A stretch of 64,000 nucleotides of DNA from a virus, in IMG/VR virus record IMGVR_UViG_3300044722_000002, positions 1 through 64,000 of that record. One strand, written 5' to 3'. Shown piece after piece: positions 1 to 64,000 of the stretch. How positions within the stretch are numbered: the first letter of the stretch is position 1; the number at the start of each line of letters is the position of its first letter. Below the pieces are notes generated by a model that did not search any database, had not been told where the DNA came from, and saw only the letters and a program-made list of their open reading frames with translations. Position numbers and translations under genes: made by a program.

Positions 1-132
1 CAGAATGCTGGCTCATTCACCGCTTTTTTGAAGAAGAAAATGGGCGGTACAAGTAAGGGTGCGGGAATGGCCGGAACTGAAGGTAAAGGACTAGTCGGGG
101 CCGAAGGTGGCGGGGGAATGGAGTCGCTTTGA
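1..132 (+). CDS. C-terminal fragment of a phage protein
   Basis: An open frame runs from the first base to a TGA at 130-132 and gives 43 residues with no start inside the window. The tail is Gly-rich and ends in MESL. Its stop overlaps the TTG start of the next gene (TTGA), which indicates translational coupling and supports a real gene. It precedes connector-like genes, so a head or neck protein is likely. The fragment is too short to assign. Confidence 0.7.
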   Translation, partial: QNAGSFTAFLKKKMGGTSKGAGMAGTEGKGLVGAEGGGGMESL

Positions 133-794
133 GTCTTTTGCCAAACGTCATCATACGACAGGCCTACGCACGCATTGGCGCGTATGAAGGGGACGCGGCT
201 GATATTTCCACGGCATATTCGGCCGGAGTCTCGGGTCTTAATACAGAGTCGTTTCCCCTTCAGTCGATGTACGATCTACTTACTGGCGTTGAGAACGAGA
301 TCGCTACGGCGATAGCAATGAATTCTGAAAACGTTTTACGTGCCGTAATCCATGATACTGTACCGGTAGCCTCAGGAGGGCTCGTCCCTACGGTTGGATC
401 AAGTTCCGCTACGGCGAAGATCATTGGAGTCTGGGGGCAGGTAAGAGACGCGGCGTCGCCTTTTACCGAACTGACTGAAGGGTTGAATGAAGATGAGATA
501 CGAACCGTTAACCAGAGTTCAGTGTTTATTTCCAGTTACTATGGTTACATCGTTCGTCCACCGCGAATTTACGCTACGGTTGCGAACATGCTGATCGATT
601 GCTGTGTGTTCGATCTCCCTGCGAGACAGGCAGCTATCAATGCAAACGGAGCCCTGCTATTTCCAATGGCACAGAATGCTTATTTTGACGGTCTAATGAG
701 TGGACTGAAGAACGAAGATCCGCTCTACGCGAATCTTTCAAACGAATTCACTAAACCTTATGAATCATGGCTACAGTCACAACGAGGTGTGTAA
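129..794 (+). CDS. Hypothetical virion protein, possible head-tail connector
   Basis: 221 residues from a TTG start that overlaps the previous stop. Mostly soluble and mixed alpha/beta, with no signal peptide or membrane segment. It abuts the next gene with no gap, in an operon that leads to the large tail protein. The position between portal-side genes and the tail protein suggests a neck or adaptor component. That role is inferred from context; I do not recognise the family from motifs. Confidence 0.75.
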   Translation: MSLLPNVIIRQAYARIGAYEGDAADISTAYSAGVSGLNTESFPLQSMYDLLTGVENEIATAIAMNSENVLRAVIHDTVPVASGGLVPTVGSSSATAKIIGVWGQVRDAASPFTELTEGLNEDEIRTVNQSSVFISSYYGYIVRPPRIYATVANMLIDCCVFDLPARQAAINANGALLFPMAQNAYFDGLMSGLKNEDPLYANLSNEFTKPYESWLQSQRGV

Positions 795-1349
795 TTGACC
801 TACGCGGAGATCAGGGAACGTATTCTTCAGGGAGCAGTGAGAGGGGTTGTCCCACTTCCGCCCCTGGATCGCATTCGAGCGTTGATTGACGGATCGTTTT
901 TTCAGATCAACTCACAGACAGCGGAAGCCTTTGCTGCCGACGAATCAAGACGAGAACTTTTAAGAGCAACCAAAACCCTTACTTTCACTGCTGGCACGAC
1001 CGCCCTTCCGAGCGACGCGTTAAAGAAGTTTATCTTTGACGCGACTTTCGTTGAAACGTCCAACCCAAGTAGGCGGTATGCCTTTCGTCAATGGCCCGCT
1101 TATTTAAGGAGCGCGGACAAGCGGTTAGGTTATTGGTCAACCATTGGAGAGACTGTCGGAGCAAAGGTTCCAACCTCGGCTGCTCCGTTATCCGGGAGCG
1201 TCTCGCTCACCTGTGCGTGCTCCCCGGCAGTCCCGGTAACCGAAACCGATCCCTACATTGCCCCGGATGATTTTATTCCTGAACTTATCGACACGGGAAT
1301 AGATTTCATTCGTGGCGCGCTCCTTGCCAAAGCAGCGGAGACCGCCTAG
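795..1349 (+). CDS. Putative tail tube A/adaptor-like protein
   Basis: 184 residues from a TTG start placed directly after the TAA of the previous gene. The N-terminus (MTYAEIRERIL) is helical and the rest is mixed. Size and place, immediately before an 870-residue tail protein, match the gp11/gp12 arrangement of T7-like podoviruses, where gp11 is about 200 residues. The match is positional, not motif-based. The stop overlaps the GTG start of the next gene by one base. Confidence 0.65.
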   Translation: MTYAEIRERILQGAVRGVVPLPPLDRIRALIDGSFFQINSQTAEAFAADESRRELLRATKTLTFTAGTTALPSDALKKFIFDATFVETSNPSRRYAFRQWPAYLRSADKRLGYWSTIGETVGAKVPTSAAPLSGSVSLTCACSPAVPVTETDPYIAPDDFIPELIDTGIDFIRGALLAKAAETA

Positions 1350-3961
1350 TGGAAAAGATCGTCCTTCCGGCCAACGTCTATCGTCCCACCTCAACCAGAA
1401 CAGGAATGTCCGGCGTTACCATGCTGCGCATGCAGAACATGATCCTTGCCGGTGGTGGAGGGAACGACGGAGATGATATTTATCTTCAGTGCTACAAAGG
1501 TTCCCTTGATCTAGACGAGACTATCGAGACGCTTGATCTCACTGGAACGCTGACGGCTTCGATAGGCGATCTGCAAATTGTCGGCTCAGGTACGTTGTTC
1601 ACTATCGAACTTCGTTCAGGGCAGATGTTTTTTGCGGGTGACGACATGTTCATGGTCAACACCGTGATCGATGATACTCATTTGACTGTTTACCGTGGGC
1701 CGATCTCTGCGTTGGTTGCAAGTACAGGTGAGCGGCTGTCAATACTGTTTGAAATAAACCGCCAGCGCGGAACGATGTCACAAGGGAACGCCGTAGAGTT
1801 TGATAAAGGTACGATCATCGGAACGGGATGGGGGACACTTCGTCTCAACGGTGCGGAGCTGGATACAGTAACTCCGATAAACGAACCCAAAGGAGTTGGT
1901 ACTGGTGCAGACGATAACACCGTGGGAACGGTGACTTGGAACAATCCAGGTAACATCACCACTTCAGGAGGGAGCGGAGCGGACTGTGCGCCTGCCGATG
2001 CGGAGATCACCCACTATCTCAAGGGCACAAACTGTGGATTCAGTGCTATTCCCGGTGGGGCAACGATCACCGGAATCTCCGTGGCGATCAGAAAACAAGT
2101 TACCGGAGCAACCACGGAGACCGTAAGTGATAGTCGAGTAAGTATTGTCAAAGCGGACGGCTCTATCGGTACGACAAACCGGGCAAGTTTAGTCTCGTGG
2201 CCAGCGACTTACGCTTACACAATCTACGGCGGACAGGATGATCTCTGGGATGAAGCGTGGGCTCCGGCGGACTTTGCCGATGCAGACGTTGGCGCGGTTA
2301 TCTCCGCTACCGTAGCTGATCCCGGAGGAGACCTGGCTACTTTGAACGTGGAGTACATGTTTCTCACTGTGTACTACACAACTTCTGGTGGAGGAATGGA
2401 CTTCACCGGCTCTCCGTTGATCGCGATCTATGACGATGTAAACCAGACCTACGCAGTAGCTGATCTGAACTTCGCGACTCCCACTGTTGCCCCAACCCTT
2501 ACAGATGAATCCGGTGGGACAGCAGGAATGCAGGCGGGTGATTATTCGCTCCGATTAGTTCCTTCCAGCACGGTAACTCAAGGTTATGGTAATCCCGGCC
2601 CACGGGCGAATGTAAGTTTGGTTTCAGCGGACGATCAAATCGGCGTAGACGTGACTTTAGTTCCAATGGACACGGTGAGTCTACAGGACGGTTGGGACGT
2701 GTATGCAACTGAAACCTCCTCTAACCCAAACCAAGGCCCGTGGAGTTTTGTGCGCACCGTTCCTGATTCTGAGATTGATCCTTCAACGCACACGTTCAAC
2801 ATTGAGTACCTCGACGCAGAGATTGCTCGACAAGGATTATTGGATTTTGATAATGACCCCGTGCCACCCTCTGGTTTTATTGCGGTGATTGAAGGAAACC
2901 CGATGTGGGTAAGTTGTTTTGGGAGAAACAATCTTAGTCCCGGGCCGTCTTTAGTCCCCGCTAAACCGCAAAACATCGAAGCGGCCCCCGCGAACTGGAA
3001 TGTCACGTCATCTCCCCCGCAATACTTGTTAGGCGTGATTGAATCTCTAGCCAGACTCTACCTACCTACCCCAGCCTCACTACAGCAAGGCGTCTGGAAT
3101 CCGACAGGCGATCCTCTAATCCCACCATTAAGCTTACGCCCTTACTGGCACATGGGGTTTGCTGGTCCTTATCAAATAGTCTTTGCGTTGGGGTGGTTAA
3201 TCGGGTATCCACACGGCGGCCCAACGAAGTCTATCGCTGACGCTGAGGATGCCAAGGCGCAATTCTTCGGCGGGTACGTTGCGGAGATAACTAAGAATTG
3301 GGTAGGTGCTCACGTCTTGGTTGGGTGGGATCAAAATCCAATGGTCAATGCGATTTGTTTTTTCCATTCAGCTGACTCGTTAAATAGTGACGGATTCTGG
3401 ACAACTAGAGTTCTAGTTTGGGGGCTGAACCAAGGCGACTGGATCGGTGACGTATTGTTGACCGACAGTACTAGGGACATGATCGTCACCGGCGTTGCGA
3501 GCGTGGACAATCAACTGGTATTTTTAGCTGGCGGGCGAACTACCGTGCGTGGAGGAATAGGCCCGGTACAAATAGATACTTTCAACTGGAACGAATCTTC
3601 TGGTAACCCGATAGACTACTATGCAGCGTGGCAGTTACAATCTGGGGGGATTCTTGATCGTAACAAATCTGTTAAGACAGCAAGGGCGAGCGGGCAGTTT
3701 ACCAACGCGGTAATCAAGCTCTATGGATTTGACAGCAACACGGCAGAGAACTTGTCTGACATCGAGGCTGGTACGAATAGTCTGGTAACACTTCCACTAA
3801 CTACGACTACGGATGTGGAAACAACAACCCGGGAGAGATTGAACATCCCTTCATTATTTACCTTCACCCCCCGAGTGAGCGGAACTTATTCAGGCTCAGG
3901 AGAGCCGGATCGGCTCAATGGGGCCGTGGTGGAATTTTTACCCTCAGGAAACAGACGATGA
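1349..3961 (+). CDS. Large tail protein, possible tail tube B/nozzle-like
   Basis: 870 residues from a GTG start. The N-terminal two thirds is rich in Gly, Thr, Ser and Asp with alternating hydrophobic residues, typical of beta-rich virion proteins. The C-terminal part is more aromatic. No enzymatic motif is evident. Length and place resemble T7 gp12 (about 790 residues) following the smaller tube protein, so a tail nozzle is the best guess. The end overlaps the next gene by four bases (ATGA). Confidence 0.65.
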   Translation: MEKIVLPANVYRPTSTRTGMSGVTMLRMQNMILAGGGGNDGDDIYLQCYKGSLDLDETIETLDLTGTLTASIGDLQIVGSGTLFTIELRSGQMFFAGDDMFMVNTVIDDTHLTVYRGPISALVASTGERLSILFEINRQRGTMSQGNAVEFDKGTIIGTGWGTLRLNGAELDTVTPINEPKGVGTGADDNTVGTVTWNNPGNITTSGGSGADCAPADAEITHYLKGTNCGFSAIPGGATITGISVAIRKQVTGATTETVSDSRVSIVKADGSIGTTNRASLVSWPATYAYTIYGGQDDLWDEAWAPADFADADVGAVISATVADPGGDLATLNVEYMFLTVYYTTSGGGMDFTGSPLIAIYDDVNQTYAVADLNFATPTVAPTLTDESGGTAGMQAGDYSLRLVPSSTVTQGYGNPGPRANVSLVSADDQIGVDVTLVPMDTVSLQDGWDVYATETSSNPNQGPWSFVRTVPDSEIDPSTHTFNIEYLDAEIARQGLLDFDNDPVPPSGFIAVIEGNPMWVSCFGRNNLSPGPSLVPAKPQNIEAAPANWNVTSSPPQYLLGVIESLARLYLPTPASLQQGVWNPTGDPLIPPLSLRPYWHMGFAGPYQIVFALGWLIGYPHGGPTKSIADAEDAKAQFFGGYVAEITKNWVGAHVLVGWDQNPMVNAICFFHSADSLNSDGFWTTRVLVWGLNQGDWIGDVLLTDSTRDMIVTGVASVDNQLVFLAGGRTTVRGGIGPVQIDTFNWNESSGNPIDYYAAWQLQSGGILDRNKSVKTARASGQFTNAVIKLYGFDSNTAENLSDIEAGTNSLVTLPLTTTTDVETTTRERLNIPSLFTFTPRVSGTYSGSGEPDRLNGAVVEFLPSGNRR

Positions 3962-4383
3962 GTTCTATCGGCGACGGCATATCGACTGACGCAATCGAGC
4001 AGAACCCGGACATTGCTCGAATCCAGGCAGCTCAACAGGGCGCGGCACTTCAATCCCAACAAGTGCGCCTCCCGGCCACGGGGTTTGTTTCCGAGCTTAA
4101 CGGGCAAGAGGGTTCACTTACACTCCAACCAGGTACTAGTAGCACGGGAGTTACGGTTAACGTCACAAACGGCGCAGGAACGATCTCCGTAGGTGTAACC
4201 GGCATTGGAGCGGGAGGGACGGTCAAATGTAACTTCGCGGCGATCATCGCTCCCACGGTAGGGGATGATTCGAGCTTAGGCTACGCGGTCGGATCGTCGT
4301 GGATAGACACCGTACTGGACGATGCGTACATCTGCTGTGACGCTACGAACGGAGCGGCGGTGTGGAAGAAAACCACCCCGTGA
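3958..4383 (+). CDS. Small fibre-like virion protein
   Basis: 141 residues. The N-terminal third is helical and Gln-rich. The middle is Gly/Thr/Val-rich beta sequence. The C-terminus has the pattern GYAVGSSWID...AYICCDAT..AAVWKK, which recurs at the ends of many phage fibre proteins. It starts inside the previous stop (ATGA) and ends inside the GTGA start of the next gene, so all three are translationally coupled. A structural role in the tail is likely; the exact role is unknown. Confidence 0.7.
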   Translation: MSSIGDGISTDAIEQNPDIARIQAAQQGAALQSQQVRLPATGFVSELNGQEGSLTLQPGTSSTGVTVNVTNGAGTISVGVTGIGAGGTVKCNFAAIIAPTVGDDSSLGYAVGSSWIDTVLDDAYICCDATNGAAVWKKTTP

Positions 4384-4859
4384 AACTGCGAATTCTCGAC
4401 CCACAGACCGATTACGATCTTTTCCACGAAGCCTACCACTGGCGCACGGTTAAACGTCGATCTCAACCCGACCGCGCTCCTTTTGAAACCTTCATTGCTA
4501 ACGACCCGCGCCAAACAGTTATAGGATTGTTTAACGACGATCTCCTTGCTGTGTTTTTGTTTTACGAGTATGAACCGTTGAGATTTGAGGGTCACTTTAC
4601 CTCGCGGCGAAGCGTTTCACGCGAAATATTAGTCGAAGGGGGGAAGCTTGTGGTTAACACCTTCCTGCAAAGCGGGGCCAAAGATATTTGCGCGTGGATA
4701 ACAATTCGCAACACTGCCTTACGGCGTTATGTCGAGGAGTTGGGGTTTCAACCAAAAGAAACCAAAGAATTCCCTTTACACTTGGTGAACAACGAGCGTA
4801 CACTGCCAACCGAGAGTAAACTGTTTGTAAAATATGCAATTAGCGAGATTCCCCCATAG
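4380..4859 (+). CDS. GNAT-like protein of the tail module
   Basis: About 159 residues from a GTG at 4380 that overlaps the previous TGA; a start 18 bases upstream is also open but has no coupling. The order of beta strands and helices, the segment DICAWITIRNTALRRYVEELGF and the length fit an N-acetyltransferase fold. T7-like podoviruses carry a similar GNAT-related protein (gp13/DUF2833 group) at the same place, after the large tail protein, where it is an internal virion or assembly factor. Acetyltransferase activity is not implied. The gene ends in a run of five C before TAG. Confidence 0.6.
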   Translation: MKLRILDPQTDYDLFHEAYHWRTVKRRSQPDRAPFETFIANDPRQTVIGLFNDDLLAVFLFYEYEPLRFEGHFTSRRSVSREILVEGGKLVVNTFLQSGAKDICAWITIRNTALRRYVEELGFQPKETKEFPLHLVNNERTLPTESKLFVKYAISEIPP

Positions 4860-5317
4860 GCCTTTCAGATTCAAAACAGAAGTCTACCCAATCGTCGGCC
4901 ACGACGAATACTTACGGCTATCAGACACCTTCTGATACGCCGGACGTTACCACTCTACGAAACACAAAGTTTGAGGTCGATCCCGGGCTCAAGGCCGAGT
5001 ACGGATCGCTGCGCAGTCGTCTAAAGTCCGGTTTTAGTCAACCTACCGGGGCTTATTACAACCCACAAGTTAAAGAGGCGATTCAGCGTTCCGGTGAAGA
5101 ACGTTTAGGGCAACAGGAAGCCCAGGCTTTCCGTGAAGGCCAGAACGATGTTAATAAGCAGAACTTCGGCAGGAACCTTGCGGTTGCCGATCTAACAAAA
5201 CCAGTCCTTACGCAGACAGGTTCAAATTCCAGCGGCACTGGAACGGTAACGCAGTCCGAGTCGCCGTGGAAAACAGCCATGAGCGTTGCTGGCGCAGCTG
5301 CACCACTAAGTCTATAG
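4856..5317 (+). CDS. Virion protein without a canonical start codon
   Basis: The frame is open from after a TAG at 4841-4843 to TAG at 5315-5317. The roughly 150-residue product looks coding: Ser/Thr-rich N-terminus, helical middle (YGSLRSRLKSGF, then a Gln/Glu-rich helix), a short small-residue-rich tail. Before an internal ATG at 5279, too near the end to matter, there is no ATG, GTG or TTG. The only start-like codon at the gene boundary is ATA at 4856, overlapping the previous TAG. The alternative is a -1 frameshift on the ATTCCCCCA sequence that ends the GNAT gene. It lies in the structural operon, so an ejection or tail role is plausible. Confidence 0.6.
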   Translation: MGLSDSKQKSTQSSATTNTYGYQTPSDTPDVTTLRNTKFEVDPGLKAEYGSLRSRLKSGFSQPTGAYYNPQVKEAIQRSGEERLGQQEAQAFREGQNDVNKQNFGRNLAVADLTKPVLTQTGSNSSGTGTVTQSESPWKTAMSVAGAAAPLSL

Positions 5318-5327
5318 GAGAAACTCC

Positions 5328-6551
5328 ATGCTCGGTAATTCCTACGAACGATTTGTAACCTTTACGGATGATCGGACACTGCTGGTCACCGAGGATGTAG
5401 CTCGATTCATCCTCGCGACCGATACGGACGTTGCCACTCTTCCCTCAGCGTCGTCGTGTAACGCAGCCAGCGGGCAGCAGGTAAAATTCATCGTCAACGA
5501 CGTGACTTCCAGTTACACCCTGACCGTTGCGGTGCCTTCGGGTAATTCCATAGTAGGAAACGTCAGCCTCACTCCCGGACGCGGGTGTTTCGCGATCAGT
5601 GATGGGCAGGCAACGTGGACACTTATCGGACCCTCCGGGGTTGGTGGAGCAGGATCGGTCGTTGAATCGGACTTCTCTTTTACTGACATCACTACGGCGA
5701 ATGCTACGAGTTCAATTCACGGGTTAATGCCGAAATTGACTCCCGGGGTCGCTACGGCGAGTCAACCAGTTACGCTTGGATCAAGCAAGGAACTGGACAC
5801 GTTATTACTCGGTAATCTGGCTGCTTTTGATGCTTCTCTTGACGTTGCAGGGTTAGCAGCAGCACAGGGTGGAGCGATAGCTTTTACCGGCGGAACGTCG
5901 AGCACGGCAGGGAACGCCGGTGGCGCGGTTAGTATAACTGGTGGGACGCCCGGCGCAACCGGGATCGGTGGAGCGGTAACTGTCACTGGAGCGGTTGGCG
6001 GGGCCACGTCCGGCGTTGGCGGCGCAGCCACGTTCAGAGGCGGAGCGGGGACTGCCGGAAACTCTGCTGGTGGCGTAGCTTCTCTAACCGGAGGGGCAGG
6101 ACAAGGCTCTGCTGCTGGCGGCATCTCTAAGACCGTTGGTGGAGCAGGCGGGGCTACCGGGGTAGGTGGAGCGGCCCAACTTACGGGAGGGGCGGGGGGC
6201 GCAACTTCCGGTACTGGGGGAGCAGTGTCCATTGCGGGCGGCGCGGGAACCAACGGAAACGCAACCGGGGGAGCGGTGGCGATCAACGGTGGAGCTTTGA
6301 ACGGATCGGGCGCAAACGGCTCAGTCACTATTCAGTCTGCCTACGCTCCCGTTGCCGGGGGTGGAACCTCAGCCGCGATTCTTTGTTCAAGCACGGCACT
6401 GCTTGGTGTTTACTTTGGCACCGGAACTCCTACCTTCTCAGCGGCCAAGGGTTCACTTTACGTTAAGACCGACGCCTCGACTTCGGCCACGCGGCTTTTT
6501 ATAGCCAGTGATGCAGTTGGGACTTGGACACCGTTCACTTCGGCGGCTTAA
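5328..6551 (+). CDS. Gly-rich repetitive tail fibre protein
   Basis: 407 residues, preceded by AGGAG 6 nt before the ATG. The N-terminal 110 residues are a globular beta domain. Residues about 185-335 consist of degenerate repeats of the type GGAG..G..GGAV, rich in Gly, Ala, Thr and Ser, which suggests a glycine-rich helical bundle or collagen-like shaft. The last 60 residues (GSLYVKTD...ATRLFIASD..GTWTPF) resemble C-terminal tips of phage fibres. Probably a receptor-binding or fibre protein. A highly repetitive GC-rich DNA segment underlies the shaft. Confidence 0.8.
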   Translation: MLGNSYERFVTFTDDRTLLVTEDVARFILATDTDVATLPSASSCNAASGQQVKFIVNDVTSSYTLTVAVPSGNSIVGNVSLTPGRGCFAISDGQATWTLIGPSGVGGAGSVVESDFSFTDITTANATSSIHGLMPKLTPGVATASQPVTLGSSKELDTLLLGNLAAFDASLDVAGLAAAQGGAIAFTGGTSSTAGNAGGAVSITGGTPGATGIGGAVTVTGAVGGATSGVGGAATFRGGAGTAGNSAGGVASLTGGAGQGSAAGGISKTVGGAGGATGVGGAAQLTGGAGGATSGTGGAVSIAGGAGTNGNATGGAVAINGGALNGSGANGSVTIQSAYAPVAGGGTSAAILCSSTALLGVYFGTGTPTFSAAKGSLYVKTDASTSATRLFIASDAVGTWTPFTSAA

Positions 6552-6728
6552 ATGAACATTTACGAACAATACGGACGGCTGATGGAAGCCTACGAACGAG
6601 AGTGTGAAGCGCACCGGCAGACAGTCGGCGTCTTACGCTCCCTGAAAAACGACGAGATTACAATCGAAAAGATTGTTGTTACGAACGATAACAAGTGGGC
6701 CATCACTGACGATTCACCTGCAAACTAA
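6552..6728 (+). CDS. Small hypothetical protein in fibre operon
   Basis: 58 residues, starting at the ATG directly after the TAA of the fibre gene. Charged and helical in the first half (MNIYEQYGRLMEAYEREC), then beta-like. No membrane segment or cysteine motif. The tight junction upstream and the good ribosome site of the next gene downstream support it as an operon member. Function unknown; possibly a fibre chaperone or minor fibre protein. Confidence 0.6.
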   Translation: MNIYEQYGRLMEAYERECEAHRQTVGVLRSLKNDEITIEKIVVTNDNKWAITDDSPAN

Positions 6729-6743
6729 TTGGAGGATTTCCCC

Positions 6744-7433
6744 ATGCTCAATACTTCTTACGAAGTCGATATCACTACGCTAGTTGACTACACGGGTTTA
6801 CGTACCACGAACCTGATTAAAGTCAGCGCGGCGGCCACTGCGTCGCGGACGATAACGCTTCCTCTCGCTCGGGAGAGTGATCAGATATTCGTCTACAATG
6901 CTTCCGCGTACCAGGCGACTATCGCGGTACAGTCGGGAGACACGCTTGTTGGCCCGACAACTCTTCCGTCCGGAGCCACGGCGGAATTCCAGGCCTCTGC
7001 TCAGTCCGTGTGGTACAGCTTCGGTAGTGCTGGGTTAGGTAGCCTGATTTCCTTCCGACAAGTTTGTCCGGTAACCGCGTTTACCGATGGAGGTTCAACT
7101 TCGGGAACGCTGGTGCTCGGGGTAACGATCCCCGCCGGCGCGGTGTACGCACGAACGCTCTTGAGTGGGCTGGTAGGGTTCACCGGTGACGTAAGCGCGA
7201 CTGCGACTTTAGGCGACGGTTCTGACGTAGATCGTTACAACACAGGCACCCCGAACGTGTTTGTAACTGCCGCTCAAGGTGTTGATGCCGGAGTTCCTTC
7301 AGGCACGTTGTTCCATAACGCAGCCATTGCGACCGTGACGCTGACTGTAACTTCAAACTCCGACTTCACACTGGTCAAAACGGCAGCCTTGGGCAGTGTG
7401 AACGTTACGATGTTTTACTATTCACCGTTCTAG
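6744..7433 (+). CDS. Tail fibre/virion structural protein
   Basis: 229 residues from the ATG at 6744, which has GGAGG nine bases upstream. A TTG at 6729 is in frame but lies upstream of the ribosome site, so it is rejected. Thr/Ser/Ala-rich beta sequence throughout, no enzyme motifs. Its N-terminus (YEVDITTLVDYTG) parallels that of the Gly-rich fibre at 5328, so the two may share an attachment domain. Part of the fibre cluster. Confidence 0.7.
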   Translation: MLNTSYEVDITTLVDYTGLRTTNLIKVSAAATASRTITLPLARESDQIFVYNASAYQATIAVQSGDTLVGPTTLPSGATAEFQASAQSVWYSFGSAGLGSLISFRQVCPVTAFTDGGSTSGTLVLGVTIPAGAVYARTLLSGLVGFTGDVSATATLGDGSDVDRYNTGTPNVFVTAAQGVDAGVPSGTLFHNAAIATVTLTVTSNSDFTLVKTAALGSVNVTMFYYSPF

Positions 7434-7494
7434 GTTTCACCCCAGCGTCCCCCAGCGGCTCGTGACAACACGGGCCGCGTTGTGAGGTAACCCC

Positions 7495-7881
7495 ATGTCT
7501 CATGCACGTAAATTCTTTTCTGAGTCTGTTTCCAGCGGTACGACTACCGTAGGGGTCTCCCTTGGTTCAATCATGAGCACGGCAGGCTGGGGGTGGGAGT
7601 TGGATTCAGATAATCTAATCACAACGGTGCCTTCACTGGATTCCACTATTGGGACTGGACTAACGATTATTCCAGCGGCAATCCTTTACTTTGGTCAGGA
7701 TCAGTACGTGAGAGACGCGGCGGCAGCGGGGCCCCCAAGACTGTACAAAGGCGTACCAGCAGTAGCGGGCCAACCGTTCGACGTAGTTGAGTATTGTCGA
7801 GGCCTTGTGGATATCTATTCTGTGTTTGTCTACTCTCCCGGCGGCGCGCAGGAACTACAGATTGTTTTCAAAGGAACCTAA
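7495..7881 (+). CDS. Small virion protein upstream of tailspike
   Basis: 128 residues, with GAGG ahead of the ATG. Beta-rich and Gly/Thr-rich with no cysteine or membrane pattern. Its TAA is followed at once by the TTG start of the tailspike gene, so they form one unit. A role as a fibre connector or baseplate decoration is inferred from place only. Confidence 0.65.
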   Translation: MSHARKFFSESVSSGTTTVGVSLGSIMSTAGWGWELDSDNLITTVPSLDSTIGTGLTIIPAAILYFGQDQYVRDAAAAGPPRLYKGVPAVAGQPFDVVEYCRGLVDIYSVFVYSPGGAQELQIVFKGT

Positions 7882-10800
7882 TTGCCTCAAACCACAATCT
7901 CAGAGACTCACTTCCAGCCGACAGTCGATGATCTCGGCGACAATCCCTACGTCCGCTTTTGGTATACAGAAAGTTACATTGCGGGAGACGGTGTAACCCC
8001 GGTTGTCGCGGGTAACGGACAATCAGGATTCTTTCTCGATGTAACCTGTTCAATAGTTAGTGACCGGCTTGTCATGCCCGCCACTGATCTGTGGGCCACG
8101 ACGGATGGATCGCCTGCTATCTCACGTTTCTTTGGGCAGCTCTATTCAGAATCAGGCGCACCTTCAGTCATGCTGTTCGGGCAGAACGGTGGCTGGCAGT
8201 TACCTACAGTTTATGGAGCTGTTGTTAGTTACGATGAGTTAGCTACCTATAATCTTGCGGCGTATTTACTTTACGCACCTAGTTCTTACTTCACGGCTGA
8301 TCAGACAATCGCGGAGATTCGGAGACTGGCAGGGAATTTTCTCTACGCAGCGGTTGGGGTGAATGGAATTTCTCAGCCGGACGTTGCGCCCGACAACCCT
8401 GCGATTCCGATCTTTGTTGGAGCAAATTCCTTTGCCACTACTTCTCACTCAGGGATAGGCAAGTCGTCAGTAACCAGATCGCCAACTTCAGACGTTACGT
8501 TTGTAGAGACTACCGATTCGCGCCTTACTACTTTTTTCAACATCACGGCGTATGGAGCTTCCACTGCTAACACGGCAGCGCAGAATGCAACTGCAATAGC
8601 AGCAGCGGTAACGGCGGCCTCAGCAGTTAACAGTGGTATCTACGTGCCCGTAGGAACGTTTTTCACTAACTCCGTGACGATAAGCGTGCCGATTACCTTT
8701 GAACCCGGCATCTCAGTACTGGAACCTGATAACGGGCAGACAATAACGATCACAAAGTCCGTTGAAGCCGATCTCTCTCAGCACTTCTCGAATGCAGACT
8801 CGGGGCATGGGACGATTTCCTTTGCGGGGAACTCTACCTTAAGCAGTATCCCTCCCCAGTGGTGGGGCATGCGGGCCTCGACTACGGCCTTGGTTAATTC
8901 GTCAAAAATCCATACAGCAGTCGCAGCGGCAATCACCGCGAACACGGGAATCTCAATTTCAGCAGGATTGTTCTTCGTTAACGACCTAACGATCTCCGTT
9001 CCGCTTGAACTCGCGCCGGGAGCGATACTTTCCGCAGGGGTGGGGCGAACAATAACAATTACCAAGTCTATCTCGGCTAACGTGGCCCAGCACTTTGCCG
9101 GACTCGGAACGGTTTCTTTTGTCGGTAATTCGTCACAGAAGGATTTTGAAGTTGCGTGGTGGGGCGCGGACTCGGCAGCAAGCGGAGCGGCAACATCGAC
9201 AGCGTTGAACGCGGCGTTTGCGGCGTGGCCAGATGGTGCTACCATGCACTTGAGTCCCCATGTAGTTTACACGCATGCAGGGATAACGATTGATCGTAAG
9301 TTCGCCTCAACGCTTCTTGGTGTCGATACGCTGGACGGGTATCTCGATGCGGTGACAGCTCCTAAATTTGTCTACTCAGGTACTGATGGCGGTGATGCAA
9401 TCACAATCTCGAATTGTTTCGCTGTGACGTTTAGGGGATTTGGTAGCTGGGGAGCAGTGACTAATACCGTGCCGGGAACGACCGGGGCGGCCAAGAACCT
9501 TTATGTGACGATGACACCCGGCGGCTATCCGCCGATTTCCAGTCAGAACGTTTTCCAGTCGGTATTTCTCTACGCCGCATCTACCCGAGCGGACTACATA
9601 AGTGTGGACGTTGACAACGCTACTGGCGTAAACAACGAGTTTCACCAGTTTAATGACTGCATCATCGTTGGCGGTACGGATGTCTTTGGAAACATTGTTG
9701 GCACGGGTCTGCACTTAGGGCACGCTAATGCCAAGCAGATAAAGATCAATAGAACAACTTTCGGATCGTTGGCCAAGGCTATCGATAGTCACGGCGGGAA
9801 CTTCCGAGGATTTGGTAACACCTACGGAAATTGTGGCGTGGTCTATTCGGGCCGTTTTACCGATGCGGTCGTCGATGTTGGGAGCGATTCTGAAAGTTGT
9901 GTTCAGATAATTGACGCAGAGGGTTCGGGTAATCAGCCCTTTACTTTGATCGCCGGGCGGTTCGATGCGATCCGAGGAGGGGCGGTATCGGCCTCGGCAT
10001 CCAGAACTACTGATCACGTCGTTCGCTACACAACAAGACTGACTTTAATTGGCTGTACTTTTGGCGCATGGAACGAAACGGGAAACAATAGTTTCAGTAA
10101 TCATTTTATTGACGGCACGGATGGGGTTAGCGCGGTAGGAACCTTGAAATGGATCAACAGCAGCGTGGGAGGGGATGGCGGCCCGATCCCATTGTTGAAC
10201 TTTACTCAAGGGCTAGGAACCTTTGCGCGATACGATGTTGACAGCGACGACTATGGGCCGTTGCAAGGTAGTGCGGTTAACGCCGTGCAGCGATCCTACA
10301 CGGGGTTGAGTACGAGCGGGTCGATTCGAGACTTGCTCGGCGTTGAGAGCACTGATAGTTCAGTGTTTGGCACGGGCCGAGTAGCAGCGTTCGATAGTAC
10401 GGTGATTGGACCATCGGCTGAGATTGAGATCGCCGGTTTCGCCGCACCGCAACGGCCTGATGTAAGTTACGCGGGCGCAAACGACGCTGCTCTGAATCTA
10501 TCGTCCCTTGCTGTCATTGCCCGCGACGCGTTGGGTAATCGCACAATGCCCTCTGTGATCAATCAGAACGTTCACGGGAATACCACACTCTCAGGCTCGA
10601 ACTATATTCGGGTAACGTGGCCTGCCGTGAAGTGGAACCAGGTAACGGCCACTGACTACTTGCTTTTGCAGTTCTCTGGTGGCTGGCGAATTATTGCAAC
10701 GGTCACACCCAGCGGGACTGCCACGGAGCACTATGATATCATAGCGAACCCCGCAGGCGCATTCACCTATGTTATCCCTACCTACAATGAGACAGCAGCG

Positions 10801-11094
10801 GTAAAGACACGCGGGGCGTTAGTGGCACCTATTGAACGCGCTTTTACATCGCTGGACACTTCACCAAGTGTTATTGGATCAAGTGATTTTGTGACTGCGA
10901 ATGCTGGTGCGACATCAATTACTACCCTCGATAACGGTATAACAGGACAGGCCGTCTACGTTCGCATCAACGACGCAAATACGACCTTTGTTAATGGCAG
11001 TGGTATTATCACTACCACCGGATCAAATGTCGCAGCTACCAATGGGCGTATTTACGCATTCAAATACCGTGGCGGTAATTGGATTCAGTTATAG
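7882..11094 (+). CDS. Pectate-lyase-fold tailspike protein
   Basis: 1070 residues from a TTG start directly after the previous TAA. From about residue 220 there is the typical entry of phage right-handed beta-helix spikes: ITAYGAST.NTAAQNATAI, then GIYVPVGTFF. A related unit recurs around residues 330-430, each time ending in an F.GNSS-like stretch and a WWG motif. The rest is rich in N, T, G and V rungs. Tailspikes of this fold bind and often cleave surface polysaccharide. Catalytic residues cannot be assigned by eye. The largest fibre-cluster gene and the best host-range candidate. Confidence 0.85.
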   Translation: MPQTTISETHFQPTVDDLGDNPYVRFWYTESYIAGDGVTPVVAGNGQSGFFLDVTCSIVSDRLVMPATDLWATTDGSPAISRFFGQLYSESGAPSVMLFGQNGGWQLPTVYGAVVSYDELATYNLAAYLLYAPSSYFTADQTIAEIRRLAGNFLYAAVGVNGISQPDVAPDNPAIPIFVGANSFATTSHSGIGKSSVTRSPTSDVTFVETTDSRLTTFFNITAYGASTANTAAQNATAIAAAVTAASAVNSGIYVPVGTFFTNSVTISVPITFEPGISVLEPDNGQTITITKSVEADLSQHFSNADSGHGTISFAGNSTLSSIPPQWWGMRASTTALVNSSKIHTAVAAAITANTGISISAGLFFVNDLTISVPLELAPGAILSAGVGRTITITKSISANVAQHFAGLGTVSFVGNSSQKDFEVAWWGADSAASGAATSTALNAAFAAWPDGATMHLSPHVVYTHAGITIDRKFASTLLGVDTLDGYLDAVTAPKFVYSGTDGGDAITISNCFAVTFRGFGSWGAVTNTVPGTTGAAKNLYVTMTPGGYPPISSQNVFQSVFLYAASTRADYISVDVDNATGVNNEFHQFNDCIIVGGTDVFGNIVGTGLHLGHANAKQIKINRTTFGSLAKAIDSHGGNFRGFGNTYGNCGVVYSGRFTDAVVDVGSDSESCVQIIDAEGSGNQPFTLIAGRFDAIRGGAVSASASRTTDHVVRYTTRLTLIGCTFGAWNETGNNSFSNHFIDGTDGVSAVGTLKWINSSVGGDGGPIPLLNFTQGLGTFARYDVDSDDYGPLQGSAVNAVQRSYTGLSTSGSIRDLLGVESTDSSVFGTGRVAAFDSTVIGPSAEIEIAGFAAPQRPDVSYAGANDAALNLSSLAVIARDALGNRTMPSVINQNVHGNTTLSGSNYIRVTWPAVKWNQVTATDYLLLQFSGGWRIIATVTPSGTATEHYDIIANPAGAFTYVIPTYNETAAVKTRGALVAPIERAFTSLDTSPSVIGSSDFVTANAGATSITTLDNGITGQAVYVRINDANTTFVNGSGIITTTGSNVAATNGRIYAFKYRGGNWIQL

Positions 11095-11108
11095 AGGAGA
11101 AATAAATT

Positions 11109-12233
11109 ATGCCCGGCCCCGGATCGTATGGCCCTGGACCCCAACAATCGTTGACGGTCAAAGAAGAAGATGGCTCACCCTCGATTTCAGGTGTGCGTAT
11201 TATCAAAGTTTCAAACGGCTCGCTCACTGACGACGGGGCGGGGATTGTGTCGATTGATACCAGCGGAGGCTCGGGAGACGTGGTTGGGCCAGCCTCAGCA
11301 GTCTCAGGTCATCTTGCGGTGTTCAGTGGAACTACCGGAAAGTTAATTGCAGATGGCGGGGTAGTGCCGACAGGGATTACTAACGGAGCAGGGACGAACG
11401 TAGTTCCTGTAAGCGACGGAACGAACCTCGTTGGCCCAGCCGGACTTGCCGCAACTCTTCCGCTCACTACGGGAAGTCTGGCGATTACCGGCACGCCTAC
11501 TAGCGGGAACCTTACATCAATCGCGGCCTCAGGCACGGGCGCAACTTCCAACACCAAGACCGGACTGAACGTCGCCACCAGTGGGGCGAATGCTACTTCA
11601 TCGCAGACAACGTTTGGCATACAGGTATCCAACCTCTCCACGGGCACTTCGTCCAAGAACATCGCCGCGAGTTTCAATGCAGACAACGGGGCAACCAACT
11701 GGGACGCACAGTTTGGAACGGGCGGTGCGGGTAACTCAGGAGTATGGGTAGAAAACATTGCAGGGTTCCGTCGGATAGGTTTAGACCGGACAGGGACGTT
11801 GACCTACCTCGAAGGCGACGGTCTTTTTATGGAGAATTCCAGCAGTGGGTCTGCGCTGGTGCAGTGGCGAGCAGACACAGCGATTGGAAGATCGGCGGCG
11901 GGGCTAGTCGAAGCCAATAACGGCACGCCGGGAACCTTTCGAGATTTCAAGGCCCGTGAGTTCATTGCCGACGCAACGGTCACTGCCGGAGGAACTACGG
12001 GCGCGCAGACTATTAACAAATCTGCCGGTTCGGTAAACTTCGCCGCTACTGCCACGTCCTTAGTCGTAACAAACTCACTGGTGACGGCTTCCAGTGTGAT
12101 CATTTGCACGGTTGCCGCTAATGACACAACTTTCAAATCTTGCCAAGTGGTAGCAGGAGCGGGATTCTTTACTATTTTTGCAAACGCAGCAGCCACAGGT
12201 GAAACAAGGGTAAATTTCTGGATTACCAACTAG
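11109..12233 (+). CDS. Tail fibre protein
   Basis: 374 residues, with AGAGGAG about 10 bases before the ATG. The short Gly/Pro-rich N-terminus (MPGPGSYGPGP) is followed by a fibre-type segment (ISGVRIIKVSNGSLTDDGAGIVSI). The middle is rich in Thr, Gly, Ser and Ala, and the C-terminal 70 residues form a separate hydrophobic beta domain. No catalytic motif. Belongs to the fibre cluster. Confidence 0.75.
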   Translation: MPGPGSYGPGPQQSLTVKEEDGSPSISGVRIIKVSNGSLTDDGAGIVSIDTSGGSGDVVGPASAVSGHLAVFSGTTGKLIADGGVVPTGITNGAGTNVVPVSDGTNLVGPAGLAATLPLTTGSLAITGTPTSGNLTSIAASGTGATSNTKTGLNVATSGANATSSQTTFGIQVSNLSTGTSSKNIAASFNADNGATNWDAQFGTGGAGNSGVWVENIAGFRRIGLDRTGTLTYLEGDGLFMENSSSGSALVQWRADTAIGRSAAGLVEANNGTPGTFRDFKAREFIADATVTAGGTTGAQTINKSAGSVNFAATATSLVVTNSLVTASSVIICTVAANDTTFKSCQVVAGAGFFTIFANAAATGETRVNFWITN

Positions 12234-12242
12234 GAGTCTGTT

Positions 12243-12692
12243 ATGTCAATCTTATCTCTAACGCTAAACGACTCAACGAAACTGTACGAGCTGGGCAATG
12301 GCGCACCAAAGTCTGTCTATCAATTCGTTTGGGACTTTGCGGTCTTAGGAGGCGCGGTAGGCTCAATCCCGCTCACGCAAATCAATGGCCCACTCCCAAA
12401 CAATTTCATGATCCAGAACGCCTGTCTTGATGTTATCACGGGAATGACAGGCGACATCGGAGCGACTGGGGCGGTGACAAGCGGTCAAGGCGCAAACGAT
12501 CTAGTAGTCGCTACTGTAGTTGCTGGTGCGCCATTCTCGACTACCGGGCCTAAAGTGACACTACCTTTACTCGGAACTATCGCAACCTGGGTCAAGACCA
12601 CGGCGCAGAGATCACCTGCATTGGTAATCGCCGTCAACGCGTTCACGGCCGGGAAGTTCAATCTTTGGGTTGAAGGTGTTGTGAGTTCGTGA
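12243..12692 (+). CDS. Terminal fibre-module protein
   Basis: 149 residues, AGGAG before the ATG. Beta-rich with no cysteine motifs. It is the last gene of the structural operon, and its TGA ends one base before the stop codon of the convergent protease gene, so there is no intergenic space and no obvious terminator. Probably a minor fibre or tail protein. Confidence 0.65.
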   Translation: MSILSLTLNDSTKLYELGNGAPKSVYQFVWDFAVLGGAVGSIPLTQINGPLPNNFMIQNACLDVITGMTGDIGATGAVTSGQGANDLVVATVVAGAPFSTTGPKVTLPLLGTIATWVKTTAQRSPALVIAVNAFTAGKFNLWVEGVVSS

Positions 12693-13211
12693 TTAGTAGT
12701 TACGCCGCGCCGCAAGAATATCGGCCTCAGTAATCCTCGGCCCCGGCCGGTTCAACCCGTGGTCAAAGTGCCCCATAATGGACTTCCCGCTGTTTACGTC
12801 CGGCAATCCCAACGAATGCCCTGTCTCATGCCCCACGAAGCTCTCAATCGCGTCCAGAGCCTGTGTGCGAGGGTCTAGCTCGATTACCGCACAGCCGATG
12901 AATTGAGTGTTGATAATCGGCCACGCGGTCAGGTGAGCGAGTTCTGAGGGGTTGGACGAGACGGCACGGGTGAGGGTTAGGCAATTTTCACACTTCATTA
13001 CTTCAGATGTGTTGCCCGCCTCCGTGAAGGCTATGTTCGCGACATTCCACAATCTCATGCCGCGAAATGCGGCTGCTCGCTGTTCAGGTGAGAATCCAGG
13101 CATGAAGTAGACGGGAACGTTGGTATCCGGTCGCCAGCGATAGAACGACTGGCAGTGGGTCAGTGTCCAGCAGGTAAGGAGGATGATGATTGTCCAGACT
13201 GCGCGTTTCAT
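12693..13211 (-). CDS. Secreted metzincin-type zinc metalloprotease
   Basis: 172 residues. Residues 1-20 are a signal sequence (MKRAVWTIIILLTCWTLTHC), possibly ending at a degenerate lipobox. The zinc site is H128-E129-x-x-H132-x-x-G135-x-x-D138 (GHETGHSLGLPD), followed by a Met-turn at SIM (144-146), the layout of matrixin-like metzincins with Asp as third ligand in place of His. The catalytic domain is small but complete in motif terms. It should act outside the cytoplasm. It heads the reverse-strand block next to the ASCH gene. Substrate unknown; a role in lysis or modification of the host surface is inference. Confidence 0.8.
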   Translation of the reverse strand: MKRAVWTIIILLTCWTLTHCQSFYRWRPDTNVPVYFMPGFSPEQRAAAFRGMRLWNVANIAFTEAGNTSEVMKCENCLTLTRAVSSNPSELAHLTAWPIINTQFIGCAVIELDPRTQALDAIESFVGHETGHSLGLPDVNSGKSIMGHFDHGLNRPGPRITEADILAARRNY

Positions 13212-13217
13212 GGAGCG

Positions 13218-13796
13218 TTATACTTTCTTGAATTCGATTACCCACACGAACGGGTTACTCTCCCATGAGTAGCCGCGCTTGGCGCTGAGCGCGTTCCATC
13301 CCTCCGCCCACAATCTTCGCTCCCAATCAAACTCTGAAATGTAAGTGCCGTTAGGGTAGTCTTTAGGCAAAATTCCCTCAGCCTGAATGTCCGCGCTACT
13401 TATCTCCTGCAATCGCTCAACGCGAATATTTGTGATTTCTAAAGTGATGCGTGATGCGATTCGCGGGAGGAAGATTGAGGGATACCATCGCGCTACATCA
13501 GCGTTTTCACTGGCTGCTCTGTATACGTATGTGACGTTTTTGCCGGTTTTCCAATTTCCGATTTGACCGCTCGGTGCGTAGGCACTGAAAGTCTCGCGCA
13601 CCCAAAGACGATCACCGGGCTTGCCGTAGGGACACTTCACATCAATGAAGCCTGCTTCCCAAGCAGCCGAAACAACTTCTTCTTGACCGCTGTGTAGCTT
13701 CGGCTGCGGTTTCACAACCCGCCGCGACTGAGTCTTTCGCCCTTCCAGAATCGCGCGCACCATAGCTCCTGCAAATAGAATCGGGTGTTCCGTCAT
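13218..13796 (-). CDS. ASCH-domain phage protein
   Basis: 192 residues. The start ILFAGAMVRAILEGRKTQSRR, then CPYGKPGDRLWVRETF and PRIASRITLEITNIRVERLQ are the hallmark blocks of the phage ASCH (PUA-like) family often labelled morphogenetic protein. ASCH domains are thought to bind RNA or modified nucleotides. No membrane segment. Start overlaps the stop of the upstream gene by one base. The molecular function in phages is not established. Confidence 0.8.
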   Translation of the reverse strand: MTEHPILFAGAMVRAILEGRKTQSRRVVKPQPKLHSGQEEVVSAAWEAGFIDVKCPYGKPGDRLWVRETFSAYAPSGQIGNWKTGKNVTYVYRAASENADVARWYPSIFLPRIASRITLEITNIRVERLQEISSADIQAEGILPKDYPNGTYISEFDWERRLWAEGWNALSAKRGYSWESNPFVWVIEFKKV

Positions 13797-14233
13797 TACT
13801 CAACCTCCCTAACGCTCACAAGTGCAGCGCGGAATTCTTTATAGTCGTAGTAGCGAATGCGAAGAGTAATCCACTTACCCTTAACCATTCCTTTAGCTTC
13901 ATTCCACTGAGGTAGAAGATAAAACAGTGCTCCCGGTGCTGCGCGCCACACGGCATACCTCAGGTGCACGTTCGTCCAGATATCTCCCCCAGTAGAAGGC
14001 TGGGCGTTACCTGACAATATCTCCGGATCACGAAGCGATGGCCAGTCAAGTTTCAGATGACCAACCATCACAACGTCACGTTCTACTCGACGCAAGTGAT
14101 CGTCAAACGTGAACGTGGAAGTTCGGGTGACTGTGTGACCTTCACTCTCGACTGTAACCTCACGCTTGTAGGCGTAGTTCACCTGGGCGTTGATTGAGAC
14201 AGCGAAGAGGAAGATGAGCGCGACTTTAATCAT
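13796..14233 (-). CDS. Secreted hypothetical protein
   Basis: 145 residues from the ATG at 14233, which overlaps the stop of the upstream gene (ATGA); an in-frame ATG 63 bases further out is rejected. Residues 1-16 (MIKVALIFLFAVSINA) are a clear signal peptide. The mature part is beta-rich without cysteines. It is the second exported protein within about 1.5 kb, next to the protease, so both may act on the cell envelope. Family not recognised. Confidence 0.65.
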   Translation of the reverse strand: MIKVALIFLFAVSINAQVNYAYKREVTVESEGHTVTRTSTFTFDDHLRRVERDVVMVGHLKLDWPSLRDPEILSGNAQPSTGGDIWTNVHLRYAVWRAAPGALFYLLPQWNEAKGMVKGKWITLRIRYYDYKEFRAALVSVREVE

Positions 14234-14640
14234 GGGCGCCCTTTCGCGTGTTTTGTCTGCATATGGCGAGAAACGTTGGTGAACGTTCGGTTGCATTCGG
14301 GGCAGACGCCGTTATCCACGCGGGCGAGCTTCTTCTTGGCCTTGGTAACAACACCCTTGAGTGCGGTTATCTTATGAAAGCGACTGACGGATTCCCGTTG
14401 CGCGACTCGCCGCTGACCGGTCTCCCATTCCAGCGCGCGCTCCTTGGCGGCTAACCGCTCGCGTAACTCCTCTGCTTCGCTCTTGCCTGTGAAGTGTTGC
14501 CCGTGTCCAGTCGGGCAATAGAACGAATCGCGCAAGCGGCGTCGTTCTTGATAAAACTGCTCGGACATTGCGAACGTCATATAACATTGACAGCATTCGA
14601 TCTGCTTTAGGTTGAATTGAAACTGTAGTACCGCACTCAT
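14230..14640 (-). CDS. Zinc-finger protein
   Basis: 136 residues. Two cysteine clusters near the N-terminus (CCQCYMTF, then YCPTGHGQHF), a long charged coiled-coil-like helix (residues about 50-105), and a C-terminal C2H2-type finger CPECNRTFTNVSRHMQTKH. Small proteins of this layout are common in phage accessory regions; their role is unknown, with nucleic-acid binding likely. ATGA overlap with the next gene. Confidence 0.7.
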   Translation of the reverse strand: MSAVLQFQFNLKQIECCQCYMTFAMSEQFYQERRRLRDSFYCPTGHGQHFTGKSEAEELRERLAAKERALEWETGQRRVAQRESVSRFHKITALKGVVTKAKKKLARVDNGVCPECNRTFTNVSRHMQTKHAKGRP

Positions 14641-14656
14641 AAAACCTCTCCTATTT

Positions 14657-14734
14657 TCACCTGACCCCGGGAGACTGCTTCTTCTCTTCCTGATACCGTG
14701 CTATAGCTGCACGGGCATCCAGTGAGTCGCCCAA
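14657..14734 (-). CDS. Possible 25-residue ORF
   Basis: A TTG start at 14734 lies inside the end of the DUF551-like gene and opens a 25-residue frame (LDARAAIARYQEEKKQ core) ending in TGA at 14657. The peptide has the charged helical look of short phage proteins, and this fills an otherwise empty 60-base gap. There is no clear ribosome site. It could equally be chance. Confidence 0.25.
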   Translation of the reverse strand: MGDSLDARAAIARYQEEKKQSPGVR

Positions 14735-15360
14735 TGTTTACACTGATCGCCTCCTGAGACGGTGAACAGTCCGCCCTTGGTTTTACGGACAAGAGCGCAA
14801 CGCACTGGACCATAGTCCCTTATGTCGGCCACGATGATCGGGTCGCATACGGTAGCCTCTGGCGCAGTTCCTATCGGTTGCCACGCTGGTTGGTCTGCTG
14901 GAGCGTGTCTCAGTAAGTTCAGCGCCGCCTCCGCGTCTTCTTCTGATTCGTAGTAGGCTATTAGCTTCCATTCATCATCGCCGCAATCTGTGATCGTGCT
15001 TGAAAGCGGAGCCGTAGAGGCTGGATGAGAAGCCGCCCACTTTCTAACTTTTGCCATTGCTTTAGCCGGTGTTGCGCCTTCGCATTCCCACATGGCTACC
15101 TCAATCAATACGCGACGCTCTGTGCCGTCGTGTAAGGTCCTGCTATCGCGTACTCTGACATGGACATCTGGATTGGGGAACATGTCTCGCAACTCAGCTA
15201 ATGCCGACTCAACGCTTTGCTCTGCTCTGGCATTAGCAATGGCTTGGGCAATGGCGGCCACTAAATCCTTTCCAACTTCCGCCGTTGTCTCTTGAGCGAC
15301 AATGAACGGTGTGATCAGGTCAGCCGCCTTCTCCCGATCTTTATCTTTTATCCGGGCCAT
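14701..15360 (-). CDS. DUF551-like hypothetical protein
   Basis: 219 residues. The N-terminal 120 residues are mostly helical and unassigned. The C-terminal 65 match the DUF551 pattern: WQPIGTAPE, a PIIVAD strand, and a closing ATHWMPV. DUF551 modules are common in phages and function is unknown. No signal or membrane region. The module joined to a longer N-terminus suggests domain shuffling. Confidence 0.65.
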   Translation of the reverse strand: MARIKDKDREKAADLITPFIVAQETTAEVGKDLVAAIAQAIANARAEQSVESALAELRDMFPNPDVHVRVRDSRTLHDGTERRVLIEVAMWECEGATPAKAMAKVRKWAASHPASTAPLSSTITDCGDDEWKLIAYYESEEDAEAALNLLRHAPADQPAWQPIGTAPEATVCDPIIVADIRDYGPVRCALVRKTKGGLFTVSGGDQCKHWATHWMPVQL

Positions 15361-15380
15361 TGGGTTTACTCTCCTTCCAA

Positions 15381-15704
15381 TTACTGCGGATTGGGTTCAT
15401 CGATAGGCTCATAGGGATGAATCACGCGAGGCTGGCATAGGCAGTTATTATCACCATCGCAACCGTGCTTGTGGACGACTACCATGCTGCCATCTGCCGC
15501 CGCCCGTTCAGAGGCCACCGTAACCATTTCCTTAAAGCTACCTACGTCGATTAGCGATGCTGGCTCACCTATTGAGCGCCCAGCGGTCCCTGTAGCGGGC
15601 TTAACGTGCTTCAGGGAGTTGCATCGCCAGCACATGATGAAGTCCCCCGAAGTGTGATCCTTATGCCCAACGAGCTGACACCAAATCCAATGGAGCGGCT
15701 TCAT
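15381..15704 (-). CDS. Small cysteine-containing hypothetical protein
   Basis: 107 residues. The N-terminus resembles a zinc-binding knuckle (HWIWCQLVGH, then MCWRC) and there is a second C/H cluster near the end (HKHGC...CLC). Zinc binding is likely. It follows the next upstream gene without a gap, so it belongs to the same operon. Function unknown. Confidence 0.6.
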   Translation of the reverse strand: MKPLHWIWCQLVGHKDHTSGDFIMCWRCNSLKHVKPATGTAGRSIGEPASLIDVGSFKEMVTVASERAAADGSMVVVHKHGCDGDNNCLCQPRVIHPYEPIDEPNPQ

Positions 15705-16241
15705 TTATTTACTCTCCTTGTAATCGAGCGCGACGAACGCGGCCAGTTCTTTCTCAGCCATCGTGTCGAGTCGCCAGCGAGCGGCAAAGATGGAGATCCA
15801 ATCGTCGTTTATTTGGGCCATTGGGTATTTCTCACCTGATTCCTCTCGAATGGCAGTCGCGTCAGCGTAGTCAACCAATGCTTGCCGCAAAATATCGTGC
15901 GCTTGCCGTTGCTCGGAATCGTTAATCGTCACGTTCAGCAATCCAACTGCCTGGCAGATAGCCGTGTGCAATATGGAAGTCAACTTGCTAGTGGGTCTGC
16001 CTTCCTTTACTCGGCACTCCTGACCGCATTTCACGCAGTAGCGGTACCGCACTTCGGCATCACAGCATTTAGACACCAACCCCCGCTCTCTTTGCTCTGC
16101 TCTGGCATCAGCAAGGGCAGCGTTGATGTAGGTCACTAAGGCGTCAGTGCAGTCGGAGTTGGAATGAGCGTAGTCATGAAGAATCGCTCTTACCTTTCTC
16201 CGCGTCGCCTTCTCCGCTGCTTCATCACCTACCTGGGCCAT
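15705..16241 (-). CDS. Hypothetical protein with zinc-ribbon-like centre
   Basis: 178 residues. The central part has SKCCDAEVRYRYCVKCGQEC, a zinc-ribbon-like arrangement, flanked by helical segments. The leading region (ALADARAEQR) resembles a segment in the DUF551-like gene at 14701, which suggests shared modular ancestry. No catalytic motif. Confidence 0.6.
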   Translation of the reverse strand: MAQVGDEAAEKATRRKVRAILHDYAHSNSDCTDALVTYINAALADARAEQRERGLVSKCCDAEVRYRYCVKCGQECRVKEGRPTSKLTSILHTAICQAVGLLNVTINDSEQRQAHDILRQALVDYADATAIREESGEKYPMAQINDDWISIFAARWRLDTMAEKELAAFVALDYKESK

Positions 16242-16419
16242 TGGGTTTACTCTCCTTCGCTAGTTCGTGATCGTAGCCTACTGGAAAACAGGCGCAGTCG
16301 AGTGGATGAAGTCCACACCCAACGCAGCCATGTTGATTCACCTTGCGGCCACAGCCACAGTTGGGCAACTTATCGTAATACTCACGATAGCGGCGGTCCG
16401 CCTCAGCTTTTGTCACCAT
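16225..16419 (-). CDS. Small Cys-rich protein
   Basis: 64 residues with seven cysteines, in CGCGRKVNQHGCVGCG and CAC patterns, fitting a small zinc-binding fold. Overlaps the next gene by 17 bases. The helical N-terminus (ADRRYREYYDKLP) is charged. Function unknown. Confidence 0.6.
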   Translation of the reverse strand: MVTKAEADRRYREYYDKLPNCGCGRKVNQHGCVGCGLHPLDCACFPVGYDHELAKESKPNGPGR

Positions 16420-17127
16420 TTACTCACTCTCCTTGTTGCGGATAACAGCGCAATAAACACAGCAGCCAGTATCGTCATAGACGTGTTCCGGTTGCAGGGC
16501 AAAGGTTCCTCCACTAAGGGGCACGATACACGTCTCTGGATTGAGAATGTGTGCCGCAAATTTACCTTCCTGTTTGATGGAGTCGTTTACAATTTCTGCA
16601 ATCCTTGCGTTTCGCACGCGTTCTGCTGCTACTGCTGCATCCCGAACCTTGTCTATGATGGCTGCTATCTGACTTAAAATAGCTTTAGCCCGGCCTTCGT
16701 TACGGTAATCCGGCTCGTCATATACTACCGCAATGCGAACGTCCTCAAACTGAGTACTGTCCAACGCTCGCGCAATTTGTCGACTCGCTTCCATTGCAAT
16801 CTCACTTACTTTGGCCGGCATCGCTACTGACTGTTGTGCCGCTTTAATCGTCTCATCCAACGCCACATCCAGAACGTAGTTGCCTATGATGGCAGCGGAA
16901 TGGCCGGGCGTGACGCTGCCTGTCCCCGCCGATTTACCCAGTTTGTCGAGCATCGCGCCACCGACACCAATTAGATCGTCCGCGTGGTGCTTTAACGTTT
17001 GCCGATCCGGCTCGTCAATGCCCTCTGAGAACAGGTCAAGGAACTCAGACAGGCATCTGTCAAGCCTGCCGATGCGATTATCAAACTCGGCTCGTTCACA
17101 CTGCTCATTGCTTACCCTCTCTTTCAT
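16420..17127 (-). CDS. Hypothetical helical protein
   Basis: 235 residues, almost wholly helical and charged. Only the last 20 residues carry cysteines (DTGCCVYCAV). No known domain is visible. Its stop joins directly to the next gene and its start overlaps the upstream stop (ATGA). Part of the run of early or accessory genes. Confidence 0.6.
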   Translation of the reverse strand: MKERVSNEQCERAEFDNRIGRLDRCLSEFLDLFSEGIDEPDRQTLKHHADDLIGVGGAMLDKLGKSAGTGSVTPGHSAAIIGNYVLDVALDETIKAAQQSVAMPAKVSEIAMEASRQIARALDSTQFEDVRIAVVYDEPDYRNEGRAKAILSQIAAIIDKVRDAAVAAERVRNARIAEIVNDSIKQEGKFAAHILNPETCIVPLSGGTFALQPEHVYDDTGCCVYCAVIRNKESE

Positions 17128-17603
17128 AGATCATCCGTAACGACGCAGCCTTCACAATGAGGCGGTTCGGTTGGCGGCAAAAGCTCAGCGGAGCAGATGG
17201 CGCAAGTGTCGCGTCCGTTCAACCGGTCTATCTCTTCCTTTGCTGCTGATAATTCAGAGCGGAGGAAGTCTATTTGTTTATCTTTAACGCCTTGGTCTCC
17301 CAGCGTTGTTATGATTACCCCAATTTCCCCGCGACAGATGGCGCACGCGGCACAACACGACGGCCTTCGCTCACTCTCTTCTAATGCCGAGAGTAGGTAG
17401 TCGATGTCAGCGGGAGCGTTGGCGATAAACTCCGCGTCATACTGGCGTCTTACTTCCCTGCCAAATTCCTGAATGTACGCACCGTTAGCAGATTTTATGT
17501 GCGGATATTTTCTGCCCTGCTGTACGATCCACGGCGCAGGTGTAATTCCCGCTCGCCGTTCTCTTATAGCTTTGATAGCGTCAGTTGAATTAGTTTTACT
17601 CAT
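17124..17603 (-). CDS. Hypothetical protein, Ead-like
   Basis: 159 residues. The N-terminal TPAPWIV and DAEFIANAPADIDYLLSAL match a pattern seen in many phage accessory proteins of the Ea22/Ead type. A coiled coil (residues about 95-130) separates two cysteine clusters (CCAACAIC, CAIC...C..C), probably zinc sites. No function is known. ATGA overlap downstream. Confidence 0.6.
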   Translation of the reverse strand: MSKTNSTDAIKAIRERRAGITPAPWIVQQGRKYPHIKSANGAYIQEFGREVRRQYDAEFIANAPADIDYLLSALEESERRPSCCAACAICRGEIGVIITTLGDQGVKDKQIDFLRSELSAAKEEIDRLNGRDTCAICSAELLPPTEPPHCEGCVVTDDL

Positions 17604-17675
17604 TGAGACCTCGGATCATTGTTCTCTGGTTGGACGCCAGTAGTGAGTAGAGCGCGGATTTGCTTGGCAATAAAC

Positions 17676-18776
17676 TCAGCCGCCGTCTAGCTCTGGCATT
17701 CTTGCGTCATACCGATCATATTCATCTGCAACCTTCGCTGCTGCTTCTATCCCGGCCCGCTGTCCTGCGCGATACATGTCTGAGCCTGTAAGGGCTGATT
17801 CAACCAAAAATCTCACAGCGGCTAAGTCTTGGGACTCAGAATCGACCGACGTACCCAACAGTCCTGCGTTAGTAAGCTTCTCCGCGATCTCGCTTGCCAT
17901 CGCTGTAGCTTGAGCAGTGTCCTGCGGTCTCCATGACGACTCGATCCATTCTTCAAACTTTATTCGCGTGTGAATTTCGAGTGCGGTGTGGTCAGGCGCA
18001 CATTCTCCCGTCTCTATCCAGTGTGTTAGATATTTAGCCGCGTCGTCGCGCATCCCTGTGAAAAGATTTGGCCCCAATGATTCGTCAAACCAGTGATGAA
18101 CAAGTTCAAGAAACCATCGCACGACTGTTTCGGGGTGGGCGCGAGATGTCATGTAATAGCCCTTCGGAGCAGCATCCAACACTTTGTATTTGGTAATAAC
18201 AACCGAGGAATGCCCTAGGTCGGCGTCCTTCCCTGAATCTTGTACTGGTTGGTTAAGTTGATGGCGGGTGTTCCAAGTTGTAACAGCCTCCGAGACGCTG
18301 CTGTAGTTTGGAAAACCCCCTTCTGCCAGCCGCTGGCAATTACAGGACGGGCAGTGAACCTGCCAGCAGTTATCAATCAGCATAATCTTACCGTGCTCAA
18401 TTACAGCCTCTTGTTCTAGCGATGGCTCTCCGCCGCAAAATGGACACGGCAATAGTTCTTGTTCTCTAATTGGCCCACGACCACCACCCCACCCGAGCGG
18501 CTGATCATAGGCGGGCGATGCTGGTGATGGCTCTTGCTCTCCACCCTGAGAGGGAACTTCTGGTTCCCACTGGCTATCATCGTAACTTTCGCCGCCAACT
18601 ATGCTCCCTAGTCGCGGACTCAACACCTGTGGGTAATCAAAGGTGTACTTGAAGCCGCGCTCCGTTATCTCAGTCACGGTCGCTGGCGGATAATAGATTG
18701 CATGGCGATTCTTAATGCGGCTACCAACGCTGAACCGCGTAGGCTGAGAGGAAGCATCTGATTTATCTGTGGTCAT
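17676..18776 (-). CDS. Composite protein with Lar-like zinc domain
   Basis: 366 residues. Residues about 105-170 match the Lar restriction-alleviation family: LLPCPFCGGEP, a VHCPSCNC pair, and EAVTTWNTR. Lar of Rac prophage modulates type I restriction. The N-terminal 100 residues (a beta segment with a Gly/Pro/Gln-rich linker) and the C-terminal 190 residues are not part of Lar, which is normally about 60-90 residues. The C-terminus is helical. Anti-restriction function is possible but inferred from the domain only. Confidence 0.6.
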   Translation of the reverse strand: MTTDKSDASSQPTRFSVGSRIKNRHAIYYPPATVTEITERGFKYTFDYPQVLSPRLGSIVGGESYDDSQWEPEVPSQGGEQEPSPASPAYDQPLGWGGGRGPIREQELLPCPFCGGEPSLEQEAVIEHGKIMLIDNCWQVHCPSCNCQRLAEGGFPNYSSVSEAVTTWNTRHQLNQPVQDSGKDADLGHSSVVITKYKVLDAAPKGYYMTSRAHPETVVRWFLELVHHWFDESLGPNLFTGMRDDAAKYLTHWIETGECAPDHTALEIHTRIKFEEWIESSWRPQDTAQATAMASEIAEKLTNAGLLGTSVDSESQDLAAVRFLVESALTGSDMYRAGQRAGIEAAAKVADEYDRYDARMPELDGG

Positions 18777-18958
18777 TAGAATAAGTCCTCGTAAATTGAA
18801 TTCACCTCTTCGTCGGTCGCGTCCGCTACTTTTGAAAAGTCAACGCGGCTGAAATCGACACCGGCAGATACCAAGTGTTTTGCGACTCCCGCCATAATGA
18901 GTGGAAGCCGTTCGCGGAATCTAATCTTGGCAATCTCTCGCAGGATAGCGATGTTCAC
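18776..18958 (-). CDS. Small hypothetical protein
   Basis: 60 residues if it starts at the GTG at 18958, one base after the stop of the upstream gene. A longer frame to 19042 would overlap that gene by 83 bases and reads as low complexity, so it is disfavoured. Helical with an acidic end. Unknown function. Confidence 0.5.
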   Translation of the reverse strand: MNIAILREIAKIRFRERLPLIMAGVAKHLVSAGVDFSRVDFSKVADATDEEVNSIYEDLF

Positions 18959-18959
18959 G

Positions 18960-19619
18960 TCAACACGCTTCTCTGTTGTTTCGAAGGTGAATAAGGGCAG
19001 TGGACGCTTCCGGCTGGGTCTCGGCAGTTTTTTCCATCGCACGGGCCTGCTCGTAAAACTTCATGCAGATCGAGTGACTAAAGCCACAGCAAAACGACTT
19101 CTTGAACGATACCATCCACCAGCGAAAGGTTGCGCCGGAATAACCCCAGGTATTTCGGGCTTTGCACTTTTCTCGTTGCTCGTCTCGGTTGTCCTTGGCG
19201 GCTTTCTCCGCAAGGTCTAAAGCCAGCCTTGTGAAGTAGCGGTAAAGTGACAAGCAGATAGAACGGTCAGACGGCCTGCCAACAAAGCAAACGGAATTGC
19301 AATGTTGGGTAATAAGTAGCGCGCAGTTGTTATTGCGAGCAATCGCTTCTGCTAGCTCTTCTTGCCATTCGACGCGACGGGTCTCATATGGCACGCTACT
19401 GTCGTCGTGGTGCGTGTGAGCCCACTCTAGATCAATTGGCTCGGACGCCTGCTCCTCGAATTCAATTTCGCTCATTTCCAAACCGTGCTTAGTGAGCAGG
19501 GTTTGAACCTGAGAAGCAAAAGCCTCGGCTTCGGCGATACTGCCAATGTCACGTGCACCTTGTTCGTGACGAACCATCTTCGCCAGTTTTTCAATAATCT
19601 CTGCTTTTGGCCGTAACAT
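18960..19619 (-). CDS. DUF2786-domain protein
   Basis: 219 residues. The N-terminus (EIIEKLAKMV, AEAEAFASQVQTLLTKHGLEMSEI) fits the DUF2786 helical domain of phage and bacterial proteins. The following region has scattered Cys/His. No catalytic motif. It starts one base into the stop of the HTH gene, so both are read from the promoter at 19834-19862. Function of the family is unknown. Confidence 0.7.
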   Translation of the reverse strand: MLRPKAEIIEKLAKMVRHEQGARDIGSIAEAEAFASQVQTLLTKHGLEMSEIEFEEQASEPIDLEWAHTHHDDSSVPYETRRVEWQEELAEAIARNNNCALLITQHCNSVCFVGRPSDRSICLSLYRYFTRLALDLAEKAAKDNRDEQREKCKARNTWGYSGATFRWWMVSFKKSFCCGFSHSICMKFYEQARAMEKTAETQPEASTALIHLRNNREAC

Positions 19620-19825
19620 TACCCCGCCTTCCTTCGATAGGTGATCACTCGCTCAAAATTCAGCGCGCGCAGTATCCGCGATCCAACCGGAAGCCGGCCC
19701 CGCAACACATCAGACAGATACTGCTCGGAAACCTCCGCCTTGGCGGCAAAGTTCTTCTGCGATCCGAGAGCCGCAACGGTTTTCCGCAAGTACTCCAATA
19801 CGTCTTCTTCGTCATACTGTTTCAT
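19619..19825 (-). CDS. Small HTH transcriptional regulator
   Basis: 68 residues. Residues about 8-45 form an XRE-like helix-turn-helix (KNFAAKAEVSEQYLSDVLRGR). It is first in a reverse-strand operon and has a near-consensus promoter whose -10 box is 8 nt from the ATG, so the mRNA should be leaderless, as for the lambda cI transcript from PRM. Likely a regulator of the surrounding early genes; its operators are not known. Confidence 0.75.
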   Translation of the reverse strand: MKQYDEEDVLEYLRKTVAALGSQKNFAAKAEVSEQYLSDVLRGRLPVGSRILRALNFERVITYRRKAG

Positions 19826-19833
19826 GGGGTATG

Positions 19834-19862
19834 CTTATATACGGATTCACGGAGAGTGTCAA
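19834..19862 (-). promoter_or_regulatory. Sigma70-type leaderless promoter of HTH gene
   Basis: On the reverse strand: TTGACA (19857-19862), a 17-base spacer, TATAAG (19834-19839), then 8 bases to the ATG at 19825. No ribosome-binding site fits in the gap. Predicted start lies within a few bases of the ATG. Confidence 0.75.
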
Positions 19863-19887
19863 CAGTTATTTTCATGTAGACACAACG

Positions 19888-19920
19888 ACGCCTCTCAAGT
19901 TTCCCTGAGAGGCGTTTTCG
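19888..19920 (+). terminator. Intrinsic terminator-like hairpin
   Basis: ACGCCTCTCA (19888-19897) pairs with TGAGAGGCGT (19906-19915) around an 8-base loop, followed by TTTCGTCTTT. The T-rich side is on the plus strand, although neighbouring genes are on the minus strand. The region 19826-20167 otherwise holds no gene I can support. Confidence 0.6.
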
Positions 19921-20104
19921 TCTTTGGCTGAAGCCCGGCGACGCTGGTCTTAGTTATTTGCCGAATTGAAGGTTCGTAGTCGCCTAACGCTCATTTTCTT
20001 TTTCTCCTGTTTCAAACGGTTGAAGATTGAATTCATACTTCACAAGGGCAGCATCATACTCTCATGGCCCATGCAGTCAAGATACTATTTCGTGTAGATA
20101 CAGA

Positions 20105-20137
20105 AAAGCCGGAAGGGATTGCTCCGCCACCGGCTTT
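20105..20137 (-). terminator. Candidate terminator of the RNA ligase transcript
   Basis: AAAGCCGG (20105-20112) and CCGGCTTT (20130-20137) form a stem just beyond the ligase stop codon. Read on the minus strand the stem is followed by TTCTGTATC, a short T tract. The loop is 17 bases, long but acceptable. Confidence 0.5.
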
Positions 20138-20167
20138 AGAGGAGATAAGACTTGTCCGTCCGTTTCG

Positions 20168-20785
20168 CTAAAAGTCTTTCGTCTTAAGCTTCACTATCAA
20201 CCGACTTCCCTTCTTGTCGAACAGCGTCTCTGCCGGACGGCCTACAAGCCCTTCTGCTCGCATCTGGCCTTCGCCTAGAAGTGACGGAAATCCTTGCTTA
20301 ACCATTTCCGTTGCCTGCTCAAGTGAAAACTCGCCTATGAATGGTACCGCGTCGAGTCCGAGTCTTGCGGCCACGTCGCAAGTGTTATCCCAGTTCAGCC
20401 ACCAGCGATCCGCAACGAGAACGTCAAATGCGATAAACTTTTTGGTCGGCGAATACAGTCCGCCTTTCTGGATGCCCGCGCCGTACCCCTCGCCATAAAT
20501 CACCGCGCTTGATTCGGGGAAAATCTCAGCCATCTTTGCCGTTGATACGTTCTCGTAAAGATACCTGATCAGGTCGCTATGAATTTGCGCGTTATCCGTC
20601 TTACCGCCAAAGGTCAACGTACCGTTAGCCCAAATTGCGCGGATATTCGTACCGTCGATTTTTTCTGTCCACTGCCAGGACTTTAGGAGCGAGTAGGTGG
20701 GGTTTTTGAGCTTGGAAGAGTCAACCTTAAAGGTTGTCATGTCCCGCTCGTAGAGGGTTTCGATTTTATGATAGGTGTTGTCCAT
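20168..20785 (-). CDS. RNA ligase of the Rnl2/nucleotidyltransferase superfamily
   Basis: 205 residues with the ordered covalent nucleotidyltransferase motifs: motif I EKIDG (K42 the expected AMP acceptor), motif III around IYGEG (E99), the FIAFDVL strand, motif IV EGLVGRP (178-184), and motif V LIVKLKTK (196-203). Length fits a catalytic domain with almost nothing beyond. Phage ligases of this kind seal broken RNA, often tRNA cleaved by host defence. Its mRNA leader contains a tRNA-like cloverleaf (20835-20904), and it has its own terminator, so it looks monocistronic. Confidence 0.85.
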   Translation of the reverse strand: MDNTYHKIETLYERDMTTFKVDSSKLKNPTYSLLKSWQWTEKIDGTNIRAIWANGTLTFGGKTDNAQIHSDLIRYLYENVSTAKMAEIFPESSAVIYGEGYGAGIQKGGLYSPTKKFIAFDVLVADRWWLNWDNTCDVAARLGLDAVPFIGEFSLEQATEMVKQGFPSLLGEGQMRAEGLVGRPAETLFDKKGSRLIVKLKTKDF

Positions 20786-20834
20786 TATTCAGTCTCCCGC
20801 TGTAACTTTGGTTTCGTAACTTGTGAAAGAGCTG

Positions 20835-20904
20835 GTTGCGGTCGCCGGTAACGATCCGGCTTTCAGGATTATGAAATGCGTGACCCTGTTCACTTCCCCG
20901 CAAC
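20835..20904 (-). ncRNA. tRNA-like cloverleaf in the RNA ligase leader
   Basis: On the minus strand four perfect stems nest as in tRNA: acceptor GTTGCGG/CCGCAAC (20898-20904 with 20835-20841), D-like GTGA/TCAC with loop ACAGGG, anticodon-like TTTCA/TGAAA with a 6-base loop, and T-like GCCGG/CCGGC with the 7-base loop ATCGTTA. CCA follows CCGCAA. There is no variable loop and the anticodon loop is one base short, so it is not a normal tRNA. It could be a decayed tRNA-Met-like gene or a regulatory mimic. It lies about 50 bases before the ligase start. Confidence 0.45.
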
Positions 20905-20908
20905 AGAG

Positions 20909-20917
20909 ACTATAACA
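20909..20917 (-). promoter_or_regulatory. Extended -10 promoter for the ligase leader
   Basis: TGtTATAGT on the minus strand (20909-20917) is an extended -10 box. It places the RNA start at or within a few bases of the first base of the cloverleaf at 20904. A TTGACA at 20922-20927 is too close to act as its -35. Confidence 0.45.
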
Positions 20918-20934
20918 CGGCTGTCAAGACCTTT

Positions 20935-21111
20935 TCAGTAACACTGTGTCGAGACGATCACCGTGCAGCCGCCTTCGCAGCACACCGTAGTCGTAGTCGT
21001 GATACAACTACCTGACTGTTCGTGGGTTGTGGTTGAGATGCAGCCTGTCCGGGCAGACGTGGTAAGCGCGAGGGTGAAGGCGAAAACGACGGCTAGCAGT
21101 AGTTTCTTCAT
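20935..21111 (-). CDS. Small secreted Cys/Thr-rich peptide
   Basis: 58 residues from the ATG at 21111, with AAAGGAA upstream. Residues 1-20 (MKKLLLAVVFAFTLALTTSA) are a classical signal peptide. The mature 38 residues carry six cysteines and a long Thr run (CISTTTHEQSGSC, CITTTTTVCC, CTVIVSTQC), suggesting a disulphide-bonded exported peptide. It has its own good promoter (21153-21181). Family not recognised. Confidence 0.65.
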   Translation of the reverse strand: MKKLLLAVVFAFTLALTTSARTGCISTTTHEQSGSCITTTTTVCCEGGCTVIVSTQCY

Positions 21112-21152
21112 TTTGAGTTTTCCTTTTTAGTGAGACATAAGAGACGATTGAG

Positions 21153-21181
21153 GTTATACTCTCCGCGCTCGTTCTAGTCAA
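21153..21181 (-). promoter_or_regulatory. Sigma70-type promoter of the secreted peptide
   Basis: Minus strand: TTGACT (21176-21181), 17-base spacer, TATAAC (21153-21158). The predicted start near 21146 gives a 35-base leader with a ribosome site. It lies in the divergent gap with the plus-strand island that begins at 21210. Confidence 0.7.
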
Positions 21182-21209
21182 AGGGTAACCCTTACTGTAA
21201 CTTTCACCT

Positions 21210-21659
21210 ATGAGCGGAGAAACCCAACAATGTCCCTCGCCGTGGACGGTAGACACGCTTAAGACTTTAACCGATGAGCAGATCAATAGAGTGCGGGGAG
21301 AGCTGGCCGCGCTAAAGGAACTCCTGCAAGCGGAGAACCGCGCTACAGCCGTGGCCGTCGTGGTAGCCCGGACAGAGTTGGAACGCAGGGTGGAACTGTT
21401 GAATAACCTGCGAACAGAAGTCGAGAACGACCGCGCGCAATTTGTGAAAACCGATGTCTACGCACCTGCGCATGAGGAACTAAGGCGGCAGAGGGTTACG
21501 GACGCTGAGAAGATCACGATCATTCAGGGAGACGTGAAGAGCAACGCTACTGACATAGCAGGAATGAAGAACTCCCTAATGTGGATGACCCGGCTAATTG
21601 TTGGAGCATTGGTAATGGGGGTGATAGCTTACGCGTTTCAGGCGTTGACAGGGAAGTGA
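21210..21659 (+). CDS. Coiled-coil protein with C-terminal membrane anchor
   Basis: 149 residues. Residues about 15-85 form a long charged coiled coil, followed by more helix and a C-terminal hydrophobic segment (LIVGALVMGVIAYAF), so it is tail-anchored. It opens a five- to six-gene plus-strand island set between reverse-strand blocks, the usual look of a lysis cassette. A holin or spanin-related role is possible; no endolysin was recognised. Function unproven. Confidence 0.65.
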   Translation: MSGETQQCPSPWTVDTLKTLTDEQINRVRGELAALKELLQAENRATAVAVVVARTELERRVELLNNLRTEVENDRAQFVKTDVYAPAHEELRRQRVTDAEKITIIQGDVKSNATDIAGMKNSLMWMTRLIVGALVMGVIAYAFQALTGK

Positions 21660-21739
21660 GACAAAGGAAAAGGCGAGAATTTCATTGCTTAATCCGCACG
21701 GAGAGAGCATAATCCGGCGTAGAAAGTTGAGGATCACAA

Positions 21740-22012
21740 ATGACAGAAATCGTTAAAACCTCCGGCGGTCGCGACGTAACCACAACCGGCGACTACAAAG
21801 CTCTCCTGCACGCCCCTACACAGGCACAGCACAGTCTGGCAGGCTCGCTGATCAACCTCATCCCAATGGACGTGCTACTCCCTCTGGTTATCTCTGCCGC
21901 GCTGAAGATCGCCACGAGTGGGACGGGCACGCGCAGTAAGCAGATCAAAAAAGTCCTCATCCAGGTAGCGCAGTCAACGGAATCCACCTTCCCGGGCGAG
22001 GTATGCGGATGA
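21740..22012 (+). CDS. Small hypothetical protein with hydrophobic centre
   Basis: 90 residues, GAGG before the ATG. The centre (LINLIPMDVLLPLVISAALKIA) is hydrophobic enough for a membrane or amphipathic helix. Its stop overlaps the start of the next gene (ATGA). In the plus-strand island; a holin-like role cannot be excluded but is not shown. Confidence 0.55.
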   Translation: MTEIVKTSGGRDVTTTGDYKALLHAPTQAQHSLAGSLINLIPMDVLLPLVISAALKIATSGTGTRSKQIKKVLIQVAQSTESTFPGEVCG

Positions 22013-22182
22013 AGCTAACTCTGTGGAGCGCGGGCGATAAACCCCAGCGAGTTGGGACAGTAACTGTGGCGATGGTCAACGGCATGCCACCGGAGTTGAT
22101 CTACCACGACGGCACCCCCTACGGGCGAGCATACTACGGCGGGTGGGCTTATGATGAGTTAACCGTGGGAGAGGCTGGTTAA
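22009..22182 (+). CDS. Small hypothetical protein
   Basis: 57 residues, with an ATGA overlap with the previous gene. Beta-rich and aromatic (YHDGTPYGRAYYGGWAYDE). No cysteine or membrane segment. The overlap and the ribosome site of the next gene support that it is translated. Confidence 0.55.
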   Translation: MKLTLWSAGDKPQRVGTVTVAMVNGMPPELIYHDGTPYGRAYYGGWAYDELTVGEAG

Positions 22183-22192
22183 GGGAGTAAAC

Positions 22193-22336
22193 ATGAGCGA
22201 CGAAAAAGACAGGGACGAGAGCAAGAACGAAAAGGCTAAAGAGTCCACGACAACTACTACGACTTCACCTCCGGCTGAACCGCCGCCGCCAGCCGATGGA
22301 GACGTGGAAAGTCCAGGTAAGACTGGGGGCGGTTAA
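22193..22336 (+). CDS. Short charged, Thr/Pro-rich protein
   Basis: 47 residues, preceded by AAGGGAG. The first half is Lys/Asp/Glu-rich, then a Thr run, Pro run and Gly tail, so it is probably disordered. It lies 10 bases after the previous stop and 3 before the next GTG start. Function unknown. Confidence 0.5.
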   Translation: MSDEKDRDESKNEKAKESTTTTTTSPPAEPPPPADGDVESPGKTGGG

Positions 22337-22339
22337 CCC

Positions 22340-22801
22340 GTGGTAGCAGCAGAATCATCGTTCAGTATTCCCAGCGAGGAAGTCCACCTTGTCTCGCAAC
22401 GGAAGTACAACCTTGATGAGGGTCGCCCGTGGTGGGAGACGGCCTTCTTTCGGCTTGTATGGCTCCCGGTGGTTCGTTTTGGGTTTAAGTGGATGCATGT
22501 AGCCGCTCCGAGCGCAATGCGTCCTGACGGCTCGATAGTGCTGATTGAGCAGCAAGGGGTTTACTTTGATAAAGAGCGTGCGGCCCGAACTTGCGAGAAT
22601 GAGTTTTGGACGGTGAAAACGCTACCAATCGACATACCTCTTCCAAAGGAAAGCGTGCAGTATAAAGGGCACCGTTCGCCACAATCCGTCATGCCCGACC
22701 GCTATCGCCGCCGCACCTTCCCTGCGCCCGTACCGGTCCACCAACTCAAACAGATAGAACGAGCATTCAAGACGATCAGTGAGAAGGCCACTGGGATATG
22801 A
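22340..22801 (+). CDS. Hypothetical protein of the plus-strand island
   Basis: 153 residues from a GTG. Contains an aromatic hydrophobic stretch (FFRLVWLPVVRFGFKWM) that may associate with membrane, then a basic region. No family recognised. Overlapped or closely followed by the i-spanin-like gene. Confidence 0.6.
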   Translation: MVAAESSFSIPSEEVHLVSQRKYNLDEGRPWWETAFFRLVWLPVVRFGFKWMHVAAPSAMRPDGSIVLIEQQGVYFDKERAARTCENEFWTVKTLPIDIPLPKESVQYKGHRSPQSVMPDRYRRRTFPAPVPVHQLKQIERAFKTISEKATGI

Positions 22802-22805
22802 CTCC

Positions 22806-23159
22806 ATGTACCAAGGCGCAACCACCTCACCGCACTCGTGGCTGGAACTTGTTTACCTTATCGCAGTAGCGATCCTTGCATCCGGCTCAACGTACTTATT
22901 CCCAAAACTTAAGCGTAAACAGACGGAAGCGGACATTCATAAGATAGACGCTGAGACTCGGCAGATCGATCTGTCGTCAATGAGTTCAGGCGGTGACCTC
23001 ATGCTGGGACTGATGAAGCAGGCAGCGATTGCAATGGCGGATGTTGAGCGGTTGCGGGCGCAGAAGGAGTTCTGGCAAGCAAAGGCTGAGGCGTCTGAGA
23101 CTGAGTGTGAGTTATTGCGGTTGCAGCTGGATAAGAGGATTAGGATAGGCGATTCCTAA
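22806..23159 (+). CDS. Membrane-anchored coiled-coil protein, i-spanin/holin-like
   Basis: 117 residues from the ATG at 22806; an in-frame upstream GTG would overlap the previous gene. N-terminal transmembrane segment (LVYLIAVAILASGSTYLF), then about 75 residues of coiled coil. This is the layout of inner-membrane spanins, though no partner lipoprotein was seen. It ends the island and overlaps the convergent methyltransferase by 4 bases. Confidence 0.55.
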   Translation: MYQGATTSPHSWLELVYLIAVAILASGSTYLFPKLKRKQTEADIHKIDAETRQIDLSSMSSGGDLMLGLMKQAAIAMADVERLRAQKEFWQAKAEASETECELLRLQLDKRIRIGDS

Positions 23160-24328
23160 GCGCGTTCAAAACACAGGACATTCTCATGGTCGATTTCCGT
23201 GCCCGGATACTTCTTTTCGTGGAGTCTCCTGAAAAAGCTTTTACGAGAGATTGTTTTCACGTCTGCTCCGCCGTCAATCCTGCCTTGATCTCCGTACCGC
23301 TCCACTAACAAAGCGTGATGATCGTGAATAAGTTTGAAGCCGACAGATTGGCATAGCAGTGTCCACTGTGCGGGAAAGTCTACGATCTGCTTATTGCGGA
23401 CAAACCGCTTGACGACAAAGACGGCGTGAGCGTTAGGAGTTAAGACCTGGTGGAGTTGTTCGAGGATGGTTCGGGATGCTGACCAGAAGGTGTCGCCAGA
23501 CTGCTTTCCTAAATTATCAACGTGTCCACCGTAAGGGTCGCGGTCATTACTGCGTCGCATATTTGCTGCATTGCCGCCCTCACCGGCTTGCTGTATGCGT
23601 GAACCTTCATACGGGGGACTACTTACCGCGCACTCAAACCTCCCTGCCCGCATTGCCCCCAACTGTCCAACTGTCTCACCGTAGCGAGTATCACTACGAT
23701 TCATCTGTGAGTTTGGCCCACCTGTGTGAGCCGACTTCTCCGCATCAATGCCGCCGGCATGATTCAGACTTTCGGCATAAGGTGGAGACGATACAGCGAG
23801 GCTTGCATGTAGATTGCCTTCTTTCATTGCTCCAAGTTGGCCTTCGGTCTGTCCGTAAAACTCTCGTCGCGTATACAGCCGTTTCTCGTTGTCAATCGCG
23901 GTCTGTCCGCCGTGTCCAAGCCCGTCTGAATACGGCGGACTCGACACACAACAGCTCGCTTCACCGATCACGCTCGCCAGATTCCGCGAATCACCTTGAA
24001 CTAATCGCGCACTGCCCCACTTCGGTAAACGTGAGTAGCGATCATTCCAGAGAGCGATGTTCTGGTTTCCAAGCGCATGGAACCGAGGCTCCAATTCGCA
24101 TCCTGTCCAATGCAGTCCACTTTGCATGGCATCAAAACCGCCGAGTGCGACACCTCCAAACGGATCAACCACGTAATCGTTCTGATGTACCCATTGCTCG
24201 TCAATGACGTGTTGATAAATATGACGAATGAGAGTGCGAGAGTATTTGGCAGGATGAGCGAAGGACTCAGGTGTAATCACGCCTGTCCATCCTTCTCCGT
24301 ACATACCGTGCCATTCGTCTTGAACCAT
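23156..24328 (-). CDS. DNA methyltransferase with three SPPY motifs
   Basis: About 390 residues from the ATG at 24328; a longer frame to 24415 overlaps the next gene by 83 bases. DPFGGVALGGFDAMQ with a following TGCELEP is the AdoMet-binding region. SSPPY occurs three times, each followed by variable sequence, with YG(E/Q)T.GQLGAM units between the copies. Amino-methyltransferases normally need one (S/N/D)PP(Y/F) motif. Probably methylates phage or host DNA to evade restriction. No restriction enzyme neighbour is seen. Confidence 0.75.
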   Translation of the reverse strand: MVQDEWHGMYGEGWTGVITPESFAHPAKYSRTLIRHIYQHVIDEQWVHQNDYVVDPFGGVALGGFDAMQSGLHWTGCELEPRFHALGNQNIALWNDRYSRLPKWGSARLVQGDSRNLASVIGEASCCVSSPPYSDGLGHGGQTAIDNEKRLYTRREFYGQTEGQLGAMKEGNLHASLAVSSPPYAESLNHAGGIDAEKSAHTGGPNSQMNRSDTRYGETVGQLGAMRAGRFECAVSSPPYEGSRIQQAGEGGNAANMRRSNDRDPYGGHVDNLGKQSGDTFWSASRTILEQLHQVLTPNAHAVFVVKRFVRNKQIVDFPAQWTLLCQSVGFKLIHDHHALLVERYGDQGRIDGGADVKTISRKSFFRRLHEKKYPGTEIDHENVLCFERA

Positions 24329-24332
24329 CTGC

Positions 24333-24905
24333 TCAACTTTGTCCCACTTCAAACTTAGGGTTGCGCTCAATGACGATCGTTCCTTCCTTGTGTTTCTCCC
24401 AAACCATCCAAGCACAGGTAACGCTGTCGGTTTTCCCGTCGCCCGTGAACGAGATCCGCGGTAGTACGATCATTTGGGTTGGCGGATGTTCGTTTAACCA
24501 GTATCCGCGATCTTTCGTAGGTTCCAGGTAGCTCAGGCGCAGCAACATGGCGATACCGACAGACGCGTGCTCGTAGGCCAACGGAATAATTTGCGCGGCT
24601 TGGTTGAATGGAGGGTTAGAAACGACCCAATCAAACCCTGTCCACACCTTTTCCCAGTTTAGGACATCCGTAGCGTCCAGCGTCCAAGCAAGATGTGGCA
24701 TTGATAGGTCAATATCGTTACGCCAGATCGCACCGGGTTGGTATCGCAGAACATCAGCTATCGCGCCGTCGCCCGCGCAGCACTCAAACATCTGGCCGCG
24801 AATAGGCACGCGAGCGGTAAGTGACAGAGTTGCAGATACGGGAGTGAAGTACTGATCCAACTCGCGCCTGTTGGCTCGTTTTGTAATCGCTGCGCTATGT
24901 CCCAT
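24333..24905 (-). CDS. N6-adenine-type DNA methyltransferase
   Basis: 190 residues. Motif I region FECCAGDGAIADVL and motif IV VVSNPPFNQA are plain; DQYFTP near the start is typical of this class. A compact solitary methyltransferase, adjacent to a second one, so the phage may modify two sites. Its stop is 5 bases from the start proposed for the SPPY enzyme. Confidence 0.8.
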   Translation of the reverse strand: MGHSAAITKRANRRELDQYFTPVSATLSLTARVPIRGQMFECCAGDGAIADVLRYQPGAIWRNDIDLSMPHLAWTLDATDVLNWEKVWTGFDWVVSNPPFNQAAQIIPLAYEHASVGIAMLLRLSYLEPTKDRGYWLNEHPPTQMIVLPRISFTGDGKTDSVTCAWMVWEKHKEGTIVIERNPKFEVGQS

Positions 24906-25820
24906 TTACTCTACAACTTCTTTAGCATAACTAACAGCAGGCCATTCCTTCATTGCCCAAACGTCGTCAGGTACGCGACCTTGCATTCCCGGTCGTGGCC
25001 CACTGTCTTGCTTGAAGTAGACAGCGATTCCCGCCTCCTTTGCGTTAAGCGCGAGACTGATCGCCGAGGTTAGCGGCATCTCTCTGTGACCGTGTCCCGA
25101 CTCGCCACCGATCACGATGCCGTCTAGAGTCGGCGTTGATTGCCTCAGCCCGAACCGCGCATCGTTGGAAAAGTACACATCAAGAGTGAGTTCACCTAAC
25201 AGCGGCTCAACGCTGGCCCACCGCACCGCCGCCGGGGTTTCAAGCAATAGCTGAATGCGTTCGTCAGCGGTCTTTTGATCTTCGACGGACACGCCAAGGT
25301 GGACGTTCGGAAGCGAGCGGATCGGGTTAACGCCATGCGCCAAATTGGCCAACAAAACTAGTTGATCAATGCTGCCAAGACTACGGGCCACTGTATAAAC
25401 GCGATCCGCGAAACTCACGGTGTCTATGTACTCTCGCATCCGCTTCGCGCGCTTCGTCAAGACCTGAAACGTCACATCAGGCCGGAGTGCGAACAGCGCG
25501 AAATGCTGATCAATAATTTCATCTGAAACCCATTCGCCAAACAGGTCTGTCATATCGTCAACAAACACCTTCTTGCCTGCGATCTTCTTTGACTTTAGAA
25601 CCTCTCCTGCTTCGCTAAGGTCAAAAAACGACGTTAACGATTTCATGTTCTCAGCGGTGAACGCTTCGCCCCGGCCCCAACGTTTCGCCAGTGCTTCGCT
25701 GTAGCAGAATCGACAGCCTTCAGAAGCATGGACACACGCCCAAACCGTCTTGCCTTCGGCGTTGCGATACTTCAACAGGTTTGTGGAGAAGTCTGTCCAG
25801 CCGATTGATGTTTCTTGCAT
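24906..25820 (-). CDS. Gp37/Gp68-family (DUF5131) protein
   Basis: 304 residues from the ATG at 25820 (MQETSIGWTDFSTN), the usual beginning of this family; a longer frame to 25901 is open but would overlap more. The segment CVHASEGCRFCYSEALAKRW, with a radical-SAM-like Cys cluster, then KRAKRM, WASVEPLLG and VIGGESG are family hallmarks. DUF5131 proteins are widespread in phages and proposed to be radical-SAM related; the reaction is unknown. Confidence 0.85.
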   Translation of the reverse strand: MQETSIGWTDFSTNLLKYRNAEGKTVWACVHASEGCRFCYSEALAKRWGRGEAFTAENMKSLTSFFDLSEAGEVLKSKKIAGKKVFVDDMTDLFGEWVSDEIIDQHFALFALRPDVTFQVLTKRAKRMREYIDTVSFADRVYTVARSLGSIDQLVLLANLAHGVNPIRSLPNVHLGVSVEDQKTADERIQLLLETPAAVRWASVEPLLGELTLDVYFSNDARFGLRQSTPTLDGIVIGGESGHGHREMPLTSAISLALNAKEAGIAVYFKQDSGPRPGMQGRVPDDVWAMKEWPAVSYAKEVVE

Positions 25821-26182
25821 TCGGAACCCTTTACTCCAAAGTGTCTGAGTGTTAATTCCAGCCAAGCCGTCGGCTGTGCGGGCGTGATCGTCGTACCGCA
25901 CGTCTGGCAGGCAAAATAGAATCCCGTGTTAAGCGCGCCGGTGAACTCCGGTCGCCACGAGTGGCTGAGACGGCAGCGGAAGACTCGATGGATAGCGCGC
26001 CTCACTACGATTGTGCCTGCGCTTCGTCGGCCCACATACGGGCCTCTTGCAACTTGGTCGGTAAGTTCACACTTGCATTTCGGACAGAAAACGTAGTCGG
26101 CGCATGTGCCTTCTTCTCCTGTAAGCGCGCCACAGTTAACGCAGTAGAGGGGGGTAATTTCAAAATGGCATTCATTGCTCAT
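25772..26182 (-). CDS. Zinc-ribbon hypothetical protein
   Basis: 136 residues. N-terminal CVNCG and CPKCKCE pairs form a zinc ribbon, with a later CQTCG pair and a basic middle. Overlaps the next gene by 49 bases, so the last 15 residues may be dispensable. Possibly nucleic-acid binding. Confidence 0.55.
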   Translation of the reverse strand: MSNECHFEITPLYCVNCGALTGEEGTCADYVFCPKCKCELTDQVARGPYVGRRSAGTIVVRRAIHRVFRCRLSHSWRPEFTGALNTGFYFACQTCGTTITPAQPTAWLELTLRHFGVKGSECKKHQSAGQTSPQTC

Positions 26183-26364
26183 AGCCCTAACTCTCCCTGC
26201 TCTGCTTCCACCGCGTCGCGCGGGTATGGCTCACCGTGTAACTCAGTCAACGGATCGAACGCACCTGGTGGCAGTGAGATCGTGCCGTCGTCCATTGGGT
26301 CAATCAGACCAACTGAAGTGCAACAGGGACATTCAGGGTCGCTTGCATCAAAGTGTGGGGCCAT
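26179..26364 (-). CDS. Small acidic protein
   Basis: 61 residues with CPCC near the start and an acidic C-terminus. Start and ATGA overlap with the next gene support translation. Function unknown. Confidence 0.5.
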   Translation of the reverse strand: MAPHFDASDPECPCCTSVGLIDPMDDGTISLPPGAFDPLTELHGEPYPRDAVEAEQGELGL

Positions 26365-26406
26365 TATTGAGCTTCTCCCTTCGCAACCTTCACGTCTCGT
26401 TCTGCT

Positions 26407-26961
26407 CTACGCTTTTGCAAGCATGAGTTCCTTATTTTCAAGAAAATCGTACACTCGCTTGTTCCATCTAGCGTCCGCGAGTGCGTGATGTTCACTCTTC
26501 CCCTGTTCAGGTAGTTTCGGGTTACCGAGATCGTCGCACCACTGCTTCAGATCACGCGTGTACATCGGCCAGCCTTTCGGCAGATCCATCATCGTGCCAA
26601 ATAGTTGACAGAGAGCGACGTGATCATAGTCTGCGTAGTAGCCCCACAGTTCGAATTTTCCCTGTTCGGGTTGTGGTCCATTTCGAAAGAACGCTAGCAG
26701 GTCGTTGGCTATCTGCTTGCGTGGGCGCCATGCCATCGCCTCGTCTTTAATTCGCGGAGCTACCGAGAGATCGCTGAAATTTACATAACGATCTGGCAAG
26801 TGGGCGAGCACGTTATCTTTTACCCACTGACTCGCTTTGCTTGGCTTAAATTCCGTGCTGATCGCATAATACGAACGACCATCTTCAGCAACCACGCCGA
26901 TACTGATTAGGTCGATGGTCTTGCCATCTTCAATGAATTCCGTATCATAATAGTAGCGCAT
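26407..26961 (-). CDS. DEDD-type 3'-5' exonuclease (Rv2179c-like)
   Basis: 184 residues. YYDTEFIEDG supplies the first D and E, WGYYADYDHV the second D, and EHHALADARW the His/Asp of the DEDDh set. Size and motif spacing match the 3'-5' exoribonuclease group containing Rv2179c. It probably trims RNA or DNA ends. Near the methyltransferases and the Gp37-like gene, and far from the replication module. Confidence 0.85.
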   Translation of the reverse strand: MRYYYDTEFIEDGKTIDLISIGVVAEDGRSYYAISTEFKPSKASQWVKDNVLAHLPDRYVNFSDLSVAPRIKDEAMAWRPRKQIANDLLAFFRNGPQPEQGKFELWGYYADYDHVALCQLFGTMMDLPKGWPMYTRDLKQWCDDLGNPKLPEQGKSEHHALADARWNKRVYDFLENKELMLAKA

Positions 26962-26966
26962 GTAGA

Positions 26967-27359
26967 TTACTCCTTCTCTTTCACATCTCGTCCCGCCTGT
27001 ACTCGCTGCATTTCAAGGCCCAGTTCCGCGATTCGCTTTCCATCCTCAGCTTCGAGGGCCGCCTTCAGCTGATCGTTCAGTTCGGCCATTCGTTTTGGAA
27101 TGCCAATGAGGCTGCCGTAACCAAGAGCGTCTAATTCTGCCTCCGCCCAATCGACAACTTCATCATGGCTGCCATCGCGATCAAGTAAAGGGCCGTCAAA
27201 CGTATCCAACACCGCCCTGAGTGCTAACGCCAGCCGTCGCTCTCGACTGATCGCTGCGCGTGGAGTGGTCTCCGTTTTCACCTTTTTGCTTGCCATTGCG
27301 TTCCTTTCAGTTGCCAGCTCGATTGAACGTCGTAGTTGGAATTCGAGATCACCGCTCAT
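26967..27359 (-). CDS. Hypothetical helical protein
   Basis: 130 residues, helical and charged, no cysteine. Start overlaps the upstream stop (ATGA). Five bases before the exonuclease start, so co-transcribed. Function unknown. Confidence 0.55.
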   Translation of the reverse strand: MSGDLEFQLRRSIELATERNAMASKKVKTETTPRAAISRERRLALALRAVLDTFDGPLLDRDGSHDEVVDWAEAELDALGYGSLIGIPKRMAELNDQLKAALEAEDGKRIAELGLEMQRVQAGRDVKEKE

Positions 27360-27625
27360 TGTGTATACGACTTAAACAGTCGCTCCCTCGCGCCGGGAAA
27401 CTTCGCCTCGTATTCGGGATCGACCTCGCCTAACTCGTATAGCGTTCCGGATTTCGTGCGCACGACTCCATTCTCTACGCCAGCAATAGGGGACGTGACA
27501 ATCGACTTGCCGTCAGACTTGCGATGATGGCCCGTTACCGTCCCCGTCAACGACGGCTGCGCCCATTCTGGCGGATCGTAAGGCCCTCGTGTGTCTATCA
27601 CAGACCACTGCTCTAGTTTTGGCAT
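27356..27625 (-). CDS. Small hypothetical protein
   Basis: 89 residues, with AAAGGAG upstream of the ATG at 27625. Beta-rich (SIVTSPIAGVENGVVRTKSGTLYELGEVD), in the style of small SH3-like phage proteins. First gene after the structured 435-base region, so its mRNA probably carries a long leader. Confidence 0.6.
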   Translation of the reverse strand: MPKLEQWSVIDTRGPYDPPEWAQPSLTGTVTGHHRKSDGKSIVTSPIAGVENGVVRTKSGTLYELGEVDPEYEAKFPGARERLFKSYTQ

Positions 27626-28060
27626 AGAGACTCACTCCTTTGCGCGCTCAACGTCCAATGTAATTATTCTGCGGACAGGTCACGTTAATTCGAGCTTTAT
27701 CTTCGGCTCAAGCAGGGTTACCCCAGAGAGCTGGCCTGTCCGCAAAAGGGCGGGCTGTGAGGGTCTTTAACCCCCGGCTCGCGCTTCCCGCTACCCGCAG
27801 GCCTGACTCTGGCAGCCCAGAAAAATTGTCAACGACCGTCTCTCCGATCTGTCACGCCATAGTCTGTGCGTCCGCCAAGCTTAGCCGTGCTGGTTAGGCT
27901 CGGCGTCAGGCGGCCTTCTGGTTCCCGGCGTCCTCGTACCGCGATATCTCCCTTGCACTCGGGGGCCAGATCGTACCGTGTCTCTCCGCTGGCAATGAAT
28001 CCTTAGGTGCAGCAACCAAGCACCCTTAGGGACACGTCATGTATTTCGTTGTCATCTACG
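27626..28060 (-). other. GC-rich structured region without genes
   Basis: 435 bases without a supported gene. Contains a perfect 10-base inverted repeat TGCGGACAGG (27670-27679)/CCTGTCCGCA (27735-27744) that encloses smaller hairpins (GAGC...GGCTC; GGGTTACCCC), a GGGCTG/CAGCCC pair further out, and a hairpin at 28001-28030 (CCTTAGGTGC/GCACCCTTAGG, one mismatch and one bulge). Could be a long structured mRNA leader or an unrecognised ncRNA. No tRNA or known riboswitch matched by eye. Confidence 0.45.
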
Positions 28061-28276
28061 CTACCAATCGCCGCCATCGTTTTCAATTGGAATAGCATCC
28101 AAGGCGTAGTCCTGATCCATGCCACCTGTTCGCGTAACCGCACGCTGCCCGTCCTTCTTCCGCATCACCCACAAAGTCCCGTCGGCGGAGAAGAGCCATA
28201 AGGACCTGGGCCAGATTCTCGCCGTTGCCAATAGCGCATCAACAGCACGTCGCTCTTCTTTGTTTAATTCGCGCAT
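28061..28276 (-). CDS. Small hypothetical protein
   Basis: 71 residues, with helical start (MRELNKEERRAVDALL), then SLWLFSADGTLWVMRK, a short beta hairpin typical of small phage proteins. No recognised domain. Confidence 0.55.
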   Translation of the reverse strand: MRELNKEERRAVDALLATARIWPRSLWLFSADGTLWVMRKKDGQRAVTRTGGMDQDYALDAIPIENDGGDW

Positions 28277-28392
28277 CGCCCACCCCGAACAGTAAACCGA
28301 GTGAAATCACTTTGCGCGGCCACTTTGTCGGCAGGATGCCCTCATCCGCGCCCCGGCGTTTAAGCACAAGCCGCGCAAGCTGATTCTTTGTT

Positions 28393-28599
28393 TCAACCTA
28401 AAAAGTCTTTCAAGCTGGCAACGGCCTCTTCAAGGGTAGCGTATCCCGTTACCGGAGACGCGGCACGCACGCGCGCCCATTCGCGTGCCCACGGAACCAT
28501 CGCGGACTCGGGTAGCGCAATGCTTTTGCCCCGCTTGATTCTCGACGAGATACTCCGCGAGCCTGACAATGAATTGTGTCTTGTGCCGTCCATTTGCAT
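28393..28599 (-). CDS. Small hypothetical protein
   Basis: 68 residues, basic and Arg/Ser-rich, ending in a helix (ATLEEAVASLKDFL). A ribosome site (AAGGGAA) lies upstream. Function unknown. Confidence 0.45.
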   Translation of the reverse strand: MQMDGTRHNSLSGSRSISSRIKRGKSIALPESAMVPWAREWARVRAASPVTGYATLEEAVASLKDFLG

Positions 28600-28609
28600 T
28601 CCCTTCTCC

Positions 28610-28864
28610 TTACGCCTTAACCATCCCTGCCGCTATCTCCGCATCCTCTAGGACGTTGTAGCGATCGTCAAGTTCGCCAATCTCTTTTGTTAGCCGGTCA
28701 ATTTCCGTGACGCGAAGTTTCCGTGCGGCGATGATTGCCTCTTTTTCAGAGTTGAACAAGCAGTCAGATGGATACAGATGGCATACCAGAGCGTCAATCC
28801 AAAAAACCGGCGGCCCCTTCAAGCCGGTAGACGCTAACCATGAATCACTTGCTCGACGAGTCAT
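28610..28864 (-). CDS. Small hypothetical helical protein
   Basis: 84 residues; second half is a charged coiled-coil-like helix (VTEIDRLTKEIGELDDRYNVLED). Separated by one base from the HTH gene upstream, so in its operon. Function unknown. Confidence 0.5.
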   Translation of the reverse strand: MTRRASDSWLASTGLKGPPVFWIDALVCHLYPSDCLFNSEKEAIIAARKLRVTEIDRLTKEIGELDDRYNVLEDAEIAAGMVKA

Positions 28865-28865
28865 T

Positions 28866-29066
28866 TCACTTCCCGCCCTTTCGTGGCCCAGGCTTTGTGT
28901 TCCGTTTCTTCATTCGCGCTACCTGGGCCGGCGTGTAGGCGCTAACAGGCTGCCCCCACGCGTTTCGGCTCCTTGCTGCCGCTATCCCCGTCGCCCCGGC
29001 AATTTGACTAACGCGTGAAGGGGTAACGTTCAACATGGCCGCAACTTCCTGTCTTGTGTATCTCAT
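28866..29066 (-). CDS. Small HTH DNA-binding protein
   Basis: 66 residues. YTRQEVAAMLNVTPSRVSQIA is a helix-turn-helix, followed by a short wing-like part and a basic tail, similar to excisionase/MerR-like phage regulators. First gene of its unit, with a promoter whose -10 box is 7 nt from the ATG. Probably regulates early genes. Confidence 0.7.
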   Translation of the reverse strand: MRYTRQEVAAMLNVTPSRVSQIAGATGIAAARSRNAWGQPVSAYTPAQVARMKKRNTKPGPRKGGK

Positions 29067-29073
29067 GGAACGG

Positions 29074-29103
29074 ACTCTAGCATGGTAGTTACTAACCTGT
29101 CAA
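29074..29103 (-). promoter_or_regulatory. Leaderless promoter of the small HTH gene
   Basis: Minus strand: TTGACA (29098-29103), 18-base spacer, TAGAGT (29074-29079), 7 bases to the ATG at 29066. Same layout as the other promoters in the family. Confidence 0.6.
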
Positions 29104-29112
29104 GGGAATAAG

Positions 29113-29421
29113 TCACTCCCTGCCTCTGTGCGCTTCACGCCACGAAGCGGGACAGCGTGTTTCCTCGATACCCTCTTCAGTGATTCCTTCGATTATCATT
29201 TTGGCCTGTTTCTTAATCTCACGCGCCTTCTCGCACTCCGCACACGCGCAGGTTCTTATGTCGTGCTTGGTGGTCAATGCATGATTTAAGGCAGACAGGA
29301 GGTCGTTAACAACACCCTCCGCTCTATGCGCCCGTTCCATGTAAGTTTTTATGCGTTCACCGCGCGCCTTGAAGCTTGTGCGGTAGATCGCGTCTCGGAT
29401 TTCGCTTGGACGATCATCCAT
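29113..29421 (-). CDS. Hypothetical helical protein
   Basis: 102 residues, helical, with a CACAEC cluster in the middle. No recognised domain. Downstream of a 207-base stretch (29422-29628) in which I see no convincing gene. Confidence 0.5.
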   Translation of the reverse strand: MDDRPSEIRDAIYRTSFKARGERIKTYMERAHRAEGVVNDLLSALNHALTTKHDIRTCACAECEKAREIKKQAKMIIEGITEEGIEETRCPASWREAHRGRE

Positions 29422-29628
29422 CTTTTAAGTCTCCGGTATTCTCAATAGAGTTGCGCGAAGTTCAGGTCGCTCGACAAGCCGGGGCAGGTTCGACAAGGAT
29501 ACCGTTCGCTCCACACGGCACGTTACCGCTACCTGTCGCCCTCAATGCCCCACGCGACTCATCAGAAAACCAACCAGCCGACCGCTCCCATCCCCGAGAT
29601 AGGTCGTACAGACCGGTTTTACTTAATC

Positions 29629-29829
29629 TTACTGGATGGCTTTCTGATCAATCGCGCGAACAAGATCATCGAACAGTTGTTTGATCAGGGACTTCAAAGC
29701 GGCTCTCTCTGCCTCCCGCTCACGGACTAACGCCCGGGCAAACTCGCGCCACTGGCTTGCGTCGCCAACTGCCACGTCAGGGCCGCCCAGCAACGTCAAC
29801 ATCATTTCATGTTCATGGCGCAGGCTCAT
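29629..29829 (-). CDS. Small hypothetical helical protein
   Basis: 66 residues, nearly all helix, acidic and Arg-rich. Start overlaps the stop of the upstream gene (ATGA). Function unknown. Confidence 0.5.
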   Translation of the reverse strand: MSLRHEHEMMLTLLGGPDVAVGDASQWREFARALVREREAERAALKSLIKQLFDDLVRAIDQKAIQ

Positions 29830-30053
29830 TGCTCAGCCCTCTCGGCCCGTACGCCCGCGTAGGGATTATAACCGTCATTGCGCGCATCGCGGCACCACTT
29901 AAACCTGCTGCCGTTGCGAGCAAAGTCACCGTAAGGAGCACGGAGCATTTCACGGACACCCAACGCAATCGCGTCTCGCTTTGTTTCAGCCGTGATCTCA
30001 ATCACGTCGCAGCCATATTCCGTTGGCCCAGTGCCGTAATCGAGAACCGGCAC
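29826..30053 (-). CDS. Small hypothetical protein
   Basis: 75 residues. DVIEITAETKRDAIALGVREML resembles the beta-alpha segment of a family of small phage proteins that correct or decorate others. Function unknown. Tight overlap with the next gene supports it. Confidence 0.55.
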   Translation of the reverse strand: MPVLDYGTGPTEYGCDVIEITAETKRDAIALGVREMLRAPYGDFARNGSRFKWCRDARNDGYNPYAGVRAERAEQ

Positions 30054-30107
30054 GACTACTCCGTATTCAGGGGTGATAACTAACCAGCGTTTCAGACGTG
30101 TTATTGC

Positions 30108-30324
30108 TCAACCCTCTCTTACCGTTCCGGCAATCAGCATCGTCACTGGCTCAGGCGTGTCCACCTCAGCGGTTACCCAGTAGAGCGCAGGATCATCCAG
30201 GGTAATGGACATGCTTTTCAAAAGCAAATTCTTTAGCTTGGGATGGTTTCATCCAAGAGGCTCCCGAGCAGTTCCATTCGCCTTTAGGGCCTACCGCGAC
30301 TGCGATTTTAATTTGAACCTTCAT
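30108..30324 (-). pseudogene. Frameshifted small phage gene
   Basis: Two short frames read as one protein. The first starts at an ATG at 30324 that overlaps the upstream stop (ATGA) and gives 43 residues (MKVQIKIAVAVGPKGEWNC...), ending at 30193. The second (34 residues, MSITLDDPALYWVTAEVD...) starts at 30212 in a different frame and ends at 30108. Joined, they match a common small-phage-protein layout of IAVAV.PKGEWN then YWVTAE. A +1 shift near 30212, a sequencing error or true decay would explain it. Confidence 0.5.
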
Positions 30325-30728
30325 ACCGTCACGACCCGCTGTTCTTCAACGCGCTCGACTTCTTCCGTGATCGTAATAAACCCCAGCTTCTCTTCCTCCA
30401 TGTATAGCCAGTCCGCGATTGCTTCGCGCGTCCAGCGATGCTCGTCGTTTAGATGGACTATCGCGTCAACGGCGTGCGAATAATTAAAACTTCCACGCGG
30501 GCACCTTAAGTTCGGGCATTCATTGAAAAGAATCTTTTGAAGATAGGAAAACTCAGCACAAACAGCCTCGCGCACCTCCCCGGTCCGGGCCCCTCTCTTG
30601 CCCGCTATAGCCTCGTACCCCGCGCCAAGCGCGCAACTTCCACCCTTGGAAAACGTAGCGGTAAACGTTTGCAGTCTCAACTTTGCTCCATCCCTGATCG
30701 CCTCCGAAAAACAACAGTGCTGTTTCAT
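30321..30728 (-). CDS. Hypothetical protein of a common phage family
   Basis: 135 residues. FSEAIRDGAKLR, SCALGAGYEAIAG and IVHLNDEHRWTREAIADWL are blocks I have seen together in small phage and prophage proteins; no function is known. Ends with an ATGA overlap with the broken gene downstream. Confidence 0.65.
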   Translation of the reverse strand: MKQHCCFSEAIRDGAKLRLQTFTATFSKGGSCALGAGYEAIAGKRGARTGEVREAVCAEFSYLQKILFNECPNLRCPRGSFNYSHAVDAIVHLNDEHRWTREAIADWLYMEEEKLGFITITEEVERVEEQRVVTV

Positions 30729-30740
30729 CTCGTTCTCCTC

Positions 30741-30938
30741 TTAACCCACTAAGTATCCCACCAAATACCCCAACCCGATCAGCCCACAGAGACACAACAC
30801 CACCCGTCCCGTGCTCCACCGCTCTCGTTTGAACCGTATCCCTGACGAGTACACCGGTCGCACGCTGCTGGTTATCTGTGCCGTCTGGTAGTAGCGAGGC
30901 TTGCGTTCGATGTAGTTGAAATTCCAGTTAAGGCTCAT
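30741..30938 (-). CDS. Small membrane protein
   Basis: 65 residues with a single C-terminal membrane helix (VVLCLCGLIGLGYLVGYLVG) and a basic N-terminal half, so it is expected to keep its N-terminus in the cytoplasm. Three bases from the upstream gene. Function unknown. Confidence 0.55.
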   Translation of the reverse strand: MSLNWNFNYIERKPRYYQTAQITSSVRPVYSSGIRFKRERWSTGRVVLCLCGLIGLGYLVGYLVG

Positions 30939-30941
30939 AGC

Positions 30942-31382
30942 TTATGCTGCTTTCCTTTTCTGCTGCTTGTCGATTTTCGCGGCCCTCTCGACGATCAGAT
31001 CACAGGCGGCGTCGAATAAGACGTTATCCAGCGCGGGCGGCTCTTCGTAGTCGTTGCATTCGTAACACTCACACCCGCTGCCATGTGTGTTTGGACGATC
31101 TACCGATAGCCCGATTAACTGTTCACGGAGACTGTCGGCTTGCGCGAACTTGAAATTCTTAAGAAAGTCGGTGAAAGAGTTCAGATCGGATCGTCGTCCT
31201 CCGCCTGCGTCAAAGTTGCAGCCACCGTTATTTCCAACGTCGTAAACCACGTTACCCATAACGCGCAACATTTCGCCCGCCTCGGTTTCCGCTTCACCGA
31301 CATCTGGAACGAGTTTTTGGACAAGTCGGTCATAAGTCTTTTGACGTTTGCCGTTGCTGTACCAGTATTTCATTAGAGACAT
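30942..31382 (-). CDS. Hypothetical protein with Cys pair
   Basis: 146 residues, mixed, with GCECYEC near residue 105, perhaps a metal site. No known domain. Ribosome site AGGGAGA upstream. Confidence 0.55.
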   Translation of the reverse strand: MSLMKYWYSNGKRQKTYDRLVQKLVPDVGEAETEAGEMLRVMGNVVYDVGNNGGCNFDAGGGRRSDLNSFTDFLKNFKFAQADSLREQLIGLSVDRPNTHGSGCECYECNDYEEPPALDNVLFDAACDLIVERAAKIDKQQKRKAA

Positions 31383-31447
31383 CTCCCTTGCTTTGTACCT
31401 CGATAGGTAACGTAGGAATAGGAGTAGTTGATCATTTCGCTTGCTCT

Positions 31448-31900
31448 TTACTCTGTTACTTTACCCGTGTTGAGAATGTGGGTTAAGTAACGAATTGCCA
31501 CCCGTGCCTGTCCGCGTTGTGTTTTGGCTTTTTCCCACTGAGAGTTGAACGGACTGGGCCATGCGTGCTCAGGTGAAGGATCGAATAAAACCGCTCGCTC
31601 TGTGCGGTACTCAGACACCCAGTTCTCCCCTGTGAGACCTAAACTCTCGGCAGCGCGATCTAGATCAACTCTTGCCCACTTAAGACTACCCCTTCCTGAG
31701 AGTATGTCTGCCCAACCCCCAATACACGCGGCTGTACCGCAAGGAGCATTGTCGTCAAAGATCGCTTCCTGTCCCTGATCGTAGGCCATCGGAGCCGCTT
31801 CCAGTTTCCTGATCACCTTGCGGAACAACGCAAAGTTCAACGGTGGTAATCCAGCCTGCTTGCGTTCCGAGTTAATCTGCCGTGATGTTTTCTTTTTCAT
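31448..31900 (-). CDS. Hypothetical protein
   Basis: 150 residues. PCGTAACIGGWA followed by a segment on helices and an ending RVAIRYLTHIL resembles a widespread phage and bacterial family of unknown role. Its ATG overlaps the TGA of the remnant gene at 31897-32046. Confidence 0.6.
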   Translation of the reverse strand: MKKKTSRQINSERKQAGLPPLNFALFRKVIRKLEAAPMAYDQGQEAIFDDNAPCGTAACIGGWADILSGRGSLKWARVDLDRAAESLGLTGENWVSEYRTERAVLFDPSPEHAWPSPFNSQWEKAKTQRGQARVAIRYLTHILNTGKVTE

Positions 31901-32046
31901 TTCACCCTCTCCATTGAGTAAGAAGCAAATCGTTTACCGTTCTTCTTGATCATTGCCGAGAGAATCTTATGGCCCTCTCGTTTCAAGTCCCACACTCTTG
32001 CGCCGAGACGGAAACAACCAAACTCTCCTAAAGCCCCTCCGTCTGG
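31897..32046 (-). pseudogene. Remnant of a winged-helix phage protein
   Basis: An open frame of 49 codons ends at 31897 in an ATGA overlap with the next start. It encodes FGCFRLGARVWDLKREGHKI and then NGKRFASYSM, the C-terminal two thirds of a common small winged-helix phage protein. An in-frame TAG sits just before it and no ATG, GTG or TTG opens the conserved part, so the N-terminal third is missing or in another frame. Initiation at the GTG at 31995 would delete the conserved first helix. Confidence 0.5.
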
Positions 32047-32102
32047 CTATTCGCTCTGCGATAGGCGCAAACGGATTCAAGCTGGCGAGATTAGCCGATA
32101 GT

Positions 32103-32567
32103 CTACCAGCGTGAACGAACAAAAGTATCGGTAGCAAGAGGTCTGCACCTCGTCGCGGCTGCAAGTGTCGCGACGAGGTGTTTGACTGTCTGGTTGGTTC
32201 TTATGCGCGCTTCCTCGGGCGTGGCGCATTCGCTGGCGTCGATCTCCACGATCCAGTTATCCTCGTGAACAAGGTCACGTTCAGGATTCCATACTGGGAA
32301 CATTGCAAATCCCGCCGTCAGAATGCCCGGCAACGCAGTTCGCGAAATCTCCCGAATCCAACTATGGAGTAGAGCCCGATCCAGGGCCACGAAAACCACG
32401 TTCGGCTTGGCGTGGCGGAACTCTTGCGGTCTAAAATGACCTTCGCATGAGGAAACCGTATCAAACCCTTGTTCGCGCATAGCTGTGACAAGGATGGCGA
32501 TCCCGGCGTCTATTTCACCAGCAAGCGGGTTGATTGACTCTGTTATTGATTTTGCGAGCCTTGGCAT
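32103..32567 (-). CDS. Hypothetical protein with SSCEGH motif
   Basis: 154 residues. GFDTVSSCEGH followed by mixed alpha/beta sequence is typical of a small family in phages and bacteria, loosely reminiscent of TYW3-like folds. Enzymatic role unknown. Ends at a TAG just before the broken winged-helix gene. Confidence 0.65.
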   Translation of the reverse strand: MPRLAKSITESINPLAGEIDAGIAILVTAMREQGFDTVSSCEGHFRPQEFRHAKPNVVFVALDRALLHSWIREISRTALPGILTAGFAMFPVWNPERDLVHEDNWIVEIDASECATPEEARIRTNQTVKHLVATLAAATRCRPLATDTFVRSRW

Positions 32568-32609
32568 TGGGACAGTCTACCCCAGAGCCTTTATTTTTGG
32601 GATTTCAAA

Positions 32610-32765
32610 TTAAGACACTACCGGAGCCACGATACGCCACAGGGGATCGCCGATCCATCTGGTAACATTGCGAGCGCGAGTCTTTGCAGCGTCCGCGCTA
32701 ACGTGCGTAGAGTGCCCGCGCCACGACGTGCCGTTGATCCCTCTTTCCAGCCGCCACATGTTCAC
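32610..32765 (-). CDS. Small hypothetical protein
   Basis: 51 residues from a GTG at 32765 with GGAG six bases upstream; an ATG two codons later is possible. Basic and Trp-rich (WRLERGINGTSWRGHS, WIGDPLWRIV). A longer frame upstream is only low-complexity Leu from the antisense of the Ala repeat and is rejected. Confidence 0.5.
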   Translation of the reverse strand: MNMWRLERGINGTSWRGHSTHVSADAAKTRARNVTRWIGDPLWRIVAPVVS

Positions 32766-32775
32766 TTCTTCTCCT

Positions 32776-33518
<743 letters not shown>

Positions 33519-33522
<4 letters not shown>

Positions 33523-34010
33523 TGCTGCTCTTTCTCCTTCATCAGCCAGTTGAAAATCTTCATCAGGTTTTTGCCGTCGGGAACCGTCTCGCCATTTTCA
33601 ATTCGACTTATCGACGGGGCGGACAATCCTATTTCTCGGCCGGCCCCGCGGAGGCCAAGCCGCGACATTGCCCGCCACTTGTACAGCACGTCACCTAAAT
33701 TCAAGGTAACTGGCTCAAGGCAAGGCGACGTACCGTTCCAGCTCGGCTTAAGGCTAGCAATATAAAAGTCCTCGCCGCTCTCAATGTCCGCACACGGCAT
33801 TGCGTCCCAGTAGATTCGCACCCCTGTCAAATTCTTAATCCATTGCCATCGCATGTGCGTAGCCCAGCGCACGCGCAGGTTTACCGATCGACCAACGTAT
33901 AAAACCTCCTGCTCGTCTGAAACCACAATATAAACACCAGATGAATCAGGCAGAGACGCTCTTTCCTCTGCTGGAAGAGACGGCAATTGGAACAGCTTAC
34001 ACTCGGTCAT
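33519..34010 (-). CDS. GIY-YIG nuclease fused to an XRE-type HTH
   Basis: 163 residues from the ATG at 34010, which overlaps the upstream stop. Residues about 25-90 form a GIY-YIG-like nuclease domain (SGVYIV, LYVGRSVNLRVRW). Residues about 103-160 form a helix-turn-helix (LGLRGAGREIGLSAPSISRIENG). GIY-YIG domains usually carry a different DNA-binding partner. It could be a homing endonuclease, a regulator or a repair enzyme. Confidence 0.7.
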
Positions 34011-34219
34011 TTCTTCCTCCATCTCGCGTTAGCCGCGTTGGTGGCGATTTCCTTCCGCCGTTTCTTGCTCAGCTTTTTAGCCCGCGCCGCGCCCCCCGCA
34101 CGTGCGCCATTCATTAGCCGCTCGAAACTGTCCGCAAGTTTCTCCATGCCCTTGATCGTTCGGAGCTTGGCGACATTGCGCCTCGCTCTCAACTCCGTGT
34201 CTGCTGTTTTCTTGTTCAT
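34007..34219 (-). CDS. Small basic protein
   Basis: 70 residues, very Lys/Arg/Ala-rich, with a GGAARAKKLSKKRR segment. Probably binds nucleic acid. First gene of its unit under a near-leaderless promoter; stop overlaps the GIY-YIG start (ATGA). Confidence 0.6.
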   Translation of the reverse strand: MNKKTADTELRARRNVAKLRTIKGMEKLADSFERLMNGARAGGAARAKKLSKKRRKEIATNAANARWRKK

Positions 34220-34228
34220 GGGCAGTAA

Positions 34229-34257
34229 GCATAGCTTAGAGGGTAAGCAGTGTCAAT
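34229..34257 (-). promoter_or_regulatory. Near-leaderless promoter of the small basic protein
   Basis: Minus strand: TTGACA (34252-34257), 17-base spacer, TATGCT (34229-34234), 9 bases to the ATG at 34219. Confidence 0.65.
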
Positions 34258-34259
34258 AC

Positions 34260-34715
34260 TTATTTTTCAACCAGCGGATTATTTTTATTCAGGCTGGAAT
34301 AGCGGGTAAATAAATCTCCGAGTTCGGTTGCGCCCCATTTGTGGGTATGGTTGTTTTGTTCGATTAGACGATCAATCGTGCCCTGTCCGAACCTGGCGAG
34401 CATCCACTTGTAGTACAGAACGACATTGCCTTGTGCGCCGACATTACAGCCATAACATTGTGGCCAAACCCCGGTCTCGTTAAAGAGAGTTGCGTTTAGT
34501 CGGCCTCTGATAAAATGTCCCGCCTGAAGGTCGCGCCAGAACTTTCTAACTCCACAGGTTACGCAAGTGTTCCAACCTTCAGAGTCTGCTCCGCGAGTTC
34601 GGATGAAGATTGAAAACTGAACCCATACCTTCTTTTTGGTCTGGCTAACTGAGGGTTTTTTCTTCTTGACAGACTTTGACTTGAAAGCGGTTCGCTTCAT
34701 AAAACCGCGTTTCAT
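34260..34715 (-). CDS. ninG: NinG-family recombination protein
   Basis: 151 residues. Basic N-terminus (KSKSVKKKKP), then CVTCG, LQAGHFIRGR, FNETGVWPQCYGCN and MLARFGQGTIDRL, the ordered blocks of lambda NinG/Rap-type Holliday-junction nucleases with their zinc site. Involved in phage recombination. In the replication/recombination module near the initiator. ATGA overlap with the upstream gene. Confidence 0.8.
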   Translation of the reverse strand: MKRGFMKRTAFKSKSVKKKKPSVSQTKKKVWVQFSIFIRTRGADSEGWNTCVTCGVRKFWRDLQAGHFIRGRLNATLFNETGVWPQCYGCNVGAQGNVVLYYKWMLARFGQGTIDRLIEQNNHTHKWGATELGDLFTRYSSLNKNNPLVEK

Positions 34716-34972
34716 ATCTTTACTCGGTAGTTTCTGAATTGTGGGCCAGACTTCATTTTATCGACCTTCCGCATTCGGGATCGTGGGCCACGTGCTTTAA
34801 CTTCGCTACTGATTGTCTCAAGCTGACTACCCCACGATCTTCCCGAAGTAAGTTTTCCAATACAACAGTCGCCGATTATCCCAAGACCAGGTACGTCAAC
34901 AGCCATTACGTCCTCTTCTGGTATCTTCCGTCCACAGGGAGTACCAGGTACACCAAAGCATCTAGAAACCAT
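34712..34972 (-). CDS. Small hypothetical protein
   Basis: 86 residues from the ATG at 34972; a longer frame to 35134 would overlap the upstream gene heavily. CFGVPGTPCGRKIPEEDV and ECCIGK-like Cys patterns in the first half, basic C-terminus. Function unknown. Confidence 0.5.
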   Translation of the reverse strand: MVSRCFGVPGTPCGRKIPEEDVMAVDVPGLGIIGDCCIGKLTSGRSWGSQLETISSEVKARGPRSRMRKVDKMKSGPQFRNYRVKI

Positions 34973-35201
34973 TTCGTTCTCTCCGATCTCGTGGGGTAAC
35001 AAGTTCAACCTTCTGTCCGCATTTTTTACAAACAGGAAATCCGTTAGCAAGACAATCCGCGATCTCTGAAACAGAGCAAGGGCGTTCTTTATCACAGAGA
35101 TTACACCTGAGAGTTGAGCCGTCAGGGAAAGCATGTTGGGCGATCATTTTCAGAGCGCGCCCGGCTACAGATTTGAATGATTCCGGTTGGCTATAATTCA
35201 T
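34962..35201 (-). CDS. Zinc-ribbon hypothetical protein
   Basis: 79 residues from an ATG at 35201, or up to 10 residues longer from 35225/35231. RCNLCDKERPCS and CKKCGQK form a zinc ribbon. Near the replication genes. Function unknown. Confidence 0.5.
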   Translation of the reverse strand: MNYSQPESFKSVAGRALKMIAQHAFPDGSTLRCNLCDKERPCSVSEIADCLANGFPVCKKCGQKVELVTPRDRRERNGF

Positions 35202-35505
35202 GTGAACACGTTCGCGCCGCGTCATAGCCATTTTGCTGTTTAACTATTTCGTACCCGGTGTTAAAGCATCGTTCGCAAAACCCGTGCGTGATCTGTTTAT
35301 GGCCAGAACGGTTCGACGCAGACGCGGACTCTCTAATCGCATTCAGTGCCGCGCATAGCTCGGAAGCGTCGAGTGGATAACTGGACAGCCTTGTTCGTCG
35401 AGCATGAAGATAACAATCGTTCAGCAGGATTTCAGGTACGTGGCCGTACAGGACTTCAAGCCATCCGGCAGTAGCAACTTTCAGCTCAGTGGCTGACAGT
35501 GGCAT
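35191..35505 (-). CDS. Hypothetical protein beside the initiator
   Basis: About 104 residues from an ATG at 35505; the frame is open to 35631, but that start overlaps the initiator gene by 146 bases. SATELKVATAGWLEVLYGHV and a CERCFNTG zinc-like site are visible. The position after the initiator is where helicase loaders or primase cofactors often sit, but nothing proves that here. Confidence 0.5.
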   Translation of the reverse strand: MPLSATELKVATAGWLEVLYGHVPEILLNDCYLHARRTRLSSYPLDASELCAALNAIRESASASNRSGHKQITHGFCERCFNTGYEIVKQQNGYDAARTCSHEL

Positions 35506-36391
35506 CCCAACTGGGCGTGACTTCGTGATTATTTCCGCCACCTTCGCCGCGTAGCTCTGCGATGACCTCGAAGCTCTCTCTAAGGTTTCGTTCTGACTTT
35601 GATTCAGGGTGTTCAGGGTGTCCATTTCCATTTTGCGCCCTCGCTATAAACTGTTCCACGTGTTTTACGTCCCGGCAGATAAGTTCAATGTCATCGTAAA
35701 CCGCCCCGGAGTCATTTTGCCCTTGGTGGTAAGGTGACGCCCGACAACCCGCGACCGCCAGCGTGAGATCGTCAACCGAAAACCCGTCAACAAGGCGAGC
35801 CTCAATCTTACTTAGCCGCTCCTTGCTTAATCTTGCGCTGGGGTGATTCATAACCACCTTCCACTTCTCAAACACTAAATGCGCTTTATTCTCAGAAGAA
35901 GTCTCAGTTGTAGTCTCTTGGTTAGTCTCAGTAAAGGATGCCGCCATTTTGGCGTGATCGGATGACGACAACTTGGCGCGATCCATAGCGCCAACTTGGC
36001 GTGTTCCATGCCGCCATTTTGGCGTCCTCGATGACGACAACTTGGCGTGATCCAGAACCATACGGTCAGAGAGTTTGCCTAGCTCCTCGTATTCAACTGA
36101 ATACCAGTTTTTTTGGTCTCGATCGGTGGCTGTGAATTGGTGAACGACGATGAGATTTTGATCCAGTAGGCTGCGGACTATTCTTTGCATCGTTCGGAGT
36201 GACCAAAAGGGAAATTGCTCATGCCACTCCTCATAGGTGTTGTATGTCCATCGACGCTCATCGTGTTCGTGTCTGGACTTCACTAGCCAGTAGTGGAGCT
36301 GCTGAAGGAATATTGCTTCGTTTAGCCCGATCTGTTTGGCGAGCTGGGGTAAGACCTGAAGGGGCTGTTCGTCGATAAGTAGTTTCGGCAA
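35486..36391 (-). CDS. Replication initiator protein
   Basis: 301 residues from a TTG with GGAG upstream. Residues 1-100 form a winged-helix domain (ILPQLAKQIGLNEAIFLQQLHYWL, WSLRTMQRIVRSL), typical of phage replisome organisers. A Ser/Arg-rich linker (115-150) is encoded by the iteron block. The C-terminal part (LVFEKWKVVMNHP...SKIEARLVDGFSVDDLTLAV) resembles the DnaD/DnaB-like end that contacts helicase. With iterons inside the gene, it parallels lambda O. Confidence 0.8.
   Translation of the reverse strand: MPKLLIDEQPLQVLPQLAKQIGLNEAIFLQQLHYWLVKSRHEHDERRWTYNTYEEWHEQFPFWSLRTMQRIVRSLLDQNLIVVHQFTATDRDQKNWYSVEYEELGKLSDRMVLDHAKLSSSRTPKWRHGTRQVGAMDRAKLSSSDHAKMAASFTETNQETTTETSSENKAHLVFEKWKVVMNHPSARLSKERLSKIEARLVDGFSVDDLTLAVAGCRASPYHQGQNDSGAVYDDIELICRDVKHVEQFIARAQNGNGHPEHPESKSERNLRESFEVIAELRGEGGGNNHEVTPSWDATVSH
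35941..36050 (-). repeat. Five iterons, likely replication origin
   Basis: TTGGCG cores on the plus strand at 35949, 35973, 35996, 36019 and 36042, spaced 23-24 bases (about two helical turns). Copies read ATTTTGGCGTGATC, ACTTGGCGCGATCC, ACTTGGCGTGTTCC, ATTTTGGCGTCCTC and ACTTGGCGTGATCC. They lie inside the initiator gene, as in lambda, where the O protein binds iterons in its own gene. No experimental evidence. Confidence 0.7.
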
Positions 36392-36412
36392 TAGGTGTGC
36401 TCCTACGAAAAA

Positions 36413-36505
36413 GCGACTAACAGAATCGCGTCACGTCTTTTGCCCGCCTTCTCTTGGACCCGAGTAGTCAAGATAAGCTGACGCAAACGCGACTCTGTTA
36501 GTCGC
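36413..36505. repeat. 19-base inverted repeat upstream of the initiator
   Basis: GCGACTAACAGAATCGCGT at 36413-36431 and its inverse at 36487-36505 differ at one base. They flank a 55-base segment of the 256-base gap between the initiator and the SSB-like gene. Dimeric operators or a large hairpin are both possible. The gap holds no gene. Confidence 0.6.
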
Positions 36506-36610
36506 ACTCGGAATGGAATAACCGGGGCAAATCGGTGTTTCTCAAAAGCTCAGAACTAAGCTACAGAGAAGTTATCAAAGAACCGTTTCGGAATCAATGA
36601 AAAAGTTTGG

Positions 36611-36633
36611 GGGCACCCTCCCAGCAGGTGCCC
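36611..36633 (-). terminator. Hairpin after the SSB-like gene
   Basis: GGGCACC (36611-36617) pairs with GGTGCCC (36627-36633), 9-base loop. On the minus strand the stem is followed by CCAAACTTTTT, a weak T tract. It lies 15 bases past the SSB-like stop, so it may end that transcript. Confidence 0.5.
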
Positions 36634-36647
36634 TTCCTTCCAAAAAG

Positions 36648-37259
36648 TCAGAACGGGATTTCGTTATCGTCATCGGAGAAATCGGACTTAGTGTCCGGCT
36701 GTCCGTAGTTGCCGTCGGCGATGTCGGGGTACTCCTCCGACTTTTCGATAATCTTCTTGATCCCGTCGCTTAGTTGGTTGAATTTGTCCTCATCATACTC
36801 GTCCAGCCAAAAAGCTGACGACGGGTTTATTTGTTCCGGGCATTGTGTGTTCTTAGGTAGACCCATGACGCCCGCAATCTTTGTTTTTCCGTTTTCCCCG
36901 CCCACGATTGTCAGCATACAGGGTTTACTGAGGATGCTTTCGAGATCAAACCGGCGAAGTTCATCGTCGGTGAAAACCCTCCCACGCCACGACTCAAGGT
37001 CTTTTCGCAGGTTAGCCTTTTCTCCCAGCGAATTCGTGTAGAACCTGCTCGTGGTAATCGGTACTTGTTTACCTTCGATTTCGATGGTCTCCTCGGGCAG
37101 TTCCCATGAAATCAATACCTGGCTTCGGCGTGTTGGTTGCCCTTTGTACTCTCCGTGCTGTGTTCCTAGGTCCGTGATTCGGAAGCAGCGCGCAAGGTGT
37201 GTTCCGGTTGGTGCTGGCGTAAAAGAACCGCCTCCACTGTCACTAGCGTAACGTCCCAT
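36648..37259 (-). CDS. Single-stranded DNA-binding-like protein
   Basis: 203 residues from the ATG at 37259, which has GGAG 10 bases upstream; an ATG three codons earlier is too close to that site. An OB-like beta-rich core (residues 15-120) is followed by a disordered acidic tail ending DDDNEIPF, the classic SSB C-terminal tip for partner binding. Adjacent to the RecB/Cas4-like nuclease, so it is probably the phage SSB for replication or recombination. Confidence 0.75.
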   Translation of the reverse strand: MGRYASDSGGGSFTPAPTGTHLARCFRITDLGTQHGEYKGQPTRRSQVLISWELPEETIEIEGKQVPITTSRFYTNSLGEKANLRKDLESWRGRVFTDDELRRFDLESILSKPCMLTIVGGENGKTKIAGVMGLPKNTQCPEQINPSSAFWLDEYDEDKFNQLSDGIKKIIEKSEEYPDIADGNYGQPDTKSDFSDDDNEIPF

Positions 37260-37286
37260 GATATTCATTCTCCTTCTTCTACTGGT

Positions 37287-38066
37287 TTATGTGATTTTTA
37301 CTTCACCCGCGCCTAGTTTTAGGCAGGGGGATCGGAAATCGCAATATTGACAGGGCCAGCGAGTAATTGCGGGGTTGTCAAGGATTTTCCCTTGGTATTC
37401 TCGATCCGGTATCCGGCCCTCACTCACCGTCTCGACAATCTGTTTCAGTCTGGCGATCTCCGCTTGAATCTCCGTCTCCCATTGTTCGATCTTAAATCTC
37501 CATTCCCAGGTTACGACTTCGTCTTTCGTCGCGGTCTTTCTCGCGTAGACGATAGCCAGGTACTCAGCGTCAAGACCCTTAGCGGAGATTCCTACCTGTA
37601 AGATATGCTCTATCTTCGGCCCTTCGCCAACTTGATCTTTCTTGTTCCATTGACCGTTACTCTTGAGCTTTGCCCCGGTAGCTAGCTTGAACCCAAAATC
37701 GCTTGTCGTTTTGATTTCACAGCAGACTTTTTTGGAATCTTCCGCTAGGTAACTCAGATCAGCTCGACATGTGATAAAATCTCCGATTACTCCGTTGACC
37801 TCAGCCTTCGCTCCGGGCACCTTTACTAGCAGGGCGGTTTGAATTAGATCGTGAACCGCGTTCCCGATGTGGAAATTGAATAGCGAGTCTCCGGTCAGCG
37901 GTGCCCCTTCAAGGCCCGTAATTCTGAAAGCGATAGCACGGGCACATCCACCGGCAGAAGAAGCGTTAGCGTGCAGTTTCCCCTCAAGTAAGGACGGCGG
38001 CCGGGTTCGCTTCGTCCGCTCAGACTCAAGATACTCGAATACGATTTTTTCTACGGTTGGCAACAT
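37287..38066 (-). CDS. RecB/Cas4-like PD-(D/E)XK nuclease
   Basis: 259 residues. Core: H66-containing FNFHIGNAVHD, D103 in CRADLSYL, ExK in CEIKTT (117-119). One Cys at 41 (GGCAR) and a C-terminal CQYCDFRSPC cluster form the 4-Cys Fe-S pattern of Cas4/AddB-type exonucleases. It follows the SSB-like gene closely, a pairing found in phage recombination modules. Single-strand exonuclease activity is expected from the family. Confidence 0.8.
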   Translation of the reverse strand: MLPTVEKIVFEYLESERTKRTRPPSLLEGKLHANASSAGGCARAIAFRITGLEGAPLTGDSLFNFHIGNAVHDLIQTALLVKVPGAKAEVNGVIGDFITCRADLSYLAEDSKKVCCEIKTTSDFGFKLATGAKLKSNGQWNKKDQVGEGPKIEHILQVGISAKGLDAEYLAIVYARKTATKDEVVTWEWRFKIEQWETEIQAEIARLKQIVETVSEGRIPDREYQGKILDNPAITRWPCQYCDFRSPCLKLGAGEVKIT

Positions 38067-38092
38067 AGGACTATCCTTATCAAAAGCTGGGT

Positions 38093-38299
38093 TTATAAAT
38101 TGTTATCTTCTCTCCACGGTAGTCCGTTACGCTTCGCCCATTCTTGAATGAATAGAAGCAGGGATTGATCCCCAAAGTGGTTTGCGTAGTTGTAAATCGC
38201 TCTTTCAAGATCAGCGGAGATTGCGGCATTCAGTCGAATCCCCTCTTCTACGTCTCCGACATAGGCCTCGAAATCAAAATCCGGGAGTTCTGTGTCCAT
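38093..38299 (-). CDS. Small acidic helical protein
   Basis: 68 residues. Overlaps the upstream gene by 26 bases. Acidic N-terminus, then a helix and aromatic patch (FIQEWAKRNGLPW). Function unknown. Confidence 0.5.
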   Translation of the reverse strand: MDTELPDFDFEAYVGDVEEGIRLNAAISADLERAIYNYANHFGDQSLLLFIQEWAKRNGLPWREDNNL

Positions 38300-38645
38300 G
38301 CCTTACCCCTTCTGTCCCAACCCGAGCACCCTCATCGATCCATTTAAGGCGCGACTGGTGAACCGTAAGCAGCGATTCAATAGCGCGAATTCTTTCCTTT
38401 GCGGAGTCGCGTATGCTCTCGGCGATTCGCGCTTCCCTCATGTACTTCTGACACGCTAGCGTAGCTTCGGCTTCTCTGACTTTTTGGGTTCCTTCTGCGC
38501 GAAGTAAGGACTTGGACCACTCAACATCATAGTCGGTTCGAGCGTCAGCCGCGACTCGACACAGGCCTTCAAAGTCTTGGGTTAGATCGTCCAGATTGGT
38601 GGCCAGCCGGACGAGTTCTTTTTCAATTTGAATTAAGTCGCTCAT
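38274..38645 (-). CDS. Hypothetical coiled-coil protein
   Basis: 123 residues, mostly a long coiled coil (residues about 5-100), then a loose C-terminus (RTPGF). In the recombination/replication operon upstream of the nuclease. Function unknown. Confidence 0.55.
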   Translation of the reverse strand: MSDLIQIEKELVRLATNLDDLTQDFEGLCRVAADARTDYDVEWSKSLLRAEGTQKVREAEATLACQKYMREARIAESIRDSAKERIRAIESLLTVHQSRLKWIDEGARVGTEGVRHGHRTPGF

Positions 38646-38663
38646 GGTTTTTGTGACTGGCGT

Positions 38664-38885
38664 TTAGCTTCCAGTGCCGCAAAGCAAATTGCAGTCGGCA
38701 ACGATAAATCGGTAGCATGTCCCGCCGTTCTCAAAAAGAAGATCGTCGCTTCCGTATGGCGTCCATCCCATTAGACGCGCAACCGCCGCGTTGAACTCTC
38801 TCCACCCCAAGACCGCTCGTCCGTCCGCTTCGGCGGCTAGTTCCCCTTCAAGGTTCGCTAGTGAGTTCTGTGTTTCATTTTCCAT
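38664..38885 (-). CDS. Small hypothetical protein
   Basis: 73 residues. Helical start (NSLANLEGELAAEADGRAVLGW), then a short beta segment with Cys. Shares a base with the stop of the next upstream gene. Unknown. Confidence 0.5.
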   Translation of the reverse strand: MENETQNSLANLEGELAAEADGRAVLGWREFNAAVARLMGWTPYGSDDLLFENGGTCYRFIVADCNLLCGTGS

Positions 38886-39202
38886 TAACTCTTCTCCTGA
38901 ATCTCTCGCCTTACAGCTTCAATCGCAGCAACCGCCGCATCTTCCATGTCTGCTTCGGGAGACTCGTCGTACTCCCTGCGTATTAACTGCGCCGTGTTTC
39001 TATGCGACTCTTCCCAGCGGTGGCAGGTATCGACCACGTTCGCCGTGCAGTCTTTCTGGGCGGCAGCTAGCGCGGACTCACAATCAGCCAGCTTTGGGCG
39101 CAGAGTGTTCAGTTGTAATTCGCAGCCTCTTAGCCGCTCAATTTCCGCGTCCTTGTAAGCGACAGCTAACAGTAGATCGTCATAATCACGTTCTCTATTC
39201 AT
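38885..39202 (-). CDS. Hypothetical coiled-coil protein
   Basis: About 105 residues from the ATG at 39202, which overlaps the TAG of the membrane gene above; an ATG two codons earlier is possible. Helical throughout with coiled-coil segments. Unknown function. Confidence 0.55.
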   Translation of the reverse strand: MNRERDYDDLLLAVAYKDAEIERLRGCELQLNTLRPKLADCESALAAAQKDCTANVVDTCHRWEESHRNTAQLIRREYDESPEADMEDAAVAAIEAVRREIQEKS

Positions 39203-39365
39203 GGTCAATCCTTTCCGCGATCAATAACGCCGCTCCCCAAATTGAGAAAAACAATATCCATGCTCCTGACACGGCGGCACCCTCGTATTGGTGTAAGACG
39301 GCGAAACGCGTAAAGATTGCTAGCATTAGCGTCGCCATAAGGAAAAAAATCAGGGAATTACGCAT
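39195..39365 (-). CDS. Small two-helix membrane protein
   Basis: 56 residues, GAAGG upstream of the ATG at 39365. Two membrane helices (SLIFFLMATLMLAIFT and GAWILFFSIWGAALLIA) joined by a short loop with EG. Its stop overlaps the next start. Size and topology would suit a holin or antiholin, but the place, far from the plus-strand island, does not help. Confidence 0.55.
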   Translation of the reverse strand: MRNSLIFFLMATLMLAIFTRFAVLHQYEGAAVSGAWILFFSIWGAALLIAERIDHE

Positions 39366-39406
39366 CCTTCACCTTCCTTTCAAGTATTCGCCTTGAGTTC
39401 GTCGTT

Positions 39407-39742
39407 TTATAGGGCCTCGTAGCCATCGTGCTGAATAGATAGAGCGTCATCAAACCTGACTGAATTATCAAAACACCATTCCTTGATCACCTTGCGTTGT
39501 CTAGCAGTCGGACGCTTCTCGCAAATCCATGTTTGCGTTGGCGCATGAAGCCGAATCCAGCCAAGCGATTCTAAGTATTCGTAGCCGTATTCTGATTCGC
39601 TGCGGTGGAAATCTTCGTACTTCCCGATCTCTTTCAAAATGTCAAACGCTTCGCTTTCGTGGTTGGGCCAGCACTCTCTTATTTCGCCGCCAGGGGAAAG
39701 CCAGCACTGGCGCAACTGCCGGAAGTCAATATCGGCATTCAT
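39407..39742 (-). CDS. Hypothetical protein
   Basis: 111 residues. Segments CWLSPGGEIREC, LESLGWIRLH and QRKVIKEWCFDN recur in small phage proteins of unknown function. No metal-site pattern. Good ribosome site (AAGGAAGG) upstream. Confidence 0.6.
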   Translation of the reverse strand: MNADIDFRQLRQCWLSPGGEIRECWPNHESEAFDILKEIGKYEDFHRSESEYGYEYLESLGWIRLHAPTQTWICEKRPTARQRKVIKEWCFDNSVRFDDALSIQHDGYEAL

Positions 39743-39827
39743 GCTTCAACCTTCCTTTCAATCCAGATTTAGACCGCCCGGCTGTTGAGTTGAAGGCCGC
39801 GTCGAAACGCCTCACCGGACGTGTGTA

Positions 39828-40271
39828 TCATTTTTTCCTTTCAATCCACGCATCAATCAACGCTTCAATCTCTCCACCCAACTCCTCTGCCGCCGCATCC
39901 CACTCAGCGTTACTCAGTGTGGGCCAGAGGGGTGATTCGCGAATACGGGAGTAGGCAAAGTCCGTGGCGGCACTCTGGACGCGCCTGAACCACTGTTGTT
40001 GCATGGTTTCCAGTTGTCGCAAAAACATCTGTTCGCGTCGATCATGGATAGTGTTCTTCATTTTGCCTCCACGGTTTCGTCTTTCAGGTTCAACGCAATA
40101 ACGTCCCCCGCTTCGTGGGTACAGTGCCCGCGCGTCAACCTCGCCGTACTCGCCGTCCATCGTTACCACCCGCGCGGTTCCGAGCACGACGTTATGGGAC
40201 AGACACCGCACTTTCAGCGGCTGTCCGGTTGTATTAGCGATCCACCAGTCACGATTTGTTATGTTTGCCAT
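39828..40271 (-). CDS. Hypothetical two-part protein
   Basis: 147 residues from the ATG at 40271 with GGAAGG upstream; a longer frame overlaps the next gene. The first 55 residues are beta-rich (VRCLSHNVVLGTARVVTM); the rest is a charged helical segment. Function unknown. Confidence 0.5.
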   Translation of the reverse strand: MANITNRDWWIANTTGQPLKVRCLSHNVVLGTARVVTMDGEYGEVDARALYPRSGGRYCVEPERRNRGGKMKNTIHDRREQMFLRQLETMQQQWFRRVQSAATDFAYSRIRESPLWPTLSNAEWDAAAEELGGEIEALIDAWIERKK

Positions 40272-40404
40272 TGCCATCCTTCCGTCTTTTGATATCCCAG
40301 TAAGGCGAATTACAGCTTGCGCAGGTGCGCGGTTTCTCGGTTGCGCGCGGCCACCATTTATGACCACAGCGGAGACAGAGTAGCTGTTTAAGAGTTTCAG
40401 CCAT
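40249..40404 (-). CDS. Small zinc-ribbon protein (paralogue 1)
   Basis: 51 residues from the ATG at 40404, which shares its A with the TAA of the gene above. CLRCGHKWWPR and CASCNSPYW form the zinc ribbon. Closely related to the protein at 44782-44973; both begin with TLKQLLCLRCG. Probably a duplicated small nucleic-acid- or protein-binding factor. Confidence 0.65.
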   Translation of the reverse strand: MAETLKQLLCLRCGHKWWPRATEKPRTCASCNSPYWDIKRRKDGNGKHNKS

Positions 40405-40499
40405 TATCTTAGCCTCTTGATTATTCGCATGATCGCGGAACCAAAGAAGATTACAGCAGCGGTCCCAACGTCGTTGGTGTTGAAGGTTTCTGTAGTCAT
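40404..40499 (-). CDS. 31-residue membrane peptide
   Basis: 31 residues, starting with an ATGA overlap and ending with a TAATG overlap, so it is framed by coupled genes on both sides. One hydrophobic helix (TAAVIFFGSAIMRII). Small size, but overlap on both ends is good support. Unknown function. Confidence 0.5.
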   Translation of the reverse strand: MTTETFNTNDVGTAAVIFFGSAIMRIIKRLR

Positions 40500-40792
40500 G
40501 GTTTTGGCAGCGCCCTTTCTCCCGCAGTTTCAGGACTGTTTGCAACACAGTCCGTAGCGGAGGACGCCATAAGGTCAGCAGCAATTCGCTCAAGCGTGCC
40601 GTTAATTATTGTCGCCCAAAGTGCACAAGCATTTCGCCAATGTTCCGGCACTTCCTTCTCGTTGGCAATCTCACGAAGCCAACGCGCAGCGTCCTCTAGT
40701 CGAGGTTTGGCGCGAGCTGTTGCGATAGACAGCGCTTGGGTAATTTCGCACTCGCCAGCGCATGAGTCGCAGTAATGGATTCCTTCTGACAT
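40496..40792 (-). CDS. Hypothetical helical protein with Cys motif
   Basis: 98 residues. CDSCAGEC near the start, then helices. Start shares a base with the upstream stop (TAATG-type junction). Unknown function. Confidence 0.55.
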   Translation of the reverse strand: MSEGIHYCDSCAGECEITQALSIATARAKPRLEDAARWLREIANEKEVPEHWRNACALWATIINGTLERIAADLMASSATDCVANSPETAGERALPKP

Positions 40793-41037
40793 TACGCGGT
40801 AACCTCGATTCGCGGTAGCGGCTCGTAAGTGTAGAAGCAGTCGCCAGACTGATTGGCGTACCAGAACTGATCATCAACTTGGGTGAGAAACCAGACCGGA
40901 GCCTGCTCGCTACCTACTTGTCCATCGCGGTAGGTTGTCGCAGTATCAAGAGAATCAGGCTTGCAGGAAAAAATAGCGTTCATACCCAGTCGTTGCATTG
41001 GACTCATTTCGACTGTGCCGTGTTTTTGGTTTGTCAT
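40792..41037 (-). CDS. Hypothetical protein, first gene after a leaderless promoter
   Basis: 81 residues from the ATG at 41037; a start six codons earlier lies upstream of the predicted RNA start and is rejected. Aromatic centre (VWFLTQVDDQFWYANQSGD). Begins an operon of small genes running to 39.2 kb or beyond. Unknown function. Confidence 0.55.
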   Translation of the reverse strand: MTNQKHGTVEMSPMQRLGMNAIFSCKPDSLDTATTYRDGQVGSEQAPVWFLTQVDDQFWYANQSGDCFYTYEPLPRIEVTA

Positions 41038-41046
41038 AATGAAATC

Positions 41047-41075
41047 AAGATACACTAACTATATCGCCTTGTCAA
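41047..41075 (-). promoter_or_regulatory. Near-leaderless promoter with shared spacer element
   Basis: Minus strand: TTGACA (41070-41075), 17-base spacer containing CGATATAGTT, TATCTT (41047-41052), 9 bases to the ATG at 41037. The spacer element recurs at the same place in the promoter at 46606-46634, so it may be an operator. Confidence 0.65.
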
Positions 41076-41114
41076 CAGGGTAGGCAAATATAATTTAGCC
41101 TAACCGGAAACTGA

Positions 41115-41381
41115 CTACTCCAACTCTATTCCCAGTCTCTCTGCTTCCCGTTTCATGGCGTCCCGGTTTGACTGAGGGTGACTACTGCCCCACATGTTGC
41201 CCCACAGGTCGCGCAGCCGTGCTTCCAGTACCTCATGTTCCTCCGGTATTTCCTCTATCGTGACGCGGTAGCGACGGATCAAACAGTGGCCGTTGAATGC
41301 GGCAGGGACGGACAGTGGAAAGTTACCGCCGGTTCCGATGAGGTCGGGGAAAAACGTCTCAAAGGTTCTGTTTTTGTTCAC
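41115..41381 (-). CDS. Hypothetical protein
   Basis: 88 residues, beta-rich start (GGNFPLSVPAAFNGHCLIRRYRVTIEEI), then a helical end. No known domain. Its reading frame is separated from the leaderless promoter downstream by a 39-base gap. Confidence 0.55.
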   Translation of the reverse strand: MNKNRTFETFFPDLIGTGGNFPLSVPAAFNGHCLIRRYRVTIEEIPEEHEVLEARLRDLWGNMWGSSHPQSNRDAMKREAERLGIELE

Positions 41382-41384
41382 GGT

Positions 41385-41516
41385 TTAACCCTTTTTCTTT
41401 TTCTTGGGCACGTTCCATTTGAGAGACTTGCATCGTGGACACTGCACTGGCAGTTCACCCTCTTTACGACGCTCCCAGGTTGCGTCACATTTATTACAGT
41501 GGAGTTTTTTAATCAT
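41385..41516 (-). CDS. 43-residue zinc-ribbon protein
   Basis: The ATG at 41516 overlaps the TAA of the upstream gene (ATGATTAA). CNKCDATW and CPRCKSLKW form a rubredoxin-like zinc ribbon with a Lys-rich tail (KKKKKG). Similar tiny ribbons are common in phages. Function unknown. Confidence 0.6.
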   Translation of the reverse strand: MIKKLHCNKCDATWERRKEGELPVQCPRCKSLKWNVPKKKKKG

Positions 41517-42006
41517 CTGACTCCTTTGATTCCTTTATTTCGAACTCACGGCCTGCGTGTTCAACGATCGCCATGCCGCGTTCAGCGTTAACCCCAACGC
41601 GAAGTCCCGCCTCGACTAAAAACGACGCTAGTTCCGCAAGGCGCGCCAGTCGTCGATCTCGTGCGGTAGATCGCTCGGCTTCTTCCTTTTTTCGCTGTGC
41701 CTTTCTTTCCTCGGTTTGGCGCAACTCCCATGTCCTGTATTCAGCGAGAGCCTGTTCGAACTCAAGGACAGTGCCGCACCTTTTGCACAAACGAGCCGTA
41801 TTAAGGGACAGGGTCAGGTGCCAAATGTGATGGTCGGGATTCATCGCGCGGCCGCATCGAGTAAACGATTTATGTGTCCCGTTGTGAAAGCAACTCTGGG
41901 TGGAAATATGCAACGGCCCGCTACCTGTCTTTGGATCATAGTTCCAGATAATGTCAGGGCGAGGCGTTGCCTCAACGTTGCTCACTGGACGAGTTCGTTT
42001 TCTCAT
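41509..42006 (-). CDS. Hypothetical protein under a leaderless promoter
   Basis: 165 residues. N-terminal part with scattered Cys/His (SFTRCGRAMNPDHHIWHL, LCKRCG), then a long charged coiled coil (residues 85-125). The ATG is 6 nt from the -10 box of the promoter at 42013-42042. Unknown function. Confidence 0.55.
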   Translation of the reverse strand: MRKRTRPVSNVEATPRPDIIWNYDPKTGSGPLHISTQSCFHNGTHKSFTRCGRAMNPDHHIWHLTLSLNTARLCKRCGTVLEFEQALAEYRTWELRQTEERKAQRKKEEAERSTARDRRLARLAELASFLVEAGLRVGVNAERGMAIVEHAGREFEIKESKESDD

Positions 42007-42012
42007 GGTCTT

Positions 42013-42042
42013 ATCATAATCCTAATAATAATATATTGTCAA
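42013..42042 (-). promoter_or_regulatory. Leaderless promoter
   Basis: Minus strand: TTGACA (42037-42042), 18-base AT-rich spacer, TATGAT (42013-42018), 6 bases to the ATG at 42006. Confidence 0.65.
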
Positions 42043-42059
42043 CAGTTAATTTGTGAGAA

Positions 42060-42233
42060 CTACTCGTCCTTTTCCAGCCCTTCGCGCTCTGCGCACGTGG
42101 GGCACACGCGATCATCGTCCGCGTCGCGTACCCAACACGCAGCATCCTCCGGGGAGTCGTCATGACCACAGTGGGCGCAGACGTTGATTGGGAGATGAGA
42201 GCCGTGCTCGGTAGAGACTAATTCACTGATCAT
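42060..42233 (-). CDS. Small zinc-binding protein
   Basis: 57 residues from the ATG at 42233, overlapping the upstream stop (ATGA). CAHCGHDD and CPTCAERE form a zinc site, with an acidic loop between. Unknown function. Confidence 0.55.
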   Translation of the reverse strand: MISELVSTEHGSHLPINVCAHCGHDDSPEDAACWVRDADDDRVCPTCAEREGLEKDE

Positions 42234-42787
42234 GGCTTCACGTCCTTTACGAGCGCGAGCGCAGCGCGAGCCTGCACCATCGCAGGATCGCCCATCCACG
42301 CTTCGTTTGTTTGTTCAAAGCGAACCATTAAGGTTTCCAGTGCGGCGAGCAGATCAGGTGCGGCAATTATCAGGCGAGCGTTGGCTTTTCCTGTGACAGT
42401 GCGCCTGATCCTACAAACAGTTTCCCACTGGGGGCCGTTGATCACTAAGTCCTGCGTGTGCGATCCCACGGTCCACGGCCCCGGCGTGAACGATGGAGCA
42501 CTAGTTGGCAGATCGCAATCAGGCGGTGGCGCAGGCTCATCCCAATGGCCCATTACGGTGTAGTCGTTATCACCTTGCGGGTCCGTCCACCGCCAACCCT
42601 CGACCCCTTCCTCGTCGTACAGTGAAGCTCTCTCGGCTTTCCATCCGGCGGCCACAAACGCATCCGCTCTTGCCTGTTCATCGCTCAACTCGGAAGCGGT
42701 CCGCGACTCCGACCGAGGAATGGCTGAGGTTTTTGCAGCGGATTTCCCTAAAACAGCGTTGGCGTAAGCTTGATCCTTGAATGTCAT
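42230..42787 (-). CDS. Ead-like hypothetical protein
   Basis: 185 residues. FTPGPWTVG and ANARLIIAAPDLLAALETL mark the Ea22/Ead-like phage family, joined to an N-terminal region with WRWTDPQGD. Function unknown; widespread in accessory regions. Confidence 0.65.
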   Translation of the reverse strand: MTFKDQAYANAVLGKSAAKTSAIPRSESRTASELSDEQARADAFVAAGWKAERASLYDEEGVEGWRWTDPQGDNDYTVMGHWDEPAPPPDCDLPTSAPSFTPGPWTVGSHTQDLVINGPQWETVCRIRRTVTGKANARLIIAAPDLLAALETLMVRFEQTNEAWMGDPAMVQARAALALVKDVKP

Positions 42788-42825
42788 TTTTGATTCCTTT
42801 CAGATATTTAACAGGTGGCTTGTCT

Positions 42826-43071
42826 TTAATCGGCGTCTGCGCCCTTGGCGGCACAGGGAAAGCAATAGCGTTGATTTCCTGATTCAATGAAGTTGCCTGT
42901 TTGCACCTTTGCGCCGCACTCGTAACAGCGGTCCCGCATCATTGCTCGGTTGCCAGCCTTCAATTCTTCGATTCGGGCGAGTTTTGCGGCATGGTCAGCA
43001 CTCAACGAATTGTCTTTAGTGGCGTTGCCCGTTGGGGTGGCGAGTTCTTGGGTTTCATTGACCTTTTGCAT
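42826..43071 (-). CDS. Zinc-binding hypothetical protein
   Basis: 81 residues. Helical N-terminus, then CYECGAKV and CFPCAAK with a beta hairpin between, a small zinc ribbon. Unknown function. Confidence 0.55.
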   Translation of the reverse strand: MQKVNETQELATPTGNATKDNSLSADHAAKLARIEELKAGNRAMMRDRCYECGAKVQTGNFIESGNQRYCFPCAAKGADAD

Positions 43072-43110
43072 GATCTTCTTCTCCTTAATCAGTCGGCTTT
43101 ACGGGATTGC

Positions 43111-43380
43111 TTAGAGCGCATTCGCCTGGAGCCACGCTTCAAACTTGAGGTTGTTGCGAGCGATACGGCGAAAGTCTTTAAGATTGAAAGTGGCGATACT
43201 CCAAACGTGTGAGTCGCCGTGACGTTTGCGGGACAGGTGGCTTTTTTCGTTAAGCTGTCCAATGTTCTCAACGTAGCCCAGGCGGGTAGCTGAGACCTGA
43301 TCGCCGTCGACTCGATCAATGCGGAAATAGTTACCAGAGTATTGTGAGAGCCAAACTTCCCCGGCTTTTAATGTATTCAT
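43111..43380 (-). CDS. Hypothetical protein
   Basis: 89 residues. VWLSQYSGNYFRIDRVDGDQVSATRL has the look of a small SH3-like or KOW-like domain, followed by a basic helix. AAAGGAG-like site upstream. Unknown function. Confidence 0.55.
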   Translation of the reverse strand: MNTLKAGEVWLSQYSGNYFRIDRVDGDQVSATRLGYVENIGQLNEKSHLSRKRHGDSHVWSIATFNLKDFRRIARNNLKFEAWLQANAL

Positions 43381-43434
43381 TTCCAGCTCCTTTATCAGTT
43401 TGATCTATCAACACGTCAGTCCTCGTCATTCTCT

Positions 43435-43761
43435 TCAGTAAATCTTCGTACCCTTCTCGTCCGTCAGACCCGCATCCTGTTCAATCTCTGAAGGGTCGCA
43501 CTCGTGGTTATTTCCCGCCTTGTGTTCAGCCTCAGTTGAGCAGCGCATAGTTCGAGCTACGGCTGAGAGAACGCGCACGTACTCAGCCTCTACGGCGTGA
43601 TCGGTATTATCTTTGGTTACTTTGATCAGTTTCAGGCAGTTGGTTTCGACCGATTTATCTATGAACGCCTGTTCGTCAGTCTGACCAGTGCGGTAGCCCA
43701 GCATCCAGATGACTATGCTGAGAATTGCCAGCAGGACAGTTGTTGCGATTTTGGCTTTCAT
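43435..43761 (-). CDS. Membrane-anchored hypothetical protein
   Basis: 108 residues. One N-terminal membrane helix (IATTVLLAILSIVIWMLGY) or uncleaved signal, then a soluble, charged helical part with three cysteines. Probably exposed outside the membrane. Unknown function. Confidence 0.6.
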   Translation of the reverse strand: MKAKIATTVLLAILSIVIWMLGYRTGQTDEQAFIDKSVETNCLKLIKVTKDNTDHAVEAEYVRVLSAVARTMRCSTEAEHKAGNNHECDPSEIEQDAGLTDEKGTKIY

Positions 43762-43801
43762 GTTTTTCTCCTTTGGGATGGAAGTTATTTGGAGCCAGTT
43801 G

Positions 43802-44638
43802 TTAGATTGCGACTAAGCCCCAATCCTCACTAACACGCTTACGCTCGTGCAGTGTATTCTTTGGCTTGCGGTAGTTTTTCTGGCCCCACGCGATCACGTC
43901 TCCGGGCTGACAGCGAATCATAAGAACTTCCGATGCCAGGTCGTACTCGGCAGCATCGAAATCGTAATGGTCCTTACCTCGGGATGCTGTGACGGTTGCG
44001 CCCCACGGCGTACCCCACTCCCGCGATTCTCCCCGCGTGATAGAAATCTCTACGGCGTTAATCTCGGCACGACGAGCTTTTTTGAGTTTGAGCACGTCCG
44101 CTCTTGCTTGCTTCTCTGCGGCCTCCCGCGCTTCTTTCGCTTCTCGCGCGGCTCTAATTTGTGGTTCTGCTGCGAGTAGAGCCTCGGCCTTAGTTTGCTC
44201 GCTCAGGCGCGCCGCCTCATCCTTCAGTGCGGCGTATCGCGCGGCGTAGGCAGCTTTGACCTCTTCGCTGGCCCCGTAGGGACTATGAGAGGGCGCGATA
44301 AAGTACGTGTACTCTACCCGCACTTCCTCGGAAAATACCGCACTGGTCGCTGTAGTCAGCTCGGCAGTCTCGATCCATTTTGTAATTTCAGCATCCTTTG
44401 CGGCTTGCTCTTGTGCGCTCTTTTCTGCCGCTGCTTGTCGCGCGAGCACTTCCGCGGAGAGAGCGTCTATTGCTGCCTCCGCTGTCGCCGAGATAATCGT
44501 TGGTACGAATCCAGCAGCCAATAACTCGCGCTGCTCTATAGGTAGGTCAGCTAGGCTGATTGATACTGTGGTTGTTTCCCACGGCTCTACGCCTGCGAGA
44601 ATTTGCGCTTGTCGATTGCCCTTTACCTGTATGTCCAT
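43802..44638 (-). CDS. Long coiled-coil hypothetical protein
   Basis: 278 residues from the ATG at 44638 with GGAG 8-9 bases upstream; a TTG start six codons earlier is possible. An N-terminal beta part (VEPWETTTVSISLADLP), an Ala/Glu/Arg-rich coiled coil (residues about 65-185), and a compact C-terminal domain (WGTPWGATVTASRGKDHYDF). Its promoter overlaps a palindrome (44717-44732). Unknown function. Confidence 0.6.
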   Translation of the reverse strand: MDIQVKGNRQAQILAGVEPWETTTVSISLADLPIEQRELLAAGFVPTIISATAEAAIDALSAEVLARQAAAEKSAQEQAAKDAEITKWIETAELTTATSAVFSEEVRVEYTYFIAPSHSPYGASEEVKAAYAARYAALKDEAARLSEQTKAEALLAAEPQIRAAREAKEAREAAEKQARADVLKLKKARRAEINAVEISITRGESREWGTPWGATVTASRGKDHYDFDAAEYDLASEVLMIRCQPGDVIAWGQKNYRKPKNTLHERKRVSEDWGLVAI

Positions 44639-44701
44639 TTTAAATCTCCAGTCCAAGTCCAGTCCAGATGTGCCGTGTCGGTCTCGGCTACGACGATTGA
44701 C

Positions 44702-44732
44702 ACTCTACTCTCTATGTATTGACTTGTCAATA
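44702..44732 (-). promoter_or_regulatory. Promoter overlapping a 16-base palindrome
   Basis: Minus strand: TTGACA (44725-44730), 17-base spacer, TAGAGT (44702-44707), leader about 55 bases. TATTGACTTGTCAATA (44717-44732) is a perfect palindrome with its right half in the -35, a likely repressor operator. No matching gene lies on the plus strand. Confidence 0.55.
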
Positions 44733-44781
44733 GCTTTCACGAAAATAGCTCTCTCGGGGCGTATGTCCCTTGTTCGCCTTC

Positions 44782-44973
44782 CTACTTAGTTCGCGAGGGT
44801 GCTGGCAGTGCTTGGATCTTTGTTTGTGGGCCTACGGTGCCATCCCTGCGCTTTTTGTCCCAGAAGGGTGAGTTACACAGCCGGTTAGCGCAGGCTTTGG
44901 GCTTCTCAGGGCTTCGGGGATACCATCTGTTACCACAGCGGAGGCAGAGAAGTTGTTTAAGAGTTTCAGTCAT
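44782..44973 (-). CDS. Small zinc-ribbon protein (paralogue 2)
   Basis: 63 residues. TLKQLLCLRCGNRWYPR and CANRLCNSPFW form a zinc ribbon nearly the same as that at 40249-40404; it has a longer Pro/Arg tail. Evidence of local duplication within the phage. Confidence 0.65.
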   Translation of the reverse strand: MTETLKQLLCLRCGNRWYPRSPEKPKACANRLCNSPFWDKKRRDGTVGPQTKIQALPAPSRTK

Positions 44974-44977
44974 GATC

Positions 44978-45244
44978 TCAAAAGTTATTGCAGTCCGCGT
45001 AGTTAGTTAACGCTGATTCGGCTTGCGGCTTTTCTTCGGACATTAGTCGGGCGCAAGGCTTCGTTGTGTCAATGACCGTTCCGCCAAACTTACACGCTAC
45101 GTCATAGGTAAAGCGAACGGCACGGTTTAGGCAGAAATTGCAAACGAGCAGGTTGTTGATATTCTGCAACTGTCCCGCGTTTGGATCGCAACGACGATGC
45201 CCGCCGCAAAGGTCACACGCTGAATGTCCGCATTGATATTTCAT
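44978..45244 (-). CDS. Zinc-binding hypothetical protein
   Basis: 88 residues. CGHSACDLCGGHRRC at the start, CNFCLNRAV in the middle. Probably two zinc sites. The last residues (ALTNYADCNNF) resemble those of the protein at 45985. Unknown function. Confidence 0.55.
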   Translation of the reverse strand: MKYQCGHSACDLCGGHRRCDPNAGQLQNINNLLVCNFCLNRAVRFTYDVACKFGGTVIDTTKPCARLMSEEKPQAESALTNYADCNNF

Positions 45245-45250
45245 AGTTGT

Positions 45251-45841
45251 TTAAGAGTTTGAGTCAGCGAAGGTCGGACGTTTACGTGAATGCACATTCT
45301 CAGTGTTACCGCAGATGTCACACGTTAGTCCGCCTTGGAATGGCTGAAATACGTGGCCGTGGATGTAGGGACGCGGAGACTCCGAAGCGCGCTCGCTAAT
45401 TCCTTCGACATAGAGCGCGTATTTACCCTCTTCATCGTTAGGGTCTAAAGGCTTTTGGCTGTCAGAAGAAGTAGGTATCTTTTCTGACGGGCCTTTGTGG
45501 TCTTGTTCTGTTTCCAGCTCTGTAACTCCTTGCTTTGCTTGCTCTTGCTCCAGCCAAGTTTTTATTTCATCGAACGAGTGCGGCACGGTTTGAGCGATAG
45601 CAGGGTTGGTTGTCTTTATATCCCAACGGCCTGTTCGTAACCAGTCCTCAGCGGCCTCGTGATAACCATCAACGTAGCCACGATCATAGTCTGCGTTCTC
45701 CGCTGGTTCCCTGCTCTCCCGATCATTATTGAGACTCTCCACCGTCGCGCAAAGACAAGCGCACTCCACATGCTCACCCTCCGGGCAACCGTTGTGAAAG
45801 CCGCAGATACACCGCCCACCCACATTAGACTGAGGTTTCAT
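45251..45841 (-). CDS. Cys-rich hypothetical protein
   Basis: 196 residues with an N-terminal Cys-rich region (RCICGFHNGCPEGEHVECAC), a disordered Glu/Ser/Pro middle, and a C-terminal CDICGNTENVH zinc pair. Multiple zinc modules joined by linkers. Unknown function. Confidence 0.55.
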   Translation of the reverse strand: MKPQSNVGGRCICGFHNGCPEGEHVECACLCATVESLNNDRESREPAENADYDRGYVDGYHEAAEDWLRTGRWDIKTTNPAIAQTVPHSFDEIKTWLEQEQAKQGVTELETEQDHKGPSEKIPTSSDSQKPLDPNDEEGKYALYVEGISERASESPRPYIHGHVFQPFQGGLTCDICGNTENVHSRKRPTFADSNS

Positions 45842-45844
45842 GGT

Positions 45845-45988
45845 TTAGTTTCCTAACGTCGCACTGTCAGGCCACAGACTCAGCCACCAACGAGCAGAGC
45901 GCAGATTCCGCTCCCCCGGCTTGTCGTATCGGTTTGAGGCTATAAACAGCGCCACTATTTGCAATCGTTGTCTGAATGTTCGTTTCAT
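45845..45988 (-). CDS. 47-residue basic protein
   Basis: ATG at 45988 overlaps the upstream stop (ATGA), stop TAA at 45845. Helical with many Arg (KRTFRQRLQIV, ERNLRSARWWLSLW). Unknown function; the coupling supports translation. Confidence 0.5.
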   Translation of the reverse strand: MKRTFRQRLQIVALFIASNRYDKPGERNLRSARWWLSLWPDSATLGN

Positions 45989-46299
45989 GCGTTGAATCCG
46001 TCGAAGCAGTTTGTGTCGCCGTAGTTCGTTAGAACGCTCTCTCTGTCGGTAAGTTCGGCAATCTCAACCTCGCGCTCAGTGGCAGGGATAATCCAGCCCT
46101 TGCGTACCATTGCTTCCCGAATGTCATTGGCAAGCATTTGCTCCCGTAACTCCCGCTCAAAAACATTAACCTCTTCGACTGTCTCTAAGGAGTCGCCAGC
46201 AAATTCGGTCGCGCCGGTATAGTCAGCGGGATACCAGCCGAGCCACATTTTAAAGTTTTCAAGTGCGTGGAGTACATTGCTGTTTGGCTTTGTCGTCAT
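45985..46299 (-). CDS. Hypothetical protein
   Basis: 104 residues, helical and acidic (GDSLETVEEVNVFERELREQM). Ends with YGDTNCFDGFNA, related to the end of the 44978 protein. Unknown function. Confidence 0.55.
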   Translation of the reverse strand: MTTKPNSNVLHALENFKMWLGWYPADYTGATEFAGDSLETVEEVNVFERELREQMLANDIREAMVRKGWIIPATEREVEIAELTDRESVLTNYGDTNCFDGFNA

Positions 46300-46314
46300 G
46301 GTTTCTCCGATTTG

Positions 46315-46599
46315 TTAGTCGCGTAAACTTTGGATGAATTTCTGCTTAGGACTTGACGGAAACGCTTTCAACGCCAACACGGTCAGACCGCTATTTCGCT
46401 GCTCTACCGTGTCGCGTCCAAGTACTTTGATGAGACTGCGACGATAAGCTGGCGTCAGTTTTCCGTATTGCAATTCATAGGTTTTTAGTTTCCTTGCGAT
46501 GGTTTCAGCCTCCATGTAATCGTGTGACGCATTGTGAAGATCAACGTCTTCAATATCGGCCAACTTATCGTCGCAGCGGTTGCAAGTTGTATTTTCCAT
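46315..46599 (-). CDS. Hypothetical protein under a leaderless promoter
   Basis: 94 residues from the ATG at 46599; an in-frame start 18 bases earlier lies inside the promoter. CNRCDDKL near the start, then helices. It begins the long reverse-strand block. The -10 box is 6 nt away. Unknown function. Confidence 0.6.
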   Translation of the reverse strand: MENTTCNRCDDKLADIEDVDLHNASHDYMEAETIARKLKTYELQYGKLTPAYRRSLIKVLGRDTVEQRNSGLTVLALKAFPSSPKQKFIQSLRD

Positions 46600-46605
46600 G
46601 CGCCC

Positions 46606-46634
46606 AATATAATCCAACTATATCGGTCTGTCAA
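46606..46634 (-). promoter_or_regulatory. Leaderless promoter with shared spacer element
   Basis: Minus strand: TTGACA (46629-46634), 17-base spacer with CGATATAGTT, TATATT (46606-46611), 6 bases to the ATG at 46599. It heads the reverse-strand operon and is divergent from the structural genes. Confidence 0.7.
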
Positions 46635-46748
46635 TACACCATTTCAGGCGAGCAATCAACCGGAATTATCTTGCACGAGGAAGGTATTGTGAGGTACGAT
46701 GGAAACTCTTTAGCGAACCGGGTGCAGCGACGGAAGAGAGGGGTAAAA

Positions 46749-46919
46749 ATGAACGACAACGATTTTATCTACAAAAAGGACTTACCGCTTTATATTGACG
46801 AGTTAGCTGAGTTTCGGCCCAATCCTAACAAGCAGTCGTGTGGACGGCGGAAGGTAGCGGACCCGGTTGATGGCGGCCCAAGAACGTGCGCAAAGGTGAA
46901 AGGAATGGTGACGCTGTGA
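46749..46919 (+). CDS. Small hypothetical protein before the terminase genes
   Basis: 56 residues with GAGAGGGG upstream of the ATG. Helical start (DFIYKKDLPLYIDELAEF), basic end. It is the first gene of the plus-strand structural block. Its stop overlaps the GTG of the next tiny gene (GTGA). Confidence 0.5.
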   Translation: MNDNDFIYKKDLPLYIDELAEFRPNPNKQSCGRRKVADPVDGGPRTCAKVKGMVTL

Positions 46920-47008
46920 ACACTCAATCACTCCTACTGATCTCCACGAATCGCTGCCTGTCTCTCGGGTTAGCACTGGTGACGCTGGCGCAGTTGATTG
47001 GAAGGTAG
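46916..47008 (+). CDS. 30-residue membrane peptide
   Basis: GTG start inside the previous stop, ending TAG at 47006. One membrane helix (LSLGLALVTLAQLIG). Size makes it weak, but the overlap suggests coupling. Confidence 0.4.
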   Translation: MNTQSLLLISTNRCLSLGLALVTLAQLIGR

Positions 47009-47021
47009 AGGTGGCTGGAAA

Positions 47022-47111
47022 ATGACGGCACTCCGAGAGATAGTCGTTGGGACTTTGGCGTGGCTGGACACAAGGAAAATCCGCCATGAACGCAACACTA
47101 AAGGCCGGTAA
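47022..47111 (+). CDS. 29-residue peptide
   Basis: ATG at 47022 preceded by a purine-rich site (GGCTGGAAA), ending TAA at 47109 three bases before the small terminase start. Basic helical. Weak but consistent with the tight operon. Confidence 0.35.
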   Translation: MTALREIVVGTLAWLDTRKIRHERNTKGR

Positions 47112-47114
47112 CAA

Positions 47115-47732
47115 ATGGCCGCACAGGAAATAGAAATAATTCCTCCCGATCTAACGGCTCCCCTTAGCCTCTCAGACTCGCTCAAGCCCAAGCAGAAGTC
47201 CTTTATTCGCCACTACTTAGAGACTGGAAACGGAACTCAATCAACCCGTCTCGCTGGCTACAAGGGTGACGATAACTCCTTGGCCGTCATGGCATCCAAC
47301 CTATTAAGGAATCCTAAGGTCAGAGCGGAACTAACACGATTGCTCAATCCGATAGCAGAAGCTGAGGAGATCCTTGCTCGTCTAACTAAGTACTCTCGCT
47401 CGTCTATTGCTGATGTTTTGGACGGTTCTGGTGAATTTGACATTGACTACGCAAAGGCTAACCACAGTGACGATTTGATCAAAAAGCTCAAGATAAAGCG
47501 CAGAATTATCCCGGTGAAAGACGGAGAGCCGGAGACTGAGATTACGCACGAGATTGAGCTGCACGACGCTAAGGACGCAACGATTCAGCTGGGCAAATTC
47601 CGGGGATTATTCGCTGACCGAACGGAATCAGTGAATATAAACGTCGATCTCACCGGCACAGACCTGAACGGAATACTCCAGGGAATGCTCAATGCGGCGA
47701 TCGACGTGGAGGTGGTTGACGAAGCTAATTGA
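47115..47732 (+). CDS. terS: Terminase small subunit
   Basis: 205 residues. KPKQKSFIRHYLETGNGTQSTRLAGY followed by NLLRNPKVRAELTRLL is the helix-turn-helix region of the Terminase_2 small-subunit family, which recognises packaging DNA. The middle (EEILARLTKYSRSSIADVLDG) is helical oligomerisation sequence. The large subunit is 9 kb away, unusual spacing. The hairpin-rich region just downstream may hold the packaging site. Confidence 0.85.
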   Translation: MAAQEIEIIPPDLTAPLSLSDSLKPKQKSFIRHYLETGNGTQSTRLAGYKGDDNSLAVMASNLLRNPKVRAELTRLLNPIAEAEEILARLTKYSRSSIADVLDGSGEFDIDYAKANHSDDLIKKLKIKRRIIPVKDGEPETEITHEIELHDAKDATIQLGKFRGLFADRTESVNINVDLTGTDLNGILQGMLNAAIDVEVVDEAN

Positions 47733-48155
47733 CCGACAACGTAGATTATACACTCTCAAGTGTTTAACTCGTTGTGAACACAATGTTTATCTGCTATTTC
47801 CTCGCTCCCGGACATATTGGCTATTATCAGACCCTCCTTACCTGCCAACAGTTACAGCCAGTCAATTACCGTCTCACGTTAAACACGTGAGCATCGTACT
47901 CGATTAGGTCGGTGTCCATACGGTGGGCGTACCCCATAATCATTAGGAAATTCGCGTGTTTTGCCCCCGGGGCGGGGGATCGATTTTCTCGCCCTGGACG
48001 ATTTACTCCCCCGCCCCTTTCGCGAGGCCCCGGTCAACAGGGAAGCGCGCTATAGCGCGCTCTGAGAGGTTTCCGGATGTTAACCGCTATAGAAAGCTAT
48101 TGTGGTTCCTATTGTGTTATGTTACTGTTCTTTCTGCGCAAAGCGGTCAAGATTT
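47733..48155 (+). other. Gene-free region with three inverted repeats
   Basis: About 420 bases without a supported gene. CTCACGT/ACGTGAG at 47873-47891; a perfect 11-base GGGGCGGGGGA (47969-47979)/TCCCCCGCCCC (48007-48017) pair, followed by TTT; and the palindrome AGCGCGCTATAGCGCGCT (48044-48061). A packaging (pac/cos) site or structured regulatory RNA would suit. Nothing was matched to a known element. Confidence 0.45.
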
Positions 48156-48374
48156 ATGGCAAAGTCTCCTAAAGTTCCATTCAGTTGTTTACTTCCGGCT
48201 AGTGCGGTGGAGGCGATTCGCAGGCAAGCTAAGGCTGATAAATGCTCTCAGGCGGACGTGGTTCACCGGGCGGTAGCTTTACTGTGCTTTGGGGAAGAAA
48301 TCGCGGGACAGGCGATTGCTCCGCGCTTGGCGTACTCTTCTGAGTTGGCTCGAAATTACCAGAGTGAGGGTTGA
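48156..48374 (+). CDS. Ribbon-helix-helix-like protein
   Basis: 72 residues from the ATG at 48156; an upstream in-frame GTG lies outside a ribosome site. VPFSCLLPASAVEAIRRQAKADKCSQADVVHRAVALL matches a RHH (Arc/CopG-type) DNA-binding fold. Possibly a regulator of late genes or of packaging, given its place. Confidence 0.65.
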   Translation: MAKSPKVPFSCLLPASAVEAIRRQAKADKCSQADVVHRAVALLCFGEEIAGQAIAPRLAYSSELARNYQSEG

Positions 48375-48425
48375 GGTTTACTTTGGGACGGCCGAGAACT
48401 TGCACGCTCCATTTGAGGAAAAACA

Positions 48426-48668
48426 ATGAACATATCACGACAAAGTGAACGACGGGCGAGATTTAAGTTTGCGTTTTCCCGTATGCCCTTATGGGAAACC
48501 TGGACCACTGAACGTCCGCCGCGTCTACAACTTCCCGACGACAAAGCGGAGCGTAGGACAATAAACCACTGTAAGTCGATCCCTCGATCTCTACGAAGAA
48601 GCATGGCGCGCGAGCGATCCCTGCGAGAGTTCCGTGCCGATCATGGAATATCAAAGAATCAGGTGTGA
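48426..48668 (+). CDS. Small basic protein
   Basis: 80 residues, strongly Arg-rich with low hydrophobicity, GAGGAAAAACA ahead of the ATG. Probably binds nucleic acid or is disordered. Unknown function. Confidence 0.5.
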   Translation: MNISRQSERRARFKFAFSRMPLWETWTTERPPRLQLPDDKAERRTINHCKSIPRSLRRSMARERSLREFRADHGISKNQV

Positions 48669-48693
48669 TTCTACCACAGAAAGAAGGGTAAAA

Positions 48694-48948
48694 GTGGATA
48701 ATTGCGCGCAAAAGGTTACCCGCGATCCCGTGATCTGTTACCTTGTTATGTGCAAAGAGTGCACGGCCATTCACGGCGTTGACGTACTTCACGAGCCAGG
48801 TTCTCACACCGAGGCTGCGCAGTGGTTGAACCGAGACCGCGTTATCCCTCAAGGAATCGTGCACCCCCACGTAGATCTATCACGCGTCCCCGTTTGGCGA
48901 CGGTGGCTGAACAACTTAACCTACTGGATAAGGGAGAATCTTCAATGA
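48694..48948 (+). CDS. Hypothetical protein
   Basis: 84 residues from a GTG with GAAGGG upstream. CYLVMCKEC and a HGVDVLHEPGSHTEAAQWL segment, the second half Trp-rich. Its stop overlaps the next start (ATGA). Unknown. Confidence 0.5.
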   Translation: MDNCAQKVTRDPVICYLVMCKECTAIHGVDVLHEPGSHTEAAQWLNRDRVIPQGIVHPHVDLSRVPVWRRWLNNLTYWIRENLQ

Positions 48949-49157
48949 CTACACTTCTACTCGCTAGCGGAACACTTTCAATTGGCGTGGTGTTCTGGAT
49001 ACTGATGTTGCTGGTTTTGGTGTTTGGGTTCTGGACAGGATGGCCTGCGACCGGGCAGCCTGCTTCGTGGCGTCCACTGGGGTTTAACCTTCTCTTGTGG
49101 TTTCTGTTATTTCTCTTAGGCTGGGCTGAGTTTGGGTTCCCGATAGGTGGACGGTAA
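48945..49157 (+). CDS. Two-helix membrane protein
   Basis: 70 residues, ATGA overlap. Two membrane helices (GVVFWILMLLVLVFGFW and NLLLWFLLFLLGWAEFGF) separated by a Trp/Gly-rich loop. Small two-helix proteins before the head genes are often holins; no lysin adjoins, so this is only a possibility. Confidence 0.6.
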   Translation: MTTLLLASGTLSIGVVFWILMLLVLVFGFWTGWPATGQPASWRPLGFNLLLWFLLFLLGWAEFGFPIGGR

Positions 49158-49640
49158 GGAACTCTCTTCGGAGCCCCACGGCACCAACCTCGCTTTACTC
49201 GGTGTATCGCTATTAGATTCGAGTGGACGCAGTTTACCCACCCTTGGGGAAGGTAAACCAAGTGTACGCCACTGAGTTCTCGCGTTACTTGTACCGAGTT
49301 CTCCAGACGGGTTACTCAGACAGACATCCTCTGCCAACGAGGAGCTGTTTACCATATCTGAGCTGGCCGCATCGGTAAGCGACTTGTTCTGAGTCTCCCG
49401 ATGTGATTAACGTGCTGTCTCTGGACGCAGGGCCAAAAGCAATTCCATGCGGCTGTCTCTCCGCGGGCTCCTACCTACAGGCTGGCTTGACGCAGCTTTA
49501 TCGGCAGGGGATTCATTTGGCTTCGTATTTCGGTGAGCGCCACCATGCACGGACGATCCTTTGTAAGTCAGTAAATATCGTCAGTTTTTGGGTGATTGAG
49601 AGGATTCAAGGAGAATCTTTGTTTCAACCATCCTGAACGT
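49158..49640 (+). other. Gene-poor region with a hairpin
   Basis: About 480 bases. A 77-codon GTG frame at 49403-49636 lacks a ribosome site and domain and is not called. GTTTACC (49232-49238)/GGTAAAC (49252-49258), with inner CCC/GGG pairs, makes one hairpin. I see no other feature. Confidence 0.35.
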
Positions 49641-49664
49641 GGATAGGATATCGCACGATTTGTA

Positions 49665-49775
49665 TTGAAAGCAAGAAGTATTTTTGCTAGACTGATCTTA
49701 ACGTGCTGCACTCAACTGTCCTGAACAACAGTTAACCTTCGCCCCGTGAGAGAAATCTTTCGGGGCGTTGGTGTT
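49665..49775 (+). ncRNA. Candidate small RNA 1 (promoter plus terminator)
   Basis: TTGAAA (49665-49670), 17-base spacer, TAGACT (49688-49693) predict a start near 49700. CGCCCCG (49740-49746)/CGGGGCG (49761-49767) is a stem followed by TTGGTGTTTTG. The transcript would be about 70-75 nt with no ORF. No family match. Confidence 0.45.
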
Positions 49776-49781
49776 TTGTGA

Positions 49782-49935
49782 TAGAATCCTTTCTGCGCAA
49801 TCAGCTGTTAGACAGAGACGCCGATCCATCTGACTGTTAACCGCTACTAATGTGAGCATGGCGAGATCGGGTTGCTGATGTCAGTCGCTTCACTTAAAAA
49901 GACGCTTTGATTTTCGGATCGAGGCGTCTTTGTGT
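49782..49935 (+). ncRNA. Candidate small RNA 2 (extended -10 plus terminator)
   Basis: TGaTAGAAT (49779-49787) is an extended -10. AAAGACGC (49898-49905)/GCGTCTTT (49924-49931) ends it, with a T tail. The transcript would be about 140 nt with no ORF. It might instead be part of the leader region upstream of the scaffold gene. Confidence 0.4.
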
Positions 49936-49955
49936 ATTCAACTAAAATAAATTGT

Positions 49956-49985
49956 TTGCAATTTAGTTATAAACGGTTGTACACT
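49956..49985 (+). promoter_or_regulatory. Leaderless promoter of the scaffold gene
   Basis: TTGCAA (49956-49961), 18-base spacer, TACACT (49980-49985), 8 bases to the ATG at 49994. An imperfect inverted repeat (AACTAAA...TTTAGTT) covers the -35 and may be an operator. Confidence 0.55.
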
Positions 49986-49993
49986 CCCGTTCG

Positions 49994-51484
49994 ATGTCTA
50001 CACCTGAAGGCGGACTACCTTCCGCCACCCCCGATGTATCTAGTCAATCCGTAGCAACTAGCGGTTCACAACCGGCAGACTCGTCACCTGCGCCGGCTAC
50101 GGCGGATTCTTCGTTGGCGGACGTACAACCGCAATCCGTTCAAGGAGAGCCTGATCCACTTGCAGGACTGCCTACTGAGGAAGAAATTCAGGAAGCAATC
50201 AAACAAGGGACACCCTTCGCAAAAGGGTTGGCTCAGATCAAGGGTGCTTACGACCCGCTCAAAACCCAATTCGACGAACTTTCCGGTAAGCACAAAATCT
50301 TCGAGAATGTAGCGGATCGCTTTCAGACTCCTGAAGAAGTGCAGGAAACCGTCGATTTTCGCGAACGGTTCTTAGGTTGGAAACGAGATGATTCAGGTCA
50401 ACTCGAACCCGCCACGGAACCCGCTGCCCAGTTTCTGGTTGAAAAGTATCCCGATCACGCTCGCTATCTCTGGGCTGACATGTCCGAGATGCAAGTACCG
50501 AATCCGAATACCGGACAACTCATGCCTTTGATGGACATTGCCTTAGAAGGCATTGCCGCCGATCCTACGGAGAGGCAGAAGGCGTTAAGGATTCTAGGGG
50601 GAGTTGAGCCGTCCCAAGTGGCCCCACAGTGGCAAGCTACCGCCGAAGAGTTGGAGTCTGTCAAACCAGAGCTTCAGGACATTTATAAGAAGCTTCCGTA
50701 TGAGGAACGCGAGGAACTCCGCGCTAATAGTCCTGAGTTTATCAATCGCCATCTGGAAAGAGAAAAATTCCAGCAGGAGTTGATTGCTCAGAACCAACAA
50801 GCTCAGGAGCGCGAGTCTCGACAACTTCAAGCCCGTGAACAGTATCAGCGGGAACAAGCAAAGCAGGCTGGCAATACGCGAGTCGAGCAGGGCTTTCGGC
50901 AGGTATTCACTGAGTTTAAACAATCTATTGTAGAACGAAGCAAGTTCGTTGCTCCACTTGATCCGCAATCTCAGGAAGCGCAGCAGATGCCTCCCGAACA
51001 AGTGCAGCAATTCAACCAACTAGCAGAGAGAGTCAACACCGGTATGGGTTCAATGATTGCTCTGGTTACGGCAGCAATGTCCGTTCCGGACACTCAATGG
51101 CTTGCACTGGACTTCTTTAAGGCAATCGGACTTCCTGAAAAAACAATTCAGGATTTTGACGGTGCCAGGAAGGAGTTTGCCAACAATTCTCGTGAATTTG
51201 GCGAGTTGGAATTTCTGAAACAACCCGGAGGACAACTTCAGTCCAACGCCACTCGTGCGAGTAAAAGCATGAAGGGTTATGGGAATCTGATCGCAGCTCC
51301 GTTGTTTGAGTTGGTTGGGAAATTATTCGAGATGAAAGCTTCAGGCTACAATTCAACCTTGAACGGCAGCCCTCAAGTCAGACCGTCGATAACTGGATCA
51401 GCTTTCGACCCGACCAGGGAAGCCAGCGGCCAGCCTCCTGCGTCCTTTAGGACAAAGCAGGAGATTGACGCCCTATACGGTTAG
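49994..51484 (+). CDS. Putative scaffold protein
   Basis: 496 residues, under its own near-leaderless promoter. Ser/Pro/Ala-rich disordered N-terminus (residues 1-55), a long acidic helical centre with coiled coil (EELRANSPEFINRHLEREKFQQEL), and a helical C-terminus. The major capsid gene follows after 14 bases. Scaffold by order and composition, long for the class. No protease domain seen. Confidence 0.7.
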   Translation: MSTPEGGLPSATPDVSSQSVATSGSQPADSSPAPATADSSLADVQPQSVQGEPDPLAGLPTEEEIQEAIKQGTPFAKGLAQIKGAYDPLKTQFDELSGKHKIFENVADRFQTPEEVQETVDFRERFLGWKRDDSGQLEPATEPAAQFLVEKYPDHARYLWADMSEMQVPNPNTGQLMPLMDIALEGIAADPTERQKALRILGGVEPSQVAPQWQATAEELESVKPELQDIYKKLPYEEREELRANSPEFINRHLEREKFQQELIAQNQQAQERESRQLQAREQYQREQAKQAGNTRVEQGFRQVFTEFKQSIVERSKFVAPLDPQSQEAQQMPPEQVQQFNQLAERVNTGMGSMIALVTAAMSVPDTQWLALDFFKAIGLPEKTIQDFDGARKEFANNSREFGELEFLKQPGGQLQSNATRASKSMKGYGNLIAAPLFELVGKLFEMKASGYNSTLNGSPQVRPSITGSAFDPTREASGQPPASFRTKQEIDALYG

Positions 51485-51498
51485 AGGAGCTAAAATCC

Positions 51499-52791
51499 AT
51501 GCCCGAAGTAACTAGTGTAACTAATCTACTCGATCTGTATCAACAGCAGATCGTGATGGCAAAAAATCAATATGTTGTTAGAGCCCCGCTTTGGCACGCT
51601 ATTGGCACGATGACTCGCGGTGAGGTTGTTTCACAGCGAGGCATCAGATACGCCTACGGTAAGAGCCAGCCCGGAGGCCACGGTAACCCTACCCTAAGCC
51701 AGCCGGACAACAATAGAGCAATCCCTGAGCAGACGGATTCGATGTGGGCGGTGCCCCAGTGGTACACCATTCCTATCGAGATTGACTATTCGCTGCTAAA
51801 CGATGCTGGTGGAGCGCGAGGCCCGAAGAAGGCCCAGGCGATGTTCAATATCGAGCGCATCATCAAAAACGTCACTGACGTTGCGGCACAACGACAGGAG
51901 TTCTACGCTTGCGGTAACGGATCAGGTGCGTTGGCTTACGCTTCTGCGTCCTTGACCGTAGCCGGTGCGGGTCAGACGCTAACTTGTGAAACCGCCGCCG
52001 CCGCCGCTCCCGGCCACACCAAGGGTGCCGTGCGGTTGAAACAGAATCAATACTACCAGTCATGGGACACCGCGACCGGGTTACCTGAAGGCACGATCCT
52101 TGTAACCTCCGCGAACAACAAGACTCAGGCAACCGTGACGCTGCTAAGCGGCGTGGTCACTTCGGGTAACCCAATTACCGATGTCGGTTCCTACAACGCC
52201 GTACCGATGGGAATTACGGGATTGATCGATGACACAAACCGTATCGTTCAAGGCCGTGATTCAGCAGTGGACACGATTATGAACGTTCCGACGATTGACT
52301 TGAACGGCAACAAGTTCACAATCAGCGATCGGGAGACGGTCAAGACCATGCTTGTCACACTTAATCTTGAGAAAGGCGCTCGCAGCGGGTTAACGAATAT
52401 CACGACCCCCGGCCTGATGTCCGACTTGAGAAAGCAGGGATTTGGTCAACGTCGCCTGACTGCCGATGACGCAGTGACGGACATTGCGGCGATATACAAG
52501 GATGTGGACGGAACTCGCATGATGGAGATTGCCAACTATGACGAAGATCGTTCGACGTTCTTCCAGGACAACCTCCAGAAATTCACCGAGTTTGAGTTTG
52601 ACGATATCAATCCTGACGGCCTTAGTTGGAGAAATCTCCCCGGCGTCAACGCCACAGGTTCACGCAATTTCTACCGCTTCTGGGGAACGAGCTGGACTTT
52701 TGGTATAGACGACTTTTTGACTTGTTCGACAATCAAACGCGCCAGCAGCACAGGAATTGTCCGACAGGTTGATACGGGTCTTGGGAATTAA
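51499..52791 (+). CDS. Major capsid protein
   Basis: 430 residues, AGAGGAG upstream. Starts with a helix (SVTNLLDLYQQQIVMAKNQYV), then beta sheet and a C-terminal region typical of HK97-fold capsids of podoviruses. No proteolysis or delta domain was recognised. Follows the scaffold. The last 130 bases are also covered by the antisense HNH gene. Confidence 0.8.
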   Translation: MPEVTSVTNLLDLYQQQIVMAKNQYVVRAPLWHAIGTMTRGEVVSQRGIRYAYGKSQPGGHGNPTLSQPDNNRAIPEQTDSMWAVPQWYTIPIEIDYSLLNDAGGARGPKKAQAMFNIERIIKNVTDVAAQRQEFYACGNGSGALAYASASLTVAGAGQTLTCETAAAAAPGHTKGAVRLKQNQYYQSWDTATGLPEGTILVTSANNKTQATVTLLSGVVTSGNPITDVGSYNAVPMGITGLIDDTNRIVQGRDSAVDTIMNVPTIDLNGNKFTISDRETVKTMLVTLNLEKGARSGLTNITTPGLMSDLRKQGFGQRRLTADDAVTDIAAIYKDVDGTRMMEIANYDEDRSTFFQDNLQKFTEFEFDDINPDGLSWRNLPGVNATGSRNFYRFWGTSWTFGIDDFLTCSTIKRASSTGIVRQVDTGLGN

Positions 52792-53520
52792 CTTTTTTGG
52801 CCTACCGCCTTTGCCTTTTCGGGAGGGCGGCAACTCAAACCCAAACGCTTGTTCGGGGGTCCAGTTTCGTTTCAGTCTATAACTGGCAGTTGCGGATAGG
52901 ACTCCCGATATTTCAGACCATTCGGACATACACTTTACTTGATCGCCGATAGTAATCAGGCGATTGGTTCGACGGTTTCGATTGTTGATCTTTGAAGATG
53001 ACCATTTGATATTCATCGGCCAACCGTTTTCAATGCATTCAGAGCATTCTCCGCATGAGTAATGACCGTCGTTCTCAATGCGGTCGGTCTGATCGGTTGG
53101 CAACGGATCGCCTAAGAGTCTGTAGTAGTTCTCGAACCTTGTCAGACCTTGACATGCTCGAATTCCACGTCCAACGTAATTGTGCTGGGTTTTGACGTTA
53201 GGATTACGGGCTCGCGTAAGCATCCCTACCCAGCGGCTATAGACAGGTGTTTGACGCATTCCGTGAGTTCTTTGAACGGCGCTACGGCAACCACAGGAAG
53301 TGGTTCGCTTCTGACCCAACTTGTTACGGTTAACGATTGACCAATTACCGCACGAGCAGCGACACAGCCAATATCCGGTACGTTCTTTGACGTGGTAGCC
53401 AACAAGGCCGAATACGGTTAAGTGATGGAACTTACGCCCTACAATGGTGATTCGGTGCGTGAAGCTGACAGGTGAACGCGGACGAAGTTTGGCGAGAATG
53501 CTATAGTTGAGAATCTGCAT
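52660..53520 (-). CDS. Free-standing HNH-type homing endonuclease
   Basis: 286 residues, with AAAGGAA before the ATG. CRCSCGNWSIVNRNKL and TTSCGCRSAVQRTHGMRQT are a zinc-ribbon N-terminus. YSRWVGMLTRARNPN, YVGRGIRACQGL and DRIENDGHYSCGECSECIENGWPMNIKWSSSKINNRNRR are the blocks of phage HNH endonucleases (DRI.NDGHY core). It is inserted antisense between the capsid and next head gene; the last 43 codons run opposite to the capsid gene. Expected to be mobile. Confidence 0.75.
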   Translation of the reverse strand: MQILNYSILAKLRPRSPVSFTHRITIVGRKFHHLTVFGLVGYHVKERTGYWLCRCSCGNWSIVNRNKLGQKRTTSCGCRSAVQRTHGMRQTPVYSRWVGMLTRARNPNVKTQHNYVGRGIRACQGLTRFENYYRLLGDPLPTDQTDRIENDGHYSCGECSECIENGWPMNIKWSSSKINNRNRRTNRLITIGDQVKCMSEWSEISGVLSATASYRLKRNWTPEQAFGFELPPSRKGKGGRPKKLIPKTRINLSDNSCAAGAFDCRTSQKVVYTKSPARSPEAVEIA

Positions 53521-53557
53521 CCAAAGATTTCCTTTAACACGGTGATTTGGGTGTAAC

Positions 53558-53585
53558 GTGGGAGACGGTTCATGCCGTCTCTCAC
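53558..53585. repeat. 11-base hairpin between HNH and head genes
   Basis: GTGGGAGACGG (53558-53568) pairs with CCGTCTCTCAC (53575-53585), one G-T pair, 6-base loop. It may terminate the HNH region, or mark the boundary of the inserted gene. No T tract. Confidence 0.5.
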
Positions 53586-53614
53586 ACCTAAGTATAACAC
53601 TTTCGGAGGTAGAA

Positions 53615-53863
53615 ATGGCAGATCACGCAATTACTTTAGCGACCGGACAGGTCGGTTCAAACCCCGACGATCAGGGGATGATTAACGAGGACGTGAAGGT
53701 GGTTGGCACGGGCGGAACGAGTGGAACCTACACGACAAAATACGTGAAACAACCGCAGAGAGTTCGGGGTCCATTCTCCTCGTCCATTAGTGGACAAGTA
53801 GTTACACTGACGAGTGCTGCCTTTACCGGCACTGAGTACGCGACTATTGTTGGTTACGCATGA
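53615..53863 (+). CDS. Small head protein
   Basis: 82 residues from the ATG at 53615 with GGAGG upstream; an in-frame start 57 bases earlier is rejected. Beta-rich, Gly/Thr/Val-rich (SISGQVVTLTSAAFTGTEYATIV). Resembles a capsid decoration or stabiliser by size and place. Overlaps the next start (ATGA). Confidence 0.6.
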   Translation: MADHAITLATGQVGSNPDDQGMINEDVKVVGTGGTSGTYTTKYVKQPQRVRGPFSSSISGQVVTLTSAAFTGTEYATIVGYA

Positions 53864-54627
53864 GTTTTTACGATGACGTTTATAATCAATCTGCGCAGTG
53901 GTATCCCCAAATGCCACCGCCTGAATCTTTCACGTCGAAAGACGCGACAAGGTTTCAGACGCTTATTGATAACGCGACCGGGACTCGGGATGGACGCCCG
54001 ATAAATAAACTCGCCTGGGCTCCCTACGAGTTTCGTTGGTACCCGCACCGGATGGAAGAATCTCCCAAGGGTTACACGCTTCCAATTTTCTACTACGGTA
54101 ACGATGGTGACGGGGGAAAGGTGGCAGCCCCGCGATGGGTTTTACTTGAAAGACTTGAACCGGAACAGTATGCGGGGACTTGGGAAGTTGGCCGTTACTC
54201 CGTTTACGACGGAACGGTCTGGGACTGGAAAGGTCCATGCCCCTCAGAGCGTTACGTTGAGCTGAGGGCTCACTGCTACCATAACGGAGAGTGCTGTCCC
54301 TGTCACGGTGCGGAGTGCCGGTGTATGGGAGCACTCGAACATTGTTGGGGTTACTACCTTGACCCAAACAGCAATTTGTTAGACTGGATAAAGCGTACCA
54401 TTAAGGCGGCAATGGGCGACCCTGAAGTTCGACCTGGTGACGACGTGCGATACCTCGACGCGCCACAAGGCCAGCGAGACGCCCTAACGCGATCACAAAC
54501 ACTCGCGGAAAAGCAAGAGGACGAAAGACGTAAAGCGGCAGAGGAAATTCGAGACCATCTTTTGCGAAGCCCTACAAGCGTAGGAGGCTTTACGAAAACG
54601 GAAAGTGGTCTATACCTGCTCAACTAA
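53860..54627 (+). CDS. Hypothetical head-module protein with Cys-rich loop
   Basis: 255 residues. A central AHCYHNGECCPCHGAECRC cluster suggests bound metal. Trp/Tyr-rich N-terminal half (YEFRWYPHRMEESPKGYTLPIF), helical C-terminus. Unknown function. Confidence 0.6.
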   Translation: MSFYDDVYNQSAQWYPQMPPPESFTSKDATRFQTLIDNATGTRDGRPINKLAWAPYEFRWYPHRMEESPKGYTLPIFYYGNDGDGGKVAAPRWVLLERLEPEQYAGTWEVGRYSVYDGTVWDWKGPCPSERYVELRAHCYHNGECCPCHGAECRCMGALEHCWGYYLDPNSNLLDWIKRTIKAAMGDPEVRPGDDVRYLDAPQGQRDALTRSQTLAEKQEDERRKAAEEIRDHLLRSPTSVGGFTKTESGLYLLN

Positions 54628-54646
54628 GAGCAACTGAAAGGATCGT

Positions 54647-55816
54647 ATGAGTCAAGTTTTGGAAGTGTCAGAGGGAATCCCTGTTGACGGCAGAGTGTTT
54701 GAGCCGCCGCAATCGAACATCGACAACGAAGCCCCGCTCTATCTGGCTTTTGTTGGAAGTTTGATTGATCCACAAACGGCCAAAGATCGTCCGTGGACGA
54801 AGGCGGGGGGCATCGAGGTGTCCAATCCCTGTCTGCGATTTGTGAAACATTTCCTTCGTAAGGGTCGAATCACTCCCTTGCTGAAAGATACGCATGATTT
54901 CATCCCTTACGACATTGCCAAAAAAATCGTGGATGGAGAGCCGACGCAGCATGGATATTTCCGACAGGCAATTCCTCCCGGTTACGTGTCGCCCAATCTT
55001 CCTCCGTCGAGAGGTGTAGGTTACGGTAAAGATCCGTCACCTGTTGGAACGTTAGTTGGCAAAATTGCGTATCCCGGCGATCAGGTCAATGGGATTCTTG
55101 TCGGCAGTGCAAATGTTTCAAGTGAAGGATACCGGCGGGGAATAGTCGAGATCGCGTCTCTAAAATCTCACCCGTACAAGCCTCGCCAAATGGGCGGAAT
55201 GTACGTTGATCCCGAAATCTGGCGGATACAACAAACGATCTTTCCTGACTACCCGTTTTTCTACGATAAGAACAGACAGCCGACGGTTCTAATTAGTGAA
55301 GTCGAGCGGGTTCTTGATGATGCCGCCGAACATTCCAGCCTTCGAGAAATTATTGACAGTTTCATGCTGTCGTTAACTGAATTTCGGGACTACGCGAGCA
55401 CGACCATTCAGAACTCTCACGCCAAGATGCGAGAGATTGGAGCAAAAACCGAAGGCTACATCCCTCGTTACACGGCAATGGATTTAGTGCTGCTTGATCA
55501 GCTTGGCCTGCAACGTCAGGATCGTGAAATCCGACAAGTTGTAGCGAGCGGTGGCGGAAATCAAAAACTAGAGAACATGTTTGAGCAATGGCTGGCAATC
55601 TCCCTTGAGGAAAAGCAAGCTAACCTCGAACGGCAAAAACGCGCCGGCGAGGTAGCTACGCCTTTAGTTGACGAAGATACTATGAAGGCGGAACCGGAGA
55701 TCGAGCCTGATCCGGTTGAACTACCGTCATACGATTGTGAGTGTGGAAAACCTTTCGACACCGCGCGCGCGATTCAGATGCATAAAACTCGCTGGTGCGA
55801 ACTAAGGGAGAAATAG
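54647..55816 (+). CDS. Hypothetical head-module protein with C-terminal zinc finger
   Basis: 389 residues, GAAAGGA upstream. Largely alpha/beta; the end carries YDCECGKPFDTARAIQMHKTRWC, a C2H2-like finger. It lies between the capsid and the connector genes. Unknown function. Confidence 0.6.
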   Translation: MSQVLEVSEGIPVDGRVFEPPQSNIDNEAPLYLAFVGSLIDPQTAKDRPWTKAGGIEVSNPCLRFVKHFLRKGRITPLLKDTHDFIPYDIAKKIVDGEPTQHGYFRQAIPPGYVSPNLPPSRGVGYGKDPSPVGTLVGKIAYPGDQVNGILVGSANVSSEGYRRGIVEIASLKSHPYKPRQMGGMYVDPEIWRIQQTIFPDYPFFYDKNRQPTVLISEVERVLDDAAEHSSLREIIDSFMLSLTEFRDYASTTIQNSHAKMREIGAKTEGYIPRYTAMDLVLLDQLGLQRQDREIRQVVASGGGNQKLENMFEQWLAISLEEKQANLERQKRAGEVATPLVDEDTMKAEPEIEPDPVELPSYDCECGKPFDTARAIQMHKTRWCELREK

Positions 55817-56572
55817 TTGCCGACTATAACTGAGCTTTGCGACAATGTTCTCCTAAGACTTGGGGACCCTAGGAGTAACCGACCCTCCTACGCGCAAGCT
55901 CTCAATACCGTCTGTACGAACGTTCGGACAATCAAACGTCACCAGCGAAACACTTCAAATCCGTGGAACTACAATGACACGATAGTTCAAGTCGCCCCGG
56001 GTGTTCCGTCGTATCAGATTACAGCAGCGGACTTCGGCACTCCTTTGGTAGTGCTTACCTGGGACCCGACTAACCCAGCGTGGATTGCCCGTCCTGTCCC
56101 GTTCTTCCAACCACAGAACATTGACACCTACGACTGGGGTTATCAACAGAATTCCGCTTTCGCGTTCACTCCTTATGATGGTTCGAACTGTACAGCCCAA
56201 CGATGTGCTTTCTATTGGCGAGACAATCAAGCCTACGTTGACTTTCTGCCTTTGCCGATGTCAGGTGCGTCATACAAAATACGTTACCTTCAATCAGCTA
56301 ATGGAGTGAACTCGGCCGCGTTAACATCCTCTCCGCTTACCAATGAGGATGCTGATCTGTGCGAAGTCCGATCTGCCTTAGGACTGCTGGCTTTAACTGA
56401 ATGGTCTGATTCGTCCGCTAAAGATGGACGTGATTACAACGCGGAACGTAGACGTGATCTATCCGCAACCCTGCAAGGTGAAGAAGCGGAACTACGTCGT
56501 CAATTCGAAGCAAGTCAACTGATCACAACCGGGCCAAGAGTCTATGAGCGATGGAACAACATCACGGGTTGA
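55817..56572 (+). CDS. Putative head-tail adaptor
   Basis: 251 residues from a TTG directly after the previous TAG. ITELCDNVLLRLGDPRSNRPSY and the PFFQPQNIDTYDWGY / YKIRYLQSANGV blocks are of the type seen in podovirus head-tail connector proteins. Placement before the terminase large subunit supports a neck role. Confidence 0.6.
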   Translation: MPTITELCDNVLLRLGDPRSNRPSYAQALNTVCTNVRTIKRHQRNTSNPWNYNDTIVQVAPGVPSYQITAADFGTPLVVLTWDPTNPAWIARPVPFFQPQNIDTYDWGYQQNSAFAFTPYDGSNCTAQRCAFYWRDNQAYVDFLPLPMSGASYKIRYLQSANGVNSAALTSSPLTNEDADLCEVRSALGLLALTEWSDSSAKDGRDYNAERRRDLSATLQGEEAELRRQFEASQLITTGPRVYERWNNITG

Positions 56573-56840
56573 CGATGTAACCGAGTTGTTGGCCAACGGC
56601 GCACGGTTACCCGAACATCCCGCTTCGACTAACTCGTTAAAAGTAGTCTCGTTTGGCACCGTAAGAGACGATGGTGACGGGACGATCCTTAAGGGTGGAT
56701 TACATGAGAATGAGGTTCGAATCTTGATGAGCGGGCATCCGGGAGCGTTGGGCCACCTTTACCGATTTGTGATTCGAAACCAGCGAATCTACCACACTCG
56801 TTCACTGGTTACGATTGACGTTCTCTGCGAAGATGCCTGA
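56544..56840 (+). CDS. Small hypothetical protein
   Basis: 98 residues, overlapping the previous gene by 29 bases and the terminase start by 8. Beta-rich (LKVVSFGTVRDDGDGTIL, GHLYRFVIRNQRIYH). Unknown function. Confidence 0.5.
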   Translation: MSDGTTSRVDDVTELLANGARLPEHPASTNSLKVVSFGTVRDDGDGTILKGGLHENEVRILMSGHPGALGHLYRFVIRNQRIYHTRSLVTIDVLCEDA

Positions 56841-59800
56841 ACCAACCCTAGAACATGTACTTGATCTTCTCGCCAGTTCGACGCCTGAGCAGGTTGACAA
56901 AACAATGTCATGGCTCAAGGCGAACATTCCTGATACCTATAAAAGACTCAGCGCCTACCTTAAACTAAACAAAGGTATTTTTATTGAGCGGCGCGGGCCG
57001 GAGCATTGGTTAAAGACTCTTGGTGCGCAGACGTTCACCCGTCCCTTTGCTCCAATTCAACGAAGATTTTGGGAGTGGAACTGGGGAGCGTTAAATAAAG
57101 TACGAAACGGAGTCCCGCTTGATCCGAAAGAGACGGTTGGGTTTCTACCGTGGCCCAGAGAAACAGGAAAGTCGAGCCACGTGGAGTGGGCGGCAATAGC
57201 CGAGGGAGCCATACTTAAAAGCGGCTATGTTATTTACCTCTCCGCAAAACTCTCACAAGCAATAGACCACGTGGTTGCGATTCGTGATCGCATCGAGTCG
57301 GAACACGTGGCTGAGACCTACCCGTGGCTGGGAAAACCAAAACTAGGAGCGCACGGAAATAAGTTCGGCTGGGGGCAGGAGTTTTTAATGACTTCGGGCG
57401 GCTGGTCTATTCGACCAGTCGGAGCGGATGTAGCGATGCGCGGCGGGAAGTCAATCAACCTTAGACCATCTATGGTGATTTGTCATGAACGCGGCACGCG
57501 AATGCTGCATGAGAGCCAGTGGATCAAAGTAGAAGATCACCCCACGGCCAAAGAGCACCGATCTGATGGCGTTGAGGTGCAACTGCACGGACTTCCATTC
57601 AGGGAAACGGTTTCGCTGGATCATCGGTATAAGGTTATTAGCAAGAGACGAACTACGGTTAACGGAGAGAAGAATGTTTATGTTTGGACTGCGCCAGCGT
57701 GGGTGAAAGGCAGTGATCTTTCCGAAGAGTGTTACGTCGGTCTGCCTATTGATTTCTCTGTGAAACCGCTCCAGCCTGTCTTAAAAGATTTTAGTCGGAA
57801 GAAAATTGTTGGACGTGATAAAAAGGGCCGAATCACTAAATATGAGAACGTGGGTTTGGAGCGTGTGGTTATTGAGGAGTTTTTTGATCCCGATTGGTGG
57901 TGGCTAATTGGATTGTGGTGGGGAGACGGACACTTAACAAAAACTCAGGTTGGGTGGACCATCGCCACTGCAGAGCCAGAGATATTTGCCCGCGTATCGT
58001 CCATTCTTCGTCGCTGGAATAAGCCCTATTCAGTCGTACCGAAGTCTGGATGCTCTCAAATTGTTATCGCGCATACAGCTATGAGCCGATGGCTGCGAAC
58101 GTGGAAGTTAAGCAAAAAGCAAGGACATAAAGCCCCTCCCGCATGGGTGGAAAAACTTAACAGCGTCTATCAAGAGCGATTGATTCAAGGCTACGTAGCA
58201 GCGGACGGTTTTATTGACATCGCGGGGAACGGGGTTCGTATCACAAGCGTGAGTTTAGAAGGTCTGCTTGCGTTACGACGAATCCTTTTGCGATTTGGTA
58301 TCTGTTCGTCTATCCGACGGGGTGTCGGGCCAGGGCAGATAGTTATCAAAGGAAGGACTTGCCAAACCCAACAAAAATATGACCTGAGATTTAGGGGTGG
58401 AGCAAGAAGTCTTGGATACCCGTTTGATGATCAAACTCGCTATGACTTTGTTCAGTATTTTATTGAGGACGGGTGGCTATGGTCGAAAATTAGATCGCTA
58501 GCCCCCGCGCTCGATAAAGTTTTCGTGCCGATAAAAACGGAAGATCATACATATGTAACGGCATTTGGTCAGTCGCACAATTGCGACGACTACGACGAGC
58601 TGGGCGACTCTCCGCACGTGGTTGAGCATAAGGAGCACATGCTAACGCGGGCCATCCTTCCGATGGGCAACGCTAACACCCGTGTGCTCGTTCCGCAGAA
58701 CCCAATTCATCCGAATTCAGTGGTTAACCGAATGCTGACGGGCGCATCTCTTGCTTTGGCTATCCGTACTATCTTTGGGGAGATTAACGAAGAGGGCTCA
58801 CTTAGCGCGAGACCAATCCAAGCCGTTAAGGGATTAGTGTACGAAGTTCGTCAGGCCGACGAAGGCCCGTACTCGGTCATCACGCAGGGCGAGTCTAACT
58901 GGCCCGGTATCACGGTTTCTGACTGGGAAGGCACAATGAACAGGGTAAGCCCGGACGCGTTTGCCGCTGAATACCAGCACGATATGACGGTAGTAAAAGA
59001 GGAAAGAGTACTACCTGAATACGATGATCGTGTTTTACGTTTACACGTAATTACCTGGAGTCAGTTTGAGGCGAAATATAAGATACGTCGAATTCCGAGA
59101 GACTGGCCCTGCGATGTTGGGCTGGACATTGGTTACACGGTGGCCCACAAGTCAGCATGGTCGTTCATTAGTAAAGTACCGCAAGCATATGAATTGTCGG
59201 GCTCAATCTTCCGCTACCGAGGCCGCACGTTCACCGGCATTGGCATAGACGAACAGGCGGTAATCATTCGCAGTGAACTTTGGCCGGAAGAAAAGATTGA
59301 GCGAGAGTACATGAGCCATGAAAAACTAGGCGAGCGAATGGTTCTGAATTCCAAGCATGACTGGCACTTTAATCCATTTCCTGATATTGGAAAATTTGCA
59401 GGGGTGGCCCAGTGGCGACACTTTTTAATGTCCGATCATTCTCAACCGCATCCGTTTCATCCTGACAGAAAAGGGATAGACGGACGTTGGGAGCTTGGTC
59501 GTCCGGCATGGTTTGACGTGGTCGATGATCGACAGTTTATCGCCCCAGTGGACGATGCGGGCATGAAAGGGCATCGCGACGGTGCTTATAACTGGCGTAA
59601 AGTGCCGGTTAAGTTAACGGATAAAGGATTAACTATTGAGCAGCCAGCTAAGAAGGATGACGATGAATGCTTTGTGGCTGGAACTCTGATTACGACCGCG
59701 AGAGGCGAAGTCCCGATTGAAGAAATAGGCCAAAAAGATGTAGTCCTGACACGACAGGGATGGTATAGTGTTCTCGCTTGTGGCAAGACTAAATCTGAGG

Positions 59801-60849
59801 CTGAAATATGGACAATAACCCTAAGCAGTGGAAGCCAATTGAGCGGGACGAAAACACATCCGATTTGGGTTGTGGGTTACGGGTGGAAACCGTTATCGGA
59901 GATAAGGGCAGGCGAGAGGTTGTTGTCTTTAACGGAGTGCGCTTCTATCGCTACCCAGAGTCAAAGCATTGGGCGCACCGAGCCTATTTCAAGCCCCACG
60001 TACACGCCGTTCGTAAGGGAATTGGTGCGTTACACATCGAGCTTTGGAAGTCTGTTCACGGAGATATTCCAGAAGATCACGCGGTTCATCACAGGGACCA
60101 TAATCCGCTTAACAACGCCGATTCCAATTTTGAATTACTTACCCGTTCCGAACATAGCAGCCATCACGGGAATAACATGCAGCCTGAAGTTAAGGCGCGA
60201 ATGCGCGCAAATATTATCAGCCAGCAGGAATTGGCAAAGATCTGGCATCGAAGCGACGAAGGAAGGGAGTGGCACAGAAAACACGCTTACCAAAGCATTC
60301 AGCCGCCACCTAAAATTGAAATGCAATGCATGTACTTCTTTTGTCAAAAGCTTTTTCAGGGGCGTAAGGGGGTTAGTAAGTTTTGTTCGACGGTCTGTAA
60401 GCAGCGCGATTACGACGGAGTTGTTCCCACATGGCGATTATGTTTACAGTGTAATACGCCGTTTGAAGTCGGAACCAAGGATCGCGTCCACTTATACTGC
60501 GGAGGTTTTCGTTGTAAGCAATCAGAGGATAGATGAACTTTCCACTGTTTACAATCTTTCAGTAGAGCGTCATTCTGAGTATTTCGCTAACGGCGTGCTG
60601 GTTCATAATTGTGACAGCACACGCGGAATTTTAACGGGTTTTGGGCCATCTGAACAGGCGATGACGCAATCACAGAAAATACAGCAAATCATCCCCGCTG
60701 GCTATCATAAATCTGAGTTGCTTTTGAGAAACGATATCCCTCCCGACGTTGCTCACATGACCGGGGAGATGGCTGACTGGCTGGCGCGAAGGACGCTTGC
60801 TTTAAGACAACCAAAAGCAGTAGACGATTATGGTCAGATTATTTCGTAA
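56833..60849 (+). CDS. terL: Terminase large subunit with two inteins
   Basis: 1338 residues from the ATG at 56833; a TTG 18 bases earlier is in frame but less likely. Walker A PRETGKSS (108-115); the Walker B line LRPSMVI...CDDYDELGDS is interrupted by intein 1 (217-583). Nuclease domain with DVGLDIGYT (D761, D765); last acidic motif DDDE...CDSTRG is interrupted by intein 2 (946-1259). After splicing the protein is about 657 residues, normal for a terminase. Packages DNA through the portal encoded just downstream. Confidence 0.9.
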   Translation: MPEPTLEHVLDLLASSTPEQVDKTMSWLKANIPDTYKRLSAYLKLNKGIFIERRGPEHWLKTLGAQTFTRPFAPIQRRFWEWNWGALNKVRNGVPLDPKETVGFLPWPRETGKSSHVEWAAIAEGAILKSGYVIYLSAKLSQAIDHVVAIRDRIESEHVAETYPWLGKPKLGAHGNKFGWGQEFLMTSGGWSIRPVGADVAMRGGKSINLRPSMVICHERGTRMLHESQWIKVEDHPTAKEHRSDGVEVQLHGLPFRETVSLDHRYKVISKRRTTVNGEKNVYVWTAPAWVKGSDLSEECYVGLPIDFSVKPLQPVLKDFSRKKIVGRDKKGRITKYENVGLERVVIEEFFDPDWWWLIGLWWGDGHLTKTQVGWTIATAEPEIFARVSSILRRWNKPYSVVPKSGCSQIVIAHTAMSRWLRTWKLSKKQGHKAPPAWVEKLNSVYQERLIQGYVAADGFIDIAGNGVRITSVSLEGLLALRRILLRFGICSSIRRGVGPGQIVIKGRTCQTQQKYDLRFRGGARSLGYPFDDQTRYDFVQYFIEDGWLWSKIRSLAPALDKVFVPIKTEDHTYVTAFGQSHNCDDYDELGDSPHVVEHKEHMLTRAILPMGNANTRVLVPQNPIHPNSVVNRMLTGASLALAIRTIFGEINEEGSLSARPIQAVKGLVYEVRQADEGPYSVITQGESNWPGITVSDWEGTMNRVSPDAFAAEYQHDMTVVKEERVLPEYDDRVLRLHVITWSQFEAKYKIRRIPRDWPCDVGLDIGYTVAHKSAWSFISKVPQAYELSGSIFRYRGRTFTGIGIDEQAVIIRSELWPEEKIEREYMSHEKLGERMVLNSKHDWHFNPFPDIGKFAGVAQWRHFLMSDHSQPHPFHPDRKGIDGRWELGRPAWFDVVDDRQFIAPVDDAGMKGHRDGAYNWRKVPVKLTDKGLTIEQPAKKDDDECFVAGTLITTARGEVPIEEIGQKDVVLTRQGWYSVLACGKTKSEAEIWTITLSSGSQLSGTKTHPIWVVGYGWKPLSEIRAGERLLSLTECASIATQSQSIGRTEPISSPTYTPFVRELVRYTSSFGSLFTEIFQKITRFITGTIIRLTTPIPILNYLPVPNIAAITGITCSLKLRRECAQILSASRNWQRSGIEATKEGSGTENTLTKAFSRHLKLKCNACTSFVKSFFRGVRGLVSFVRRSVSSAITTELFPHGDYVYSVIRRLKSEPRIASTYTAEVFVVSNQRIDELSTVYNLSVERHSEYFANGVLVHNCDSTRGILTGFGPSEQAMTQSQKIQQIIPAGYHKSELLLRNDIPPDVAHMTGEMADWLARRTLALRQPKAVDDYGQIIS
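57481..58581 (+). other. Intein 1, in the Walker B motif, with LAGLIDADG domain
   Basis: 367 residues, TerL 217-583. First residue Cys at 57481, last residues HN with a following Cys (58582). It separates the hydrophobic Walker B strand from its acidic residues, a highly conserved target. LIGLWWGDG (from 358) and LIQGYVAADG (450-459) are LAGLIDADG motifs, so this is a homing-competent full intein. No mutation of the Cys or Asn is seen. Confidence 0.85.
59668..60609 (+). other. Intein 2, at the last nuclease motif
   Basis: 314 residues, TerL 946-1259. Starts CFVAGTLI (Cys at 59668), has block B TKTHP (His 1009) and ends YFANGVLVHN with Cys following at 60610. About 240 residues between block B and the C-terminal block are not a LAGLIDADG or HNH domain in this frame; they correspond to the region that encodes an HNH enzyme in another frame. 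All four splicing motifs appear intact. Confidence 0.85.
59808..60536 (+). CDS. HNH homing endonuclease nested out of frame in intein 2
   Basis: 242 residues, frame offset by -1 to the terminase. ATG at 59808 has GAGG about 7 bases upstream. HVHAVRKGIG...WKSVHGDIPEDHAVHHRDHNPLNNADSNFELLTRSEHSSHHGN is the HNH core (residues about 69-118). Then two zinc-binding clusters (CMYFFC...CSTVC and CLQC...CGGFRC). Complete and intact, wholly inside the intein. A second protein made from the same DNA, by internal translation initiation, is inferred. Confidence 0.8.
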   Translation: MDNNPKQWKPIERDENTSDLGCGLRVETVIGDKGRREVVVFNGVRFYRYPESKHWAHRAYFKPHVHAVRKGIGALHIELWKSVHGDIPEDHAVHHRDHNPLNNADSNFELLTRSEHSSHHGNNMQPEVKARMRANIISQQELAKIWHRSDEGREWHRKHAYQSIQPPPKIEMQCMYFFCQKLFQGRKGVSKFCSTVCKQRDYDGVVPTWRLCLQCNTPFEVGTKDRVHLYCGGFRCKQSEDR

Positions 60850-60937
60850 CTAAATCATTGCGGTTACGGGCCTTCTAACGTATATTTCAGTTCGATGCGG
60901 CGACTCCCCGCAAAACCAAAGAGAGAGGTAAATAAAC

Positions 60938-61291
60938 ATGAGCGGTCTTTTAAGCTATAACAGTGCGTATCAAGTTCAGAGTGCTGACGTTGGTTACGCA
61001 ATCCTTCAAGCTGGCAAGCAGGGGTATCTCACTGACGCGCTGATCGTCGCCGCGACTTCTGCCGACGATCTCATTGCCGACGTGAATGCCGCGATCGTCA
61101 GCCCCGGCGCAGAGGCTAACCCGCAGCGTAACTCCATCGCTCGTGCACTCAAGGTCGGTCAAGGGCTTGGAGACTTGTCGAACGCGAGAGTTCAGGGCGC
61201 AACCAGCGTCCAGACACTAGCGGAACTTACCTGGGTTACGAACGATCAAAGTTATCTTACTGGGCATCTAGGGCCAAATCTTTTACCGTAG
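60938..61291 (+). CDS. Hypothetical head-module protein
   Basis: 117 residues. Ala/Gly/Val-rich helix and strand with no motif. GAGAGAGG ahead of the ATG. Between terminase and portal, so probably a packaging or head protein. Unknown function. Confidence 0.6.
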   Translation: MSGLLSYNSAYQVQSADVGYAILQAGKQGYLTDALIVAATSADDLIADVNAAIVSPGAEANPQRNSIARALKVGQGLGDLSNARVQGATSVQTLAELTWVTNDQSYLTGHLGPNLLP

Positions 61292-61321
61292 CGATTCCAA
61301 GGGTAGAAAGGAGTAGATTCC

Positions 61322-61690
61322 TTGTTCGGTCGCTACAGTGTTTTCAAGTGGCAGTTCTGGCGGTGGCGTTATCGCTACTGGCGCAAGCGTGCGGTAAAGG
61401 CTGAAAAGCTTTTAACTGCCGAGACTAACCGCAATCGTGAACGTGAGGACGAGCTAGCCACCGCCCCGATACGCTTGGGAGGATTATTTGCCCCGCCTCC
61501 CCGAGTGACGCAAGCACCGCCTATTGCTCAACCCGTACAGAGTGAAGGGTTGTCGTGGGCAGATAATCAGGAGTTTGAGATGTACTGGAAGCCGGACGCC
61601 GAAGCAGCCAATATCCCCGTATCTCAAGCCATGCAAAAGTTTCGTCAAGAGTTGGCAAGCCGTCATCTAAATGACGATCCTTTCAATTAG
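61322..61690 (+). CDS. Small basic protein before the portal
   Basis: 122 residues from a TTG with AAAGGAG upstream. Arg/Trp-rich helix (FKWQFWRWRYRYWRKRAVKAEKLL), a disordered Pro/Ala middle, and a helical end. The basic aromatic helix suggests nucleic-acid or membrane contact. Unknown function. Confidence 0.55.
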   Translation: MFGRYSVFKWQFWRWRYRYWRKRAVKAEKLLTAETNRNREREDELATAPIRLGGLFAPPPRVTQAPPIAQPVQSEGLSWADNQEFEMYWKPDAEAANIPVSQAMQKFRQELASRHLNDDPFN

Positions 61691-61696
61691 GAATGA

Positions 61697-64000
61697 ATGT
61701 CCCCCGAAAGTTATTTCACACAACTCTCAGTTCCTCTAGCGCGCACGGCCCAAAACTTCGCGCCGCGCAAGCCGTTGGACGATACCGTCCGCAATAAAAA
61801 ACTCCCCAAGACTCCCACTAAGTTTGAGCAGTCCATCCGTGAGTGGTACCAGTCAAAATTAAACTACGAAAAACTCGCGTGGGAAGAAATGATTTCAATG
61901 GCCCAACTGGTGGCCATGTTCCGCAAGGGTCAGCAGTTACTGGTTCGCCGTCCCTACGGCCCCGGTTACTATGTTCGTCCCGTTAAGGACGACTCGACTG
62001 ACCGGCAGACCGCGATGAACCTTATGTCCTTTCACTCTCAGGTGAGCGAGGCAAAGGTGATTGCGTCTAACCCTACGGTCAGCATGCGCGCGGGTGATGA
62101 CACCCCGGAAGCTATCGCTGCTGCGCAAGCCTGTAGGCCGACTGTAGATAATTATGAAACTGAGTGGTACACGGCAAAGTTCTCTCGTCGCGAAGCTATC
62201 CGATTCCTTACGGATGGAATGGTTATCCATCAGGTTCGCTGGAATCCGTTTAAGGGAGGGTATGAAGTTCAGGAGCGGAAAGTCTCTCGACAGGAGGTAA
62301 TGATCGATCCGGGTGCGGGGATTTGTGCTGATTGTCAACACGAAGCCGATGCCGATGAGTTCCAGCCTAGTGAGTACGGAAATAAATGTCCTAACTGTGG
62401 GAGTGAGGCGGTGGACGTTCGCAAATCCGTAAAACAAAACCTTCCACAAATCGGCATGGGCGCAAAGAAACTGGCAGGTGAACCGGAAATCATCTCAAGT
62501 CCCTTTGCATCTTGGCGTTGGGATTTATCAAGAGACTTGGAGTTGTCCTCATGGGCCATTAAACGTCAGCGAATAACTCAGGGCGCAATCAACCTCATGT
62601 TGGGAAACGTTACCGTCCCGGACAGTGCTAGTAGTGAAGATTACGGACTGGAACTAGTACACGCCGTTACCTATGGTGGACAAGCCTTTCAAGGAATTTC
62701 TCATACTGCTAATAATCAAAGCCAATGGGACAAACGCCCGACAATGGTTGAGGCGTGGATGTCCGCCGAAGATCAAGCAACTATTGAATGTGAAGAAGGT
62801 GACACGATCTGTGGAGTTACCATGCCGAAAGGTCGCATGTCGGACTTCTTCAAAGGTGCGCCGGTTTGTCTTGTCGGATTAAATGATATGTCGCTGATCG
62901 TAGGGACTTTCGCGAATGAATCCCACATGCAGGAAGTAGAAACAGCTCAGTGGTTCATGGATGCCGAGTCTGGCGGTGGACGAGGAATGGAAGATACCGC
63001 CGCTGTGCAGAAAAGGTTCAACGCGGTTGATGGGCATGTGTATAAAGGTCTGGCAACAACGGCCACCCCTCCTGTGTTCGTTGATATGCGAATGATTAAA
63101 GAGGACACTGGGCAGTACTTATTTAAGCCCGGCGTTAATCATGACGTGAACCTTTCCATGCTTCCGGTAGGAATGAAACTGCCTGATGCTATTTACATGC
63201 CGTCTCCCGGCGCGGTGTCTCAGCAGTACATTCAATACGGCTCTCAGTTTCTCATGCAGATGCTTACGATGTCGTCGCTTTCCGTGGACTTTTCTGAGAA
63301 CGTACTTCCGGTAGACAATCGAACCGCTACAGGGGCACAGATTACCGCCCAACTGGCAAACTCACTCTATGGCCCAATGCTTATCTCGAAAGGTGAATCA
63401 AGAGTAGGGATCGCCAAGAAGATCGTATCACTTGTAGCTAAGCATGGAGTAGCGTCGAGGTTCTTTCCGGGTAAGAGTAATGCACGTGGCCGATCAGTTT
63501 CCGGGCAGGACTTGAAGGGAAAGGTGATATTTGAACTAGTCGAGAACTCTCACCTTCCGGTAACTCCGTTTAGTCAACAGAGTGATGTGCAGAACATGTT
63601 CTTAGCGTATGGAAATGCGCAGGTGGCAATGGAGATCAAGAAGGCTGATCCTGAATTCTTCCGGGCTACATCTAAGCCTTACAACATTAACTGGGGCAGT
63701 GAGTCGGACGATAGTATTTCAACTCTTTGTCTGTCTCGATTGGAGCAGATGAAGCAAGCGTTACAGGCGGGTGTTGACGATCCGAACATGTTGACGCAGA
63801 TGATTCGACCTCCTGTGTCTATGTACGAACCAAAGCAAGCAGAAAAGAAGCAGTGGTGGAGCGACTGGCTTGACCTCGACAGCGCGCAGAAGTCCCCGCA
63901 GGTACTCCGACAAGCGGCGGAAGCGATGTACAATCTTCATTTGAACCTTGAGACACAGAGACAGATGCCGGAATCGGTCAACGAAGGCCTTGTGGCTGGT
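61697..64000 (+). CDS. Portal protein, cut by the window edge
   Basis: 768 residues visible from the ATG at 61697, no stop in the window. The layout (helical N-terminus with KLPKTPTKFEQSIREWYQSKLNYEKLAWEEMI, stem and crown region) fits P22-like/podovirus portal proteins. Unusual: CADC (C210, C213) and CPNC (C231, C234) make a zinc ribbon in the middle of the N-terminal half. A second ATG at 61693 in another frame is rejected. Confidence 0.85.
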   Translation, partial: MSPESYFTQLSVPLARTAQNFAPRKPLDDTVRNKKLPKTPTKFEQSIREWYQSKLNYEKLAWEEMISMAQLVAMFRKGQQLLVRRPYGPGYYVRPVKDDSTDRQTAMNLMSFHSQVSEAKVIASNPTVSMRAGDDTPEAIAAAQACRPTVDNYETEWYTAKFSRREAIRFLTDGMVIHQVRWNPFKGGYEVQERKVSRQEVMIDPGAGICADCQHEADADEFQPSEYGNKCPNCGSEAVDVRKSVKQNLPQIGMGAKKLAGEPEIISSPFASWRWDLSRDLELSSWAIKRQRITQGAINLMLGNVTVPDSASSEDYGLELVHAVTYGGQAFQGISHTANNQSQWDKRPTMVEAWMSAEDQATIECEEGDTICGVTMPKGRMSDFFKGAPVCLVGLNDMSLIVGTFANESHMQEVETAQWFMDAESGGGRGMEDTAAVQKRFNAVDGHVYKGLATTATPPVFVDMRMIKEDTGQYLFKPGVNHDVNLSMLPVGMKLPDAIYMPSPGAVSQQYIQYGSQFLMQMLTMSSLSVDFSENVLPVDNRTATGAQITAQLANSLYGPMLISKGESRVGIAKKIVSLVAKHGVASRFFPGKSNARGRSVSGQDLKGKVIFELVENSHLPVTPFSQQSDVQNMFLAYGNAQVAMEIKKADPEFFRATSKPYNINWGSESDDSISTLCLSRLEQMKQALQAGVDDPNMLTQMIRPPVSMYEPKQAEKKQWWSDWLDLDSAQKSPQVLRQAAEAMYNLHLNLETQRQMPESVNEGLVAG

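What the first reader, a model, noticed from the sequence alone, without database searches (positions are those of the whole stretch)
20785..20904. RNA ligase mRNA starts with a tRNA-like cloverleaf
On the minus strand the leader has four perfect nested stems in tRNA order, a T-loop-like ATCGTTA, and CCA after the acceptor. An extended -10 (TGtTATAGT, 20909-20917) places the RNA start at or close to the first acceptor base (20904). The RNA ligase begins about 50 bases downstream of the cloverleaf. A tRNA mimic ahead of an RNA-repair ligase could be a sensor or autoregulator, or a bait for host tRNA nucleases whose cuts the ligase would seal.
Basis: partly seen in the sequence, partly recalled or inferred. 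Interest (0 to 1): 0.75.

Follow-up and report, generated by a model that had tools for sequence, protein, structure and literature searches.

The report
Damaged phage tRNA before RNA ligase
The cloverleaf in front of this phage's RNA-ligase gene is a tRNA gene with a damaged anticodon arm, one member of a structurally odd phage tRNA family that standard gene finders mostly overlook.

Summary
The cloverleaf is real, but it is a relic tRNA gene rather than a purpose-built leader. Its true extent is 20833-20902 (-), 70 nt: T1, A73 and CCA. A covariance model built from 43 other sequences, with the window and its nearest relative left out, finds it at 62.7 bits, E 6e-10 in 441 kb. ARAGORN and the Rfam tRNA model miss it. 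The nearest relative, L003 (ligase 75% identical), has the same promoter-like stretch and tRNA body with an intact CAU anticodon arm, then a tRNA-Leu, then the ligase. Outside the anticodon arm the two agree at 54 of 58 columns, and two of the four differences are a coupled change of tertiary pair 18:55. No other ligase locus searched has this leader; the ligase instead recurs beside ordinary tRNA genes. The wider result is a phage tRNA(CAU) family, 45 distinct sequences, with a non-Watson-Crick acceptor/T junction and swapped elbow pairs that covary without exception. ARAGORN of 45.

The parts
20909..20914 (-). -10-like hexamer TATAGT (extended, TGTTATAGT to 20917)
   Evidence: sequence; CTGAAA-18-TATAGT scores 9 of 12; TATTAT at the same place in L003. 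Not significant alone: 4 promoter-like sites found in the region, shuffle mean 1.0
20922..20927 (-). TTGACA, conserved in L003 seven bases before the -10-like hexamer; too close to serve as its -35
20833..20902 (-). tRNA(CAU)-family element with damaged anticodon arm; T1 at 20902, CCA at 20835-20833
   Evidence: R1 62.7 bits, E 6.1e-10 in 441 kb; alignment A2
20898..20902 (-). acceptor 5' strand (1-5), pairs with 20841-20837
20880..20893 (-). D arm GTGA-ACAGGG-TCAC; G18, G19 at 20886, 20885
20864..20878 (-). anticodon region: CAT kept (20873-20871), stem broken, two nt shorter than in the family
   Evidence: three non-standard pairs in the R1 alignment
20844..20860 (-). T arm GCCGG-ATCGTTA-CCGGC; A54/U58 swapped, U55 C56 kept
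20842..20843 (-). G66 A67, opposite G7 and G6: non-Watson-Crick layers of the family
   Evidence: 6, 7, 66 and 67 were part of most search patterns
20786..20832 (-). spacer with Shine-Dalgarno-like GGGAG; its last part (from 20812) aligns to the stretch that starts at the 3' end of tRNA-Leu in L003
   Evidence: blastn blocks 20941-20833 and 20812-20172
20168..20785 (-). RNA ligase, PF09414, 205 aa; KIDGT, EGLV and KLK motifs conserved
   Evidence: Pfam E 6.4e-19, PHROG RNA ligase, alignment A1
20110..20126 (-). terminator-like hairpin and T run after the ligase
   Evidence: 2 found, shuffle mean 1.2: weak

Best explanation
The element is a phage tRNA gene of an initiator-like tRNA(CAU) family that stands first in a short operon with an RNA ligase. 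The unit was most likely promoter, tRNA(CAU), tRNA-Leu, ligase, as L003 still has it. In the window phage the tRNA-Leu is gone and the tRNA(CAU) has recently lost a sound anticodon arm, so it probably no longer decodes. Transcription starts at or next to the first tRNA base, the tRNA body is cut off by the usual tRNA-processing enzymes, and the ligase is translated from the remaining mRNA. The ligase sits there because phage tRNA genes and tRNA-repair ligases are useful together against host tRNA-cutting enzymes. Shown: family membership, conserved body and promoter stretch, broken arm, ligase family, tRNA-ligase adjacency. Inferred: transcription start, processing, loss of the tRNA-Leu, decay rather than selected change, function of the ligase.
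For: R1, built without the window and L003, scores the window 62.7 bits and L003 76 bits. L003 carries the intact arm and a tRNA-Leu called by ARAGORN and Rfam. Window and L003 agree at 54 of 58 columns outside the anticodon arm against 10 of 18 inside; two of the four outside differences are the coupled 18/55. The leader-and-ligase DNA block is 71.8% identical, the promoter-and-element block 78.8%. The two blocks are separated where tRNA-Leu lies in L003. No tRNA is found anywhere in the 73-kb window record by RF00005. Ligase-tRNA adjacency: 8 of 80 ligase loci hold an ARAGORN tRNA, all on the ligase strand, and in 5 the nearest is within 33 nt (L331, L334, L342, L347, L386). Family loci: 580 of 580 tRNAs in the 35 loci with at least five lie on the element's strand.
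Against: The window's acceptor, D and T arms are flawless and its 18:55 pair is a coupled replacement relative to L003, which is unusual for an old pseudogene; either the damage is recent or the body is still selected. A 5-bp alternative hairpin exists in the broken arm (3.3% by chance). No second copy of the damaged arm was found (near-identical records may be hidden), so an assembly error that hides an intact gene is not excluded. Only one relative (L003) shares the unit.
Confidence: 0.72

Rival explanations
1. A regulatory tRNA mimic: the ligase (or a host tRNA enzyme) binds the cloverleaf in its own mRNA and represses translation, as threonyl-tRNA synthetase does with its leader in E. coli (recalled).
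For: The cloverleaf is joined to the ligase mRNA 47 nt before the start codon; the body is conserved between two phages more strongly than the ligase gene.
Against: No other ligase locus searched has the leader at family level. In L003 a tRNA-Leu lies between it and the ligase. Its relatives are tRNA-cluster genes.
Confidence: 0.08
2. A decoy: a tRNA body without a usable anticodon arm that occupies host tRNA nucleases or processing enzymes while the ligase repairs cut tRNAs.
For: Only the anticodon arm is altered; acceptor, D and T arms and the elbow pairs are intact. Phage tRNAs with altered anticodon loops are proposed to evade anticodon nucleases (PMC10264068, section read).
Against: One example only; the relative has an intact arm; nucleases that cut anticodon loops would hardly be held by a body without one (inference).
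Confidence: 0.1
3. An assembly or sequencing error: the true gene has an intact anticodon arm and is a working tRNA.
For: All other parts are intact; the damage is confined to a short stretch.
Against: No long homopolymer there. The exact arm was not found in other viral contigs, but that search cannot settle it.
Confidence: 0.15
4. Chance fold of an untranslated leader.
For: Folding z-score is only -1.34.
Against: 62.7 bits with a model that excluded it.
Confidence: 0.01

Closest known systems
Phage tRNA clusters with tRNA-Met(cat), e.g. Acinetobacter phage Acibel004, Pseudomonas phages VCM and Kremar
   Same: CAU anticodon, GCGG/CCGCA-A-CCA acceptor end, tandem tRNA genes
   Different: those read here (Acibel004, VCM) lack the G6G7/G66A67 junction; VCM and Kremar carry theirs unannotated
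Bacterial initiator tRNA (tRNA-fMet)
   Same: weak or absent 1:72 pair, G2-C71, C3-G70, G4-C69, A73, CAU
   Different: U11-A24 in place of A11-U24; three G-C anticodon pairs in only 4 of 43; non-Watson-Crick junction layers; swapped elbow pairs (the defining fMet features are recalled)
T4 RNA ligase repairing tRNA-Lys cut by PrrC
   Same: phage RNA ligase and phage tRNAs against a host anticodon nuclease (described in PMC10264068)
   Different: here the ligase is a 205-aa PF09414 protein, no PF13671 (AAA_33) kinase match in the record, target unknown
RtcR-controlled RNA repair operon regulated by damaged tRNAs (PMC7790460; start of abstract in the listing)
   Same: RNA ligase expression tied to tRNA
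   Different: protein sensor and RtcB-type ligase; I saw nothing there of a tRNA gene in the leader
E. coli thrS leader (recalled)
   Same: tRNA-like fold in an mRNA leader
   Different: here the leader is not conserved with the gene it precedes

Membership tests
tRNA gene (Rfam RF00005 / ARAGORN) | reaches the standard detectors | tested here: not met
   ARAGORN 0 genes; RF00005 no match at E up to 1 in the record or up to 10 in the stretch
tRNA gene (Rfam RF00005 / ARAGORN) | acceptor, D and T arms, A73, CCA, elbow pairs 18:55 and 19:56 | tested here: met
tRNA gene (Rfam RF00005 / ARAGORN) | 5-bp anticodon stem with 7-nt loop | tested here: not met
   two nt shorter, three non-standard pairs
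Phage tRNA(CAU) family with G6G7/G66A67 junction | match to a covariance model built without it | tested here: met
   62.7 bits, E 6.1e-10
Phage tRNA(CAU) family with G6G7/G66A67 junction | non-Watson-Crick 49:65 | tested here: not met
   standard pair in 3 of 45 by the alignment: window and L003 (G-C), L158 (A-U)
Bacterial initiator tRNA | 1:72 not a strong pair; G2-C71, C3-G70, G4-C69 | tested here: met
   U1-A72 in the window; 2-4 and 69-72 were part of the search patterns for the family
Bacterial initiator tRNA | A11-U24 and three G-C pairs at the foot of the anticodon stem | tested here: not met
   U11-A24 in 45 of 45 (U11 imposed by the pattern, not); three G-C pairs in 4 of 43; stem broken in the window
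Autoregulatory tRNA-like mRNA leader | leader conserved with the gene it controls | tested here: not met
Autoregulatory tRNA-like mRNA leader | binding of the gene product | not testable with these tools
   needs the purified protein
RNA ligase PF09414 | HMM over cut-off and nucleotidyltransferase motifs | tested here: met
   69.2 bits against cut-off 27; K42-x-D-G, E178-G, K199 invariant in 7 of 7; motif roles recalled

The most novel reading that the evidence does not exclude
Phages carry an overlooked class of initiator-like tRNA(CAU) whose acceptor/T junction and elbow are rebuilt: G6.A67, G7.G66 and N49.C65 (or G7-C65 with a bulge) in place of Watson-Crick pairs, and A18/G55, A19/U56 and A54/U58 as coupled replacements of the near-universal elbow pairs. 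The rebuilding lets these tRNAs start phage translation while being poor substrates for host tRNA-fMet nucleases or for EF-Tu, and some phages pair them with an RNA ligase as a second line. The window phage has gone one step further and kept the body without the anticodon arm.
Probability: 0.25. Interest if true: 0.78.

Novelty: new variant of a known kind. Interest (0 to 1): 0.5.

Why it matters
Phage tRNAs are proposed to escape host tRNA nucleases, and one published survey reports that phages generally avoid encoding tRNA-fMet where a nuclease targets it (PMC10264068). If initiator-like tRNAs are present but invisible to ARAGORN (6 of 45 called) and often to the Rfam tRNA model (found in 5 of 20 loci), such surveys undercount them. 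The coupled elbow changes give a natural set of replacements for the G18-U55, G19-C56 and U54-A58 interactions, which makes a textbook invariance (recalled) directly testable. The window element itself is a modest case: a damaged copy.

Tried and rejected
Rejected: chance fold; dedicated leader conserved with the ligase; plain intact tRNA; general linkage of the tRNA family to this ligase (only L003 and its duplicate L008 among the 65 family loci carry it within the locus; 8 of 39 family records carry some PF09414 ligase over the cut-off). The first pattern, a D-arm string, returned six stretches of which only L008 was real; I dropped L009-L013, which lack the rest of the tRNA. The genome scan gave 46 stretches, of which I kept 4 (L181, L203, L212, L224); the other 42 lack the CAU loop and look like coding sequence by eye. 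Of the 60 stretches, 59 have CAU and L179 is a chance match. A bacterial control for the elbow classes failed, because the 42 bacterial stretches held no usable tRNA. Near relatives in cultured phages: none by DNA for the ligase locus. No solved structure by sequence for the ligase. I searched for kinase PF13671 only, not RtcB or other repair enzymes.

Limits: positions 2-7 and 66-76 were imposed by the patterns, so their constancy in the family is not a result. One search printed wrong 6:67 and 7:66 columns (index error, off by two); one search replaces it. One search counts T-arm pairs by fixed offsets, which misreads the few members with an 8-nt loop; one search uses the alignment. The statement that G18, U55 and C56 are near-universal in cellular tRNAs is recalled.

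Full report
1. Place and observation. The window is part of a 73,122-base virus record. Its minimum-energy fold holds four stems, CCA is present, and TGTTATAGT lies at 20917-20909. The ligase ATG at 20785 is 47 bases after CCA. The energy is not exceptional: z -1.34, 22 of 200 shuffles fold as well. ARAGORN finds no tRNA in the window, and the Rfam tRNA model does not match at E up to 10 in the stretch or up to 1 in the whole record. So folding alone decides nothing.

2. Homology. The ligase (PF09414, 69.2 bits) has relatives in six viral contigs. In one, L003 (ligase 75% identical), the upstream stretch has the same TTGACA...TGTTAT promoter-like stretch and the same body with an intact anticodon arm CGAGG-CTCATAA-CCTCG, then an ordinary tRNA-Leu(TAA), then the ligase. 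Pattern scans led to a family. One search (whole tRNA pattern with TCATAA) gave 58 stretches. One search (anticodon left free) gave 60, of which 59 have CAU: L021 and L110 with TCATAT, 57 with TCATAA; L179 is chance. One search (bacterial and archaeal genomes) gave 46, of which 4 are real. The distinct sequences number 45 including the window, aligned as A2.

3. Membership. A covariance model R1 was built from the 43 sequences other than the window and L003. Over 85 sources and 440,929 bases it ranks L003 first (76 bits) and the window second (20902-20833, 62.7 bits, E 6.1e-10); the next match is an ordinary tRNA at 38.6 bits. In the alignment of the window to R1 every helix is standard except the anticodon stem, which is two nt shorter and has three non-standard pairs. 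The CAT triplet remains at 20873-20871.

4. Recent damage. Outside the anticodon arm the window and L003 are identical at 54 of 58 columns; the four differences are 18, 26, 52 and 55, and 18/55 change together (G18/U55 against A18/G55). Inside the arm they agree at 10 of 18. By blastn the shared DNA of the neighbourhood falls into two blocks: promoter plus element up to CCA (20941-20833, 78.8%) and leader plus ligase (20812-20172, 71.8%). The second block begins, in L003, at the tail of tRNA-Leu. I infer that the ancestor had both tRNAs and that the window phage lost tRNA-Leu and then damaged the first. No tRNA gene is found elsewhere in its record. That the damage is recent is inferred from the flawless rest; decay, rather than selection or an assembly error, is the most likely reading and not a shown fact. 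The exact damaged arm was not found in other viral contigs, but near-identical records may be hidden.

5. Ligase and tRNAs. An alignment of seven ligases (invariant K42-x-D-G, E178-G, K199) fetched 80 loci, the best of 264. R1 finds the element in none of them except L003's contig (one search covered the window, L002-L007 and 78 of the 80; L329 and L331 were left out as the contigs of L002 and L003). But ARAGORN finds tRNAs in 8 of the 80, all on the ligase strand, and in 5 the nearest is within 33 nt of the ligase: tRNA-Leu before it in L331, tRNA-Glu before it in L342, tRNA-Phe after it in L334, tRNA-Gln after it in L386, and a cluster of 19 tRNAs around it in L347. In the other three (L375, L404, L406) the tRNA is 263 to 426 nt away. 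I did no formal test of this clustering. Conversely, of the 65 family loci only L003 and its duplicate L008 hold this ligase, and 8 of 39 family records hold some PF09414 ligase over the cut-off anywhere. So ligase and tRNA meet because both live in tRNA operons (inference).

6. The family. In the 35 family loci with at least five ARAGORN tRNAs, 580 of 580 tRNAs lie on the element's strand, and 24 of 35 have another CAU tRNA; the median distance to the nearest tRNA is 10 nt in the 52 of 65 loci that have one. The helices covary: 97.2% of cells paired, 125 cells with double changes against 34 in shuffles and 9 to 19 when slid. ARAGORN of 45 of this family, 5 of them with a canonical TTCRA loop, against 58 of 75 of related CAU tRNAs without the special junction. 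The Rfam tRNA model at its cut-off finds the element in 5 of 20 loci tested (L029, L145, L146, L153, L160): enough to show that the canonical end of the family is tRNA by the reference standard.

7. Junction. Among 118 distinct sequences pooled from all scans, 43 have G6G7/G66A67 (the 45 of A2 less L021 and L161, which do not fit the looser pattern). In the 75 others 6:67 and 7:66 are both standard in 65, and only 2 lack both; 49:65 is standard in 65 of the 75 by fixed offsets. In the G6G7/G66A67 group 49:65, which no pattern imposed, is standard in only 3 of 45 by the alignment: window and L003 (G-C) and L158 (A-U) (one search counts 2 of 43 by fixed offsets). Position 65 is C in 44 and U in 1 of 45, so G7-C65 or G7-U65 with a bulged base is an alternative pairing (inference).

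8. Elbow. In A2, 18:55 is G-U in 24, A-G in 19 and G-C in 2; 19:56 is G-C in 43 and A-U in 2; 54:58 is U-A in 26, A-U in 16 and G-G in 3. No mixed type occurs in 45. The coupling reaches other phage tRNAs: of 1,043 distinct CCA-ended ARAGORN tRNAs in the viral loci, 1,024 had a usable T arm. Those with U55C56 had GG in the D loop in 945 of 962; those with G55C56 had AG and no GG in 17 of 21 (3 had GG, 1 neither); those with U55U56 had GA in 20 of 23 (1 had GG, 2 AG) (5 without a readable D arm set aside). The G55C56 class spans 11 isotypes and the A54/U58 class 13. Related sequences are not independent, so the P values overstate; the spread over isotypes is the better argument. I have no bacterial control.

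9. Function. T1:A72 (or C.A, A.A, G.A in others), G2-C71, C3-G70, G4-C69 and A73 fit an initiator, but U11-A24 and the lack of three G-C anticodon pairs (present in 4 of 43) do not. I call it initiator-like. The -10-like hexamer ends seven bases before T1, so the transcript would start at or within two bases of the tRNA end (inference; the promoter match is not significant alone).

10. Literature. Searches listed no paper whose title or abstract start describes this family, the A18/G55 replacement, or a tRNA-led ligase operon in phages; most subscription papers are not held. PMC10264068 (passages, section 4) proposes that phage tRNAs escape anticodon nucleases and says that phages generally avoid tRNA-fMet where VapC targets it. 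All other papers were seen only as listings.

Noticed in passing
L338 (record G015:6500-6627, L408) and record G030:107243-107370 (L409): Two phages with this ligase carry RF00005 matches of 128 nt (42.1 and 47.4 bits); the second looks like tRNA-Ile(GAU) with about 60 nt in place of the variable loop.
   Followed up: partly
L343, about 1890-1990: An ARAGORN-negative stretch ending in a T-arm-like hairpin and CGCAACCA lies directly before the ligase ribosome-binding site; by eye a further damaged tRNA.
   Followed up: no
L404 and L406, 4578-4633: R1 matches at 31.4 bits, cut off by the end of the locus, about 1.9 kb after the ligase.
   Followed up: no
L175 2474-2549 (Pseudomonas phage VCM): An initiator-like tRNA(CAU) without annotation in the record; a matching stretch in phage Kremar also has none.
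   Followed up: partly
L145 1262-1471 and L153 1583-1805: Group I introns (Rfam RF00028, 78.6 and 60.5 bits) near the family tRNA.
   Followed up: no
L003 2808-2985: The leader after the tRNA seems duplicated: a copy with ATGGAC stands before tRNA-Leu and another before the ligase.
   Followed up: partly
window 20909-20927 (-): TTGACAnnnGTGTTATnnT occurs once in the window and is kept in L003; spacing is too short for a sigma-70 -35/-10 pair.
   Followed up: partly

What the first reader, a model, noticed from the sequence alone, without database searches (positions are those of the whole stretch)
56833..60849. Two inteins in one terminase, at Walker B and the last nuclease motif
Both inserts target the most conserved catalytic sites of TerL, with precise Cys...HN|Cys borders at 57481-58581 and 59668-60609. 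Intein 1 has a LAGLIDADG enzyme and intein 2 an HNH one, so two independent invasions using different endonuclease classes are implied. Terminase activity depends on both being spliced, which might allow conditional control of packaging.
Basis: partly seen in the sequence, partly recalled or inferred. Interest (0 to 1): 0.7.

Follow-up and report, generated by a model that had tools for sequence, protein, structure and literature searches.

The report
Terminase intein hiding an out-of-frame endonuclease
A viral DNA-packaging gene is interrupted by two self-excising protein inserts, and the second one hides a complete DNA-cutting enzyme gene in another reading frame of the same DNA, an overlapping-gene arrangement that proves to be the usual form of this insert in the phage sequences sampled.

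Summary
A TerL gene (56833-60849) carries two inteins with the borders given (57481-58581, 59668-60609). TerL relatives 64-80% identical lack them.

One point is materially wrong: the HNH endonuclease is not part of intein 2. In the TerL frame, intein 2 is a Hint splicing domain (AlphaFold pLDDT 93-98) around a ~180-residue bridge with no confident fold. The HNH is a separate 217-242 aa gene in another frame of the same DNA (59808 or 59883 to 60536), with its own start and stop and a confident model (pLDDT 89).

This is not a quirk. Of 137 HNH relatives inside an uninterrupted intein ORF, 131 use this same alternate frame, 6 the other, none the intein frame. The TerL frame has 0 stops across those 131 genes against 257 expected from synonymous shuffles; free-standing relatives show no avoidance. 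Of 80 inteins sampled without regard to HNH, 69 have the out-of-frame HNH, 9 are mini-inteins, 2 carry an antisense Vsr-like endonuclease gene, none has an in-frame HNH.

Closest precedent read: the ShiLan out-of-frame HNH insert, which lacks a splicing domain. A 2025 preprint on non-canonical intein architecture could not be read and may overlap. Splicing and homing remain untested.

The parts
56833..60849 (+). terL, interrupted by two inteins; 657 aa remain without them
   Evidence: Continuous ORF; PHROG 38 terminase large subunit E 3e-12; relatives L166-L171
57481..58581 (+). Intein 1, at Walker B (MVI|CDDYDEL), in-frame LAGLIDADG endonuclease, 367 aa
   Evidence: Pfam LAGLIDADG_3 E 2.5e-13; empty site in relatives; no ORF of 60 aa or more in another frame inside it
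59668..60609 (+). Intein 2, at the last nuclease motif (DDDE|CDSTR), 314 aa in the TerL frame
   Evidence: Pfam Intein_splicing E 2e-11; empty site DDDE-N-DSTR in L167
59668..59928 (+). N-terminal half of the Hint splicing domain of intein 2 (Cys1, TKTH)
   Evidence: pLDDT 93-98; HMM match; fold match to solved inteins
59941..60489 (+). Bridge of intein 2 in the TerL frame: open, no family match, mostly no confident fold
   Evidence: pLDDT about 45 for most of residues 92-270; no stop codons
60490..60609 (+). C-terminal half of the Hint domain of intein 2 (EYFANGVLVHN|C)
   Evidence: pLDDT 95-97 over the last 40 residues; HMM match 60508-60609
59808..60536 (+). Hidden HNH endonuclease gene in another frame (offset 2 from TerL): 242 aa from ATG 59808, or 217 aa from GTG 59883, which aligns better with the starts of relatives
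   Evidence: HNH_3 E 1e-11; PHROG 15471 E 2e-22; model pLDDT 89; relatives
60030..60158 (+). HNH catalytic motif of the hidden gene (HAVHHRDHNPLNN...NFELLTRSEH)
   Evidence: Pfam HNH_3 at residues 75-117; family-invariant His, Asp and Asn residues kept
59797..59800 (+). Shine-Dalgarno-like GAGG, 7 nt before ATG 59808
   Evidence: Sequence; such 4-mers are enriched before the starts of relatives

Best explanation
Intein 2 is a protein-splicing domain that shelters a complete homing-endonuclease gene in a different reading frame. Ribosomes reading terL pass through the insert in the TerL frame and make a precursor in which the Hint domain, with a long unfolded bridge, excises itself and joins the TerL exteins. 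Other ribosomes start inside the intein at the HNH gene's own start codon and make a free HNH endonuclease, which cuts intein-free terL genes at the insertion site so that intein and hidden gene are copied in together. Because the HNH gene keeps its own stop codon it can only lie out of frame: in frame, that stop would truncate the essential terminase. Selection then removes stop codons from the TerL-frame reading of the HNH gene. Shown here by computation: the two-frame anatomy, its conservation, the frame-specific constraint, the start signals, the empty sites. Inferred: splicing, internal initiation in vivo, cleavage and homing. Intein 1 is a conventional in-frame LAGLIDADG intein.
For: HNH ORF with HNH_3 and PHROG matches and a confident model, while the TerL-frame reading of the same DNA mostly has no confident fold between two confident Hint halves that match solved inteins. 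131 loci with the same offset, 6 with the other, 0 in frame. Host-frame stops 0 against 257 expected; free-standing 98 against 103, split 51 against 48. In the listed pairs of relatives the third HNH codon position changes most and the TerL-frame reading diverges faster, while Hint-N is constrained in the TerL frame. Own start codon, ATG in 125 of 137, SD-like 4-mers 43% against 12% in control windows. 69 of 80 inteins chosen without regard to HNH have it out of frame. Intein-free and HNH-free relatives fit a mobile element. Nearest solved relative is the homing enzyme I-HmuI (E 0.001).
Against: No splicing, expression or cleavage data. The window HNH has no close relative (best 44% identity), and one cysteine pair is spaced unusually (CMYFFC). 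Its start codon is ambiguous (59808 or 59883). HNH proteins beside terminase genes can serve packaging instead of homing.
Confidence: 0.82

Rival explanations
1. The HNH is reached by programmed ribosomal frameshifting from the TerL/Hint-N frame, giving a Hint-N-HNH fusion rather than a free enzyme.
For: One transcript carries both frames; the offset is nearly always the same.
Against: A start codon lies a median 14 nt after Hint-N in nearly all loci, with SD enrichment; an HNH-frame stop usually lies just upstream, leaving little room to shift; six loci use the other offset; free-standing relatives exist with their own starts.
Confidence: 0.06
2. The HNH serves DNA packaging beside the terminase (as HNH proteins upstream of terminase do in HK97-like phages, cited in PMC10448857 and PMC12613952) and is not a homing enzyme.
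For: Free-standing relatives lie next to terminase genes.
Against: Close TerL relatives lack the HNH within the flanks held; near-identical inteins exist with and without it; it sits inside a splicing element with empty sites in relatives.
Confidence: 0.08
3. The HNH in this window is a decaying remnant that happens to remain open, and only the splicing domain is active.
For: The window HNH is on a long branch and has an odd cysteine spacing.
Against: Family-invariant catalytic residues are kept, there is no internal stop, base composition by codon position follows the HNH frame in this region, the model is confident, and the family is under purifying selection.
Confidence: 0.1
4. The frame difference is an artefact of sequencing or assembly: two compensating indels around an in-frame HNH domain.
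For: None found.
Against: The same offset occurs in 131 loci, including isolate phage records (TJE1, Highwayman), and the HNH gene has its own stop codon and start codon.
Confidence: 0.01

Closest known systems
ShiLan domain and Pacc40 gp60 insert (Arsenault, Gosselin, Gogarten 2025, PMC11855218)
   Same: HNH gene nested out of frame in a host gene whose own frame stays open; sporadic distribution, interpreted as homing
   Different: Those inserts have no detectable splicing domain and are thought to stay in the host protein; here a complete Hint domain surrounds the hidden gene
Canonical inteins with an endonuclease domain, including TerL inteins of mycobacteriophages (Kelley et al. 2016, PMC5050341)
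   Same: Hint domain, conserved site in an essential protein, endonuclease at the usual position between the Hint halves
   Different: The endonuclease is a separate overlapping gene, not a domain of the intein; that study placed all its terminase inteins in the ATPase domain, whereas intein 2 is in the nuclease domain
Fractured genes with split inteins (Dassa et al. 2009; paper not held, known from citation and memory)
   Same: A free endonuclease gene lies between the two halves of an intein
   Different: Here the intein is continuous and the endonuclease overlaps it; relatives of the same HNH family do occur in split terL genes
Group I introns with HNH genes (I-HmuI)
   Same: A splicing element shelters a separate HNH gene; I-HmuI is the nearest solved relative (E 0.001, top hit but weak)
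   Different: Splicing is at the protein level, so the sheltering frame must stay open through the HNH gene

Membership tests
Intein (intein 2) | Hint fold with N-terminal Cys, TxxH motif and C-terminal HN before Cys/Ser/Thr | tested here: met
   Pfam, motifs, model and fold match to solved inteins
Intein (intein 2) | Insertion with an empty site in relatives | tested here: met
   L167 DDDE-N-DSTR
Intein (intein 2) | Self-splicing | not testable with these tools
   Needs expression
Canonical intein with a fused endonuclease domain | Endonuclease encoded in the intein frame | tested here: not met
   HNH is in another frame; 0 of 137 relatives in frame
HNH homing endonuclease | HNH motif with catalytic residues | tested here: met
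   HNH_3 E 1e-11; invariant residues kept
HNH homing endonuclease | Cleavage of the empty site and homing | not testable with these tools
   Only sporadic distribution and empty sites are shown
ShiLan-type out-of-frame HNH insert | HNH out of frame, host frame open | tested here: met
ShiLan-type out-of-frame HNH insert | No splicing domain (as described in PMC11855218) | tested here: not met
   A complete Hint domain flanks the HNH
Split intein / fractured gene | Intein frame interrupted, halves on separate ORFs | tested here: not met
   The window ORF is continuous; the relatives do meet it
Intein (intein 1) | LAGLIDADG endonuclease in the intein frame, C...HN|C borders, empty site in relatives | tested here: met
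   its splicing blocks had no Pfam match of their own

The most novel reading that the evidence does not exclude
Inteins of this large phage family are safe harbours for whole homing-endonuclease genes in any frame but their own: two sense frames for HNH, and the antisense strand for a Vsr/DUF559-type enzyme. Out-of-frame nesting is required because the intact gene brings its own stop codon. Loss of the hidden gene leaves mini-inteins, and closure of the bridge frame leaves split inteins, so one overlapping-gene state links free-standing, nested, mini and split forms.
Probability: 0.55. Interest if true: 0.85.

Novelty: new variant of a known kind. Interest (0 to 1): 0.74.

Why it matters
Inteins are usually described as a splicing domain with an endonuclease domain fused in frame. 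Here the endonuclease is an overlapping gene, in a family where that is the rule, and it is not annotated in the three annotated phage records examined that carry it in a continuous intein (TJE1, Highwayman, LS06). It offers a large natural set of dual-coded sequences with free-standing relatives as controls, suggests how homing genes can enter inteins without fusion, gives a testable route to split inteins, and warns that apparently endonuclease-free inteins should be checked in all six frames.

Tried and rejected
Scan of IMG/VR with the single window HNH found nothing; alignment queries were needed. Chance openness of the TerL frame: rejected. Sequencing indels: rejected. In-frame HNH in the same family: looked for, none in either sample. 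Intein 1 relatives among phage records: none. The fold search with the HNH model gave only a weak top hit, I-HmuI. My script first called L206 'no HNH' by mistake; reading its frames showed an offset-2 HNH inside the intein. Dassa 2009 and the Gosselin 2025 preprint are not held.

Full report
What was checked. The window is part of a 73-kb viral record. The gene at 56833-60849 is one open frame of 1338 codons with a TerL match (PHROG 38, E 3e-12). Intein 1 (57481-58581) carries a LAGLIDADG domain in frame; intein 2 (59668-60609) matches Pfam Intein_splicing. Six IMG/VR contigs hold TerL relatives 64-80% identical over the middle extein, and none has an intein at the sites covered: LIV-V-DDYDEL where the window has MVI[intein 1]CDDYDEL, and in L167 DDDE-N-DSTR where the window has DDDE[intein 2]CDSTR. 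The inserts are real and exactly bounded.

The HNH endonuclease is not in the intein 2 polypeptide. It is encoded in another frame of the same DNA: ORF 59808-60536 (242 aa from ATG; 217 aa from GTG 59883, which aligns better with the start of relatives such as L007). HNH_3 matches at E 1e-11. AlphaFold, run on alignments of window and IMG/VR sequences only, gives the HNH-frame protein mean pLDDT 89. Most of the same stretch read in the TerL frame has pLDDT of about 45, between two Hint halves at 93-98, which match solved inteins such as gp41-1 and Mtu RecA. G+C by codon position in this region follows the HNH frame.

Is it chance? For the window alone, back-translating the HNH protein with this phage's codon usage leaves the TerL frame open in 0.16% of trials (mean 4.8 stops). 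A stricter shuffle of the gene's own synonymous codons gives 3.7%. The family is decisive. HNH relatives were collected from GenBank phages and IMG/VR by HNH sequence, without information on frame. Of those inside a continuous intein ORF, 131 use the same relative frame, 6 the other, none the intein frame (a few are near-duplicates). Across the 131 the host frame has 0 stops where synonymous shuffles within each gene predict 257; the third frame has 2287 against 2378. The six offset-1 loci have 0 against 61 in their own host frame. Free-standing relatives (98 against 103) and split-intein ones (51 against 48) show no avoidance. Only genes inside a continuous intein are free of host-frame stops.

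Both products are under selection. In the pairs listed (54-93% HNH identity) the third HNH codon position changes most, and the TerL-frame reading of the same DNA diverges faster; in the adjacent Hint-N domain the third-position excess is in the TerL frame. Constraint switches frame at the border. The HNH has its own start: ATG in 125 of 137, a median 14 nt after Hint-N, with SD-like 4-mers before 43% of starts against 12% of control windows. Pairs share ancestry, so these are consistent indications rather than independent tests.

How general it is. A sample of 80 inteins chosen only by the C-terminal splicing block contained 68 with the out-of-frame HNH by script (one with the intein start off the contig) plus L206 by inspection, 9 mini-inteins, and 2 with an antisense endonuclease gene. 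None had an in-frame HNH. The two samples share some contigs. N-exteins of nested loci mostly match terminase families. Many insertion points fall in the last nuclease motif (D-H|C-x-D-A-L-R-Y and neighbouring codons); others look, by eye, like Walker B. Organisms by record title include Glycomyces, Janthinobacterium, Bacteroides, Parabacteroides, Nitrospiraceae, Patescibacteria and a Thermoplasmatales MAG. In a FastTree tree of 178 HNHs the offset-1 form is one group (support 97), split forms cluster, and free-standing ones are scattered. The tree is poorly resolved, so the direction of change is not established.

Related states. Mini-intein L246 matches HNH-bearing L110 at 95% and 97% nucleotide identity on the two sides and lacks 573 nt; L203 and L206 match at 89% and 91% and differ by 597 nt; both are multiples of three. 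L246 keeps a tail that overlaps the 3' end of the HNH gene, which suggests deletion. In terL of Lactobacillus phage CL2, Vibrio phage 1.245.O and others, the same HNH family lies between two halves of an intein on separate ORFs. Free-standing relatives lie beside terminase genes in PAE1, SN1, FBPa53, EauM-23, Shemara and BP10.

Mechanism. The simplest account: a free-standing HNH gene that targets terL entered a mini-intein where inteins usually hold endonuclease domains. As an intact gene with its own stop codon it is tolerated only out of frame, since in frame the stop would cut TerL short. The frame that needs fewer stops removed (about 5 per gene against 16, from free-standing relatives) is the one used in 131 of 137 cases. 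The intein gains mobility; the HNH gene gains a harmless site in an essential gene. Splicing, internal initiation and cleavage are inferred.

Comparison with the known. The ShiLan domain (PMC11855218) is an out-of-frame HNH insert with an open host frame but no splicing domain. The parts of that paper I read describe no intein with such an arrangement, but it cites a preprint on non-canonical intein architecture (doi 10.1101/2025.01.02.630785) that could not be read. Kelley et al. (PMC5050341) place all their terminase inteins in the ATPase domain. Full-text searches found no other report. I file this as a new variant of a known kind; prior description of similar inteins in actinobacteriophages is possible.

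Noticed in passing
L251:3089-3943 (-), L257:1347-2234 (-); also L277, L278, L280: Inteins (in L251 and L257 of about 395 aa and of a different family) carry a complete antisense gene with zinc-ribbon motifs and a DUF559/Vsr-like nuclease (E 7e-11 in L251); the intein frame stays open on the other strand.. Host gene not identified for all.
   Followed up: partly
L005, L012, L071, L073, L081, L083, L094, L180, L182, L187, L189, L193: terL genes in which the same HNH family lies between the halves of a split intein, the last 30-50 residues of TerL being on a separate ORF. Includes Lactobacillus phage CL2 and Vibrio phage 1.245.O.
   Followed up: partly
L246 and L260 versus L110: Mini-inteins 95-97% identical to an HNH-bearing intein but 573 nt shorter; the two aligned blocks share 17 nt at the junction, as if deleted between short repeats.
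   Followed up: partly
L037 and L157: HNH relatives with no recognised Hint halves but also no stops in the +1 frame; possibly nested in divergent inteins.
   Followed up: no
L170 and L171, TerL site 2: Intein-free relatives that already have a Cys at the +1 position (DEDS-C-DATR), the residue an intein would need there.
   Followed up: no
window 57481-58581: Intein 1 has no tblastn relative in the GenBank phage collection and its splicing blocks have no Pfam match.
   Followed up: no
window 17676-18773 (-), 35486-36388 (-): Proteins matching Lar-like restriction alleviation (E 5e-12) and a DnaD-like helicase loader (E 5e-42), on the strand opposite to terL.
   Followed up: no

What the first reader, a model, noticed from the sequence alone, without database searches (positions are those of the whole stretch)
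59668..60609. HNH endonuclease gene nested out of frame inside a terminase intein
Intein 2 has complete splicing motifs (CFVAGTL, TKTHP, VHN|C) in the terminase frame, but no in-frame endonuclease. In the -1 frame, 59808-60536 encodes a full HNH enzyme with HHRDHNPLNN and two zinc clusters. The same ~730 bases must remain open in both frames, so the intein linker is an overprinted sequence. Inteins with endonucleases normally hold them in frame. I know of no established case of this nested layout, though I cannot search.
Basis: partly seen in the sequence, partly recalled or inferred. Interest (0 to 1): 0.9.

Follow-up and report, generated by a model that had tools for sequence, protein, structure and literature searches.

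The report
Endonuclease gene overprinted within phage intein
A self-splicing insert in a virus's DNA-packaging gene carries a second gene, for a DNA-cutting enzyme, written over the same letters in a shifted reading frame, and the same hidden layout turns up in about 150 other phage inserts, so it looks like a widespread and largely overlooked kind of mobile element.

Summary
The terminase (TerL) frame is open through a complete Hint/intein (59668-60609). A full HNH endonuclease ORF (59808-60536) lies inside it in the -1 frame. Searches with the HNH protein alone, which cannot select for a frame, found the same layout repeatedly. In total 166 loci (146 distinct DNAs, 132 clusters below 70% identity) have Hint-N / HNH / Hint-C with the HNH always at -1 and no stop in the intein frame; none has the HNH in frame. 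Synonymous shuffling of the HNH genes predicts 344 stops in the intein frame; 0 are seen, and freestanding relatives do have stops. Substitutions favour HNH third positions, so the HNH protein is conserved while the intein linker is filler that splicing would discard. The HNH usually has its own ATG (130/146) and slippery sites are rare (10/146), so internal initiation is favoured over frameshifting. Two related phages differ by an exact 597-nt HNH block in otherwise alike inteins, and by a whole nested intein. The closest published case is the ShiLan domain: an out-of-frame HNH in a phage methylase, also at -1, but without splicing domains. Translation, splicing and homing are untested.

The parts
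56815..60849 (+). terL, terminase large subunit with two inteins, one open frame of 1344 codons
   Evidence: ORF; PHROG terminase large subunit match of the N-extein stretch
57481..58581 (+). Intein 1, ordinary plan with LAGLIDADG endonuclease in frame, in the putative Walker B motif (MVI|CDDYDE); internal contrast to intein 2
   Evidence: LAGLIDADG_3 6e-12 in the terL frame; boundaries read from the sequence
59668..60609 (+). Intein 2, 314 residues, inserted at the TerL nuclease motif (DDDE|CDSTR)
   Evidence: same site motif as most relatives
59668..59937 (+). Hint-N: Cys1, block A CFVAGTL, block B TKTHP (intein residues 1-90)
   Evidence: pLDDT about 97; aligns with mini-inteins
59938..60495 (+). 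Intein-frame linker (residues 91-276), no known domain, low-confidence structure, overprinted by the HNH gene
   Evidence: pLDDT about 54; absent from mini-inteins; sequence not conserved
60496..60609 (+). Hint-C: blocks F and G, VYNLSVERHSEYFANGVLVHN, followed by Cys+1 at 60610
   Evidence: pLDDT about 97; NCBIfam intein C-terminus
59808..60536 (+). HNH endonuclease ORF, 242 codons plus TGA, in the -1 frame relative to terL
   Evidence: HNH_3 1e-11; PHROG HNH 1.8e-22; mean pLDDT 89.7
60030..60158 (+). HNH_3 domain of the HNH protein (residues 75-117), HHRDHNPLNN motif
   Evidence: motif conserved
60327..60515 (+). Two Cys4 zinc clusters of the HNH protein (C174, C179, C193, C197 and C212, C215, C231, C236)
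   Evidence: Nearly invariant columns
59797..59800 (+). GAGG, possible Shine-Dalgarno 7 nt before ATG 59808
   Evidence: Sequence; such matches enriched at HNH starts in relatives, 23% with 5 or more bases against 3.6% at random positions

Best explanation
Intein 2 is a splicing intein with a gp41-1-like Hint, inserted at the TerL nuclease active-site motif. Its homing endonuclease is a separate HNH gene overprinted in the -1 frame at the usual endonuclease position between Hint blocks B and F. Shown from sequence: both frames are open and both are selected, the HNH for its protein and the intein frame for lack of stops; the layout is a recurrent family; the HNH block and the whole intein are each present or absent in related phages. 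Inferred: ribosomes make TerL-intein-TerL as one chain, and Hint splicing removes the intein together with its nonsense linker, so TerL is unharmed. Some ribosomes start internally and make a free HNH enzyme. That enzyme cuts intein-free terL copies in mixed infections and repair copies the intein in. Because the linker is excised, the HNH gene need not be in frame; it only has to avoid stops in one other frame, which is cheapest when the host frame reads the HNH at +1 (HNH at -1 to the host).
For: Complete Hint motifs and Hint fold at pLDDT about 97 with a disordered linker. HNH intact and well folded. 166 loci with the same -1 layout and an open intein frame, 74 of 80 from the frame-blind HNH query, 0 in frame. 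0 stops against 344 expected. HNH third positions vary most; HNH identity exceeds linker identity in all 10,585 pairs. ATG in 130/146 and Shine-Dalgarno enrichment. Exact 597-nt HNH block and whole intein present or absent between L119 and L121. Mini-inteins without HNH.
Against: No experiment shows splicing, HNH translation or cleavage. Linker folding might disturb splicing. HNH distances track TerL better than Hint, so intein and HNH may not always travel together. The window's own start codon is uncertain, and its case alone gives only P=0.02. Loci are not fully independent.
Confidence: 0.8

Rival explanations
1. The HNH is made by programmed -1 ribosomal frameshifting, giving a TerL-HintN-HNH fusion instead of a free enzyme.
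For: The phase is right for a -1 shift in all 166 loci, and 10 of 146 have a suitably placed slippery heptamer.
Against: 136 of 146 lack a slippery site; 130 have an ATG in the short stretch before the domain against 46 and 19 ATGs in the other two frames; Shine-Dalgarno matches are enriched. A fixed phase is also explained by stop avoidance or common descent.
Confidence: 0.08
2. The HNH is not a homing enzyme but a packaging-related nuclease kept by the phage, which happens to lie in the intein.
For: Freestanding relatives sit directly beside terL, some HNH proteins take part in packaging (stated in PMC11855218), and HNH distance follows TerL rather than Hint.
Against: HNH in the canonical endonuclease slot; patchy presence with mini-inteins at TerL sites; HNH block and whole intein present or absent between related phages; HNHs of the inteins at the GADWGFA|CDP and related sites (L118, L139, L145, L156) form their own clade.
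Confidence: 0.09
3. An ordinary in-frame HNH intein broken by sequencing errors, or a decayed endonuclease.
For: A single locus taken alone could be an indel artefact; L178 looks like a nested intein with one frame break.
Against: 146 distinct sequences, isolates included, share the same phase; two compensating indels would be needed each time. Catalytic and zinc residues are conserved and HNH third positions vary most.
Confidence: 0.01
4. The intein frame is open by chance or base composition and the insert behaves like a ShiLan element that is not spliced.
For: High-GC HNH genes have few stops in +1 anyway (expected about 1.3 at GC above 0.6). ShiLan shows that unspliced out-of-frame HNH inserts exist (PMC11855218).
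Against: Low-GC loci expect 3.0 stops and have none, while freestanding low-GC relatives have 11. Complete Hint motifs flank the HNH in every case, and Hint positions show ordinary third-position bias.
Confidence: 0.02

Closest known systems
ShiLan domain, mycobacteriophage DNA methylase (Arsenault, Gosselin and Gogarten 2025, PMC11855218)
   Same: HNH endonuclease with zinc clusters encoded out of frame in an insert that leaves the host frame open; also in the third (-1) frame; patchy distribution
   Different: No splicing domain and not an intein by the authors' own tests; methylase rather than TerL; GTG start; described in few phages
Fractured genes with gp41-1-type split inteins (Dassa et al. 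2009, from own knowledge; gp41-1 structures 6qaz, 6riz)
   Same: Hint closest to gp41-1 by profile and fold; endonuclease gene between Hint halves; seven relatives here are split this way
   Different: In the window TerL and both Hint halves are one continuous ORF; the HNH overlaps it instead of separating two genes
Homing inteins with the endonuclease as an in-frame domain (LAGLIDADG, or HNH in some; general knowledge); intein 1 of the same gene
   Same: Endonuclease in the slot between blocks B and F; insertion at an active-site motif of an essential phage gene
   Different: Endonuclease is a separate -1-frame gene, not a domain of the precursor
Freestanding HNH genes beside terL (PAE1, SN1, FBPa53, EauM-23, BP10)
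   Same: Same HNH family with zinc clusters, 31-39% identical
   Different: Not overprinted; their +1 frame contains stops
Mycobacteriophage TerL inteins (Kelley et al. 2016, PMC5050341)
   Same: Inteins in the large terminase of phages
   Different: Sites there lie in the ATPase domain, and no out-of-frame endonuclease appeared in the passages read; most sites here are in the nuclease domain

Membership tests
Intein (Hint superfamily) | Cys/Ser at position 1, block B TxxH, C-terminal HN, Cys/Ser/Thr at +1 | tested here: met
   C1, TKTH, VHN, C+1 in the window; shared by relatives
Intein (Hint superfamily) | Hint fold | tested here: met
   AlphaFold Hint parts about 97 pLDDT; Foldseek gp41-1 7.8e-6 and 32 hits at or below 0.001
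Intein (Hint superfamily) | Self-splicing activity | not testable with these tools
   Needs expression
Homing intein with in-frame endonuclease | Endonuclease domain in the intein frame | tested here: not met
   No endonuclease domain in the frame of intein 2; 0 in-frame cases among the loci
HNH homing endonuclease | HNH motif and zinc clusters | tested here: met
   HNH_3 1e-11; conserved columns
HNH homing endonuclease | Fold of a known homing HNH (I-HmuI) | tested here: inconclusive
   1u3e is the top fold hit but E=0.13, probability 0.89; profile E=0.0072
HNH homing endonuclease | Element present or absent at an otherwise alike site | tested here: met
   Whole nested intein and HNH block present in L119, absent in L121; shown for relatives, not for the window's own site
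HNH homing endonuclease | Cleaves intein-free target | not testable with these tools
   Needs a cleavage assay
ShiLan-type hidden HNH insert | Out-of-frame HNH in an insert that leaves the host frame open | tested here: met
ShiLan-type hidden HNH insert | No splicing domain | tested here: not met
   Complete Hint
Fractured gene / split intein | Host gene and Hint halves in two separate ORFs | tested here: not met
   One ORF in the window; met only in relatives such as L182, L184, L187, L189, L193

The most novel reading that the evidence does not exclude
A widespread, diverse class of phage TerL inteins in which the homing endonuclease is always an overprinted -1-frame gene. Protein splicing disposes of the out-of-frame filler, so a freestanding HNH gene can settle in a mini-intein of an essential gene without an in-frame fusion. 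Freestanding, split and overprinted forms are interchangeable states of one mobile HNH.
Probability: 0.7. Interest if true: 0.9.

Novelty: new variant of a known kind. Interest (0 to 1): 0.86.

Why it matters
Inteins are normally described as carrying their endonuclease in frame, as a domain of the precursor. Here a whole family separates splicing and homing into two overlapping proteins that share the same DNA. It gives overlapping-gene research about 150 diverged natural examples with one fixed phase, mini-intein controls, and a plain reason why overprinting is tolerated: the second product would be spliced out and thrown away. Annotation misses these enzymes (TJE1, Highwayman and LS06 are annotated as terL only), so homing endonucleases are undercounted. 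The split relatives suggest a route between continuous and fractured inteins.

Tried and rejected
Single-protein scans of viral contigs with the HNH or the intein alone found nothing; alignment-based scans did. Frameshifting was considered and is disfavoured by start codons and the scarcity of slippery sites. Sequencing error was rejected by recurrence. A single origin of the nested state could not be shown: freestanding and split HNHs fall among nested ones with at least 4 changes forced, and long branches make that tree weak. I expected HNH and Hint distances to agree; they agree poorly, which may be noise from the short Hint or real exchange, left open. BP10 was tried as an intein-free match for Highwayman, but TerL identity is too low (27%) to serve as an empty site. 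Literature: 10 searches of open-access papers found only ShiLan (and phages carrying it) as an out-of-frame HNH precedent; Gorbalenya 1998 on non-canonical inteins is not held, and most subscription papers were not searchable.

Full report
What is there. The window comes from a 73,122-base IMG/VR virus record. terL (56815-60849) is one open frame of 1344 codons. It holds two inteins. Intein 1 (57481-58581) has the usual plan with a LAGLIDADG domain in frame. Intein 2 (59668-60609) has complete splicing motifs and Pfam and NCBIfam intein matches, but the 186 codons between its two Hint parts match nothing. In the -1 frame the same bases encode a 242-aa HNH protein (59808-60536) with HNH_3 at 1e-11 and a PHROG HNH match at 1.8e-22.

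It is a family. tblastn of the HNH protein against annotated phages hit the inside of genes annotated only as terL in Tetrasphaera phage TJE1, Acinetobacter phage Highwayman and Rhodobacteraceae phage LS06. In each, and in a gut phage contig, the terL frame is open through a Hint intein and the HNH is at -1. Alignments of these four and the window were used to scan IMG/VR and GTDB genomes. Custom profiles then classified all loci. 166 loci have Hint-N, HNH and Hint-C with no stop in the intein frame: 146 distinct DNAs and 132 clusters below 70% identity. In all 166 the HNH is at -1. The HNH-only query, which cannot select for a frame, gave 74 of 80 viral loci with this layout, and no search gave an HNH in the intein frame. 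A Halobacterium plasmid with terL-portal genes has it too. The exteins are TerL of several types, with the intein mostly at the nuclease motif D-x-H|C-x-D-A-x-R-Y.

Both frames are under selection, in different ways. Shuffling synonymous codons within each HNH gene predicts 344 stops in the intein frame; none is seen (summed log10 P -225). The third frame has 2760 stops. Freestanding HNH relatives do have stops in the corresponding frame (for example 11 in L005 and 11 in L088). The codon pairs that would make a stop occur 0 times in 29,275 HNH codons but 5.07 times per 100 codons in TerL exteins of the same loci, and NTA codons are depleted to 14% against 24-26%. In related pairs, HNH codon positions differ at 0.19, 0.15 and 0.29, so the HNH protein is conserved. 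HNH identity (mean 36%) exceeds that of the overlapping linker (20%) in every one of 10,585 pairs. The linker is therefore selected for openness, not for its sequence. These tests treat loci as independent, which they are only in part.

Structure agrees. AlphaFold gives the HNH a mean pLDDT of 89.7. Read in the terL frame, Hint residues 1-90 and 277-314 reach about 97, while the linker stays near 54. The Hint is closest to gp41-1 by profile (8e-19) and by fold (8e-6). The HNH domain starts at about intein codon 94 and its stop lies about 18 codons before the intein end (medians), the usual endonuclease slot. The stop codon often lies within the Tyr-Asp/Asn or Val-Glu codons of Hint block F.

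How the HNH is made. In 144 of 146 loci the HNH frame is closed by a stop inside the intein, upstream. 130 have an ATG in the short stretch before the domain and 12 a GTG. Shine-Dalgarno matches of 5 or more bases occur at 23% of these starts against 3.6% at random positions. A -1 slippery heptamer that could enter the HNH frame occurs in only 10. Internal initiation is thus favoured, by inference. In the window, ATG 59808 has GAGG 7 nt upstream, but most relatives start nearer the domain, so the true start is open.

Why -1. In the 14 freestanding or split relatives that I counted by hand, the +1 frame holds about 5 stops per gene and the +2 frame about 13. A host frame that reads the HNH at +1 (HNH at -1 to the host) therefore needs far fewer synonymous changes. 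The ShiLan HNH is in the third frame of its methylase as well, the same phase. That this explains the fixed phase is inference; common descent could also contribute.

Natural experiments. Mini-inteins of 126-132 residues without an HNH occur at TerL sites and align with the window's Hint, the gap falling on the HNH region. L119 carries two tandem inteins in TerL Walker B, four residues apart, both with HNH at -1. Its relative L121 has no intein A (an empty site), and its intein B is 597 nt (199 codons) shorter, the missing block being the one that carries the HNH; the adjoining upstream pieces are 80-89% identical. So both the intein and the HNH block are gained or lost as units, in steps that keep the frame.

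Links to other states. Seven relatives have the terL gene split into two ORFs with the HNH between the Hint halves, the fractured plan. Others are freestanding beside terL. In the HNH tree these states are mixed, with at least four changes forced, though support is weak. HNH distances follow TerL (0.385) more than Hint (0.133), which hints at HNH exchange between inteins or at target-driven divergence; this is not resolved.

Known or new. The only precedent found is the ShiLan domain (PMC11855218): an out-of-frame HNH in a phage methylase, expressly without splicing domains. Mycobacteriophage TerL inteins (PMC5050341) lie in the ATPase domain, and no out-of-frame endonuclease appeared in the passages read. 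The literature searched is open access only. The best label is a new variant of a known kind: a homing intein whose endonuclease is overprinted rather than fused. What is missing is any experiment; splicing, HNH translation and cleavage all remain inferred.

Noticed in passing
L119:4004-6007 (IMGVR_UViG_3300032242_002717): Two tandem inteins only four TerL residues apart (CDEL) in Walker B, both with a -1-frame HNH; the relative L121 has an empty first site and an HNH-less second intein.
   Followed up: partly
L090:3924-4760: HNH gene downstream of terL whose open +1 frame ends in a second copy of the TerL C-terminus (GDCxRYDLCNFEYTTFKxLGHYQK), with no Hint: looks like a ShiLan-type insert.
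   Followed up: no
L004, L182, L184, L186, L187, L189, L193: Split versions: TerL-HintN ORF, HNH ORF, HintC-TerL ORF, as in fractured genes with split inteins; L004 is Vibrio phage 1.245.O.
   Followed up: partly
L014, L017, L018: Freestanding HNH genes, two of them near the window's HNH in the tree, beside a terL whose nuclease site (DHHVDALRY, DHWVDACRY, DHCVDAMRY) carries no intein.
   Followed up: partly
window:57481-58581: Intein 1 in the same terL carries its LAGLIDADG endonuclease in frame, so both plans occur in one gene.
   Followed up: no
L199:1484-3796 (Halobacterium plasmid pGSL19_54.9): Archaeal plasmid with terL and portal genes has the same nested -1 HNH intein, annotated only as a Hint domain protein; probably a provirus-like element.
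   Followed up: partly
L178: Nested intein whose Hint-N is one frame off the rest: an indel or assembly error, or a real frame break.
   Followed up: no
123 nested loci: HNH distances correlate with TerL distances (0.385) much better than with Hint distances (0.133), while Hint does not follow TerL (0.034).
   Followed up: partly
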